Origin: a virus
Virus record (IMG/VR): IMGVR_UViG_3300046674_000101
Location: 1 to 39,009 of that record
Reading direction: 5' to 3' (one strand)
DNA length: 39,009 nucleotides
Shown here: positions 1-39,009 of the stretch, piece by piece
Numbering within the stretch: the first letter of the stretch is position 1
How the letters are laid out: each line of letters begins with the position of its first letter
Notes under the pieces: model-generated
Told to the model about the DNA's origin: nothing
Databases searched by the model: none
What the model saw: only the letters and a program-made list of their open reading frames with translations
Made by a program: the position numbers and the translations under genes

Positions 1-245
1 CCACACCCTCCGCAACATGCACAGGGATCGCTCTTAATCACCATCGCATCGGGATAGCCATTACCACCGGGCCTCACCCCCGCCGTGTCGGCGTCCGCAC
101 GCTCAGGCGTAGGGGCGGCGTAGAGTGCTGTGCCGATTCCGTAATTGAACGCGGCAACGTCTTTGTTCCAACGAAGCACGCGTTGCACTTCGTCACCTTC
201 GATGAAGGCCACCGGCTGCGCCTCACGCGGTGCGCACTCACTCAT
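1..245 (-). CDS. Hypothetical phage protein, 3' end cut by window
   Basis: A reading frame opens with ATG at 245 and stays open to the window edge, so the C-terminus is missing. The visible 81 residues begin MSECAPREAQPVAFIEGDEV and later contain GTALYAAPTPE and a cysteine cluster (CACCGGC) at the edge. The QPVAF...LYAAP pattern recurs in short uncharacterised phage proteins; that is recollection of a family style, not a search result. The start overlaps the stop of the upstream gene as ATGA, which implies translational coupling. No function is assigned. Confidence 0.6.
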   Translation of the reverse strand, partial: MSECAPREAQPVAFIEGDEVQRVLRWNKDVAAFNYGIGTALYAAPTPERADADTAGVRPGGNGYPDAMVIKSDPCACCGGC

Positions 246-484
246 GCTTGTTCCTTTCGGTAGTTCCGCTCACACTCTTGATAGAGGGCTTCAGCCTTGA
301 TAGCGTCACCGTCCTCCAGGGCCTGCCAGAGGTTCGTGCCTGGGGCCACCAAAGTATCCTTGTAGGCTTTGTATCGACGTGCCATCTGGCGCTGCTTGCC
401 GAAGATACGGTCGTATCCCTCATCGAACTGCTCGGAGGGACCACGGGTACGAATGGAGTCCCCTGTGATGTTATTGGTGGTCAT
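242..484 (-). CDS. Hypothetical small charged protein (80 aa)
   Basis: 80 residues starting MTTNNITGDSIRTRG, rich in Arg, Lys, Glu and Gln, predicted helical and soluble, with no membrane segment or recognised motif. Its stop overlaps the start of the next gene (ATGA) and it begins four bases after the preceding stop, so it sits inside a tightly coupled operon. Function unknown. Confidence 0.6.
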   Translation of the reverse strand: MTTNNITGDSIRTRGPSEQFDEGYDRIFGKQRQMARRYKAYKDTLVAPGTNLWQALEDGDAIKAEALYQECERNYRKEQA

Positions 485-487
485 CTC

Positions 488-670
488 TCAGAACCAGAGA
501 TAGATGCCGTGGAGGACACCCAGGGGTGCCGCGAGGATGCCCACGAGCGATACGATGATCTCGACCGACAGAGCAGCGCTGAAGTGGTTGAAGGCATAGA
601 CAACGTTCGTGATCCAGCCTGCGACGTTGACGATTGCCAGGATAATGATGAAGATACCGATGAAAGGCAT
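488..670 (-). CDS. Small two-helix membrane protein (60 aa)
   Basis: 60 residues, almost entirely hydrophobic: MPFIGIFIIILAIVNVAGW forms a first membrane helix and about residues 33-58 a second. A short polar linker (FNHFSA) lies between them. It abuts the preceding gene (671) and is four bases from the next. Small inner-membrane proteins in phage early or middle operons may be holin-like, superinfection-exclusion or host-takeover factors. Nothing here separates these, so it is annotated only as a membrane protein. Confidence 0.6.
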   Translation of the reverse strand: MPFIGIFIIILAIVNVAGWITNVVYAFNHFSAALSVEIIVSLVGILAAPLGVLHGIYLWF

Positions 671-877
671 TTAGAAAGTCCTTGTATTAAGTTGAGTTAC
701 CCAGTACCCATCGGCGTTCTTTGCCATACCCTTGGTCATCATTTCGGTAACCTTCAGGCATCTACGGGGATCATGGGGATTACCGAATTCGCCTGTGCGG
801 TGTTTCTCGAAGGCTGCGGTGGAGTTGAAGTATTCGTTACAGGTGGGGCACTGGTTGTGGTCGCCTCGGAGGATCAC
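671..877 (-). CDS. Putative small zinc-finger protein (68 aa)
   Basis: The frame extends further upstream, but a GTG at 877 overlaps the TGA of the preceding gene (GTGA), which is the coupling pattern used throughout this operon, so that start is chosen. The protein has CPTCNEYF at residues 10-17, His26 in FEKHRTG and RRC ending at Cys40. This gives a C-x2-C...H...C arrangement able to hold one zinc, followed by a basic helical tail. Small zinc fingers of this kind in phages may bind nucleic acid or host proteins. Zinc binding is inferred from spacing only. Confidence 0.55.
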   Translation of the reverse strand: MILRGDHNQCPTCNEYFNSTAAFEKHRTGEFGNPHDPRRCLKVTEMMTKGMAKNADGYWVTQLNTRTF

Positions 878-1056
878 TTGTGTTCCACCTTTACGTACTC
901 GATGCTGCTGATGGGGAACATCTGACGAGCCGTACCATCTACTGCACTGACCCACAGCACCGTGTCTCCGAAGACCCATGTGTGGTCCATATCGGTGAAG
1001 CGGAACGAGCTATTGTTGGTGGTACGGATGCTGAGGCTGGTGGTGTTCAATGCCAT
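874..1056 (-). CDS. Hypothetical protein (60 aa)
   Basis: 60 residues, MALNTTSLSIRTTNNSSFRF..., with alternating hydrophobic and polar residues suggesting an all-beta fold (WVFGDTVLWVSAV, FPISSIEYVKVE). There is no recognised domain. The start overlaps the end of the 54-aa gene and the stop overlaps the GTG of the zinc-finger gene. Confidence 0.55.
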   Translation of the reverse strand: MALNTTSLSIRTTNNSSFRFTDMDHTWVFGDTVLWVSAVDGTARQMFPISSIEYVKVEHK

Positions 1057-1211
1057 ACGTCCATCTCCTGAAGTTCCTGATAGATGGTCACCGCGTGGCT
1101 ATAGCCTTCCCAGTTGTCCACACCAGCAGCGCGAAGGGCCTCGAGGAACAGTGCGTTCTCTTTGAACTCCTCGAGGGTCTCTACTTCGACCAGTACGTGG
1201 GTCTTGTTCAT
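1047..1211 (-). CDS. Hypothetical acidic helical microprotein (54 aa)
   Basis: Read directly from the minus strand: ATG at 1211, TGA at 1047-1049, 54 residues beginning MNKTHVLVEVETLEEFKENA and ending in MDVWH. It overlaps the next gene's start by ten bases and its own start overlaps the stop of the 29-aa frame (ATGA). Acidic and mostly helical, with no recognised motif. Coupling on both sides is the main support. Confidence 0.5.
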   Translation of the reverse strand: MNKTHVLVEVETLEEFKENALFLEALRAAGVDNWEGYSHAVTIYQELQEMDVWH

Positions 1212-1297
1212 TTCGTTGTTACCTCGTCAAGCCATTGGATGTAGGCGACCCAGAAGTCCGCCCATGCGTCGATAGTACGGATCAGGTCAGTGACCAT
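1208..1297 (-). CDS. Possible 29-aa microprotein
   Basis: A 29-codon frame, MVTDLIRTIDAWADFWVAYI..., runs from ATG at 1297 to a TGA overlapping the next ATG at 1211. It has one amphipathic tryptophan-rich helix. It fills an otherwise empty gap and is joined to its neighbour by the ATGA arrangement seen across the operon. It is very short, so it could be chance. Confidence 0.4.
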   Translation of the reverse strand: MVTDLIRTIDAWADFWVAYIQWLDEVTTK

Positions 1298-1305
1298 GGA
1301 TGCCC

Positions 1306-1557
1306 TTATTGGATTGTCTCGGTCTTAGCAGCGGCGTTTCGGCGACGTGCTCGGATCGCGCGACGGGTGAACTCTTGTTCGCGGAATTCCCGAGGGGCGT
1401 TGTACATTTCGCTGAGAAGGTTCTTGTTGTCGTGATAGAACTCGACCAGCACGCCACCGAAACCACGCAGGAGAATCGACAAGGCCACGAAGGGCAGGAA
1501 CACCGCAGCCAGCAGTGCGTACAGGTACGACATGGGAAGGTCTTTCCGTTTGTTCAT
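1306..1557 (-). CDS. Single-pass membrane protein (83 aa)
   Basis: 83 residues: a short basic N-terminus (MNKRKDLPM), one hydrophobic helix at about residues 10-36, then a charged tail with an arginine run (RRAIRARRRNAA). The basic N-terminus before the helix predicts the N-terminus inside the cytoplasm. The start at 1557 overlaps the MazG stop (ATGA) and is preceded by GGAG about 7 nt upstream. An internal ATG at residue 9 is a less supported alternative. Function unknown. Confidence 0.6.
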   Translation of the reverse strand: MNKRKDLPMSYLYALLAAVFLPFVALSILLRGFGGVLVEFYHDNKNLLSEMYNAPREFREQEFTRRAIRARRRNAAAKTETIQ

Positions 1558-1865
1558 CGGCTGTCTCCATTGCCTTGAAGAGTCCCTCGGTCCTTGCGAC
1601 CACTCAGTTTCTCGATGTTGCCTTCAGCGACCGATGCGAGACTCAGGCCCCAGTCGTCAGCGATAGCTGCAACCATCCAAAGGATGTCGCCAAGTTCTTT
1701 CTTGACGTGCTTGTAGTCGATGGTTCCAAAGTCACGGCGAGCCTTGGCAAAGTAGCCGAGGAGTTCCCCGACTTCCCCAGCGAGACCCTCTCGGGCGTAC
1801 TGGGCATCTGCGGTACACAGACGGAAGCTCATGGCTTCACGTTGGTATTCGTTCAGGTCGCTCAC
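1554..1865 (-). CDS. mazG: MazG-like nucleotide pyrophosphohydrolase
   Basis: 103 residues resembling the single-domain MazG family, which hydrolyses (d)NTPs to monophosphate and PPi with Mg2+. The visible metal-binding pattern is the E-x2-E helix (GEVGELLGYF) and, about 25 residues on, the E-x2-D helix (KKELGDILWMV), as expected for the all-alpha NTP-PPase fold. The length matches phage MazG proteins. Family roles include removing non-canonical nucleotides, recycling host nucleotides or lowering (p)ppGpp. Here it sits in the same operon as ThyX and a second all-alpha NTP-PPase-like protein, so dNTP pool shaping is a plausible job. The substrate cannot be told from sequence. Confidence 0.8.
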   Translation of the reverse strand: MSDLNEYQREAMSFRLCTADAQYAREGLAGEVGELLGYFAKARRDFGTIDYKHVKKELGDILWMVAAIADDWGLSLASVAEGNIEKLSGRKDRGTLQGNGDSR

Positions 1866-2095
1866 AGGACCTCCGTGAAGGTCTCGTCAAGCGTCGTCAG
1901 GAACTTACGGACCAGTGTGTCCATGTCTTCATCGGCATCGATGTCAATGCCTGCGCTCTCCAACGCCTCGATCTGCTGGGTGAGTGCGTTGATCTGCCCT
2001 TGGATATCCTCAGGGATCGTGACGTTGGTCTCGTGGGCTTGTTCGATATACACCGTCAGGACGAGGGCCTTCAGTTTGATCAGGGTAAGGTTCAT
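1862..2095 (-). CDS. Hypothetical helical protein (77 aa)
   Basis: 77 residues, MNLTLIKLKALVLTVYIEQA..., with a central heptad-like stretch (IQGQINALTQQIEALE) predicting a short coiled coil, followed by an Asp-rich segment (IDIDADEDMD). Its start overlaps the stop of the 32-aa zinc-ribbon gene and its end overlaps MazG by four bases. No known family recognised. Confidence 0.6.
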   Translation of the reverse strand: MNLTLIKLKALVLTVYIEQAHETNVTIPEDIQGQINALTQQIEALESAGIDIDADEDMDTLVRKFLTTLDETFTEVL

Positions 2096-2190
2096 TTCTC
2101 TTCTCTCTTTACAAAGTGTTTGTCTTTGGGGTTACAGCATTGGGTCCCGAGGGGAATCACCCGGGAACACCACCAGCAGCGATAGGTCAC
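2092..2190 (-). CDS. Zinc-ribbon-like microprotein (32 aa)
   Basis: A 32-codon frame runs from GTG at 2190 to TGA at 2092-2094. The protein starts MTYRCWWCSRVIPLG and has C-x2-C followed 10 residues later by a CC pair (TQCCNPKD), then a basic tail (KHFVKREEK). Cysteines 5, 8, 19 and 20 could form a minimal zinc site. The GTG overlaps the TGA of the upstream gene and the TGA overlaps the ATG of the downstream gene, which is double translational coupling. It exactly fills what would otherwise be a 90-base gap. Confidence 0.5.
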   Translation of the reverse strand: MTYRCWWCSRVIPLGTQCCNPKDKHFVKREEK

Positions 2191-2900
2191 AGCAGTTCCG
2201 GGTAGAGTTTGTTCAGGTGCTCGATGGTTGCCTCGACTTCCTTGAGGGCCGCTGCGGTTGCTGTCTGGTATCGAGCCGGTGCGAAGTTTTCCTCACGCGA
2301 TTCGCAGCCAGCCGTGGGACGGTTGTCGATCAGCATCCCGGTGGCCTCAGTAACCAGCAGGATCGTTGCGCACGCCTTCACGGCTCCAAGGTGATGCACG
2401 AGTTCCTTGGGGTCCACACGTTCACCAGAGACCCACGCTTTGATGTGTCGGAGCATTGCGCCCACGTACGTCATCGCCTCGACTTCGGTCTTGAGGTAGT
2501 TGTTCTCGCCGTACTTCCGCTTGCCACTGTGCAGGGCCGCACTTTCGTGCAACTCGGCGATCTGGTGGATCAGGTGGACGGGCGGCTTCTTGTCCCCGTA
2601 GAGTTGCTTGGGGTTCGTGGGCTTTACTTCTGCGGGGATCGCAACCTTTCCCGGGCGGGGATCGTGCGAAGGGTGTTGCAAGATGTCCTGCAGCTTCCTC
2701 GCGTCTCCCTCAGGGTTGATGAACTTCGGCATCGGCATCGGGTGAAGCGGGTCCACCCACCGATCATTCAAGGCGTCGAAGTACGGTTGATCGAAGGGCG
2801 GGAAAGGGCTACCAAGGGGACGGGGTTGATACGGGTGACCCATGGCAGGGCCTTGCTGCATGATCTGGCTCAGGCTGCAGCCAACTGGGGTGGAGTCCAT
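2187..2900 (-). CDS. dATP/dGTP pyrophosphohydrolase-like protein (MazZ/DUF5664 type)
   Basis: 237 residues. The N-terminal ~90 are proline-rich and probably disordered. The C-terminal part resembles the DUF5664/MazZ all-alpha NTP-PPase family: KPPVHLIHQIAELHESAALHS, GKRKYGENNYL, then MLRHIKAWVSGERVDPKE and HHLGAVKACATILL, matching the family's conserved KYG.NNW and RH..AW..GE..D blocks. MazZ in phages with 2-aminoadenine DNA converts dGTP to dGMP for PurZ. No PurZ or DatZ is visible here, so this may be a stand-alone dNTP pyrophosphohydrolase. The ATG at 2900 overlaps the exonuclease end by 31 bases; ATG codons at 2861 or 2843 are possible alternatives without overlap. Confidence 0.65.
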   Translation of the reverse strand: MDSTPVGCSLSQIMQQGPAMGHPYQPRPLGSPFPPFDQPYFDALNDRWVDPLHPMPMPKFINPEGDARKLQDILQHPSHDPRPGKVAIPAEVKPTNPKQLYGDKKPPVHLIHQIAELHESAALHSGKRKYGENNYLKTEVEAMTYVGAMLRHIKAWVSGERVDPKELVHHLGAVKACATILLVTEATGMLIDNRPTAGCESREENFAPARYQTATAAALKEVEATIEHLNKLYPELL

Positions 2901-3616
2901 AGTTTCACTTGATTGTTCTCGAAGTCCCAGTCACTCTCATGGAGGATTCGGGCACAACGAGCTTGGGTTAGTGCGTCCTCTTCGGTGAGGCCCGCTTTGA
3001 TGTACGCTTGCTTTACGGTCTCCCACACGTAGCCCTTGGAATCCAAGAGTTTCTTTGCGGACACTGGGCCAACCCCAGGACACCCAGGGAACCCATCGGT
3101 CACGTCACCAGTCAGAGCTTGGGTCAAGAACCACGCCCAGGCGTCCTTCTCGGATACCTGCAGCTTCTTGCCGTTGAGTTTCTGGTCGAGGTGCCAAAGG
3201 GTCCCTGGGATCGTCTTGAGGTCTTTGTCCATCGTCACGATCATCGTCTTGCCCTTGAACTTCGTGGCAAGGATGCCCATGCAGTCGTCAGCTTCCAGCG
3301 TGGGCTTCTCGAAGAACGGATAGATGGTCTTGGACCACTCCTTCAGGGCCCCATAGCCAACCGGCTTGCGTGACTTACGGTTACCCTTGTATGCCGGGTA
3401 GACCTCGTTGCGGAAGTTGTCTCGAGCGGTGTAGCAGAGCTTCAACTCGCTGCACTTGGTGTCCTCGATGAACTTGTCGATATAGCCTACGAAGAGTTCC
3501 TTGGCTTTCGCTACGTCCGTGTAGATCGACCAGACGTCATCGCCCCAGTCAACCTCGGTTTCGCAAGCGGATGCCGCACGGTAGCAAGGGATGTCTGCGT
3601 CAATCAGGAGGAGCAT
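2870..3616 (-). CDS. 5'-3' exonuclease (FEN/T7 gp6-like)
   Basis: 248 residues with the PIN/FEN fold of phage 5'-3' exonucleases, which remove RNA primers and degrade host DNA. Visible elements are acidic LLIDADIPCY at residues 3-12 (metal-binding Asp), the basic bridge with YKGNRKSRKPVGY, the LEADDCMGILA helix (two Asp), VTMDKDLKTIPG, and GDVTDGFPGCPGVGPVSAKKLL, which combines the last metal-binding Asp residues with the helix-3-turn-helix DNA-binding motif. The length fits the family. It follows DNA polymerase in the operon, consistent with lagging-strand maturation. The start at 3616 overlaps the preceding stop by one base. Confidence 0.88.
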   Translation of the reverse strand: MLLLIDADIPCYRAASACETEVDWGDDVWSIYTDVAKAKELFVGYIDKFIEDTKCSELKLCYTARDNFRNEVYPAYKGNRKSRKPVGYGALKEWSKTIYPFFEKPTLEADDCMGILATKFKGKTMIVTMDKDLKTIPGTLWHLDQKLNGKKLQVSEKDAWAWFLTQALTGDVTDGFPGCPGVGPVSAKKLLDSKGYVWETVKQAYIKAGLTEEDALTQARCARILHESDWDFENNQVKLWTPPQLAAA

Positions 3617-3993
3617 TAGACAGCCTCGATCTTCAGGACAGCCTTGTACTTCCCATGGGTGATGATCTCTACGATCTCTGCTTCGTTCTCGCCACGCGAG
3701 TGTTCCTTGAAGCCTGCAAGGGCATCTTCGAACGACTGGTAGCTGTCGATGCTGTAGTCGCCACAGTCGCTGCGGAAGCGGAATTCCGAGGTCTTATCGT
3801 TGACCAGCTTCAGGCGGAATGCGTAGGCGGAAGTCTTGGCCCCGTTGTCCATCCGCACGCTTACGACGTATTCGTCCTTAAGGCTGCCGTATTGAGGCTC
3901 TATGGCCGTAACTGTCCCTTGGTCACCAATCGTGGCGGTGGACTGGTAATGCTCCGTGAACTCAACGCGGTCACCAACTTGAAACTTACTCAT
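3616..3993 (-). CDS. Hypothetical protein with SH3/KOW-like N-terminus (125 aa)
   Basis: The start is set at ATG 3993 because AGGAG lies 7 bases upstream; the longer in-frame extension is low-complexity shadow. The N-terminus (MSKFQVGDRVEFTEHY...IGDQGTVTAIE...) has the G-D-x-V and G-x-x-G-T-V pattern of small beta-barrel SH3/KOW-like domains. The C-terminal half (YQSFEDALAGFKEHSRGENEAEIVEII) resembles short modifier domains seen in phage accessory proteins. It overlaps the upstream gene by eight bases. Function unknown. Confidence 0.6.
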   Translation of the reverse strand: MSKFQVGDRVEFTEHYQSTATIGDQGTVTAIEPQYGSLKDEYVVSVRMDNGAKTSAYAFRLKLVNDKTSEFRFRSDCGDYSIDSYQSFEDALAGFKEHSRGENEAEIVEIITHGKYKAVLKIEAV

Positions 3994-4240
3994 ATGAAAA
4001 CTCCTGTTCATCCGCACCGAGGCGGTCATTGATTGCACGGATGCCTTCCTCCATCGCGTAGATGAGGGAATAGCCTTCGTTCTCGTGCTCTTGGTTGTAC
4101 GGGTCAAGACACTCAGCGGTGATCTTGAAGATTGTCGGAAGATGTGACTCGAAGTTGAACTCAACTCCGTCTACGGTTACGGCGATGTGCAGGAGGTTTC
4201 CCATTAGAAACGGGACGACCTCGACTTTCGGTTGGTGCAT
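3986..4240 (-). CDS. Hypothetical protein (84 aa)
   Basis: 84 residues, MHQPKVEVVPFLMGNLLHIAV..., with beta-rich first half and helical, acidic second half (EHENEGYSLIYAMEEGIRAIND). No motif recognised. The first 80 bases overlap, in another frame, the end of the winged-helix-like frame 4161-4424; an internal ATG at 4204 would reduce this overlap. Function unknown. Confidence 0.55.
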   Translation of the reverse strand: MHQPKVEVVPFLMGNLLHIAVTVDGVEFNFESHLPTIFKITAECLDPYNQEHENEGYSLIYAMEEGIRAINDRLGADEQEFSYE

Positions 4241-4424
4241 GGATTTGATCCAAGCCTCTCTGTGTGATCAGCCAAACGCCCCCGAAGGTATCGTCGTCTA
4301 ACCGTGTTGTAATGAGCCCCAAGGAAGCCAGCATGGCAACCTCGGAGGCCCTCTCGCGAGCTAAGTTGCTCTTGACACTGAACGGGGAAGTCCAGGCACG
4401 TTGAAGGATTTCAGTGACAGTCAA
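4161..4424 (-). CDS. Putative winged-helix DNA-binding protein (87 aa), TTG start
   Basis: No ATG lies near the end of the polymerase gene, but TTG at 4424 is preceded by GGAG at 8 bases. From there the protein reads LTVTEILQRAWTSPFSVKSN, then ERASEVAMLASLGLITTRLDDDTFGGVWLITQRGLDQI. This is a helix-helix-helix plus beta-wing layout typical of MarR/ArsR-like winged helices. The last ~25 residues are basic and low-complexity and overlap the next gene. The fold is inferred from pattern only; a shorter product or no expression cannot be excluded. Confidence 0.42.
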   Translation of the reverse strand: MTVTEILQRAWTSPFSVKSNLARERASEVAMLASLGLITTRLDDDTFGGVWLITQRGLDQIHAPTESRGRPVSNGKPPAHRRNRRRS

Positions 4425-6354
4425 ACCACGAGTCTCCGATCTTGAATTCTGCATCGATAGGACACTTAAACTTGAAGTAGTCGCCTGCACGCTTTGCGCA
4501 GAGAACAGCCATCTCCCCGAATTCTTTCTCGAGACCCTCGCGGACAGCCCACTGAAGTTCGTCGTGAACATACCCAAGGAGCGTGAAGTCCCCGTCCCAC
4601 CCATAGCGCAAGCCACGGGCTTCAGCTTCAAGGAAGCACTCGATCAACCAACGCTTACTGATGAGGGCACCAGCGCCCTGTAGGAGTGTGTTGAGGGCAC
4701 TGTGGGCAGAACGTACCGGGACCCTTCGACCATCAAGACCGATGAGATACCCACGCTTGCACGCTTTCTCGACAGCATTCTTGAGTTTCCCCAGAGCAGG
4801 AAGGCCAGTAAGGAATTTCTCCTTGAGCGCTTTGCCTGCAGCGCGACCCTTACCGACGATGCTCCCGATCTTTTCATCCCCAGCACCGTATAGGAATGCG
4901 TAGATAAACGTCTTCGCGTTGTTGCGTGTCGGAAGTCCCGCAGCGTTTTGGTTCTCAGTGTGAACGTCCCCGTTTAGGACGACATCCCCATAGGCCCCGC
5001 CGTCCCACTGGGCCATAAAATGCGCAAGGCATCGTAGCTCAAGGCCAGATAGGTCGACACCGACTTGCTTGAATCCCCGATGTACAGTAAATAGTGATCG
5101 GCACTCTCGTCCATACCCTCCAGCAAAGCCGGACAGTACATCTCCTTCTTTGTTGACTTTGACGCTTGGGACCTGGGCGAGGTTTGGGGAAGAATGGGTG
5201 CAACGGCCAGTAACAGCGCCGTTGGAATTGATTGAACCGTGAATTCTCCCGGCTTTCTCACACTTGAGCCATGCCTTATCTCCTTCTGCAAGCTGCCCAA
5301 TTCGTTTCTCCAACAAGAAGTAGGAAGAGAGGAGCTTGGCCTCTTCGTAGGGTAGAGCACCGAGGATGTTTTCATCGATCTGTGGCTTACCGCCATCGGT
5401 GAAGTGCTTCGGTACCCAACCATACTTCGCCACCAGTCGCTGTGCGATCTGGTCACGGCTTCCGGGGTTAAATTCAATGACCTTGTCTTTCAAACGCTTC
5501 CCGGTCTTCAGGGAAACACGTTCGATAACCAGAGGCGGAAAAGTGTCCATCATCAACTGACGGATCGTGTCACGCTCAACTGCCAACTCACCATAGAGGG
5601 CAACCGCAGCGCCAACATCGAAGGGCCAGCCAGAGCGCTCCATCATCGAGCAGTAGTGACGGGCTGCGTGTTCAAGCTCGAGAGCCTGCTCGCTGTACTC
5701 AATGGAGTTGAAGTGAAGCATCAGGGCACGAGTGACCAGTACGTCTTGATCACAGTAGTCGCCCATGGCTTCGGTGTATGTCTTCCACTCGAGACCCGAG
5801 GGGTAATTCTCTTTCCCCCATGCATCGACCCACTTTTGCTGTGCTTCCTCGTCAAACTTCCTGAGGGCTGCAGGCGTGAGCGAGTCCATGTACTTCAAGA
5901 AGGCCGTCTCGTAGTTGGCGCGAATCCACTCATTCTTAAAGTCACCTGAGTATTCACCCTTCATCTGACCGAGGCGGTATCCCCAGGCTTCGAGGGCATG
6001 GGACCCTACGCGCTTCGTTGGCAACACTCCAGCCTTGATGTAGGACCCATCGCGGACCAGCAAGTCAGGGAAGTAGAGGCGGGACTCAACGATGGTGTCG
6101 CGGACCTTGGTTCGATCCACGGTGAACCCTGGGTACAGCTTCTGAATGACCGGGATGTCATAGCCGATGATGTTGTGACCTACGAGCATCCCTTCGTCTG
6201 CAGCTTGCTGAAGGTACGCAACGCCTTCCTTGATGTTCTCGGGGGTGAACCTGCGTACCTTCTCGTCCTCAACATCCATCACGGATATGCAGTGAATCGT
6301 TGACACGTCTTGCAGCAGCCCGTTTGTTTCGATGTCGAAAAGCGTAGTACGCAT
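4411..6354 (-). CDS. Family A DNA polymerase (T7 gp5-like)
   Basis: 647 residues, close to T7 gp5 (704). The N-terminal 3'-5' proofreading domain keeps Exo I FDIET (Asp7, Glu9), Exo II VGHNIIGYDIP (Asp66) and Exo III YCDQDV (residues 200-205). The polymerase domain keeps motif A VGVDLSGLELR (Asp434), motif B RNNAKTFIYAFLYG (Arg477, Lys481, Tyr485) and motif C YVHDELQW (His597, Asp598, Glu599). Tyr485 aligns with T7 Tyr526. All catalytic residues seem present, so it is expected to be an active replicative, proofreading enzyme. T7 gp5 needs host thioredoxin; the thumb insert that binds it cannot be judged by eye. It works with the primase-helicase and acidic-tailed SSB encoded upstream. Confidence 0.96.
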   Translation of the reverse strand: MRTTLFDIETNGLLQDVSTIHCISVMDVEDEKVRRFTPENIKEGVAYLQQAADEGMLVGHNIIGYDIPVIQKLYPGFTVDRTKVRDTIVESRLYFPDLLVRDGSYIKAGVLPTKRVGSHALEAWGYRLGQMKGEYSGDFKNEWIRANYETAFLKYMDSLTPAALRKFDEEAQQKWVDAWGKENYPSGLEWKTYTEAMGDYCDQDVLVTRALMLHFNSIEYSEQALELEHAARHYCSMMERSGWPFDVGAAVALYGELAVERDTIRQLMMDTFPPLVIERVSLKTGKRLKDKVIEFNPGSRDQIAQRLVAKYGWVPKHFTDGGKPQIDENILGALPYEEAKLLSSYFLLEKRIGQLAEGDKAWLKCEKAGRIHGSINSNGAVTGRCTHSSPNLAQVPSVKVNKEGDVLSGFAGGYGRECRSLFTVHRGFKQVGVDLSGLELRCLAHFMAQWDGGAYGDVVLNGDVHTENQNAAGLPTRNNAKTFIYAFLYGAGDEKIGSIVGKGRAAGKALKEKFLTGLPALGKLKNAVEKACKRGYLIGLDGRRVPVRSAHSALNTLLQGAGALISKRWLIECFLEAEARGLRYGWDGDFTLLGYVHDELQWAVREGLEKEFGEMAVLCAKRAGDYFKFKCPIDAEFKIGDSWFDCH

Positions 6355-6362
6355 AGGGTTCC

Positions 6363-6554
6363 TTAGTATGGGTCTGAGGTCAGCAGGTACTCCTGCAGTT
6401 GGTCTTCAATGGATGCGTGCTCTTGGCACACCTTCAGGTACTCCTTGGCAAGCACTCGGATAGCCATAGCTGCAGGGCTGATTCCATCCAGTACTTCGAG
6501 CCTGTTTGCCAGTACGAGAGCTGCTTGCAGGCGTTCTTGATCAGCGAAGTTCAT
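6363..6554 (-). CDS. Hypothetical helical protein (63 aa)
   Basis: The start is ATG 6554, overlapping the upstream TGA as ATGA; an ATG five codons earlier is less likely. MNFADQERLQAALVLANRLEVL... is all-helical and soluble. No recognised domain. It is nine bases upstream of the polymerase gene. Confidence 0.55.
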   Translation of the reverse strand: MNFADQERLQAALVLANRLEVLDGISPAAMAIRVLAKEYLKVCQEHASIEDQLQEYLLTSDPY

Positions 6555-6688
6555 TTCGTGTCTTCCCACATGTATTCATCGGTATCGAAGGCCGTATCGA
6601 AGACCTTCTCGCTTGCTTTGAGGCAGATGGCGATTCCAGCGACTGCGATGATCACCATGCCGAGGAGGACCAGGGCGGTGACTAGCAT
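6551..6688 (-). CDS. Single-pass membrane microprotein (45 aa)
   Basis: ATG 6688 to TGA 6551-6553: 45 residues with an N-terminal membrane helix (MLVTALVLLGMVIIAVAGIA) and an acidic cytoplasmic-type tail (FDTAFDTDEYMWEDTK). The start overlaps the upstream stop by one base (TGATG) and the stop overlaps the next ATG. Function unknown. Confidence 0.5.
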   Translation of the reverse strand: MLVTALVLLGMVIIAVAGIAICLKASEKVFDTAFDTDEYMWEDTK

Positions 6689-6909
6689 CAGACTTGGACC
6701 TCACGTTCTTCGATGGTGTAGGTGTTGTCCCGGAAAAGCGACACGGACGTGAACTCGTTCCGATATTCCTCGGCAACGCGGAAGTCACTGGTGATGAACG
6801 TACTGGCGGCCGGGTATCCAGCGCCCATATCTCCAGGGGCGCCGAAGACCAGCGCGGTGTCCCTGGGGTCTTCTTTATCAGTACGGCGGATTACATATAC
6901 GGTTGTCAT
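6688..6909 (-). CDS. Hypothetical protein (73 aa)
   Basis: 73 residues beginning MTTVYVIRRTDKEDPRDTAL, beta-strand-rich, with acidic C-terminus (YTIEEREVQV). No recognised motif. It is coupled to both neighbours by one-base overlaps. Confidence 0.55.
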   Translation of the reverse strand: MTTVYVIRRTDKEDPRDTALVFGAPGDMGAGYPAASTFITSDFRVAEEYRNEFTSVSLFRDNTYTIEEREVQV

Positions 6910-7118
6910 CAGATAGCCTCGAAGCGTTTCTTCAGCAGGGCGTACAGAGCGTGCTGAGTGTTGAGGTCCAAGACAATCACGTCATCCGCCTCGGGATCAT
7001 CTCGATTGGTCTCTTGGGCCAGAAGCAACGAGCCCTTCTTTTCTTTCCAGACAGCGGTTCTGTAACTGTCTTCCAGACCTTGCGCGGTCGTGTCCAGCAG
7101 GGGGGTTTCAGTATTCAT
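6909..7118 (-). CDS. Hypothetical protein (69 aa)
   Basis: 69 residues beginning MNTETPLLDTTAQGLEDSYR and ending QHALYALLKKRFEAI. Preceded by an AG-rich ribosome binding site (GAGAGAGAA directly before ATG). Lies between primase-helicase and the 73-aa gene. No recognised family. Confidence 0.55.
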   Translation of the reverse strand: MNTETPLLDTTAQGLEDSYRTAVWKEKKGSLLLAQETNRDDPEADDVIVLDLNTQHALYALLKKRFEAI

Positions 7119-7136
7119 TTCTCTCTCTCGATTCGA

Positions 7137-8747
7137 TTAAAAGGTGTAGGCGTCCTCGTCCGGTGCAGGAGCGAAGTCCGTGTTCTTGTCGTACAGACGG
7201 CCCGTACTCCGGTCGTAGCCCAAGGGGATGAGCTTCCCTGTGGCTTGGCCGGTGTAGCGGTCTTTCAGTACGCGGAAGGTTGTGGTGGAGCGTTCTTCTT
7301 CGTCCTCACTTTGCTGATTACGCTCAAGTGCGAACATAAAGAAACTCCAGAACCCAATGGCTCGGGCACCTTTGAAATGGCGTATGGAGACGTGACCACC
7401 TTCTTCGTGCGACTTACCCTCAGGGGTCGCAAGGTGACTCACGAAATGGATCATGACCTTCAACTCATTGGCGAGTCCGGCCATCTCTTTCATGATCTGC
7501 TCAAGGCTTCCACGCTCATCGCTTGTGTCAGCCATAGCCGTCAAGTGATCCACATAGAAAATGCGGATGTCTTCGGCGTGAGCCATGTAGCGAATCTTGG
7601 CTGCTACCACGTCCCATGAGGTTTCCCCGAAGGAGTCGTATAGGTAGACCTTGCCTTCAAGCTCACGGACGGCTTCTAGGCGTTCCTCACGGGTCCAAGA
7701 GCCATCAGGGACGTGGAACCGCTTCCCCTTCAGCTTCCCTGCGATCCGTGCTGCTGTCTCGGTCGGTTGCTGCTCCAAAAACACGAGCCCAACTTTCGCC
7801 TTTAAGACATCCACATCGAATGCAATCTGCTGCGTAAGGAAATCGGTCTTTCCGATCCCAGTACCCGCACCGAACGCATACAGTTCCCCGTACCTTCGGC
7901 CATAGGTATGCTTCGTCAGTGCTTCCAGAAACCATGGGAGTCCTTGTGCGATCTCTCGATCTAGGTTGTCGTACAGGTCGGAGATACCTACGATCCCATC
8001 GGGCCTATATGCCTTGGCATTCCAGATAGCCTGGAGAACCTCGGCACCCTTGCCAGCCTTCAGGCAATCATTGGGGTCCTTGAGTGGTAGCGTGGCGATC
8101 TTCGCCTTGCCTGGGGGAAACATCTCAGCGCACTCTCGAGCGGCCTTCTGACCAGGGTCGTCCATGTCAAACATCAGGACAACTTCTTCGAACTGGTCAA
8201 AGAACTCCATCTGGCGAGACATATCCTTCTTGGCACCCTGAGCCCCATTCGGGACGCTTACCACGGGCCACTTGCAATCCTGAAGCGTCGCCAGGGTCAT
8301 GGCGTCCACCTCGCCCTCGCAGACGACAATCTTCTTGCCACCGTTGAAGAGGTTCTGACCGAACATCGGGGGGTGCTTGGCGTCCCCAAGGAACTTGAAG
8401 TCCTTGTCGGCACCTCGGGTCTTCACTGCGACTACCTGACCATCTTTGTGATACGGATACATGTGGACGGTCTTGCCGCCCAGCTTTCCTACACGGACAC
8501 CAAAGAAGCGACAGACTTTCTCACTAATGCCGCGAGCGGGTAGCCCTTGTACGTCCGCTTCGACGTAGAAATCCAAATCTGCTGCCACTGTTTTCCTTTT
8601 GTATGTTGGTGCCGCTCCATCGCCCCTGTCGAAGTGCCCACAGCTAAAACACTTTAGGTGCCCATCGCTATAGAGAGCGTTTGCGTCACTACTCCCGCAG
8701 TTATCGCAGGGGCCTTTTCGGATTAGGTGGGACTCGGCGTATTCCAT
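7137..8747 (-). CDS. Primase-helicase (T7 gp4-like)
   Basis: 536 residues (T7 gp4 is 566). Order: an N-terminal zinc ribbon with Cys14, Cys17, Cys33 and Cys36; a TOPRIM primase core (IVVCEGEVDAMTLA, Glu144; MFDMDDPG at 193-199); a linker; then a RecA/DnaB-type helicase with Walker A FGAGTGIGKTDFL (Lys300), Walker B-like IFYVDHLTAM, and the C-terminal HFVSHLATPEGKSHEEGGH segment. It makes RNA primers and unwinds DNA at the fork in complex with the family A polymerase. A full zinc-ribbon form is present, with no obvious internal start for a short form. Its start overlaps the ThyX stop by one base. Confidence 0.95.
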   Translation of the reverse strand: MEYAESHLIRKGPCDNCGSSDANALYSDGHLKCFSCGHFDRGDGAAPTYKRKTVAADLDFYVEADVQGLPARGISEKVCRFFGVRVGKLGGKTVHMYPYHKDGQVVAVKTRGADKDFKFLGDAKHPPMFGQNLFNGGKKIVVCEGEVDAMTLATLQDCKWPVVSVPNGAQGAKKDMSRQMEFFDQFEEVVLMFDMDDPGQKAARECAEMFPPGKAKIATLPLKDPNDCLKAGKGAEVLQAIWNAKAYRPDGIVGISDLYDNLDREIAQGLPWFLEALTKHTYGRRYGELYAFGAGTGIGKTDFLTQQIAFDVDVLKAKVGLVFLEQQPTETAARIAGKLKGKRFHVPDGSWTREERLEAVRELEGKVYLYDSFGETSWDVVAAKIRYMAHAEDIRIFYVDHLTAMADTSDERGSLEQIMKEMAGLANELKVMIHFVSHLATPEGKSHEEGGHVSIRHFKGARAIGFWSFFMFALERNQQSEDEEERSTTTFRVLKDRYTGQATGKLIPLGYDRSTGRLYDKNTDFAPAPDEDAYTF

Positions 8748-9397
8748 TAGTTGTTCAGAAGTGCGGGAAGGGAGACAGGGAACTTCGGCTCAAGCAGGGT
8801 GAGGAGCATGTCGGCAACCTCTTGGCACTCAGCTTGTGCGTGTGCATCGAGGCGTTGCTTGATGACACGAGCGAAGGCCATCAGCGACCCACTCCATGTC
8901 CACTCTGTGTGCGTGTTCAGTGGAAGGACCATGCGGGCTTGCTCAGGGGCCATGCCGTTGCGCAAGGCTCGCTTGTAATTCCATAGGCCGTCTTCAGATA
9001 CCTCCCGGATGAACTGAATCTCTTGCTCTTGGATGTGCAGCGGAAGCGTGTCTGCGGAGCCTTGCTTGACGTTCTCAGCACGACCACGGATTTGAAACGG
9101 GATGTAGAACTCAGGGTCACTATCGACATACCGACGACTGACTTCATTCCACGAGAGGCCCACCTGATGCTTCACCAGTTGGCGAGCAACGAAGATCGGA
9201 GCCTTAATACGGACTTGCGCAAAGCAGTGAGCGAAGGGTGACCAGTGGCCGTGCCTGGCAAGGTACTTGATCAGCTTCGCGTCACCTTCTTCGAACTCAG
9301 CGTGCTGCTTGTCGAAGGACACTCGGGCTACGTTAGCGACCGTCAGGTCAGAGCCCATGAAGTCAAGGAGTTCTACGGATTGTGGTGCAGTTTGCAT
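8747..9397 (-). CDS. thyX: Flavin-dependent thymidylate synthase ThyX
   Basis: 216 residues from ATG 9397, chosen because GAAGGT lies six bases upstream; the longer in-frame extension is low-complexity. ThyX makes dTMP from dUMP using FAD, NADPH and methylene-tetrahydrofolate. The family signature R-H-R-x2-S-x-N-E-x-S-x-R-Y appears in variant form at residues 76-90 as KHQVGLSWNEVSRRY: SxNExSRRY is intact, but RHR is replaced by KHQ and one extra residue lies before the serine. ARHGHWSPFAH (48-58) and the RMVLPLNTHTEWTWSGSL segment near residue 160 are typical of the fold. Neighbours fit a dNTP-synthesis role. Confidence 0.9.
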   Translation of the reverse strand: MQTAPQSVELLDFMGSDLTVANVARVSFDKQHAEFEEGDAKLIKYLARHGHWSPFAHCFAQVRIKAPIFVARQLVKHQVGLSWNEVSRRYVDSDPEFYIPFQIRGRAENVKQGSADTLPLHIQEQEIQFIREVSEDGLWNYKRALRNGMAPEQARMVLPLNTHTEWTWSGSLMAFARVIKQRLDAHAQAECQEVADMLLTLLEPKFPVSLPALLNN

Positions 9398-9419
9398 GGG
9401 GTGACCTTCGGGTGTTTGA

Positions 9420-9644
9420 TTAGCGGACGAACAGGCGGGCAGGGGAGCCCAAGGTGTAGCGGACGTAGCGCTGCCCTGTGACCGGGTGGTGGCGCTGCTC
9501 GCTCTTGACGTTGTAGCCTTTGTTGCGGATGTCAACGATGCGCCGTGTGAGCGATTGGATGGAGTAGTCCATCAGTGCTTCGCGCTGGGTGATCGAGCCG
9601 GTGTTGTACAGGTGGTCGATGAGTTTCTGGACTTGGGTCTTCAT
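9420..9644 (-). CDS. Small helix-turn-helix DNA-binding protein (74 aa)
   Basis: The start is ATG 9644, overlapping the upstream stop (ATGTAATG). MKTQVQKLIDHLYNTGSITQREALMDYSIQSLTRRIVDIRNKGYNVKSE... matches the common phage/bacterial helix-turn-helix domain in which a helical bundle with SITQREA...SLTRRI is followed by a beta wing (HPVTGQRYVRYTL). It probably binds DNA as a small regulator; the target is unknown. It lies between ThyX and the endonuclease I operon segment. Confidence 0.7.
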   Translation of the reverse strand: MKTQVQKLIDHLYNTGSITQREALMDYSIQSLTRRIVDIRNKGYNVKSEQRHHPVTGQRYVRYTLGSPARLFVR

Positions 9645-9838
9645 TACATGTCCTTCTTGATTTGCTTGAGGGTCTTGATGAATTCCTTGAGGTCCTTCTT
9701 GTTCAACCACTGCCTGCTGCTGTCGATGCGGACAGTTTTGTCACGCGGGTCGAACATCAGTTCGATTTCGCCGTTAAAATATGGGCCCACGAAGTTCGTG
9801 GTGATGCGACCGTGAATTTCTTCAAATTCTTCAATCAT
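9644..9838 (-). CDS. Hypothetical protein (64 aa)
   Basis: 64 residues: beta-rich N-terminal part (ITTNFVGPYFNGEIELMFDP) and lysine-rich C-terminal helix (LNKKDLKEFIKTLKQIKKDM). Preceded by GAGAGAGAA at the ATG. Overlaps endonuclease I by four bases. No recognised family. Confidence 0.55.
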   Translation of the reverse strand: MIEEFEEIHGRITTNFVGPYFNGEIELMFDPRDKTVRIDSSRQWLNKKDLKEFIKTLKQIKKDM

Positions 9839-10251
9839 TTCTCTCTCTCTTTAAGCCATGCTTCAGGGATCAATTTGTCTGCATAGGCGAAGCCGTTCCT
9901 CTCACACCAAGTGGCGTAAGTAGACTTGCTGCCTTTGTAGAGGGGGGAGGCGCTGCGGGAAAAGACGAATCGGATGTCTAAGTGAGGGTGCTGCTTCTTT
10001 ACTGCCAGATGCTTAGTGCGGTCGGCTGAATCAAACAGACCCTTACCTTCAACGATGATTCCGTTGGCAAGGATGAAGTCAGGTGTGTACTTGTGCGGGA
10101 TGCTGTAGTCCAGCTTCACCTTCTCGTAGTCGTACTCGACACCTGCTTCATCTAGCTGTGCAGCGATCTTGTCCTCCAGACCGCTACGCAGCTTTGCCTT
10201 CACCTTGATGACGTGATTCTTCTTCGCCGCCCAAGAGCGACGCGTAGCCAT
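9835..10251 (-). CDS. Endonuclease I, Holliday-junction resolvase (T7 gp3-like)
   Basis: 138 residues, near the 149 of T7 endonuclease I. The PD-(D/E)xK catalytic set is visible in family order: RSGLEDKI (Glu26), YTPDF (Asp58) and VEGKG (Glu68, Lys70), corresponding to T7 Glu20, Asp55, Glu65 and Lys67. The N-terminus is strongly basic. The enzyme resolves branched replication and recombination intermediates and helps degrade host DNA, acting as a dimer. Adjacent to SSB and upstream of the polymerase-helicase genes, as in T7-like genomes. Confidence 0.92.
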   Translation of the reverse strand: MATRRSWAAKKNHVIKVKAKLRSGLEDKIAAQLDEAGVEYDYEKVKLDYSIPHKYTPDFILANGIIVEGKGLFDSADRTKHLAVKKQHPHLDIRFVFSRSASPLYKGSKSTYATWCERNGFAYADKLIPEAWLKEREK

Positions 10252-10817
10252 CAGAAGTTGACGTCTTCGTCTTCTTCCTCGTCTTCCGGTTCAGCTTGCT
10301 TCGAACGCTTCGACGATGCCTTATCGGCCTTTGCCACATACGTAGCTTCTTCGTCAGCCTCGAAACCGCTGCCACCGAACTCAACGAGGTCAATGATCTG
10401 AACGCTGTCGATGTACAGGGACACGCCCACGTTCGAACCGTTCTTGTATGCCTTCATCGTCGCCTTGATCTTCAGCTTCGAGCCATTACCGATGTTGAGA
10501 CCTTCGCCGTCAATACGGTTACCAGCGCCATCGAAGAAACGCAGTTCCTTGTTGTTACCCTTCTGATCCTTAGCCTTCGTGGAGAACTTCAGCGTGATCG
10601 TGCCGTCTTCGTTTTCTTCCGGGAAGTTGATCTTGTCGGCCACCTTCTTGCCGAGTTCCTCTTCGGCCTCTTCACGCATCATTTCGATGACCTTCTCTCC
10701 TTCAGCAGCGGAGACATGCAGGTCAACCTTGTACTTGCCATCAGCATCGAACTTGACGTCCGGGCGTGAGAGCCACGTAAAACCGGAGATGCCTTTGGGG
10801 GATGTGAACTTCTTCAT
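10251..10817 (-). CDS. Single-stranded DNA-binding protein (T7 gp2.5-like)
   Basis: 188 residues (T7 gp2.5 is 232). MKKFTSPKGISGFTWLSRPD, then an OB-fold-like beta-rich core (ITLKFSTKA, LRFFDGAG, GSKLKIKATMKAY, GVSLYIDSVQII), and an acidic C-terminal tail ending DEEEDEDVNF. The acidic tail with terminal phenylalanine is the hallmark by which gp2.5-type proteins contact the polymerase and helicase. The core would bind ssDNA at the fork. Overlaps endonuclease I by one base. Confidence 0.88.
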   Translation of the reverse strand: MKKFTSPKGISGFTWLSRPDVKFDADGKYKVDLHVSAAEGEKVIEMMREEAEEELGKKVADKINFPEENEDGTITLKFSTKAKDQKGNNKELRFFDGAGNRIDGEGLNIGNGSKLKIKATMKAYKNGSNVGVSLYIDSVQIIDLVEFGGSGFEADEEATYVAKADKASSKRSKQAEPEDEEEDEDVNF

Positions 10818-10825
10818 GCGGGTCC

Positions 10826-10981
10826 TTAGTTGTATTCAGGGTGGAAATTGTCGATATCGAACTCGATCTCTTCGATGTAGAAGCCGTGACCCATAAGGGC
10901 GACTGCTGCATCCAGCGGAACGAGTCCACCGCTGTTGATCTGTTGTGACGCGATGGCGTCGAGGCGTTCTTCGTAAAGCAT
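10826..10981 (-). CDS. Hypothetical microprotein (51 aa)
   Basis: ATG 10981 to TAA 10826-10828; 51 residues, MLYEERLDAIASQQINSGGL... ending FHPEYN. Acidic, no recognised motif. It is the first gene after the minus-strand terminator at 11003-11021 and lies eight bases upstream of SSB. On the mRNA strand the sequence just before it begins CCATTTCTA, the first nine bases of the phage promoter candidates at 13.8 kb, but the rest of that motif is not preserved. Confidence 0.5.
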   Translation of the reverse strand: MLYEERLDAIASQQINSGGLVPLDAAVALMGHGFYIEEIEFDIDNFHPEYN

Positions 10982-11002
10982 CTTCGGGGACCTAGAAATG
11001 GG

Positions 11003-11021
11003 AAAAGGCCCCGAAGGGCCC
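11003..11021 (-). terminator. Intrinsic terminator with UUCG tetraloop
   Basis: On the minus strand the sequence reads GGCCC, TTCG, GGGCC, then TTTT: a 5-bp GC stem closed by a UUCG tetraloop and followed by a U-run. It lies between the acidic microprotein gene and the SSB segment, so it would partly separate the RNA polymerase transcript from the replication genes. Confidence 0.75.
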
Positions 11022-11036
11022 TATGTTGTGTAGCGG

Positions 11037-11054
11037 TATGTTGTGCAGAAAAAA
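11037..11054 (-). repeat. 18-nt element shared with 14201-14218
   Basis: The minus strand reads TTTTTTCTGCACAACATA, identical over 18 bases to the plus strand at 14201-14218. An 11-base core (TGCACAACATA) recurs on the minus strand at 18057-18067. Here it lies two bases after the stop of the acidic microprotein; at 14201 it directly follows a long RNA stem. The role is unknown; it may be a regulatory or terminator-linked site. Confidence 0.6.
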
Positions 11055-11055
11055 C

Positions 11056-11187
11056 TTAGAAGTCTTCGTCCTCTTCGTCGTCCTCGTACTCCCACTCGTC
11101 ATCTTCACAAGCGTCGATACGGCGGTCGATCAAATCCATGTCGGAATTGTCCACATCTTCAAACAGGTCACGGTATGTGTTAGCCAT
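11056..11187 (-). CDS. Acidic microprotein with SSB-like C-terminal tail (43 aa)
   Basis: Two adjacent ATGs (11190 and 11187) follow AAGGA; the second has better spacing and is chosen (43 aa). The sequence MANTYRDLFEDVDNSDMDLI continues to an extremely acidic tail ending DDEEDEDF. The last residues closely resemble the tail of the phage SSB (DEEEDEDVNF), including the terminal Phe. In the T7 replisome such tails dock on polymerase and helicase, so this protein could compete for or modulate that contact. As a DNA mimic it could instead target a host protein. It is directly downstream of the RNA polymerase gene, nine bases away. Confidence 0.6.
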   Translation of the reverse strand: MANTYRDLFEDVDNSDMDLIDRRIDACEDDEWEYEDDEEDEDF

Positions 11188-11196
11188 CATGATTCC

Positions 11197-13683
11197 TTAT
11201 GCGAAAGCGTATTTGGAGTCGAGGACAACCTTGAGGTCAAGGGAGCCACGTTGGGGTACCTCGAGTTTCTCAAGGTTTGCTACCAGTTTCATCACGTCCT
11301 TAGCATCTTCGGCATCGACCGATTCAGCGCGGACCTTTAAGAGACCCTTGGCGTTATCCAAGAGGGACTGCAGCGGGTCATTGTTCTCATACATCTCCAC
11401 GAACGTCTCACGGATGATGTGCTTGAATCGGACCATGCGGTTAGGCGTGGTGGCGAACGAGTCATGAATGAACATGAAGTCTGTGATGCCTTCGCTCACG
11501 GCCTTGTTAGCTACGCTGTGGACGTGCGCCGCATCACAGGAGTGGATGAAGTTAGGGGAAATTCCGAGCTTCTGATCGTTCTTAGCGATCTTCTTGGTGT
11601 AACCCGTCAACAGCTTCGGCTGATAGCGAACACGCTCCGAGCCTTCCCATGCGAACGAATTGACAACCTTGAATGTCGGCTCATAGTACGTCGAGATGAC
11701 CGGGAACCCTGTCGGATTGAACCAGCTTGACGGCAGGTTAGCAGCGCTCAGTTCCTTCGAGATTGCACGGAAGAACGTCTTGCATGCCTCAGCACCCGGG
11801 ACCGTCTGCTTGATCGACTCGAAGTTGATCTTGGCGAGGTACGTGCCAGCTTCACGGCGGAACTTACCATCGTCACCGAAGTGGCGCTTGGCACCTTCTT
11901 TCTTCAAGAAGTCTTCCCACAGTTGCTTCGACATCCCACCAGCTTCCGAACCATACCCGTACGTCATAGTGTTGCGCTTGCATAGAGTACGGTTGATCCC
12001 GAAGGTCATCCACAGGTCAGCGATGCTATCTCCTGCATCCTTGGCGACAACCGCAGCAGTCTTACCAGCAACCGCACGATAAACGTCTTGGGGACGCTCG
12101 GACGGAATCAGGTTGACGTGCTTGGCACCTTCAGGGTCCCGGAGGATTGCCGAGAAGTGCTGCAGCCCAGAGCACGAACCATCGCGTGCTACGGGGATAC
12201 CACAGAGGGTCGTAGGGTCGTTCAGAACGTCCACCAGCGACTTCGCAGCAGCAAGGAAGCAGAACGGGCTATCTGCGAGCGTCCAGTCATCCACAGTGGC
12301 CTTAGGATCAGCCACGATGGACCGGATTAAAGCCATGTTGTCGTTGACCCACTGGATACGATCAGCGTCAGGCGACTTATCAACACCGCCAGGGCCAGTC
12401 GTGCCTACGTGCCACTTAAGTTCCTCGATGCCTTCCTCGGTCAACACTTCACCGTTCTTCAGAAGGAACATCGCCTTGCGGACATCAGAACCTTGGTGGT
12501 TGAAGTTGCAGCGCGGATACACTCGACTACGAAAATCGAGATAGGCAGGCTCATAGAAAGCTGCTTCATTCGACAGACGCAGGGCCTCTTCAATGTCACG
12601 CTTGATTGCATGACGCTTACCGTTGATCGACTTGTTGAACTGGAGGTCTTCGGCCAGCTTCTTCTTGTCTTCAGCCTTCCAATCGATAGGACGAGCAGCG
12701 CCAGGAAGCGTGTCACCATCCTTACCAATAGCGATCTTCTTACGGTTGAAGTGCTCGACCAGTTTCACGATCCACGTATTGATAGCGTAGGGGACAGCTT
12801 GGATCGAGTTGACAGCCTGAATGAACGGGGCATCAGCCTGGATCGCTGCGTTGATCGCTTCACGTTGGACCTTGTTCGCTCCATTCACGAGCGGGTTCTT
12901 ACGGGCAACCCGAGCATCAAGGTATGCACCAGTGTCGAACGAAGTCCACGGTGCAGGAGGGACCAGCATCGCCTGAAACTCAGGATGATCGTACTGAAGG
13001 TCTTCGGTTGTGTTGGCAATGATCTCTTCGGCCTCTGCGGTAAAGCAGATGCACTTCTCAGGCCACTCAGCGTCTTCTGCCTTGTGGTCGAACGTCGAGA
13101 ACATGTTGGTGACTTCCATCGCAATAGCGACCAGACCACCAGCAACAGCCACATTGACATCAGCCTCTTCACCATACACAGGGAAACGCTGCTGAACTTC
13201 CAGCGCCGCTTCCTTACGCTTGGCTTTGCTCTTGGGCATCTTAGCGATAGCAGCGCGGTACTCCTTACTGCTTGCACGCTTCCATGCGCCTTCTGCGGTC
13301 AACTGACGTACATCGTCGCCTAACGCCGTGAACAGGTCAGACATCGAGGCACGCTCCGGTTCATCCATGGACGCCAAGGATGCCTTGCGGGTCATGTGCG
13401 ACAGGATGACGTGAGCCAGGACATCGAACTCGATCAGGTCCAGGGCGTGAAAGTGTGCTGCAGGACGACCCACGGTTGCCGAGGTCGCCACAAATTCCTT
13501 CTGAAGGGCTTCGACCAGATTAGGCATGGCTTCCGTGAGAACACGGCGACCAGCTTGGCTGACTTGCTCACCCTCTACTGCACGCTTCTCCGAACGGAGG
13601 TGGCGGAACTTACCGTTCTCAACCATCTCAGCTTCGCGTTCAGCGTTGGTGTCGTATGCAGTGATTTCGAGGCTCATGTCCAT
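11197..13683 (-). CDS. Single-subunit DNA-dependent RNA polymerase (T7-like)
   Basis: 828 residues from ATG 13683, chosen because GGAG lies seven bases upstream; the in-frame extension to 13752 lies in promoter sequence. Catalytic elements of the T7 family are all visible: DGSCSGLQHFSAILRD (Asp501, equivalent to T7 Asp537), RTLCKRNTMTYGYGSE (Lys569 and Tyr577, equivalent to Lys631 and Tyr639) and FIHDSFATTP (Asp741, equivalent to Asp812). T7 RNAP has 883 residues; the region between Asp501 and Lys569 is about 26 residues shorter. It would transcribe middle and late genes from phage-specific promoters. Two promoter candidates match each other upstream and divergently, and a host-type -10 lies at 13721-13726, so it may be started by the host enzyme and then self-activated. 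Confidence 0.96.
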   Translation of the reverse strand: MDMSLEITAYDTNAEREAEMVENGKFRHLRSEKRAVEGEQVSQAGRRVLTEAMPNLVEALQKEFVATSATVGRPAAHFHALDLIEFDVLAHVILSHMTRKASLASMDEPERASMSDLFTALGDDVRQLTAEGAWKRASSKEYRAAIAKMPKSKAKRKEAALEVQQRFPVYGEEADVNVAVAGGLVAIAMEVTNMFSTFDHKAEDAEWPEKCICFTAEAEEIIANTTEDLQYDHPEFQAMLVPPAPWTSFDTGAYLDARVARKNPLVNGANKVQREAINAAIQADAPFIQAVNSIQAVPYAINTWIVKLVEHFNRKKIAIGKDGDTLPGAARPIDWKAEDKKKLAEDLQFNKSINGKRHAIKRDIEEALRLSNEAAFYEPAYLDFRSRVYPRCNFNHQGSDVRKAMFLLKNGEVLTEEGIEELKWHVGTTGPGGVDKSPDADRIQWVNDNMALIRSIVADPKATVDDWTLADSPFCFLAAAKSLVDVLNDPTTLCGIPVARDGSCSGLQHFSAILRDPEGAKHVNLIPSERPQDVYRAVAGKTAAVVAKDAGDSIADLWMTFGINRTLCKRNTMTYGYGSEAGGMSKQLWEDFLKKEGAKRHFGDDGKFRREAGTYLAKINFESIKQTVPGAEACKTFFRAISKELSAANLPSSWFNPTGFPVISTYYEPTFKVVNSFAWEGSERVRYQPKLLTGYTKKIAKNDQKLGISPNFIHSCDAAHVHSVANKAVSEGITDFMFIHDSFATTPNRMVRFKHIIRETFVEMYENNDPLQSLLDNAKGLLKVRAESVDAEDAKDVMKLVANLEKLEVPQRGSLDLKVVLDSKYAFA

Positions 13684-13720
13684 TGCGTTTCTCCAGGTGT
13701 GCTGTGATTCGATTGGTAGG

Positions 13721-13726
13721 ATTATA
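13721..13726 (-). promoter_or_regulatory. Host sigma70 -10 box for the RNA polymerase gene
   Basis: A perfect TATAAT on the minus strand lies 38 bases upstream of the polymerase ATG. No good -35 is found at 16-18 bases (weak TGGTGT-like hexamers only), so it may be a weak or activator-assisted promoter. It would let host polymerase start expression of the phage polymerase. Confidence 0.5.
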
Positions 13727-13784
13727 GCGCCGAAATGCGCAACACACCACAAAGTTGTGCAAAAAAATTAAGACGACGTTGCCG

Positions 13785-13813
13785 CCTTCTTTTCTGTTAG
13801 GTAGTAGAAATGG
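13785..13813 (-). promoter_or_regulatory. Phage RNA polymerase promoter candidate P1 (leftward)
   Basis: On the minus strand a 29-base element starts CCATTTCTACTACCTAACAG and ends AAGAAGG. It matches 26 of 29 bases of the plus-strand element at 13929-13957, pointing the opposite way. The core CTACTA-CTAAYAGAA resembles the T7 consensus CGACTCACTATAGGG in position-by-position style. It sits about 100 bases upstream of the polymerase ATG and would drive that gene and the replication operon. Confidence 0.65.
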
Positions 13814-13836
13814 CAACCCACTGATTTTGCAAGGAA

Positions 13837-13855
13837 TTTTCTAGATGTTTTCTAG
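13837..13855. repeat. Paired TTTTCTAG direct repeat, 11-bp period
   Basis: TTTTCTAG occurs at 13837-13844 and again at 13848-13855, one helical turn apart, between the two divergent promoter candidates. The spacing suggests an operator for a dimeric protein. No protein can be named. Confidence 0.35.
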
Positions 13856-13928
13856 TTGTGCCGCTCTAATGTCAGACGAATATAGCCAGGCAGAGTTTTG
13901 GAAAAAACCCTTTAAAATCAGATAGCTA

Positions 13929-13957
13929 CCATTTCTACTAACTAATAGAAGAGAAGG
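13929..13957 (+). promoter_or_regulatory. Phage RNA polymerase promoter candidate P2 (rightward)
   Basis: Reads CCATTTCTACTAACTAATAG and ends GAGAAGG; 26 of 29 bases match P1 in inverted orientation, and similarity continues outside. It would drive the reductase unit to the right. Two independent copies facing away from each other upstream of divergent units is the expected signature of promoters rather than a chance repeat. Confidence 0.65.
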
Positions 13958-14004
13958 GCGAATCCTGCACAACACAGCACAGCGTGGGGGTAGGGGGTAA
14001 CCCT

Positions 14005-14019
14005 AAGATAGACCAAAGG
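14005..14019 (+). repeat. 15-nt direct repeat, copy 1 (with 20200-20214)
   Basis: AAGATAGACCAAAGG is present here and, identical, at 20200-20214. Both copies are followed on the same strand by the ATTATCTTCAT element (24 bases later here, 54 bases later at the second site), and each precedes a plus-strand transcription unit. A 13-base near-palindrome (CTACCTAAGGTAG, 14020-14032) follows immediately. Confidence 0.65.
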
Positions 14020-14042
14020 CTACCTAAGGTAGACCCTAGGTA

Positions 14043-14071
14043 ATTATCTTCATATGAAAACAATAAAAGGG
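14043..14071 (+). promoter_or_regulatory. Repeated promoter-like element P3
   Basis: ATTATCTTCAT at 14043-14053 is identical to 20268-20278, and similarity continues (AA..C.ATAAA; 19 of 28 bases). The element ends ATAAAAGGG, which would place a T7-style G-rich start exactly where the long RNA stem at 14070 begins. A loose match to P1/P2 exists in the C.ATA core. It is called promoter-like because of repetition and position; transcription is not shown. Confidence 0.5.
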
Positions 14072-14206
14072 TCACTAAAGGAACCCTCAGGACACTCTAG
14101 TAAAGATTGGGATACACGCGATACGCAGACAGCGACTTACCAAAGCGTTCCTATCCCGGTCGATAGCAAACCCCGTCCTGAGCCTTCCTTTAGTGATCTC
14201 TTTTTT
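14070..14206 (+). ncRNA. Structured leader RNA with 22-bp closing stem and U-run
   Basis: Bases 14070-14093 pair with 14175-14198: 14 pairs (one G-U), a 2x2 CC/CC internal loop, then 8 more pairs. Inside, 14105-14114 pairs with 14152-14161 (10 pairs, two G-U). The outer stem is followed at once by TCTTTTTT, as in an intrinsic terminator, and then by the 18-nt repeat at 14201-14218. The element lies between the promoter candidates and the reductase ATG at 14245. It could be an attenuator, an RNase III processing site like those of T7, or a separate small RNA. No match to the cobalamin riboswitch core was seen. A 73-codon frame across it looks accidental. Confidence 0.6.
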
Positions 14207-14244
14207 CTGCACAACATAATCCAGCACACTTTTAGAGAGAGTGA

Positions 14245-16224
14245 ATGTCAGTCCAATCATTGCGAGCACAGCTAGTCGCTCGACGAACGTATCAACGCCC
14301 CTTGAACCCTGAAGGCACTGTCTTCGAGACTTGGGAAGAAATGGTCGACCGAGTAATCGGCCATCAGATGTGGCTGTGGGATCGCGCTGCGGCTCCCATG
14401 GGGGGCATCGGTCAAGAAGAGTTGCTCGAGTTGAATGAGCTTCGTGAACTGATGATCGACCGAAAGGTTCTGATGTCAGGCCGTACGCTGTGGCTAGGTG
14501 GTACCAAGGTCGCAAAGAAGCGCGAAGCGTCCCAGTTCAACTGCTCGTTCACCCAAGTGGAAACCGTACAAGACATCGTGGATTGTCTGTGGCTCTTGCT
14601 GCAGGGTTGCGGTGTAGGCTTCACGCCTATCGTCGGTCAGCTTACGGGATTCAACAAACGTATCCCGACAATCGAATTCATCCGCTCGACACGCACTGAG
14701 AAAGGTGCACGAGAGCACAACGTAGAGACGTTTGAAAATGGAACATGGACCATCGCAGTCGGTGACAGTGCCGAAGCATGGGCCAAAGCCCTTGGCAAAC
14801 TGGTCGCACATCAGTACAGCGCCGATAAATTTGTATTCGATGCCTCGGCTATACGCCCCGCTGGTGAGAGACTTGCTGGATACGGTTGGATCAGTTCCGG
14901 TGACGAAGCACTGTGCAAAGCAGTCCAGGCCATCTTCGACATCCTCAATCGCCGCGCAGGTTCGCTCCTCACTCGCATCGACATCCTCGACATCGTCAAT
15001 TGGTTGGGCACGATCCTGTCCTCGCGTCGCAGTGCTGAGATTGCTCTCTTTGAGTATGGTCAGGACGAATGGCGAGAGTTCGCTGTAGCCAAGCGCAACT
15101 GGTGGGAATCGAATGTCCAGCGAGCGCAGTCCAATAACAGCCTCTTGTTCCGTCAGAAGCCTGCCCGAGCAGAACTGCAGCACATCTTCGACCTGATGGT
15201 TGAGGCTGGTGGCAGTGAGCCTGGGTTCATCAATGGTGAGACAGCTATCCGAAGGGCCCCTTGGTTCAAGGGTGTCAATCCGTGTGCTGAGATTCTGTTG
15301 GGAAACAAATCGTTCTGTAATTTGACCGAGGTAGACGTTGGAAAATTTTCTGGTGATTCTGCTGGTCTTCGTCGGGCTATTGAGTTGGCTGCTCGTGCGA
15401 ATTACCGTCAGACTTGTGTGGACCTCCGTGATGGAATCCTTCAAGAGGCATGGCACCGCAATAATGATTTCCTTCGTCTTTGTGGCGTGGGTCTCACTGG
15501 TATCGTCCGTAGACCTGATCTGCGAGCATATGACTACACGGAACTCCGACGTACTGCTATCTCTGCTGCTTATGGGATGGCTGATGAGCTTGGGACTCCT
15601 CGTCCGAAGAATGTTACGACCGTGAAACCCTCGGGAACCCTCTCGAAGGTCATGGATACGACTGAAGGCGTACATGCGCCCCTTGGTCGATACATCTTCA
15701 ACAACGTGAACTTCGGTAAGCATGATCCCCTGGTCCCCCTGTGCCGCTCTGCGGGTTACAAGGTGGTTCAGAATCCTAGCGATGCTGAAGCTGTTCTGAT
15801 CACGCTCCCGGTCAAATGGGATACCGTGCCGTTCTCCAAGTTTGTGAAGGATGGTGTTGAGCTTGAAGTGAATCTCGAGACTGCTATTTCGCAGCTTGAG
15901 CGGTACAAGATGCTCATGCAGAACTGGTGCGATCAGAATGTGTCAGCAACGATCAGCTACAGCGTTGAGGAGGTCCCGGCTATCGTCGATTGGCTCCTCA
16001 CGAACTGGGACGATTACGTTGGTGTCTCGTTCTTGTTCCGAGCGGACCCCACGAAGACCGCAAAGGACCTCGGATACCTCTACCTTCCTCAGGAAGTGGT
16101 GACGAAGTCTGTGTATGACGCTTATGTAGCAAATCTTCAACCGATCGATCTGAACAGCACTGCACAGGACCTCGACCTTGAATTGGTTGATGAATGTGCC
16201 GGTGGTGCCTGCCCGATTCGGTGA
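14245..16224 (+). CDS. Class II (adenosylcobalamin-dependent) ribonucleoside-triphosphate reductase
   Basis: 659 residues, similar in plan to the monomeric Lactobacillus leichmannii enzyme (739). It reduces ribonucleotides to deoxyribonucleotides using a thiyl radical generated by adenosylcobalamin. All five functional cysteines are placeable: Cys100 in FNCSF, the thiyl Cys347 in NPCAEI, Cys358 in SFCNLTEV exactly 11 residues later (as 408/419 in the L. leichmannii enzyme), and the C-terminal swinging pair Cys651/Cys656 in ECAGGACPIR (spacing five). Glu349 completes the NxCxE site. The start has GAGAGAG directly upstream. Oxygen-independent, it would supply dNTPs for the T7-like replisome together with ThyX. 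No small subunit or activase is needed. Confidence 0.93.
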   Translation: MSVQSLRAQLVARRTYQRPLNPEGTVFETWEEMVDRVIGHQMWLWDRAAAPMGGIGQEELLELNELRELMIDRKVLMSGRTLWLGGTKVAKKREASQFNCSFTQVETVQDIVDCLWLLLQGCGVGFTPIVGQLTGFNKRIPTIEFIRSTRTEKGAREHNVETFENGTWTIAVGDSAEAWAKALGKLVAHQYSADKFVFDASAIRPAGERLAGYGWISSGDEALCKAVQAIFDILNRRAGSLLTRIDILDIVNWLGTILSSRRSAEIALFEYGQDEWREFAVAKRNWWESNVQRAQSNNSLLFRQKPARAELQHIFDLMVEAGGSEPGFINGETAIRRAPWFKGVNPCAEILLGNKSFCNLTEVDVGKFSGDSAGLRRAIELAARANYRQTCVDLRDGILQEAWHRNNDFLRLCGVGLTGIVRRPDLRAYDYTELRRTAISAAYGMADELGTPRPKNVTTVKPSGTLSKVMDTTEGVHAPLGRYIFNNVNFGKHDPLVPLCRSAGYKVVQNPSDAEAVLITLPVKWDTVPFSKFVKDGVELEVNLETAISQLERYKMLMQNWCDQNVSATISYSVEEVPAIVDWLLTNWDDYVGVSFLFRADPTKTAKDLGYLYLPQEVVTKSVYDAYVANLQPIDLNSTAQDLDLELVDECAGGACPIR

Positions 16225-16229
16225 TCAAA

Positions 16230-17024
16230 TTAGGACCGGCAACAGTAGGCCGCAATCCTATATCCGGTGACTCGCCCTCAGTAGCGCGAAGACAACCCGG
16301 CAATTCAGGTGGGAAGCCTGATCCTAACTAATGTTGTGGCCTAAGCTGACCACAGTCCCATGCGTTGAAAGCGAAGGGTCGTTAAGCTAGTACCAAGGCA
16401 GTAGAGCAGTGACGAGGAACGAAACCAGTCCCTGATCCGGGCGGGTGGATACGTCACCCTATGATGAGCCAAGGTGCGCCCGTAGGAATCATTAGGTAAG
16501 GAAAGCAAACGGAGAATGGGAGGGAAGTGGCTCTGAATCCACAACCCGGATACCTCACCGGCCTAATGAGTAAGAAGTTCTACCCGAAATCCCAAATGCA
16601 ATGTTTGGGTCACGGCAGTACCTCACGAGTTCTACCGTGAGTGGTCTTTCTTGGAACCCCTTGGGTTTCTCCCTCTCTCTCAACTTGAGGGGCCTTGAAA
16701 GATCACCCACAGTAAAACTCTCGATTCCCTCAGCGTCCCTTTTGGAATGCCTGGAGGATTTGAAAAAAATAGATCAATTTCGATAGGCCACCCCTATTAA
16801 CTCTAGGTCCCTTCAGATACACCTCTTCCCCGCAAGGGGTTATTTGGCGCACTAGATAATCTCTAGGTGCCTGAGGTTCCCTCGAGACCCCTGTTTTCAG
16901 GGTGTAGGGGACGGATCATAGGGGGTTCAGAAGGGGATAGCAGGACCTGGATTTATACGTCTAGAACGCTCTAGATCGATTCAGGAACCGCTCGCGCGAC
17001 CCCCTTGGCTACATGGGTAGGTCC
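16230..17024 (+). ncRNA. Candidate large structured noncoding RNA
   Basis: There is no credible gene in 16225-17151, but complementary helices are dense. Closing helix TTAGGA/TCCTAA (16230-16235 with 16322-16327) encloses hairpins CCGG/CCGG with TAGG/CCTA (7-nt loop) and TCAGG/CCTGA (16305-16321, 7-nt loop). Then TGTGG/CCACA (16335-16354) and GGGTG/CACCC (16443-16459, 7-nt loop). TCATTAGG/CCTAATGA (16489-16496 with 16562-16569) encloses GTGG/CCAC. CCCAAA/TTTGGG (16591-16609, 7-nt loop) follows. A 14-nt helix with one mismatch pairs 16637-16650 with 16697-16710. Further on are CCCC-GCAA-GGGG (16828-16839), CCCTG-TTTT-CAGGG (16879-16892) and a last domain closed by GGACCT/AGGTCC (16943-16948 with 17019-17024) around TCTAGA-ACGC-TCTAGA. 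It is probably cotranscribed with the reductase. Size and branching recall ornate phage RNAs such as GOLLD or ROOL, but no match can be claimed. Confidence 0.55.
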
Positions 17025-17106
17025 AATGTCAAACCAGAGGCTCCTAGCATCGCACAGAGACCTAGAAAGCCTATGGAAACCATCGGATAGCATGGACGCA
17101 CGAAAG

Positions 17107-17147
17107 CGCAAAACCCCAGGGGTTACCTAGGGTCTTTGGTTTTCGCG
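17107..17147 (-). terminator. Long hairpin terminator A, possibly bidirectional
   Basis: CGCAAAACC (17107-17115) pairs with GGTTTTCGCG (17138-17147) with one bulge, and inside it on the minus strand ACCCTAGG pairs with CCTGGGGT, followed by TTTT. It lies four bases beyond the stop of the 66-aa minus-strand gene and at the end of the plus-strand structured RNA. It would therefore end early minus-strand transcription and may also stop plus-strand transcription. Confidence 0.65.
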
Positions 17148-17151
17148 TTCG

Positions 17152-17352
17152 TTACTTCTGCCGGTAGAACCCGATGTGGTTGATTGTGTCGATGACCTTG
17201 TGCGCTTTCTCCAGGGTATCAAAGAACCCCTTGGGGTTTCCTAGTGCGTCGATGACTTGAAATTGGACTCCCTTGGTCATCCAATAGCGATAGACCACGA
17301 ACATTCCCTCGTACTCGAACCCTACGGCCTCTGCGTCTGTGTGCTCTGTCAT
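17152..17352 (-). CDS. Hypothetical early protein (66 aa)
   Basis: 66 residues, MTEHTDAEAVGFEYEGMFVV..., with a beta-rich first half and a helix (FFDTLEKAHKVIDTINH). Flanked by the related terminator hairpins A and B, so it may form a single-gene unit. RBS GAGG precedes the ATG. The pattern resembles short proteins that modify or bind a partner; no function is assigned. Confidence 0.6.
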   Translation of the reverse strand: MTEHTDAEAVGFEYEGMFVVYRYWMTKGVQFQVIDALGNPKGFFDTLEKAHKVIDTINHIGFYRQK

Positions 17353-17390
17353 AACATCCTCTCAGTTAGTCCTACCGTTGCGCAAGTAAC

Positions 17391-17432
17391 ACAAAAGACA
17401 AAACCCCAGGGTTACCTAGGGTCTGTCTTGTG
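17391..17432 (-). terminator. Terminator B of the CCTAGG family
   Basis: On the minus strand ACCCTAGG, a TAAC loop, CCTGGGGT and TTTTGTCTTTT form an 8-bp stem (one G-U) with a U-rich tail; flanking AAGAC/GTCTT can lengthen the stem. About 24 bases are shared with terminator A. It lies downstream of the 58-aa gene. Confidence 0.65.
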
Positions 17433-17437
17433 TGCAC

Positions 17438-17614
17438 TCATCGGGGCTCCCTGATTACCCGGATGTTACCCGGAAGACGAATTTCTACAGGTCCCCTGAG
17501 GGTTCGCGCTAGTTCCTCTGCGATTGCCTGGGTTAGTTCGTGGATGAGTGAGGATGTCGGATGGACGGCGCGTGAGTATGCCTCAAGGGCTTTGGTTGCC
17601 TTGCTGGGTCTCAT
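17438..17614 (-). CDS. Hypothetical early protein (58 aa)
   Basis: ATG 17614 to TGA 17438-17440; 58 residues, MRPSKATKALEAYSRAVHPT... then IAEELARTLRGPVEIRLPGN. Basic, helix then beta hairpin. The start overlaps the upstream stop as ATGA. No recognised family. Confidence 0.55.
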   Translation of the reverse strand: MRPSKATKALEAYSRAVHPTSSLIHELTQAIAEELARTLRGPVEIRLPGNIRVIREPR

Positions 17615-17730
17615 TGTGTGCTCAGTTTCAAACGACGAATGACCAATTTCCAGTATCTACGCTGGAATGAACCCTTAGGCCATACCCGCTTATGCTCGCG
17701 GGCCCATTCGATCTGTTCGTGGACGGTCAT
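17611..17730 (-). CDS. Basic microprotein (39 aa)
   Basis: From ATG 17730: MTVHEQIEWAREHKRVWPKG then SFQRRYWKLVIRRLKLSTQ. Strongly basic and tryptophan-rich, so nucleic-acid binding is possible. Start overlaps the preceding stop by four bases; stop overlaps the next ATG. Longer in-frame starts lie inside other genes and are disfavoured. Confidence 0.5.
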   Translation of the reverse strand: MTVHEQIEWAREHKRVWPKGSFQRRYWKLVIRRLKLSTQ

Positions 17731-17849
17731 TTGTTCGATACGTAGAAAAGAGTAGGGATAGCTGCATCCTGGAGTGCCCGCAATGCCTCCTCGAACGTTG
17801 CGAACTTGAGTAAGACCCGATGCGTCTGTTTGTGTTTGAGATAGAACAT
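17727..17849 (-). CDS. Hypothetical microprotein (40 aa)
   Basis: ATG 17849 overlaps the upstream stop as TAATG, with TGGAG six bases upstream deciding the start. MFYLKHKQTHRVLLKFATFE... ends ALRALQDAAIPTLFYVSNK. No recognised motif. Confidence 0.5.
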   Translation of the reverse strand: MFYLKHKQTHRVLLKFATFEEALRALQDAAIPTLFYVSNK

Positions 17850-18037
17850 TACTTGCTCCATTTGCGCTGGATGAAACGTTGAATGAAACCGATGAGCCAA
17901 TAGACCAAAGCCAATTGGATAAGCACGCCGATGCCATGCCACAGGAACCCGCGTTCGTAGGGGTTCGATTGGATGTACCCAGCGAACATGACTAGGTCAA
18001 TTACGGTAAGAATGACCATTGCGGTAAGACGGACCAT
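17849..18037 (-). CDS. Small two-helix membrane protein (62 aa)
   Basis: 62 residues with membrane helices at about residues 3-22 (RLTAMVILTVIDLVMFAGYI) and 34-52 (HGIGVLIQLALVYWLIGFI), joined by a polar loop and ending in a basic tail (QRFIQRKWSK). Early-region membrane proteins may act in superinfection exclusion or host takeover; no specific evidence here. The TGCACAACATA element lies about 20 bases upstream of the start. Confidence 0.6.
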   Translation of the reverse strand: MVRLTAMVILTVIDLVMFAGYIQSNPYERGFLWHGIGVLIQLALVYWLIGFIQRFIQRKWSK

Positions 18038-18056
18038 GGTTTGTCCTATGTGTGGT

Positions 18057-18067
18057 TATGTTGTGCA
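18057..18067 (-). repeat. TGCACAACATA element, third copy
   Basis: Minus-strand TGCACAACATA, matching the cores of the 11037-11054 and 14201-14218 copies. It lies in the short gap upstream of the membrane-protein gene, just beyond the stop of the 53-aa gene. Confidence 0.5.
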
Positions 18068-18070
18068 ATT

Positions 18071-18232
18071 TTACGAACGGTGAACAATGTCAAGCTCGCA
18101 CTCTTTAAACACGCGTCGGTTATTCGCACAGTCAAGCATGGCGTGCCCTTCGTTCGACACGATGTACGCATAGCCCGTCTCAGCACGGCGTTTCGTTGCA
18201 TACTCAACAGCTTTTTGCACTTGTTCGTTCAT
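18071..18232 (-). CDS. Hypothetical early protein (53 aa)
   Basis: From ATG 18232: MNEQVQKAVEYATKRRAETG then YAYIVSNEGHAMLDCANNRR and a C-terminal KECELDIVHRS. Amphipathic first helix, then beta-rich. AAGGGG lies just upstream of the ATG (AAGGGGTTAGCC). Function unknown. Confidence 0.55.
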   Translation of the reverse strand: MNEQVQKAVEYATKRRAETGYAYIVSNEGHAMLDCANNRRVFKECELDIVHRS

Positions 18233-18282
18233 GGCTAACCCCTTGGTTTCGTTGGTCTCATCAGTGCGATATTGAACCGCAG

Positions 18283-18302
18283 ACCCTAGGTAATCCCAGG
18301 GT
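18283..18302 (+). terminator. Hairpin C of the CCTAGG family, inverted orientation
   Basis: Plus strand reads ACCCTAGGTAATCCCAGGGT followed by TTTCG: a stem ACCCT(A)GG/CC-AGGGT with one bulge. The sequence is the same family as hairpins A and B but reversed, and on the minus strand it lacks a U-run. It sits between the 53-aa gene and ardA, so it may be a processing or stability element rather than an efficient terminator. Confidence 0.4.
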
Positions 18303-18311
18303 TTCGACCTA

Positions 18312-18821
18312 TTAGCTATTGGCGCTAGTGCAAGTGTAGGTTTCCCCGTTGAACGTGAACTCGTACATATCACCACTCAAGCGGCAGTCATTGGCGAACT
18401 TATCGTAATCAATGTATGCCTGAACAGATTCAGGAACCTTACTCAGATAAATCTCATCGAACAGTTCGGAAGCTACATCCACCAGGGAACCTACAGAGAG
18501 GCAAACATCGTAGAGGTTGCCCAAGGCTTCCCGCACGTCCTGACCGTTCACACTCACCAAGTAGAACAAAGAAGCCTTTGCATCCTCCGTAAGCATCTCC
18601 ACTTCATCAAACCAGAACTCCAGGTTAGCCTGATCAACCTTGCAGGCTTCAAACAGTTGTGCATCATCGCCGTCAATGTAATCGATCATGAACTCTTCAA
18701 CCGGCGCACCTGAGCGATTTAATAACGCTGCGGACTTCTCTGCGTACTCTTCGAAGGACGCGAAGTAGAAACCAGTTGCATCAGTGTCGTACGGGTTTGC
18801 GAAATAGTTAGCGATGGTCAT
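18312..18821 (-). CDS. ardA: Antirestriction protein, ArdA-like
   Basis: 169 residues, the usual ArdA length (about 165-170), very acidic throughout. ArdA proteins mimic bent B-form DNA and inhibit type I restriction-modification enzymes. Family-like segments are the N-terminal FYFASFEEYAEKSAALL, EEFMIDYIDGDDAQLFEACK, the middle LFYLVSVNGQDVREALGNLY, and the C-terminal VDVASELFDEIYLSKVPESVQAYIDY with DKFANDC, which matches the conserved Y-[IL]-D-Y-[ED]-x-F-A-x-D block. It has its own host-type promoter upstream and a GGGG-rich ribosome site. Placement in the early module fits protection of entering DNA. Assigned by pattern recall; no alignment was run. Confidence 0.8.
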   Translation of the reverse strand: MTIANYFANPYDTDATGFYFASFEEYAEKSAALLNRSGAPVEEFMIDYIDGDDAQLFEACKVDQANLEFWFDEVEMLTEDAKASLFYLVSVNGQDVREALGNLYDVCLSVGSLVDVASELFDEIYLSKVPESVQAYIDYDKFANDCRLSGDMYEFTFNGETYTCTSANS

Positions 18822-18872
18822 TTTGTTTCCCCTGGGTTTGTCTGGTTTCGCGCCGTGCAGCGCATGAGTAAG

Positions 18873-18901
18873 AATATACGCGGTTGTGCAGTGTTGTGCA
18901 A
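18873..18901 (-). promoter_or_regulatory. Sigma70 promoter for ardA with TTGTGCA pair
   Basis: Minus strand: TTGCAC, 17 bases, TATATT. The -10 is 5/6 to consensus and the -35 weak (3/6). Two TTGTGCA copies in direct repeat (18884-18890 and 18894-18900, 10-bp period) overlie the spacer and -35, as an operator would. The leader before ardA is about 45 bases. Confidence 0.5.
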
Positions 18902-18914
18902 GCGTTATCTGAAC

Positions 18915-19133
18915 TTATTTATCCATCTTTCCGCCGATGCAATGAAGCACACGTACCGGAAGCTTGGGGTAAGCCAATGCGAGCCCTTCAGCACGGCACC
19001 ACGCTTGCGAAGCGCCTTGTGAGTCATCCGGATAAGCCTGGACCGTGTTCCAATTCTCAGTGTTCTTAACCTGAACAAGGTAGGGATAGTTAGCCGTCTC
19101 GTTGCTTACTGCGCTAGTAACTTTGTTGGTCAT
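18915..19133 (-). CDS. Hypothetical early protein (72 aa)
   Basis: 72 residues, MTNKVTSAVSNETANYPYLV..., then GASQAWCRAEGLALAYPKLPVRV. Shares with ardA and the 43-aa gene a leader ending AGGGGAAAC before ATG, so these three early genes use a common ribosome-binding cassette. No recognised domain. Confidence 0.6.
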   Translation of the reverse strand: MTNKVTSAVSNETANYPYLVQVKNTENWNTVQAYPDDSQGASQAWCRAEGLALAYPKLPVRVLHCIGGKMDK

Positions 19134-19160
19134 TATGTTTCCCCTGGTTATCTGTTGGTA

Positions 19161-19262
19161 TCAATAGAACGTAGTGAACATGAGTGTAGCAAACGTGCCG
19201 ATGAAACCAACGACACTTACTAATAACCCAGCGTACATTGTGATAATCGCGAGCTTGCACAT
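19161..19262 (-). CDS. Small single-pass membrane protein (33 aa)
   Basis: From ATG 19262: MCKLAIITMYAGLLVSVVGF then IGTFATLMFTTFY. Nearly all hydrophobic, one membrane helix. Starts four bases after the stop of the 43-aa gene. Function unknown. Confidence 0.45.
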   Translation of the reverse strand: MCKLAIITMYAGLLVSVVGFIGTFATLMFTTFY

Positions 19263-19266
19263 GGTG

Positions 19267-19398
19267 TTATCCTTGTTCCTGTTCGCTGAAGTAAATGTCC
19301 CAAGCTTCGTTATAGCTGCATCCTTCGCATTCCATGATGACTTCAAGCATACGTTCACGGTCATCATTAGCAGCTTCGTGTCGCATATCGTCCATCAT
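19267..19398 (-). CDS. Acidic early microprotein (43 aa)
   Basis: First gene of the early minus-strand cluster. ATG 19398 (a second ATG follows at once) to TAA 19267-19269: MMDDMRHEAANDDRERMLEV then IMECEGCSYNEAWDIYFSEQ. Acidic and helical with a C-x2-C. First-expressed acidic microproteins of lytic phages often target host enzymes; that is inference from position only. Confidence 0.5.
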   Translation of the reverse strand: MMDDMRHEAANDDRERMLEVIMECEGCSYNEAWDIYFSEQEQG

Positions 19399-19585
19399 TT
19401 TGTTTCCCCTGTTTATCTCTGCGTTACTCTGGTCTGTATTAGGTGACAGCGAAACATTGCTTCAGTTTTAATCGCAACCCGAGACGCTAGTTACACAGTG
19501 ACCGACTGGTTACGGCTCTTGCGTTCTGCATCCTTCTCGGCGTATCCCTCTGCTAGTGCCTTGCGGCCTGGTGTTTCGCTGCCAT
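19399..19585 (-). ncRNA. Structured early leader RNA
   Basis: About 185 untranslated bases lie between the predicted start site of the strong early promoter (about 19585) and the first ATG. CAGCGAAACA at the 5' end (19572-19581) can pair perfectly with TGTTTCGCTG (19447-19456), closing almost the whole leader. A ten-codon frame starts at the 5' end (ATG inside GTACATGG), and a protein-like frame without a start codon ends in the middle. The function is open: 5' stabilisation or translational control are possible. Confidence 0.4.
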
Positions 19586-19599
19586 GTACACAATGTACA
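19585..19599. promoter_or_regulatory. TGTACA-CAA-TGTACA operator-like site
   Basis: Two palindromic TGTACA hexamers separated by three bases overlap the -10 box and start-site region of the early promoter, ideal for repression by a dimeric regulator. The regulator is unknown; a host factor or the small phage helix-turn-helix protein are possibilities. Confidence 0.45.
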
Positions 19600-19620
19600 G
19601 GTTAGGTTACTGCGTGTCAA
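19592..19620 (-). promoter_or_regulatory. Strong sigma70 early promoter
   Basis: Minus strand: perfect -35 TTGACA (19615-19620), 17-base spacer, -10 TACATT (19592-19597, 4/6). It reads into the early cluster ending at terminator A. This is the best host-type promoter seen in the window. Confidence 0.72.
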
Positions 19621-19666
19621 CACAAGTTTGCACAAATATTCTTGGAGCTGTCTCTGGTGTCCCCAA

Positions 19667-19796
19667 GGTGTGCCTGAGGTTAGGTTCGTGAACCGCTTAA
19701 CAACAAAGTGAGACAGAACATTCTATATTTTGTTTACCTTTGGATACAAGCTATCGTCTGTATTGCGTACATGCCTTGGCTACCCTCAGGCACACC
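19667..19796. repeat. 13-bp perfect inverted repeat flanking the early control region
   Basis: GGTGTGCCTGAGG at 19667-19679 has its exact reverse complement CCTCAGGCACACC at 19784-19796; similarity continues for about four more bases. The 104-base spacer is AT-rich, holds the GGTTCGTGAACC palindrome and a possible second early promoter. GTGCCTGAGGTT recurs at 16867-16878. It could be operators, an origin element or a cruciform. Confidence 0.5.
19722..19749 (-). promoter_or_regulatory. Possible second early sigma70 promoter
   Basis: Minus strand TTGTAT (19744-19749), 16 bases, TATAGA (19722-19727). It is upstream of and in the same direction as the strong early promoter, as with the tandem early promoters of T7. 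Moderate match only. Confidence 0.35.
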
Positions 19797-20199
19797 AATG
19801 CACACCACGCGTACCAGTGCATGCCTAATGCCTCCTCGTGTGCCCCTGGATTACTACACTTGATATTGTATCTAGCGTTAGTCCTTTAGAATCATACACT
19901 TACGCACGGCTACCCTCGGCCTTGCCTCTCTCGCTCGCCTCCAGGCCTAGCCATGTACCCCCATGGGGTGCCTTAAAAGGGGCTTCAAAAAGACCGCTAA
20001 AGGTGTTGGTTGTTTTTGTTGTTCGACCTTCGCGTGAAGTGGGCGAATCCTGGGGAAAACCTTGGGAAACCCTAGCCCCCTAGTGTCTCTTTTTCACCAC
20101 ATGTACCCCCGGTAGGGGGCCCCCTAGTTTCCCCAAAGTACCCTGACCCTTTTGCACAAGATGACCTAGGGGGAGGGGGGGTACCTTAGGTTTAAACCA
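19797..20199. other. Noncoding spacer without clear features
   Basis: About 400 bases between the early control region and the late-promoter repeats. An 81-codon plus-strand frame here is low in recognisable protein character and lacks a ribosome site. It contains several CCCC/GGGG runs (for example 20101-20130) that could pair, and one TGCACAA motif at 20153-20159 whose context TTTTGCACA fits the loose DnaA-box pattern TTWTNCACA. No gene is called. Confidence 0.5.
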
Positions 20200-20214
20200 A
20201 AGATAGACCAAAGG
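20200..20214 (+). repeat. 15-nt direct repeat, copy 2
   Basis: AAGATAGACCAAAGG, identical to 14005-14019, and again upstream of an ATTATCTTCAT element. Preceded by a GGTTTAAACC palindrome. Marks the late-gene control region. Confidence 0.65.
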
Positions 20215-20256
20215 TATCTCTGGATATTCTCTGGTTATCTCTAGGTACCTCTGGTT
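20215..20256 (+). repeat. Four imperfect 11-nt tandem repeats
   Basis: TATCTCTGGA, TATTCTCTGGT, TATCTCTAGGT and ACCTCTGGTT follow one another with a period of 10-11 bases, one helical turn. They are placed between the 15-nt repeat and the promoter-like element P4, as an iteron or activator array would be. ATCTCTAGGT also occurs once at 16859-16868 in the structured RNA region. Confidence 0.5.
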
Positions 20257-20267
20257 TGAGCTAAGGG

Positions 20268-20296
20268 ATTATCTTCATTAATAACCTATAAAGAAC
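20268..20296 (+). promoter_or_regulatory. Late promoter-like element P4
   Basis: ATTATCTTCATTAATAACCT then ATAAAGAAC. The first 11 bases are identical to P3; 19 of 28 match overall. Its TAAC..ATA.A..A core also aligns at 11 of 16 positions with P2. It is the only promoter-like element just upstream of the structural module starting at 20427, so it probably serves the late genes. Confidence 0.45.
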
Positions 20297-20315
20297 TTAG
20301 GTTTGAACCAAAGGT

Positions 20316-20360
20316 ATCCTAGAGTCATTATCAATAGTTAATATCATTATCGATAATCAC
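20316..20360. other. AT-rich tract with palindrome
   Basis: A short run of about 75% A+T containing ATTATCGATAAT and related repeats (ATTATCAATAGTTAATATC). In an otherwise about 55% GC genome this could be a melting region of an origin or simply part of the late leader. No IHF match was convincing. Confidence 0.3.
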
Positions 20361-20426
20361 TTTGGTCTCCCTTTAGAACACCCATTAACCCCTTGGCTCC
20401 CCCAAGGAATAACCAAGGCTATATAA

Positions 20427-21158
20427 ATGGCTCTCGAAACTGCATCCTATATTAATGGTCTCGTCCCAGCTAATCCGCTTGGGGCTGATCCTATTGCTCA
20501 GGCTGATGATCACATCCGTCTAATCAAGTCGACCCTTAAGGCGACCTTTCCGAATATCTCTGGGCCGGTCACTCTGAATCAGGCCCAATTGAATGCTGCT
20601 GCTCCCATTGGCTCCATCGTCATGTGGTTCCAAGGTTCCCTTCCTTCGGGCTGGGTCTTGTGTAATGGACAGACGGTGGCGAAGTCAGATGGCAGTGGGA
20701 ATATCACTACCCCCAATCTGCTTGATCGTCTTCCTATCGCAGCCGGGGGCTCCTATGGCCTCAACACAACTGCTGGTAATCGGTTCCCTGTCATTACGTG
20801 GAATCAGATGCCTGTGCATAACCATGCGGCCAACACGGACACCGTAGGGAACCATACGCACCATGTGGTCGGTAACACGGGTGGCGCTGGTGGCCACAGC
20901 CACACCTTGCCGAACTTGGGCTCCGTCCAAGCAGGTTCAGACAATGGCGGTGCCAACGTACCTGTCAACACAGGCTACGGCTCGGGTCGCCTCTTGAGCC
21001 CCACGGACCCTGTAGGGGACCACGGCCATTACTTCGAAGTTGACTCATGGGGTGCCGGTAGCCATGCCCACGGGGTCTCCGTAGGTAACGCAGGTTCTAG
21101 CTCCCCTATGGATGTCCTGAACCCGGTCTATGGCCTCTACTTCATCATGAAGGTTTAA
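20427..21158 (+). CDS. Tail collar domain protein, copy 1
   Basis: 243 residues. The N-terminal ~60 (MALETASYINGLVPANPLGA... DDHIRLIKSTLKATFPNISGPVT) is a short adaptor shared with the next gene. It is followed by a phage tail collar domain (IGSIVMWFQGSLPSGWVLCNGQTV...TPNLLDRLPIAAG) and a His/Gly-rich C-terminus (MPVHNHAANTDTVGNHTHHV) like the metal-binding repeats of trimeric short tail fibres. Likely an adhesin or appendage at the tail. First gene of the late unit, with AAGG upstream of the ATG. Confidence 0.8.
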   Translation: MALETASYINGLVPANPLGADPIAQADDHIRLIKSTLKATFPNISGPVTLNQAQLNAAAPIGSIVMWFQGSLPSGWVLCNGQTVAKSDGSGNITTPNLLDRLPIAAGGSYGLNTTAGNRFPVITWNQMPVHNHAANTDTVGNHTHHVVGNTGGAGGHSHTLPNLGSVQAGSDNGGANVPVNTGYGSGRLLSPTDPVGDHGHYFEVDSWGAGSHAHGVSVGNAGSSSPMDVLNPVYGLYFIMKV

Positions 21159-21160
21159 AG

Positions 21161-21706
21161 ATGCCTCTTGAATCAGCAACGTACCTCAACCAACTCGTTG
21201 CGACCAATCCGACCTCCACGGACTCCGTGTCGCAATCCGATGACCACCTCCGTCTCATCAAGCTAGCCCTCAAGAACACCTTCCCGAACCTGGATAGCCC
21301 GGTCACCGCCACGCCTGCCCAGTTGAACTTCCCGGTACCCCAAGGGTTCATTGGGCTCTGGTCGGGAGCCATTGTGGCCATCCCGGCTGGCTGGGCCCTC
21401 TGTGATGGAACCAACGGGACCCCTGACCTGCGGAACAAGTTCGTGGTCGGTGCCGGTACTACCTACGCAGTCAATGCCACGGGTGGTTCGGTCAATACCG
21501 GAGCGGGGGGTTCGCACACCCACACCCTCAATAACACCACGGATAGCCCCACGGTGACCACAGGTCCCGTTCAGGCTGGCACAGGGGCCACGGTTGTCAC
21601 TGGTGTTACTCCGGTAGCCCATACGCACACCGCGAACTTGATCGGTGATCACCAACACTCGTCACTGCCTCCGTACTTGGCACTGGCGTACATCATGAAG
21701 CTCTAA
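21161..21706 (+). CDS. Tail collar domain protein, copy 2 (shorter paralogue)
   Basis: 181 residues. The same N-terminal adaptor as copy 1 (MPLESATYLNQLVATNPTST... DDHLRLIKLALKNTFPNLDSPVT) and a shorter collar core (FIGLWSGAIVAIPAGWALCDGTNG TPDLRNKF), then GSHTHTLNN and a short C-terminus ending YLALAYIMKL, like copy 1's YGLYFIMKV. Clear tandem duplicates two bases apart. The shared N-termini suggest both attach to the same tail site while the C-termini differ. Confidence 0.8.
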   Translation: MPLESATYLNQLVATNPTSTDSVSQSDDHLRLIKLALKNTFPNLDSPVTATPAQLNFPVPQGFIGLWSGAIVAIPAGWALCDGTNGTPDLRNKFVVGAGTTYAVNATGGSVNTGAGGSHTHTLNNTTDSPTVTTGPVQAGTGATVVTGVTPVAHTHTANLIGDHQHSSLPPYLALAYIMKL

Positions 21707-21711
21707 AGCCT

Positions 21712-23421
21712 ATGCCTACCCTCCCGCTCCGCGAGCTTGGGGGCGTGGGGGTAATCACGGACGCAAATCCCTACGACCTCCCGCCTAACGCCTTCTCAGG
21801 TGCCAATAACGTCATCTTTGATGAGAACCGAATCTCCCGGGCTCCGGTCTTCAAGATGATGTTCAACCCGATCCGCTCGGCACTGACGTATGACGCAGCC
21901 TCAGGGGACTACGATACAAACCCCAACGTCTACGACTCGGCACAGGGCGGTAGCTCGAATAACGCTCGCTTCATTGGGTCCTACGCTACATCCACGGCTG
22001 GTGAAGTTGCCTTCGTGACGGACGCAGACGGCACAGTCCGTGCGTACCCGGGGGGCACCCTCACGTTCCAGACTCCGGTCTCCGGGACGATCACCAACGA
22101 TAACCCTTGGTCCCACGCTCAGGTGGGCGGCATCTCCTTCCTCACTCGAGCAGGGATGAAGCCGTACGTCCGCAACATCTCCTCTGATGCAGTCTACAGC
22201 GGCATTGGTGGTGACTGGGTAGCTACGGATACTGCTGCAGTCGTCCGACCGTTCCTAGACTTCGCATTGATGTTGAATGTGACGAAGAACGGTGTCCCCT
22301 ATCCGACCATGGTCAAGTGGTGCAACCCGATCCAGTTCGGGCAGGCAACCTCGGCTATCAACTGGGACCCTGCGAACCCTAACTTCGTCGCTGGCGAGAA
22401 TACCCTGAGTGAGATGCGCGGCCCGATCCGTGATGGTCTGGTGCTCGGCAACTCGTTCATAGTCTACAACCAGTCTCAACTGTGGAACGTGGACTACCGT
22501 GGGGACCAGTCGGTCTTCGGGTTCCGCCGCCTTCCCTATGAGGGTGGAATCATCAACACCAACTGTGTGGTCGAAGTCGATGGCAAGCACATGGTGTTCG
22601 GTGACAACGATATCTACATGCACGATGGGATGAGCAAGAAATCCCTCGCTGATGGTCGTGTTCGTCGGCGTATCTTCAACGCCTTGGATCGCTCACGGCA
22701 GAACTCGTGCTTCGTGGTCCATGACGCAGTGGCAAACCTTGTCCACTTCTGCTACGCCACGCTGCAGGATGAAGCTTCGTTCTCGAAGACAGTCTTCTGC
22801 AACCAAGCGGCCATCTACAACTACAGGTCGGACACTTGGTCCTTCATGGACTTGCCGAATGTGGTCGGTGGTTCGATGACAGATGCTTCCCTTCTGAAGA
22901 ACCTCTACCCGGATGCCAACGACTCATACGAACTGTTCAACACACCGTACATGACGTTTGCCGGTGGGACCCCTAAGGTCTCCCTGATGCTCTCCGTGGC
23001 AGACCAAGCGAACGGCATCACTGACACTCGAGTCTTCGCCATCGATCTCCCGACTGCGGGCCTCGTGAATCTCCCTGCGTTACCTGAGGTTCTCAAGCCA
23101 GCCTACGTTGAACGCGTGGGTGCAGACATGGATGACTTCGGTATCTCGACTCTTCGCGGATACAAGCTGATCCAGAGCATCGTCCCTCAGTGTTCCTTTG
23201 AGGACAGCAACGGCATCTTCACGTTCGACATTGGGTCCTCGGACCTCCCGAAGCAGTCCCCAACGTATCGAGCTTCGTGCCCGTTCAATCCCTCGACTGA
23301 CTACAAGATTGACATGCAGGTTGCAGGTCGGTACCTCGCGTACAAGATCAGCACGGCATCGATCTCGAGCTTCCAGATCAGCGGTTTCGATATGGATGTC
23401 AAAACAACGTCTCGGCGGTAA
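21712..23421 (+). CDS. Virion/tail structural protein (tail tube or stabilisation type)
   Basis: 569 residues beginning MPTLPLRELGGVGVITDANP then YDLPPNAFSGANNVIFDENR, a start seen in podophage structural proteins near the tail genes (recall). Beta-rich, with many aromatic-Gly segments and no membrane helix or enzyme motif. Size and place fit a tail tubular protein B-like or stabilisation/nozzle component. Exact role uncertain. Confidence 0.6.
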   Translation: MPTLPLRELGGVGVITDANPYDLPPNAFSGANNVIFDENRISRAPVFKMMFNPIRSALTYDAASGDYDTNPNVYDSAQGGSSNNARFIGSYATSTAGEVAFVTDADGTVRAYPGGTLTFQTPVSGTITNDNPWSHAQVGGISFLTRAGMKPYVRNISSDAVYSGIGGDWVATDTAAVVRPFLDFALMLNVTKNGVPYPTMVKWCNPIQFGQATSAINWDPANPNFVAGENTLSEMRGPIRDGLVLGNSFIVYNQSQLWNVDYRGDQSVFGFRRLPYEGGIINTNCVVEVDGKHMVFGDNDIYMHDGMSKKSLADGRVRRRIFNALDRSRQNSCFVVHDAVANLVHFCYATLQDEASFSKTVFCNQAAIYNYRSDTWSFMDLPNVVGGSMTDASLLKNLYPDANDSYELFNTPYMTFAGGTPKVSLMLSVADQANGITDTRVFAIDLPTAGLVNLPALPEVLKPAYVERVGADMDDFGISTLRGYKLIQSIVPQCSFEDSNGIFTFDIGSSDLPKQSPTYRASCPFNPSTDYKIDMQVAGRYLAYKISTASISSFQISGFDMDVKTTSRR

Positions 23422-23423
23422 CT

Positions 23424-23588
23424 ATGGCCGTAACTTACACAACCCCCCTGGTGAACTACGTGCGTTCCAGCGTGCCCCCGCTTCCCGATTCCCAAGTCAG
23501 ATACCTGATGGAAGAGTTTAGGAAGCTGGAGCAGACGCTGGCGACCTATAAAGCTGCGTTAGATCAGCTTGCGCCACGAGTCCCCTGA
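23424..23588 (+). CDS. Hypothetical virion-module protein (54 aa)
   Basis: ATG 23424 to TGA 23586-23588: MAVTYTTPLVNYVRSSVPPL then PDSQVRYLMEEFRKLEQTLA and a short tail. Proline-bearing N-terminus and a C-terminal coiled-coil-like helix. It is two bases from the preceding stop and 17 from the next start. Perhaps a small structural or assembly factor. Confidence 0.6.
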   Translation: MAVTYTTPLVNYVRSSVPPLPDSQVRYLMEEFRKLEQTLATYKAALDQLAPRVP

Positions 23589-23605
23589 ATAACTTTCCAG
23601 AGAGT

Positions 23606-24067
23606 ATGAGTAACCTAGCGCGAATTGAAACCCCCGCCACCGAGCTTGAGAAGGTCTACAGGCTCGAGAAGGAATTAGAAAAGCTTCCTCAAGTCATGTG
23701 TCCGGTGTGGCATCACTTCGCGCCCGGGCTGTACGCCCGAAAGATGCTGATTCCTAAGGGAACGGTGCTGACAGGTGCAGTCCATAAAACTGAGCACCTT
23801 TGCATCATTTCAGGGGACATCAGTGTCTCGACGGATGACGGTATGAAGCGCATCACAGATGCTCACGCCATCTTGTCTTCAAAGCCTGGTGCTAAACGCG
23901 CTGGTTTCACCCACGAAGACACGTACTGGACGACTGTTCACGCCACCGATGAAACGGACCTGGACAGGCTGGTCGAGGAATTGACCACATCCACCAATCA
24001 AGAGTTGATCGGACAACCCGAGAACAAACAACTCCTCTCAAACAATCTACTGGAGCCACCACAATGA
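23606..24067 (+). CDS. Cupin-like virion-module protein (153 aa)
   Basis: After an N-terminal helix (ATELEKVYRLEKELEKL), residues 39-110 have a jelly-roll cupin pattern: FAPGLYARKMLIPKGTVLTG, HKTEHLCIISGDISVST, then GAKRAGFTHEDTYWTTVHAT. His60, Glu63 and His65 with the later His102 could bind a metal. Preceded by GAGAG. Cupin folds in phage virions may be decoration or assembly proteins; an enzyme role is not excluded. The next gene overlaps by four bases. Confidence 0.55.
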   Translation: MSNLARIETPATELEKVYRLEKELEKLPQVMCPVWHHFAPGLYARKMLIPKGTVLTGAVHKTEHLCIISGDISVSTDDGMKRITDAHAILSSKPGAKRAGFTHEDTYWTTVHATDETDLDRLVEELTTSTNQELIGQPENKQLLSNNLLEPPQ

Positions 24068-25176
24068 GCTTTGCAATTGCTGCTGGTGTCGGAGGTGCAG
24101 CTATTGGGGCTATTGGCTCCACAATGGCCGCTGATTCCGCCGCTGACGCCTCTAAGTATGCCACCGATAACTCAGGTAAGCCGTGGAGCGGTGTGCAGCC
24201 CTACCTGACTGGTACGTACGACAAAGGCCAGGGTGCCCTCGATTCTGCGATGGGCATGGGCAACAATGGTGTCTATAGCGGCCCCCGCGTAGCTGGTCTC
24301 AATCCCTATCAGACCAATGGTGCGACCCAAGCAGGTCAGTTCGCTTCTGGTCAAGGTGCCGACATCGCTGGTCAACTGTACGGTCAAGGCACCAACGCAC
24401 TGAAGTATGGTCAGCAGTACGCGGGCAACGCTCAACAGATGTTCGATCAAGCCGGTCAAGATCAGACGCAGAACTTCCTGAATAGCGCCTCGCAGTACGC
24501 AAACAACCCGTACGTTGACGGGATCATCGACGCCAACTCGCGTGACGTTACCCGCAACCTAAACGAAAACCAACTGCCGTCCCTGTACCTTGGTGCAGCC
24601 GGGAGTGGTAACACGAACTCAACCCGCACAGGCGTCGCTGAAGGTATCGCTCAGCGCGGTGCCGCAGACAAGCTTGCGGACATCTCGAGCAACATTCGCA
24701 GCCAGTTCTTCTCCCAAGGACTGTCGCAAGCTCAGAGCCAGTACAACACGCAGCAAGCACAAAAGCAAAGCGCGAACGGTCAGATCGGGAATTACTTCCA
24801 GACTGGTCAAGGTGCACTCCAGGGTGCCCAAGACGCCAACGCGAAGAACTTCGACGCATCGCAAGCTGCAGGAGGTGTATTCCAACAGAACCAGCAGCAA
24901 GGTCTCGACGCGGATCGCCAAGCCTTCAGCGAAGGTCAGAACAACAACCTCGACTTGCTCACGAAGTACATGAACATGCTCAAGGGCTCCTACGGTAACT
25001 CGCAAGCTGTCCAGCCTGTTGCCTCTCAGAACCCGATTCAGGGTGCCCTCGGTGGTGCTTTGGGTGCCGCAAGCATCGTAGGCAAGCTCGGCAGTTCTAA
25101 CGCTTCTTCGAGCGGGTTCAACCCCGCCTACCAGTCGAGCTATTCGGGCTTCGACAACCCCGACAACTACGGCTAA
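24064..25176 (+). CDS. Internal virion/ejection protein (370 aa, Gln/Asn/Gly-rich)
   Basis: N-terminus MSFAIAAGVGGAAIGAIGST is a glycine-zipper-like hydrophobic segment. It is followed by long low-complexity Gln/Ala/Gly/Asn helices (AQQMFDQAGQDQTQNFLNSA) and a region with NPYVDGIIDANSRDVTRNLNEN. This composition is typical of podovirus ejection proteins that leave the head and form a conduit in the cell envelope. It is first of three consecutive such genes. GGAG precedes the ATG. Confidence 0.65.
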   Translation: MSFAIAAGVGGAAIGAIGSTMAADSAADASKYATDNSGKPWSGVQPYLTGTYDKGQGALDSAMGMGNNGVYSGPRVAGLNPYQTNGATQAGQFASGQGADIAGQLYGQGTNALKYGQQYAGNAQQMFDQAGQDQTQNFLNSASQYANNPYVDGIIDANSRDVTRNLNENQLPSLYLGAAGSGNTNSTRTGVAEGIAQRGAADKLADISSNIRSQFFSQGLSQAQSQYNTQQAQKQSANGQIGNYFQTGQGALQGAQDANAKNFDASQAAGGVFQQNQQQGLDADRQAFSEGQNNNLDLLTKYMNMLKGSYGNSQAVQPVASQNPIQGALGGALGAASIVGKLGSSNASSSGFNPAYQSSYSGFDNPDNYG

Positions 25177-25184
25177 GGAAACCC

Positions 25185-26246
25185 ATGCCCTATAACCCGC
25201 AAGATTACGACACCCCTCTCGCTATGGCGATGGGTGGCACGGCACCGGGCGTGGCTCCAATTAATGCTGGAGACGACGACCCTTCGCAGCAGTATGCGCT
25301 CCCGGTCCAAGCTCCTCAGATGGACCCAGGCCCTGCGTACTACCAAGCTCAACAGCAAAAGTCATGGTACGACAACGCTAATAAGAACGCCCTCTGGAAC
25401 GGCATGGGTGCTGCTGGCGCTGCTCTCTTGGGTGGCACGGACTTCAACAAGAGTCTCGGTCATGCCATCAACGGCTTCAACGGCGCATATGACGCACAGG
25501 TCGACAAAGACCGTGCGCTTACGCAGGCTAAGGTAACCCACACGGCCGATGGCGCGTTCTCGATCTATGAATATCCCGATGGGACTCAGAGGATCGTTAA
25601 GAACAACGGCATTGTCGCCTACAACACTGATCAGAAGGCTGCTAAGGCGCTGGCTGAGAAGAACAAAATCGACTACACGGCTGATGCTAATGCCCGCGCT
25701 ACTAATCAGAAGGCGGGTGAGAAAGCTGCGCTAGATTCTGCAGGTGACGCAGTTGCGAGCGCTGCAAACGCCAAGGAACTCCGCACTGTTGCTGACGACG
25801 TTGAGAAGAGTCAGAAGGATTGGGTTCCTGCCTCAGGAGGCATCGTCGGAGCAGTACCGCAAGCGGTGCGTGCTGTCATCTCTCCTGAGAATGCAGCCTT
25901 GCAGGACCGTGCGTACGCCATCATTCAGAACAACCTTCGCGCAACCCTCGGCTCTCAGTACACCGAGAACGAAGGCAAGGCACTGCTGGCCCGTACGTTC
26001 GACCCGCACCAAACTCCCACAGAGAATGCACGCCGTCTTCGCGCTGCTGCGGACAACATGGAAGCGATGCAAGCCGACAAGGCGGGTGCCCAATCCTACA
26101 TGGCAAAGCACGGGACCCTCCAAGGTTACACCCCAGGCGCTGCTTCGGCTGCTCCTGCGGCTTCCCCACAAGCCCCCGCTCAAGGTGGGGTTCAAGATAA
26201 CTCTGCTGTAGCTGCGGAGATGCGTAGGCGAGGATTACTCAAGTGA
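25185..26246 (+). CDS. Internal virion/ejection protein (353 aa)
   Basis: MPYNPQDYDTPLAMAMGGTA, a Pro/Gln-rich first 70 residues, then an Ala/Gly segment (NALWNGMGAAGAALLGGTDF) and long Ala/Lys/Asp helices. It lies between the other two ejection-type proteins and overlaps the next gene by four bases. AAGGAAA precedes the ATG. No enzyme motif seen. Confidence 0.6.
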   Translation: MPYNPQDYDTPLAMAMGGTAPGVAPINAGDDDPSQQYALPVQAPQMDPGPAYYQAQQQKSWYDNANKNALWNGMGAAGAALLGGTDFNKSLGHAINGFNGAYDAQVDKDRALTQAKVTHTADGAFSIYEYPDGTQRIVKNNGIVAYNTDQKAAKALAEKNKIDYTADANARATNQKAGEKAALDSAGDAVASAANAKELRTVADDVEKSQKDWVPASGGIVGAVPQAVRAVISPENAALQDRAYAIIQNNLRATLGSQYTENEGKALLARTFDPHQTPTENARRLRAAADNMEAMQADKAGAQSYMAKHGTLQGYTPGAASAAPAASPQAPAQGGVQDNSAVAAEMRRRGLLK

Positions 26247-29014
26247 GCTTAGACCTCTCGCAGATGTCCGATGATGACCTGAAGGCTCTGTATTCCAACA
26301 CTCAGGGAATCCATCAGAACGAGTCCAACGGTGCTTCAGACTCGGCATCCATTGTCAACCCGACAAGCGGTGCTGAAGGTTCCATGCAAGTCATGAAGGA
26401 CACTCAGAAGGACCCCGGTTTTGGTGTGAAGCCGTCGGACGGTACGCCTGAGGACACAGCCCGTGCTGGTCGTGATTACTATGCGGCTATGCACCAGAGG
26501 TACGGTGACCCGTTCACGGCTGCTGTGGCCTACAACTGGGGCCCTGGCAAAGCAGACAAGTGGATCAAGAACGGCAGCAAGCTTGAGGACCTCCCTGAGG
26601 AAACCCTCAAGTATGTCTACAAGATGCAGGCCCGTGATCCTGCAGCGTCCTCGACAACGGAACTCACCCCTGAGTCGGCACCGAAGCCCAAGCAGAAGGA
26701 ACAAGCGGGTCCTCCGGTATCCGCGAAGCCTTTGGGTGCCTGGGATGCCCTCGGGGAAGCCGTGCAACACCCTGGCGACACTGCGGCTGCTATCGGCTCA
26801 GGGCTCGCAAAGACTGCCAAGGACTTCGTTCAGCAGGCTCAGGACAATCCTGCTCAGGCTGCGAAGGGTGCCCTCCTGGGCTCTGCCAACGGCCTGACTT
26901 TTGGCACCTTCAAGAACTACATCCAACCTGCGTTGAGCAAGGTTGTGAACGGTGGTTCGTTTGCTGATGCACAACTACGCGTCAAGGACATGTATGACGC
27001 TCAGGGCCCTGCGACTACCGTAGGTGAACTTGGTTCTGCATTCATTCCCGGCCCTGGGCAGGCATCGCTGGTCGCTAAGGCTGTAAATGCTGTCCCCACA
27101 GCCAGCCGTGTAGCTCGCGCCGGTGCCGGTATGGCTGCTGGTGCTGTTGAAGGCGTGGCTAACTACGCTGGTCGCGCTGAAGGTGACCTGAATGCCAAGG
27201 ATGCCGCTGCAAACGCGATCATCGGGGGTACCCTCGGGACCCTTCCGGCTGTTGGTCCTGCTACGGTCCAACAAAAGGCTGCTTCTTTCATCCGCAAGGA
27301 AGGTGATAACGCTGCGAATGCCGCAGAAAACATCATCAAATTGAAGAGTACAGCCACTCGGGACACCATTGGTGGCGCTGAGATTGCCAAGAAGGAAGTA
27401 AATCGCATTGGCAAGGCAGGTCTGAATGAAGTTTCTGATGCAGTTGAGAAGCTCCCGGACTCCCCGGACAAGCTGATGGCCCAAAAGGCTCTCAATCGCT
27501 TCCGTGATTACGGTGACGATGCTTCGTTGAACGGTCTCGAGCAACATGGACCCGCTTCGAAGACCGTTGCAGACGCTATTCGCAAGGCACAACGCCTGGA
27601 TTCCCAAGTTTCCGAGCAGTCGGGCGCTTCGGCAATCAAACAAGGTCTTGCACACCTCGGGGGAGTCGCTGGTGGGTCCCTGGGCAGCAATATGGGCCCC
27701 GTTGGAGCAGTTATGGGCTACGGTGCCGGTCTCAAGGCCACCCAAAAGCTCCTCGGGACCTCTGGTACCCACGCTCAGATGGCTGTGAAGCGTCTGATCA
27801 AGCAGGATGCCGTTGCACAGGAAGTTCTGAACAAGCTTGGACCCTCTGCGGCCACCAAGGGCCTCCAGGACCTCACTGGACAGGGCGCTGCTCACCAAGC
27901 CAGCCTCGTGGCTGCTGCGGCTCAGGAACAGGCTACCAAAGCTGCTGCTGATGCTGCCAAGGTGACCGCAAAGGCTGATTCATATGCTGAAAAGTACATG
28001 AAGCGTGGCCTCGATGCCGGTGCCCAGGCGAAGCAAGATATCGCTGATCAGGCCATGGCTCAAGCCAAGCAGGCCCAACAGACCCAGAAGGAAGCTGCGG
28101 CCATCCTCGCGCAACAGGCGAAGGCTCAACAGGCTGCAAAGTCTGCTGCTGAGAAATCCGCTGCTGATCAACAGAAGGCTGCTGCTTCCCGTGCTGCTGA
28201 CATTGCCAAGCGCACTGCTAGTTACACCCAGGAACGCCAAGCTACCTCTGCTGAAGCTCGCGCTGCCAAGGCTGCTGAAGCCAAGGCCAAGCAAGTGTCT
28301 ACTCCTGATCCGCAGAAGACCGCTATGGAACAGGCCAAGGCACTCGCTGCTGAAGCCAAGGCCAAGCAAGATCGTCAAGCTGCAATCGATAAGCGTACCG
28401 AGAAGGCCCGTGCGGAACGTAGTGCATACAGCAAGAGTGCTCGTCGGGAGGCTGCAGCGGCTGCTGATAAGCAGGCCATGGTCGATAAGGCTGTCAACGG
28501 AGACTTCGACATCGAGAACCCGAAGGCTGCTGCGCTTCTTTCACACGTCGATCATCCAGATACGGAAACCCTCAAGGCTTCCCTCCAGAAGATCGCTAAG
28601 GAAGACCCTGAGCATGCGGAGACTATCTCCAGACTCTTCGGGACAGGTGAGAAGGCTCCTGCTGGGAAGCCGTACTACAACCTCCAGAGGAAGCTTCAGG
28701 ATGTCCACGGCTCTCGCGTCCCTGAGAAGCCTGCAGAGACCTCTAGCTCTAGTGGTGTCCTGTCAAAGGCCAACATCGAGAATGATGCTGCCTACGCTGC
28801 AGGGATCGAGAACCGCCAACAGTATGCCCGCAAGACACACTCTGCAGCCCCTGAGGGTCCCGTGAAGGAACTGGTCCATAAGCTCTCGACCATGGGAGAC
28901 GCAGACAAGCGGATGTCCCTCTACAACAAGGTCTATGCGAAAGCCTCGGAATCCGAAAAGAAGTTCATGGATGACAAGGTGGAGCACATGATCCACTACG
29001 GTAATGAGTATTGA
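26243..29014 (+). CDS. Large internal virion protein with lytic transglycosylase domain
   Basis: 923 residues from GTG 26243. Residues about 12-115 are a lytic transglycosylase (SLT, goose-lysozyme-like) domain: catalytic Glu27 in QNESNG, GAEGSMQVM at 43-51 and AYNWGPGKA at 96-104. It would cut peptidoglycan during DNA entry, as T7 gp16 does. The rest is Ala/Gly helices with glycine-zipper stretches (GSANGLTFGTF, GAGMAAGAVEGVANYAG, GGVAGGSLGSNMGPVGAVMG) and, from roughly residue 550 to 760, a very Ala/Lys/Gln/Glu-rich coiled-coil segment. T7 gp16 is 1318 residues, so this is a shorter analogue. Overlaps the next gene by TTGA. Confidence 0.8.
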   Translation: MSLDLSQMSDDDLKALYSNTQGIHQNESNGASDSASIVNPTSGAEGSMQVMKDTQKDPGFGVKPSDGTPEDTARAGRDYYAAMHQRYGDPFTAAVAYNWGPGKADKWIKNGSKLEDLPEETLKYVYKMQARDPAASSTTELTPESAPKPKQKEQAGPPVSAKPLGAWDALGEAVQHPGDTAAAIGSGLAKTAKDFVQQAQDNPAQAAKGALLGSANGLTFGTFKNYIQPALSKVVNGGSFADAQLRVKDMYDAQGPATTVGELGSAFIPGPGQASLVAKAVNAVPTASRVARAGAGMAAGAVEGVANYAGRAEGDLNAKDAAANAIIGGTLGTLPAVGPATVQQKAASFIRKEGDNAANAAENIIKLKSTATRDTIGGAEIAKKEVNRIGKAGLNEVSDAVEKLPDSPDKLMAQKALNRFRDYGDDASLNGLEQHGPASKTVADAIRKAQRLDSQVSEQSGASAIKQGLAHLGGVAGGSLGSNMGPVGAVMGYGAGLKATQKLLGTSGTHAQMAVKRLIKQDAVAQEVLNKLGPSAATKGLQDLTGQGAAHQASLVAAAAQEQATKAAADAAKVTAKADSYAEKYMKRGLDAGAQAKQDIADQAMAQAKQAQQTQKEAAAILAQQAKAQQAAKSAAEKSAADQQKAAASRAADIAKRTASYTQERQATSAEARAAKAAEAKAKQVSTPDPQKTAMEQAKALAAEAKAKQDRQAAIDKRTEKARAERSAYSKSARREAAAAADKQAMVDKAVNGDFDIENPKAAALLSHVDHPDTETLKASLQKIAKEDPEHAETISRLFGTGEKAPAGKPYYNLQRKLQDVHGSRVPEKPAETSSSSGVLSKANIENDAAYAAGIENRQQYARKTHSAAPEGPVKELVHKLSTMGDADKRMSLYNKVYAKASESEKKFMDDKVEHMIHYGNEY

Positions 29015-29319
29015 AAGCAATTGACGCTCTGAACGTGTTCAACCTCTTTCGAGGGGTTGTCACGGTCTCAGAATTCACATCAAAAGAAAAGGCTGAAGTA
29101 GGTAAGGAGCTTCTCGCTCTGTATCCCAACGCAGCCTTATTCCCCAACTCGGATGCAACCATTGAAGCGTGCAAACGCATCATTGCTGCAACCATCGCTG
29201 ACCTGGAGGCCACGGATGGAAGAGAAGAAACACGCGCAAGCACGGCCCCCACGGCAAAAGCACTCGCACCCAAATCAGAAAAAGCGAAACATCTTCGGGG
29301 AGCTAGCAAAGACGCCTGA
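29011..29319 (+). CDS. Hypothetical protein (102 aa), TTG start
   Basis: TTG 29011 overlaps the preceding TGA; no in-frame ATG is close. MKAIDALNVFNLFRGVVTVS... then KAEVGKELLALYPNAALFPN. Helical, with a Thr/Ala/Lys-rich tail. Its last 104 bases overlap the terminase small-subunit frame. Might be an assembly or terminase-associated factor; not recognised. Confidence 0.5.
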   Translation: MKAIDALNVFNLFRGVVTVSEFTSKEKAEVGKELLALYPNAALFPNSDATIEACKRIIAATIADLEATDGREETRASTAPTAKALAPKSEKAKHLRGASKDA

Positions 29320-29683
29320 AGGTCGGGCTCAGTTAGCTGAGTGGCGGGCCTTAGGTCGTGGCAAGTCTGGGCGTCCCCGTGGCGCTACTACCGGACACTC
29401 GGCATATACCCGAAACAAGATGATCGCGAAAGCGAACGAACTAGCGAAGGAGTTTCTCATGGAACTTGAAAAAGAAGGCTACGTGTTGCCCCCGGAAGGG
29501 TCGCTCGCTCGCGAAGCCATCGACACTGTAGCAACCCTCATGCGACGCGACGATTTGCCCAAGGACAAGCTGGCTGCTGCTAGCAAGATTCTTGAGTACA
29601 CGTTGGCGAAGCCTGCACAAACCATTAACGCGAACGTCAAGCGTCCCGAGGACTTCCTAGACGAGATCGCAAAGGACATGTAA
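29216..29683 (+). CDS. Putative terminase small subunit (155 aa)
   Basis: The ATG at 29216 is chosen for GGAGG six bases upstream; an earlier in-frame ATG lacks one. MEEKKHAQARPPRQKHSHPN is a basic low-complexity N-terminus. GRGKSGRPRGATTGHSAYTR is followed by helices ending KILEYTLAKPAQTINANVKR and a short acidic tail. Basic DNA-binding N-terminus, helical oligomerising middle and position directly before TerL fit TerS. Sequence families of TerS diverge, so this is mostly positional. Confidence 0.65.
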   Translation: MEEKKHAQARPPRQKHSHPNQKKRNIFGELAKTPEGRAQLAEWRALGRGKSGRPRGATTGHSAYTRNKMIAKANELAKEFLMELEKEGYVLPPEGSLAREAIDTVATLMRRDDLPKDKLAAASKILEYTLAKPAQTINANVKRPEDFLDEIAKDM

Positions 29684-29686
29684 CGC

Positions 29687-31249
29687 ATGCAAAAAGAGGT
29701 CCGCAAGCGGCTGTACGAGGACTTCGAATTCTATGCGAAACATGCTCTGAAGATTCGGACCAAAGAGGGGACCATCGCGCCCCTCGTCCTCAACGACGCA
29801 CAACAGATTTTCATGAAGACTGTCGTAAGGCAGCTTCAGACCACCGGCAAGGTTCGCGTGGTTGTCCTCAAGGGACGCCAGCAGGGCCTTTCTACCATCA
29901 TCGAAGGCATTCTCTACTGGTGGACTAGCCAACACAAGGCAACCAAGGCGCTCGTTATGACGCACTTGGGAGAGTCCACCAAAGCTCTGTTCGACATGAC
30001 GAAGCGGTACCACGATCAATGTCCAGAGATTCTCAAACCCCACACGAAGTACTCATCGCGCAAGGAACTGTCCTTCGACATCCTCGATAGCTCCTACATG
30101 GTTGCTACCGCTGGTGGTGATGGCGTTGGCCGTGGTGAAACACTTCAATGCGCACACCTCTCTGAGGCTGCGTTCTACCCCACTGCGACAGCGCGGGAAA
30201 ACATCAACGGTCTGATGCAGTCGATCCCGAATGCTCAGGGAACCTTCTGCTTCGTTGAGTCAACCGCCAATGGTATCGGCAACCCCTTCCACGACATCTG
30301 GACCAAGGCTGTCTCAGGTGAGAACGAATTCGAGGCTGTGTTCATCCCTTGGTTCGTACAAAAGGAATACCGCATGCCGGTCGAAGGGAAGTTCGAAAGG
30401 ACCCCCGAAGAAGACAAGCTGGTGAAGGACTACGGTCTCGACAATGAACAGTTGATGTTCCGTCGAAAGAAGATCGCTCTGAACGGGCTCGAGATGTTCC
30501 AACAGGAATATCCCTGCTTTGCAGACGAAGCCTTCCTGACATCGGGCCGACCTGTGTTCAACCTGCAGCAGATGCAAGGGTTGCTCAAGGATGTTCCTGA
30601 CATCAAAGAGCGCATGAACCTGATCACCGATGACTGGGAAAAGAATGTCCGAGGGGACCTCTTGGTCTACAAAGACATCGATCCTGGTGAGACTTACTAC
30701 ATCGGTGCTGACGTTGCCATGGGCTTCAAGGGAGGCGACTGGTCCGTTGCACAGGTTCTTGATTCGAAGAAGCGGCAGGTTGCCGTATATCGATCTCAGG
30801 TTCACCCAGACTACTTCGCTACCGTCCTGGAGAAGCTCGGCTTCCTCTACAACACCGCAAAGATTGGCGTGGAAAACAACAACCACGGCATCTTGACTGC
30901 AACCCGCCTCGGCTCAGACCTAGCGTATCCCAACCTCTACTTCGAGACTCACGTCGATAAGCAAACCGAAGACGAAACAGTTGTCTTTGGATTCCGAACG
31001 ACCGTGAAGACGAAACCCCTGGTGATCGACAAGCTCCGCGCTGCGTTCCGTGAAGGGGAGATCGAAGTGTACGACAAGACCACTCTCCGTGAGTGCATGT
31101 CCTATGTCGTCAAAGACGGAGGGAAGCTCGAGGCCGAATCTGGCTGCTTCGATGACTGTGTCATGTCTCTGGCAATCGCCAATTTTATCCACGAAGGTCG
31201 CTTTACTCCGGCTGTGAGTACGGACGACTACTACATAGAAATGATCTAA
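29687..31249 (+). CDS. Terminase large subunit
   Basis: 520 residues, an ATP-driven packaging motor with nuclease. ATPase: VVLKGRQQGLSTIIEG is the Walker A region (GRQQGLS), TAGGDGVGRGETLQCAHLSE AAFYP contains the Walker B-like HLSEA with catalytic Glu, and CFVESTANG is the coupling motif. RNase H-like nuclease: YYIGADVAMGFKGGDWSVAQ (first Asp), GVENNNHG (Glu), and FDDCVMSLAIA (last Asp pair). Length is standard. It docks on the portal encoded immediately downstream (adjacent stop and start). Confidence 0.92.
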   Translation: MQKEVRKRLYEDFEFYAKHALKIRTKEGTIAPLVLNDAQQIFMKTVVRQLQTTGKVRVVVLKGRQQGLSTIIEGILYWWTSQHKATKALVMTHLGESTKALFDMTKRYHDQCPEILKPHTKYSSRKELSFDILDSSYMVATAGGDGVGRGETLQCAHLSEAAFYPTATARENINGLMQSIPNAQGTFCFVESTANGIGNPFHDIWTKAVSGENEFEAVFIPWFVQKEYRMPVEGKFERTPEEDKLVKDYGLDNEQLMFRRKKIALNGLEMFQQEYPCFADEAFLTSGRPVFNLQQMQGLLKDVPDIKERMNLITDDWEKNVRGDLLVYKDIDPGETYYIGADVAMGFKGGDWSVAQVLDSKKRQVAVYRSQVHPDYFATVLEKLGFLYNTAKIGVENNNHGILTATRLGSDLAYPNLYFETHVDKQTEDETVVFGFRTTVKTKPLVIDKLRAAFREGEIEVYDKTTLRECMSYVVKDGGKLEAESGCFDDCVMSLAIANFIHEGRFTPAVSTDDYYIEMI

Positions 31250-33301
31250 ATGGCTAAGGCTTCTAAAAAGTTCGAGCCTGTTACCGATGACGAGTTGAAG
31301 AGTCTGGTGTCCCAAGCTATCAATAGCGCGGCACTCTACTACGATTCAGAACTCTCGTCCGAGCGGCAGAACGTCCTTGAGTATTACCAAGGCGTGAAGC
31401 CTAAGCCCGCTCATTCGGGTAACAGTAAGTATGTCTCCATGGATGTCTTTGACGCCGTGGAATCCCTGAAGGCCGTCCTCCTGGAAACCTTCAGCGCTGG
31501 TAATCGTATCGTCTCGTTTGATCCGCAGACTGCAGCCGATGTTGAGAACATGCGTATCGCCACAGAGTACGCAGACTACGTCGTCCACCGTCAGAATGAC
31601 TCCTACAACATCTTCTCGCAACTGATCCACGACGGCCTTATCGCTCGCAGCGGTATCGTCAAGATTTGGTGGGAAGAGTGCATTGAGGAGCAGGTTGAGG
31701 AGTTCAGCAACCTCTCGATGGATGAAGTGGAGATGCTCGCGTCGATGGATGACGTGAAGGAAGTCCGCATCGAAGCTGACGAAAAGACAGGACTGGTGGA
31801 AGGCGAACTGACCCGCATGGTTGACAAGGGCCAAGTCCGGTACATCAACGTTCCCCCTGAAGAGTTCCTGATCACCTCGACCTCGGCAACGATTGCTGCT
31901 GCCCCTTTGGTAGCCCATCGGACCCGCAAGACAAAGTCCGAACTGATCGAGGAAGGCTACGACAAGAAGTTGGTCAACGGTCTCCCTGCTGGCTCCGACA
32001 ATGAGCTAGAACTGAACGGTGAGAAGCAAGCCCGCTTCATGGACATTGGTGCCTCGACAATCGGCAATGATGACTCCCTCCAAGAGCAAACCTCGGGAAT
32101 CCTGGTGTACGAAGCGTACCTTCGGATCGACATGGATGGCTCAGGTGTCGCCAAGCTGTGGAAGGTCATCTTCGCTAACGAGACGATCCTCGACAAGGAA
32201 CAAGTAGACCGCAAGCCGTTCCTACACTACACCCCGATCCCGACTCCTCACGCATTCTACGGTAGCAACTACGCAGCCCGTGTGATCCCCACGCAGAACG
32301 CTCGTACGGTCCTCGTGCGGGGCATTCTCGACCACACCGTCACTACCAACAATCCCCGTATGGCGGTTGTGAAGGGTGCCCTGACGAACCCCAAGGAACT
32401 CCTCGAGAACCGTGTGGGTGGTCTGGTCAACATCACGCGTCCTGATGGCATCTTCCCGTTGCCGCAGCCTGGGCTCAATCCCTTCGTGTTCCAGACGCTT
32501 CAGATGCTGGATGACGATAAGGAAGAAGTCACAGGGGTCTCCAAGCTGTCCCAAGGTCTCAACAAGGACGCCATCAGCAAGCAGAACTCTGCAGGCATGG
32601 TGGAGAACCTCGTTACCCTCTCGCAGCAACGCGAGAAGATCATGGCTCGTAACTTCGCCAACCAGTTTATTCGTCCCCTCTATCTTGAGGTGTACAGACT
32701 GGTTCTCGCTAATGAGAAGAAGGAGAAGGTTGTCCGTGTCGCTGGTGACTTCGTTCGCATCGATCCGCAGGAATGGGACGAAGAGGTTACCTGTACCGTT
32801 GAACTGCACCTTGGATACGCTGATCAAGGCCGTGAGGCACAGAAGGTCCTTGCTGCACTGGGCATGCTTGGTCAAGACCCGGCTATCGCTCGCATGATGA
32901 CGGACGACAACAAGTACTACGCAGCCACTCAGTTCCTCCAGAAGTCCGGCTTCAAGGACGCAGGGCTACTCATCACTGATCCGAAGAAGATTCCTGCTCC
33001 GCAGCCTGATCCGATCAAGATGAAGATGCTCGAGATCGAGGAGCGCAAGGTCGCCGTACAAGAGGCTGTCGCTGCCAACTCCAAAGAGAAGGTCGAAGGC
33101 CACATCCAGATCGAACAAGTCAAGACATCTCTCGACAGGCTCTCGCTTCAACTCGAGAACATGCGCAAGACTCGTGAACTGGATATTAAGGAATTCGATT
33201 CCACGTCTAAGGCTGCAATCGCTGTGCAAGAGATGGAACAAGCAAAGGAAATGGTAGCTGCTGATCCTGCCTCGGGCCGAGCCATCGTATCCCCTAACTA
33301 A
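31250..33301 (+). CDS. Portal protein
   Basis: 683 residues directly after TerL. Starts MAKASKKFEPVTDDELKSLV, followed by SSERQNVLEYYQGVKPKPAH, SKYVSMDVFDAVESLKAVLL and DGLIARSGIVKIWW, a pattern of podophage portals larger than T7 gp8 (536). C-terminal part is a Lys/Glu/Gln helix (KMKMLEIEERKVAVQEAVAA). It would form the dodecameric DNA channel at one capsid vertex. Confidence 0.85.
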   Translation: MAKASKKFEPVTDDELKSLVSQAINSAALYYDSELSSERQNVLEYYQGVKPKPAHSGNSKYVSMDVFDAVESLKAVLLETFSAGNRIVSFDPQTAADVENMRIATEYADYVVHRQNDSYNIFSQLIHDGLIARSGIVKIWWEECIEEQVEEFSNLSMDEVEMLASMDDVKEVRIEADEKTGLVEGELTRMVDKGQVRYINVPPEEFLITSTSATIAAAPLVAHRTRKTKSELIEEGYDKKLVNGLPAGSDNELELNGEKQARFMDIGASTIGNDDSLQEQTSGILVYEAYLRIDMDGSGVAKLWKVIFANETILDKEQVDRKPFLHYTPIPTPHAFYGSNYAARVIPTQNARTVLVRGILDHTVTTNNPRMAVVKGALTNPKELLENRVGGLVNITRPDGIFPLPQPGLNPFVFQTLQMLDDDKEEVTGVSKLSQGLNKDAISKQNSAGMVENLVTLSQQREKIMARNFANQFIRPLYLEVYRLVLANEKKEKVVRVAGDFVRIDPQEWDEEVTCTVELHLGYADQGREAQKVLAALGMLGQDPAIARMMTDDNKYYAATQFLQKSGFKDAGLLITDPKKIPAPQPDPIKMKMLEIEERKVAVQEAVAANSKEKVEGHIQIEQVKTSLDRLSLQLENMRKTRELDIKEFDSTSKAAIAVQEMEQAKEMVAADPASGRAIVSPN

Positions 33302-33307
33302 AACCCC

Positions 33308-33553
33308 ATGAGCGAAGAACTCACGCTCAAACGCGGACTGGCTGCTGAGGAGCTTCTGGCAACGGAAGCCTTCATCGTCGTCGTGAACGAGCTATCAAAT
33401 CAATATTACACGGAGATCACTCTGAGTGAGACCGGAGACACGGCAAAGCGTGAACACTGCTTCTACCAAATCCGAGCACTTCAAGAGATCACCGGACATC
33501 TCCAAGGCTGGATCAATGCAAAGGTCCAGCTTCTTTCCCAAACTGAAGAGTAA
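33308..33553 (+). CDS. Hypothetical head-module protein (81 aa)
   Basis: 81 residues, MSEELTLKRGLAAEELLATE..., helical, ending AKVQLLSQTEE. Seven bases after the portal stop and eight before the scaffold start. Small proteins at this place are common in such head modules, with unknown roles. Confidence 0.6.
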   Translation: MSEELTLKRGLAAEELLATEAFIVVVNELSNQYYTEITLSETGDTAKREHCFYQIRALQEITGHLQGWINAKVQLLSQTEE

Positions 33554-33561
33554 ACAAACAC

Positions 33562-34599
33562 ATGACCACGACCACCCAAGAGGGCGTCGATAGCGCCATC
33601 CTCGCAACTGAAGATGACGCAGCAAACGAATTTCTCAACCGATGGAGTGATGAGGACCCTGAGAAGGTATCCGAGGCACCTGAGGAAGAAGAGGTAGAAA
33701 CCGATGACGAGTCGGAATCCACCGAAGACGAAGCCGACGATGAAGAAGAGTCGAGCGACGAGACTGAGACGGACCCTGAAGAAACGGGCGACGACGAAGC
33801 CGAAGATGACACCGATGACGAAGAAGAGTCAGCCGAAGAGGAGCCTAAGGGTTCCCTGAAGGATGACGCGAAGGTCAAGGTTAAGGTCGGTGACGAGGAG
33901 CACGAGGTATCCGTTAAAGACTTGAAGCGCCTCTTTGGACAAGAAGCTTCACTCACGAAGAAATCACAGAAGGTCGCAGACGATCAGAAACGTCTCGACG
34001 CTGCCAACGAGAAAGCGGCTGCACAACTGGAACGCATCTACGACAAGGTGAAGACCCGTTGGGAACCGTACTCGAAGGTAGACATGCTGCTGGCTAGTAA
34101 GGAACTGAGTACCGAAGAGTTCACCGCTCTCCGTGCTGAAGCCGCTGCAGCCTATGAGGACTTCCAATTCGTCACGCAGGAAGTTGACACGTTCGTGAAG
34201 GAAGCGAACGCCACGCGCAAGGCACAGATTGATGCCCAGGCGAAGGAAGCAGTCAAGGTCCTGAAAGAAGCTATCCCCGGTTGGAACCAGACTGTCTATA
34301 ACGAACTGCGTACGTACGCAATCGAAAAGGGCATGCCTGCTGAAGCGATTAACTCCCTTGTTGACCCGAATGCGATCCAGATGATCCATAAGGCGATGCA
34401 GTTCGACAAGGCGAAGAAGGTCGTGACCACCAAGAAGAAGGTCGTTACCGCCTCGAAGGTTCTCAAGACCACCAAGCAGGTCACAAGCCGCGACGTGAAG
34501 GTTGAAAAGAATCAGAAGGCAATGACGAAGCTGAAGTCCTCGGGCTCCACCGATGACGCAGCAGACCTCTTCCTGTCCCGTTGGGCAGATAGCGAGTAA
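33562..34599 (+). CDS. Capsid scaffolding protein
   Basis: 345 residues. The N-terminus (to about residue 95) is extremely acidic (runs of Glu/Asp/Ser). The middle is helical (VADDQKRLDAANEKAAAQLE and a long helix near EVDTFVKEANATRKAQIDAQ). The basic C-terminus has KKVVTTKKKVVTASKVLKTT, apt to contact the coat protein. Placement just before the major capsid gene fits an internal scaffold released during maturation. Confidence 0.82.
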   Translation: MTTTTQEGVDSAILATEDDAANEFLNRWSDEDPEKVSEAPEEEEVETDDESESTEDEADDEEESSDETETDPEETGDDEAEDDTDDEEESAEEEPKGSLKDDAKVKVKVGDEEHEVSVKDLKRLFGQEASLTKKSQKVADDQKRLDAANEKAAAQLERIYDKVKTRWEPYSKVDMLLASKELSTEEFTALRAEAAAAYEDFQFVTQEVDTFVKEANATRKAQIDAQAKEAVKVLKEAIPGWNQTVYNELRTYAIEKGMPAEAINSLVDPNAIQMIHKAMQFDKAKKVVTTKKKVVTASKVLKTTKQVTSRDVKVEKNQKAMTKLKSSGSTDDAADLFLSRWADSE

Positions 34600-34612
34600 T
34601 CCGCAGTATCCC

Positions 34613-34652
34613 TAGGGCCACCTACCGCCACCCTTGGCACCCTCAGGCCCTA
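34613..34652 (+). other. Hairpin between scaffold and capsid genes
   Basis: TAGGGCC (34613-34619) pairs with GGCCCTA (34646-34652), with a possible inner GCC-GGC helix. No U-run follows, so it is more likely an mRNA processing or stability element placed just upstream of the highly expressed capsid gene. Confidence 0.4.
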
Positions 34653-34686
34653 ATCTCACATTCACTCCATCAAGGAAAGCAATACC

Positions 34687-35622
34687 ATGAGCGCAACCGC
34701 ATTCAAGACGTACGACCAAGTTGGCAAGAAGGAAGACGTCAGCGATATCATCACGAACCTGACGCCTACCCTCACGCCGTTCCAGACGCTGATCAAGGGC
34801 GACAAGGTCAGCAACACGCTGTACCAATGGCAAGAAGACAGCCTCGCTGCAGTCGCAACGAACGCTGTGGTTGAAGGTGCAGACGCAGTAGATAGCACGC
34901 TGGCTGCAACCGTGATGCGTGCCAACACGACCCAAATCTTCCAGAAGACTGTGAAGGTTTCGAACACGGCTGACGCTATCAGCACGTACGGTCGCGCCAA
35001 AGAAACCGCGTACCAGATGTCGAAGAAGTCGGCAGAACTGAAGCGCGAAGTTGAATACCACCTCGTTGGTATCGCACAGAACGCTGCTCTCGGTGGCGAA
35101 GCTGTTGCCCGCAAGTTCGGCAACGTGTGGGGCGCTGACACCAACTCGGTGAAGCTGATCAACGCGAACGTGACCATCGACAAGACGGGTACCCCGGCTG
35201 CTCTGGCTGAAGCTGACGTTCTGTCGGTCAACCAAAAGTTGTACGAGAACGGCGGCGAAGCTACGATCATCATGATCAAGCCCGCTGACTCGCTCATCGT
35301 GGCTGGCTTCTCGGCTGCTGCTGGCCGTATGCGTGACTTCGGTGCTGAGAAGGCCATCGTCAACGTGGTCGATCTCTACGTCTCGCCGTTCGGTGAGCAG
35401 AAGGTCGTGATCAACCGCTTCATGAAGGCTGACTCGGCACTCGTGTTCGATCCGAAGAACTGGAAGCTGGCTACGCTGCGTCCGTTCACGTCCACGGTCC
35501 TGGCTGTGACGGGTGACTCGAGCCGTCGCCAGATCGTTGGTGAGTTCGGCTTCAAGCACGTCAACTACGGCGCATCGGGCGCAATCATCGGCCTGACGGG
35601 CGCTAACCCGACCCTGCCGTAA
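34687..35622 (+). CDS. Major capsid protein (SU10/DUF5309-like)
   Basis: 311 residues. MSATAFKTYDQVGKKEDVSD, TPTLTPFQTLIKGDKVSNTL, YQWQEDSLAAVATNAVVEGA and AYQMSKKSAELKREVEYHLV follow the order typical of the SU10-type (DUF5309) HK97-fold capsid proteins (family recall). AAGGAAAG lies before the ATG. C-rich codon choice and a strong terminator directly after it fit high expression. The capsid family differs from T7 gp10. Confidence 0.88.
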   Translation: MSATAFKTYDQVGKKEDVSDIITNLTPTLTPFQTLIKGDKVSNTLYQWQEDSLAAVATNAVVEGADAVDSTLAATVMRANTTQIFQKTVKVSNTADAISTYGRAKETAYQMSKKSAELKREVEYHLVGIAQNAALGGEAVARKFGNVWGADTNSVKLINANVTIDKTGTPAALAEADVLSVNQKLYENGGEATIIMIKPADSLIVAGFSAAAGRMRDFGAEKAIVNVVDLYVSPFGEQKVVINRFMKADSALVFDPKNWKLATLRPFTSTVLAVTGDSSRRQIVGEFGFKHVNYGASGAIIGLTGANPTLP

Positions 35623-35711
35623 GCATCAACCGCTGGTGAACTTGGGGAGGAATCCCCGCTTAGTGCCAGCATCCCCTTGGGCCCCTTATGGGGTCCTCCT
35701 CATTCCTTTAC

Positions 35712-35752
35712 GCCCTGCGTTGCTCCTACTCTCGGTAGCGCGGGGCTTTTTT
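35712..35752 (+). terminator. Strong intrinsic terminator after the capsid gene
   Basis: GCCCTGCGTTGC pairs with GTAGCGCGGGGC (about 12 bp with G-U pairs, loop about 10), followed by TTTTTT at 35747-35752. The place corresponds to the T-phi terminator after T7 gene 10. Confidence 0.88.
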
Positions 35753-35758
35753 ACGTCC

Positions 35759-36052
35759 ATGCAAAACATTCTCGATACCCACAACACGCTTACGTCCAAC
35801 ACTGATGGGCACATCATCGAGCGTGTTCAGCATATCCCCACGTCCTTCGTTGATCGCCTCAAGGCGGAACGAGGGGCCTCCATGGAAGGCCGTGAAGGCG
35901 AATACATGCGAGTCGCATCAATCCCCGTAGTCCTCATTGAAAAATGGATGAAAGAAGGCTTTGACTTTTATAACGAGTCGGCCAAACGCATCGTTGCCAA
36001 GCTCAAAGCTGAAGGCATGGACTACTTCGTCACGACCTCCAAGGCTCTCTAA
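35759..36052 (+). CDS. Hypothetical head-tail module protein (97 aa)
   Basis: From ATG 35759, six bases after the terminator U-run: MQNILDTHNTLTSNTDGHII then ERVQHIPTSFVDRLKAERGA. The upstream in-frame extension runs through the terminator and is rejected. No clear ribosome site is seen. Abuts the next gene by one base. Family not recognised. Confidence 0.55.
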   Translation: MQNILDTHNTLTSNTDGHIIERVQHIPTSFVDRLKAERGASMEGREGEYMRVASIPVVLIEKWMKEGFDFYNESAKRIVAKLKAEGMDYFVTTSKAL

Positions 36053-36663
36053 TGAATCGCGCACAAGTCCGCACGAAGGTCCTCAAGCTGCTCAATCGAA
36101 ACGACTGTACGGATGATATTGCGAACGACTTCATCGATCTCGCCCAGTCCCGTATTGAACGCGTCCTCCGCATTCCGGGGATGGAAAAGATCGGCACAGT
36201 AACAGGCAACGCTCCTGACGTACCCACGGAATCCATAGTCATCCCCACGGACTTCCTGAGTCTCAAGTCGCTGTACACCCTCAAGGGTCCCTTGGTCTAC
36301 AAGGACCTCAACACGTTCCTTCCGATTCCCCAGGGCGGGTGTTCCCCGGTCTATACGCGTGTCGGCAGTTCCTATCTCTTGAAGCCTACGTTGGCCGAAG
36401 GTGAGCTTGTCTACATGTGGTACTACGCCACGCAGCCTGCTCTCCTCGCTGACACCGACTCAAACATCTTCAGCCTCATCTGTTCAGACATCCTTATCTA
36501 CGGTGCCCTTTGTTTCGCTGCGGATTACTTCGTGGATGACCGCATTGATTTCTTCGAGAAGCGCTACGCGTCCCTGAAGGATGAGATCGAGGAACAAGGC
36601 CGGATGACGGACATGGAACAAGGAACGATGGCTATCGAACCTGCATACGACACGGAGTATTAA
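36052..36663 (+). CDS. Head-tail adaptor/tail tubular protein A-like
   Basis: 203 residues. MNRAQVRTKVLKLLNRNDCT...NDFIDLAQSRIERVLRIPG is a helical start, followed by SIVIPTDFLSLKSLYTLKGP and YYATQPALLADTDSNIF, then YGALCFAADYFVDDRIDFF. This order (two helices, a beta hairpin, a helix pair) is typical of podovirus adaptor (gp11/P22 gp4-like) proteins that link portal to tail. Length (about 200) and position are right. Confidence 0.72.
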   Translation: MNRAQVRTKVLKLLNRNDCTDDIANDFIDLAQSRIERVLRIPGMEKIGTVTGNAPDVPTESIVIPTDFLSLKSLYTLKGPLVYKDLNTFLPIPQGGCSPVYTRVGSSYLLKPTLAEGELVYMWYYATQPALLADTDSNIFSLICSDILIYGALCFAADYFVDDRIDFFEKRYASLKDEIEEQGRMTDMEQGTMAIEPAYDTEY

Positions 36664-38367
36664 TTGACCACGTCTTTCTTTAACGGGGCTGTAGTTCCCC
36701 CGGAGATCAACAGCACGGATGAATTGATTGACGAGCTTACCGCTCAGGTTAATACAGTTACCGCTGCTGCCTCCGAGGCCACCACTGCAGCTACTCAATC
36801 CACCGCTGCTGCAGCCAATGCTGCGATCTCCGAAGCAAACGTAGCGGTCCTGGCACAGCAAGCTACTGATACCCTGGCTCAGGCCAACACCGCGATCAGT
36901 GTCGCGAACACTGCAGCAACTACCGCAACCACTGCAGCCACTACAGCTACAACCAAGGCGTCCGAGGCTACCGCTTCGGCAACCTCTGCGAACACCTCGG
37001 CATCCAATGCTGCGACCAGCGAGACGAATGCAGCCACCTCGGCGGGCACGGCTTCCACGCAAGCGGGCATTGCCACGACTCAGGCAGGCATTGCGACCAC
37101 CCAGGCTGCAGCCGCGCTGGCTTCAAAGAATGCCGCAGGGACCTCGGAGGCGAACGCGGGGACCTCGGCCGGTACGGCCACGACTCAGGCAGGCATTGCG
37201 ACGACCCAAGCGGGCACCGCAACGACCCAAGCAGGGATCGCAACGACCCAGGCAGGCACTGCAACCACGCAAGCCGGTAATGCGTCCACCAGCGCTGCTG
37301 CTGCTCTCGCAAGCCAGAACGCTGCGGCTGCTTCAGCCCTCGTTGCGCAGAACTTCACGGCTTCGCTGGCAGGTAAGAACCGGATCATCAACGGTGCATG
37401 CGATGTTGCACAGCGTGGGACTAGCGCCACTTTCTCAACCACTGCGGGGGTGAACGTAGGTGGCTATGGAGGTCCTGACAGGTTCTATGCGCAGAATTCT
37501 GCGGGGGGGTCGTTTAGCCAGAACCAGAATACCCTGTCAGCGGTAAACAAGAATTCTATTCTGCATCAAGTTCTCTCGGTTCCCACCAGCTTCACAGGGA
37601 CCAACCTCTGGTCAGGGATACGGCAACCAATTGAAGGGCTCAACTGCTACGACTTGTGGCAAAAGCCCATCGCGGTCTCCTTCAACTTCGTCGCCAAGGT
37701 CACAGGGAACTACTCGTTCTCCCTCTCTGATTCTGCCTTCGCTTACTCCTTCGTCACCACGTTTAACTACGCAGTGGCAGACGCTATCCAGTCGATCACT
37801 GTGCTGGTCCCTGCGTGCCCTAGCGGCATGACCATCCCCCGTACTACAGGCGCTGGTCTGCATGTGCAAATCGGGGCTATCAACAAAGGAACGTATCAGA
37901 CAGCCCCTAGCTCCAGTGTGTGGAAAACCGGAACGTATGTCAGTGCTACAGGTGCTGTGGACTGGTCAGCCTCGACAGCCAACTACATATGCGCCACGGA
38001 AATCCAACTCGAAGCCGGATCGGTAGCAACCCCCTTCGAACGCCTTCCGTACGGTCAGGTACTCGCGCTGTGTCAGCGGTACTACGAGAAGATCGGAGGA
38101 GAGGCTCAGTACGACATCTTAATACAAGGTTACGGCGGTACCGGAGCGCCTTTTAGCATTATGGTTCCGTTCAAGGTACAGAAGAGGGCCTCCCCCACAG
38201 TGACTAAGTTCGGCACTTGGGCGGTTAGCAATTGCTCTCAGCCCGGGGTAATTGGTACTGGGTCAACCACGACTGCAGCCCTGAATAGTAACGTAACGAC
38301 AGCAGGTCCCGCCAGCTTCAACACCATCGATAGCTCAACGTACCTCGCTGCCTCTGCGGAACTCTAA
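36664..38367 (+). CDS. Tail fibre protein with heptapeptide repeats, TTG start
   Basis: 567 residues from TTG 36664 (directly after the previous stop). The N-terminal ~25 could be the attachment site. Residues about 28-230 are an Ala/Thr/Ser/Gln-rich trimeric coiled-coil shaft containing heptads such as TATTQAG and IATTQAG. GKNRIINGACDVAQRGTSAT begins a C-terminal beta-rich, probably carbohydrate-binding domain with ATPFERLPYGQVLALCQRYYEK, a conserved end motif of many phage fibre tips. It likely recognises a surface polysaccharide. The next gene resembles a fibre-assembly protein. Confidence 0.8.
   Translation: MTTSFFNGAVVPPEINSTDELIDELTAQVNTVTAAASEATTAATQSTAAAANAAISEANVAVLAQQATDTLAQANTAISVANTAATTATTAATTATTKASEATASATSANTSASNAATSETNAATSAGTASTQAGIATTQAGIATTQAAAALASKNAAGTSEANAGTSAGTATTQAGIATTQAGTATTQAGIATTQAGTATTQAGNASTSAAAALASQNAAAASALVAQNFTASLAGKNRIINGACDVAQRGTSATFSTTAGVNVGGYGGPDRFYAQNSAGGSFSQNQNTLSAVNKNSILHQVLSVPTSFTGTNLWSGIRQPIEGLNCYDLWQKPIAVSFNFVAKVTGNYSFSLSDSAFAYSFVTTFNYAVADAIQSITVLVPACPSGMTIPRTTGAGLHVQIGAINKGTYQTAPSSSVWKTGTYVSATGAVDWSASTANYICATEIQLEAGSVATPFERLPYGQVLALCQRYYEKIGGEAQYDILIQGYGGTGAPFSIMVPFKVQKRASPTVTKFGTWAVSNCSQPGVIGTGSTTTAALNSNVTTAGPASFNTIDSSTYLAASAEL
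37045..37275 (+). repeat. 21-bp in-frame tandem repeats in the fibre shaft
   Basis: Three 21-bp units at 37045-37107 and five at 37171-37275, each encoding a heptapeptide of the type G-[TI]-A-T-T-Q-A. The DNA identity between units suggests recent slippage, so shaft length may vary between relatives. Confidence 0.85.
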
Positions 38368-38370
38368 TTC

Positions 38371-38793
38371 ATGACCTACACAATCAACACTTCTGGTGGC
38401 GTCGTTAGAGACTCCGATGGTGCCTTCATTCCTAAGGACCTCCAGAACACCGACTATGCCGCCTATCTCGCATGGGTAGCTCTGGGTAACTCTGCAACCG
38501 TCCAAGCACCCGTAGTAGACCTCCAGCGTCTCCTAACGGACACCGTGCAGTCCCTCATGGACACCAAGGCCCAGTCGTATCACTACGATGACCTGACCAC
38601 GGCTGTGACGTACGCAGAGGAGCCCTCGGTCCCTAAGTTCCAAGAGGAAGGCCAAGCGTTCCGTGCGTGGCGTTCTCAGGTGTGGGCTACGGCCTACTCG
38701 ATCCTAGGGGAAGTCCAAGCGGGACACCGTAGTTTCCCCACGGTTGCTGAGGTCCCCTCGCTGCTCCCTCCGTTCCCCTTGGATGTCCCATGA
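38371..38793 (+). CDS. Tail fibre assembly/tip-associated protein (140 aa)
   Basis: 140 residues. MTYTINTSGGVVRDSDGAFI is followed by PKDLQNTDYAAYLAWVALGN, and the C-terminal half (YAEEPSVPKFQEEGQAFRAW then RSQVWATAYSILGEVQAGHR) resembles the helical DUF4376-like end of proteins encoded after tail fibre genes. Likely a chaperone for, or part of, the fibre tip. Overlaps the next gene by four bases. Confidence 0.65.
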   Translation: MTYTINTSGGVVRDSDGAFIPKDLQNTDYAAYLAWVALGNSATVQAPVVDLQRLLTDTVQSLMDTKAQSYHYDDLTTAVTYAEEPSVPKFQEEGQAFRAWRSQVWATAYSILGEVQAGHRSFPTVAEVPSLLPPFPLDVP

Positions 38794-39009
38794 AGTACCT
38801 CTGGAACCTCCTGGTCTCTCTTGACCAGTTCATCAACACGTTCCTCTTAGGGGACCCTGACGAGACTCTCTCTAGCCGTGCTGCCAAGGCAATGCTTAAG
38901 GGGAAGCGTTGGGGCTGTGTGCTCTGTCGCCTCCTCGATTATGTGGAGAAGAATCACTGCCTGAAGTCCCTTGAGGTTGATGAGGGCTCACAGGCAATTC
39001 TTAAAGACT
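38790..39009 (+). CDS. Hypothetical protein, 3' end cut by window
   Basis: ATG 38790 overlaps the previous stop (ATGA). The visible 73 residues begin MKYLWNLLVSLDQFINTFLL and contain GDPDETLSSRAAKAMLKGKR, a motif recalled from proteins near the lysis cassette of related phages, and three further cysteines (CVLC, HC). The window ends before a stop codon. Confidence 0.6.
   Translation, partial: MKYLWNLLVSLDQFINTFLLGDPDETLSSRAAKAMLKGKRWGCVLCRLLDYVEKNHCLKSLEVDEGSQAILKD

Follow-up and report, generated by a model that had tools for sequence, protein, structure and literature searches.

A conserved, modular structured RNA behind the ribonucleotide reductase gene of uncultured T7-like podoviruses

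Results

A structured RNA in the gene-free region behind nrdJ

Comparison of related viral contigs from one clade of uncultured T7-like podoviruses revealed what is very probably a conserved structured RNA, located behind the ribonucleotide reductase (RNR) gene. As delimited by sequence comparison, the conserved unit comprises about 490 nt (16225-16714). It is pieced together from exchangeable modules, and its sole constant part is a set of three hairpins at the 3' side, F-F2-G. The RNA family is previously undescribed and unmatched in Rfam. Strong covariation and the lack of a relevant Rfam match thus support the original prediction that the RNR gene is followed by a structured non-coding RNA of undescribed class. 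Its further claim of a single ornate RNA of 0.9 kb does not hold, as the conserved unit is modular and ends at 16714, and evidence for 16715-17151 is thin.

The window is the whole analysed stretch of 39 kb (IMGVR_UViG_3300046674_000101, positions 1-39,009), and the region studied within it spans 16225-17151 (927 nt). By gene content the window is a T7-like podovirus, with a single-subunit RNA polymerase, primase/helicase, and DNA polymerase on the minus strand and terminase, portal, and virion proteins on the plus strand. The element directly follows the RNR gene:

14245-16224, plus strand, nrdJ, class II ribonucleotide reductase, identified from its translation (60-94% identity to nrdJ in viral contigs)

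Beyond nrdJ lie about 0.9 kb free of genes and then small minus-strand genes, which include an anti-restriction protein (18312-18821, minus strand; PHROG 2059, E 3.5e-10). The gene-free region had been described as lacking a credible gene, and we found only chance ORFs of 61 and 67 aa without a Pfam match. The helices named from the window sequence are likewise present: 16230-16235 with 16322-16327 (6/6 paired), 16489-16496 with 16562-16569 (8/8), 16943-16948 with 17019-17024 (6/6), and 16637-16650 with 16697-16710, in which 12 of 14 pairs are Watson-Crick and one is G.U, leaving the one true mismatch that was claimed. Folding energy gave a divided picture. The whole 927 nt fold better than shuffled sequence (z -3.0, from 20 shuffles only), 16225-16640 does not (z +0.4), and most of the signal lies in 16564-16716 (z -3.5). 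The 5' half looked random by energy but covaries, so energy alone, which misses such RNAs, would have discarded it.

Distribution and genomic position

Relatives (contig labels beginning with L) were gathered by an NrdJ search, by scans of viral contigs with patterns for module B and hairpin F, and by an NrdA search. The DNA behind their nrdJ genes matches the window in blocks separated by gaps and replacements. The F-F2-G core occurs in 27 other IMG/VR contigs, 17 of which also carry B by our own count, with one full copy per genome; in the shortest members (L008, L087, and L103) the core amounts to only about 250 nt. A blastn search against 50,697 phage records returned nothing save one 34-base chance match, the B pattern is absent from 84,980 species genomes, and looser B and D patterns added only chance matches in viral contigs, apparently in coding genes. 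The core is also missing from L193-L195, three records of named phages whose nrdJ is related.

Wherever the contigs of relatives cover the locus, the order RNA polymerase (minus strand), RNR (plus strand), element is constant. At this one genomic position, nrdJ (class II) and nrdA (class I) are swapped in otherwise related phages. The element adjoins nrdA instead of nrdJ in L087, L090/L094, L091, and L103/L115, and in L116-L120 nrdA is followed by a small ORF and then by F-F2-G. Since the element is kept despite the exchange of RNR class, it is a feature of the locus that persists when the RNR gene is replaced. In L055 an endonuclease VII-like gene and in L063 an HNH gene lie between nrdJ and module B.

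The constant 3' core

The F-F2-G core (16582-16714) consists of three hairpins:

16591-16609, plus strand, hairpin F, 7-bp stem with a GCAAY pentaloop; 100% of cells paired in 16 sequences, double changes at 5 of 8 pairs
16610-16640, plus strand, hairpin F2, variable stem; predicted in nearly all relatives folded singly, in an alignment too poor for pair counting
16633-16714, plus strand, hairpin G, about 29 bp in the window and 27-34 bp in relatives; double changes at 11 of 17 counted pairs; included in model R2
16668-16681, plus strand, apical all-pyrimidine loop of hairpin G, TCTCCCTCTCTCTC

The apical loop of G has 12-19 nt, is 93-100% pyrimidine, and is of (UC)n type in 14 of 16 folded members; the exceptions, in which it is not UC-rich as folded, are L009 and L097. 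Compensatory changes in homologues, which the original prediction had named as a check, are abundant: covariation in B, F, and G is strong and exceeds both shuffle and slide controls. For F and G together (16 sequences), 96.6% of cells are paired, double changes occur in 18 of 25 pairs, and the covariation score is 0.592, compared with 0.266 for shuffled and at most 0.158 for slid alignments. A trimmed F+G set (96.5% paired, double changes in 16 of 24 pairs) was used to build a covariance model, R2, which recovers eight contigs on which it was not trained, namely L116-L120 (E 5e-17), L009 (1e-10), and L097/L101 (7e-9); its search of other RNR contigs gave no convincing match. Compensatory changes beyond the controls and the recovery of untrained contigs mark the element as a new family of conserved structured RNA. 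F could be read as coding (LMSHKFYPKS in L100), but relatives do not keep the frame, and this reading was dropped.

The 5' domain

Module B forms the 5' domain and is enclosed in some members by a further helix, P0, not seen in all relatives:

16230-16235 with 16322-16327, plus strand, optional closing helix P0 around B; TTAGGA/TCCTAA in the window, AGTAAG/CTTACT in L008
16264-16300, plus strand, hairpin B1 (CCGG/CCGG and an inner stem, with a UGAC/AGACAA region between); this helix covaries across 11 distinct sequences, with pairing in 99.2% of cells; model R1
16305-16321, plus strand, hairpin B2 with a conserved 7-nt loop, UGGGAAG/UGGGAUG; double changes at 5 of 7 pairs

Stem variants of B2 among relatives include CAGG/CCTG, CCCG/CGGG, and CTTG/CAAG. 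Across the 11 distinct sequences of B, 95.5% of cells are paired, both sides change in 11 of 18 pairs, and the covariation score is 0.572 (0.188 shuffled, at most 0.157 slid). No shuffle attains the covariation score of B or of F and G, a count that overstates significance because related sequences are non-independent. The window and L007/L055 share a 63-base piece of B at 98% identity, though their nrdJ DNA is 76% identical. Covariation is uninformative on a pseudoknot that would join the B2 loop to the CCC preceding F, as both are nearly invariant. Hammerhead, group I/II intron, and AdoCbl riboswitch readings of B, C, and D found no support by eye.

The strand on which the RNA is read

Three observations agree on the strand. 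In the helices of B, F, and G, G.U exceeds A.C by 37 to 7, a ratio biased toward G.U on the folded strand because the structures were picked by RNA energies. R2 scores close members at 80-127 bits on the plus strand and at about 17-24 bits on the minus strand in the same places, and the tRNAs of relatives share the strand of the RNR gene. We therefore conclude that the RNA has the same orientation as nrdJ.

A variable slot that holds tRNAs and structured modules

Between B and F lies a slot whose content differs from member to member. In the window it holds modules C, D, and E:

16329-16395, plus strand, module C, hairpins 16335-16354 and 16357-16378 with a possible pseudoknot between the first loop and the 3' tail; six relatives
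16395-16488, plus strand, module D, helix 16409-16414 with 16452-16457 and a branched interior; compensatory and wobble changes
16489-16569, plus strand, module E, closing helix 16489-16496 with 16562-16569; 90-91% identity with L007/L055

In six relatives C has three different complementary stems (TGTGG/CCACA, GCAGAG/CTCTGC, and ACAGG/CCTGT). The D helix reads GTGACG/CGTCAC in the window and L102 and GTTACG/CGTGAC in L005/L066, while L003/L063 have a 10-bp version in which a U-A pair is changed to C-G and G.U pairs occur. The closing helix of E is paired at 8/8 positions in the window, 7/8 in L007, and 7/7 in its counterpart in L054, too few sequences for covariation.

The slot is empty in L008, L087, L091, L095, and L103, and in L100 it holds an endonuclease-like ORF without a Pfam match. 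Other members combine tRNAs with the modules: tRNA-Trp with C and E in L007/L055, tRNA-Tyr with C and D in L063, and C with an extra-arm tRNA (35.2 bits to the tRNA model, above the Rfam cut-off) in L090/L094. L003/L004 carry a tRNA-like piece that by eye has no D arm, together with C and D. B is absent from L066 and L102, which have tRNA-Tyr and tRNA-Trp, respectively, alongside other modules. In total, six members (L007, L055, L063, L066, L090, and L102) have tRNAs in the variable part. In the window slot there is none: ARAGORN found no tRNA, and RF00005 has no match at E<=1, nor is there one at E<=10 across 16150-17200.

Several tRNA-like sequences at these loci are unusual. The L003 piece (2140-2204, plus strand) has a CCA end and, by eye, stands where relatives have normal tRNAs. 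The tRNA of L090 (10796-10896, minus strand), missed by ARAGORN, has a possible TGA anticodon (Ser-like) and an extra hairpin between the D and anticodon arms. Sequences in L116 (21138-21205) and L118 (27519-27586) score 23.7 bits against a tRNA cut-off of 29, and further tRNA-like sequences lie downstream of G in L054 and L090; all of these have normal-looking D and T arms and an apparently shrunken or odd anticodon arm.

Comparison with known RNAs

Rfam, at gathering and permissive thresholds, has nothing relevant over the element. The scan of 4,227 models gave no match to group I/II introns, RNase P, tmRNA, or tRNA over 16150-17200 at E<=10, as had been anticipated from the sequence, and the Infernal search that was proposed with it, which included GOLLD, ROOL, and HEARO, likewise gave no relevant match over that interval and threshold, riboswitches included. 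In relatives, only tRNAs and a sub-threshold hammerhead, the latter away from the element, were found.

GOLLD is a homo-oligomeric RNA cage. A likeness to GOLLD and ROOL had been suggested, and it stands for layout (phage origin, tRNAs inside or adjacent, a constant 3' and a variable 5' part) and fails for sequence and structure. GOLLD has a conserved 3' region, a less conserved 5' region, and sometimes tRNAs in a linker, and ROOL is a phage RNA often adjoining tRNA islands (PMC12286853). Like GOLLD, the RNA described here is a phage RNA near or around tRNAs with a constant 3' part and a variable 5' part that may hold them (PMC12286853), but its core is far smaller, we found no common motif, and the GOLLD model (RF02032) matched 0 of 7 clade records at E<=10, in a search in which control genomes matched only below the cut-off. 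GOLLD is thus nearest in layout, and because RF02032 has no match we do not assign the RNA to it. With ROOL (RF03087) it shares phage origin and a tRNA-island neighbourhood but no model match (0 of 7 records at E<=10, with the control genomes silent too, and a negative cmscan of the window). Phage tRNA islands with homing endonuclease genes are comparable in that tRNA-Trp, -Tyr, and Ser-like tRNAs and HNH and endonuclease VII genes occur at the site in relatives; here, however, a conserved RNA framework may or may not contain tRNAs as inserts, and that of the window has none.

The family, supported by covariation, enlarges the small set of large phage RNAs. Its constant core and its slot that accepts tRNAs show a principle similar to that of GOLLD, in an RNA unrelated to it in sequence.

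What the RNA may do

The account that we favour as a whole, and to which we give slightly less than an even chance, is a modular plus-strand RNA with a constant 3' core and a variable cargo slot that would serve as the tail of the RNR transcript. More tentatively, and with real doubt, we propose as its mechanism a 3' processing or docking element with tRNA-type cargo. In this model the RNR transcript would have the RNA as its 3' part, and rightward transcription of RNR would there meet leftward early transcription. T7-like phages have RNase III processing hairpins on their mRNAs. Judging by shape, an RNase III-type enzyme could enter at the long duplex of G and cut there, as on T7 mRNAs, and an RNA-binding partner from host or phage could dock on the exposed pyrimidine loop. 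The tRNAs and structured cargo might be freed by this processing, which would leave the RNR mRNA with its 3' end protected. The length and near-perfect pairing of G and its conserved pyrimidine loop speak for this explanation. G resembles the T7-like RNase III hairpins as a long imperfect hairpin behind a gene, and it is unlike them in its UC-only loop and conserved companion hairpins, a comparison made by shape alone. A simple role as transcript tail does not explain the compensatory changes in B, C, and D.

The structure kept in C and D would suit a free-standing, trans-acting scaffold similar to GOLLD, in which a 3' domain folds or assembles and a variable 5' linker carries tRNA cargo, as in the layout described for GOLLD (PMC12286853). 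The silent GOLLD and ROOL models, the core of only about 250 nt in L008, L087, and L103, and the several members without cargo make this unlikely. The RNA could also represent a new class of phage RNA in which a constant hairpin core with a UC-only loop is an exchangeable platform for tRNA or structured cargo, independent of RNR class. Such a platform would affect a host factor in trans, perhaps by decoying a protein that binds pyrimidines; this reading we consider speculative and rather improbable. Binding of Rho, or of some other RNA-binding protein of the host, by the UC loop would, if real, make this a clear and testable case of phage takeover by RNA.

Because the element of the window lies between the rightward RNR gene and leftward small genes, it might also mark the boundary of converging operons, with hairpins that stop or slow the polymerase or a UC loop that recruits or decoys Rho. 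The primary site of Rho prefers UC-only-type sequence, which the loop of G resembles, and possible terminator hairpins are seen by eye downstream of G in some relatives. G is not followed by a U tract, however, a terminator scan of the region scored no higher than shuffles, with F2 rather than G as its sole plus-strand hit, the 12-19-nt loop is short for a rut site, and B and the slot would go unexplained; in the literature on Rho and UC loops and on C-rich sRNA loops we found no direct precedent. We regard such a boundary as quite unlikely. Less probable still is a decaying ordinary phage tRNA island, in which B, C, D, and E would be broken tRNAs or spacers and the hairpins processing signals. 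The tRNA-Trp (L007, L055, and L102), tRNA-Tyr (L063 and L066), extra-arm tRNA (L090), and nearby tRNA-like sequences invite this reading, but the window has no tRNA match (E<=1; E<=10 across the region), C and D retain compensatory changes rather than decay, and F-F2-G persists where tRNAs are absent. The long inverted repeat, the polypyrimidine tract, the mosaic breakpoints, and the adjacent endonuclease genes would fit a DNA-level origin, packaging, or recombination hairpin; the excess of G.U over A.C (37 vs 7) and the far higher plus-strand scores make that extremely improbable.

The region downstream of the core and a dispersed repeat

The nearest relative, L063, is 91% identical to the window over 16564-16918, with module D replaced, and the near-identity ends at 16918. 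This stretch contains a possible 3' extension of the RNA:

16826-16841, plus strand, GCAA-loop hairpin, retained in L063, where both stem and loop differ

In the window the hairpin reads CCCC-GCAA-GGGG and in L063 CCACC-UUCG-GGUGG, within flanks that are otherwise near-identical. The GCAA stem and the TCTAGA-ACGC-TCTAGA hairpin named in the original prediction are both present in the window; the TCTAGA hairpin and the 16943/17019 helix are unconserved in the comparison with relatives. Past 16918 little is conserved except a separate repeat hairpin (17099-17140) that recurs elsewhere.

Sequences with sub-threshold similarity to hammerhead ribozymes occur at other places. A candidate in the window (18241-18308, minus strand) reaches 24.8 bits against RF00008 (E 0.0017 when 161 bases were searched), below the Rfam cut-off, and is also readable as type II: GGTCGAAAC...TAGGGTC...CTGATGAGACC. 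Two others, L100:5769-5832 (plus strand, 32.1 bits) and L103:2221-2290 (minus strand, 28.8 bits), match RF02276 below its cut-off of 37. A short repeat, TTACCTAGGGTCT, with hairpin surroundings is found in intergenic positions on both strands of the window (17099-17155 and 17388-17444, plus; 18317-18261 and 14067-14011, minus), and one copy is part of the hammerhead candidate of the window. The repeat could be a phage promoter, a processing site, or a degenerate ribozyme.
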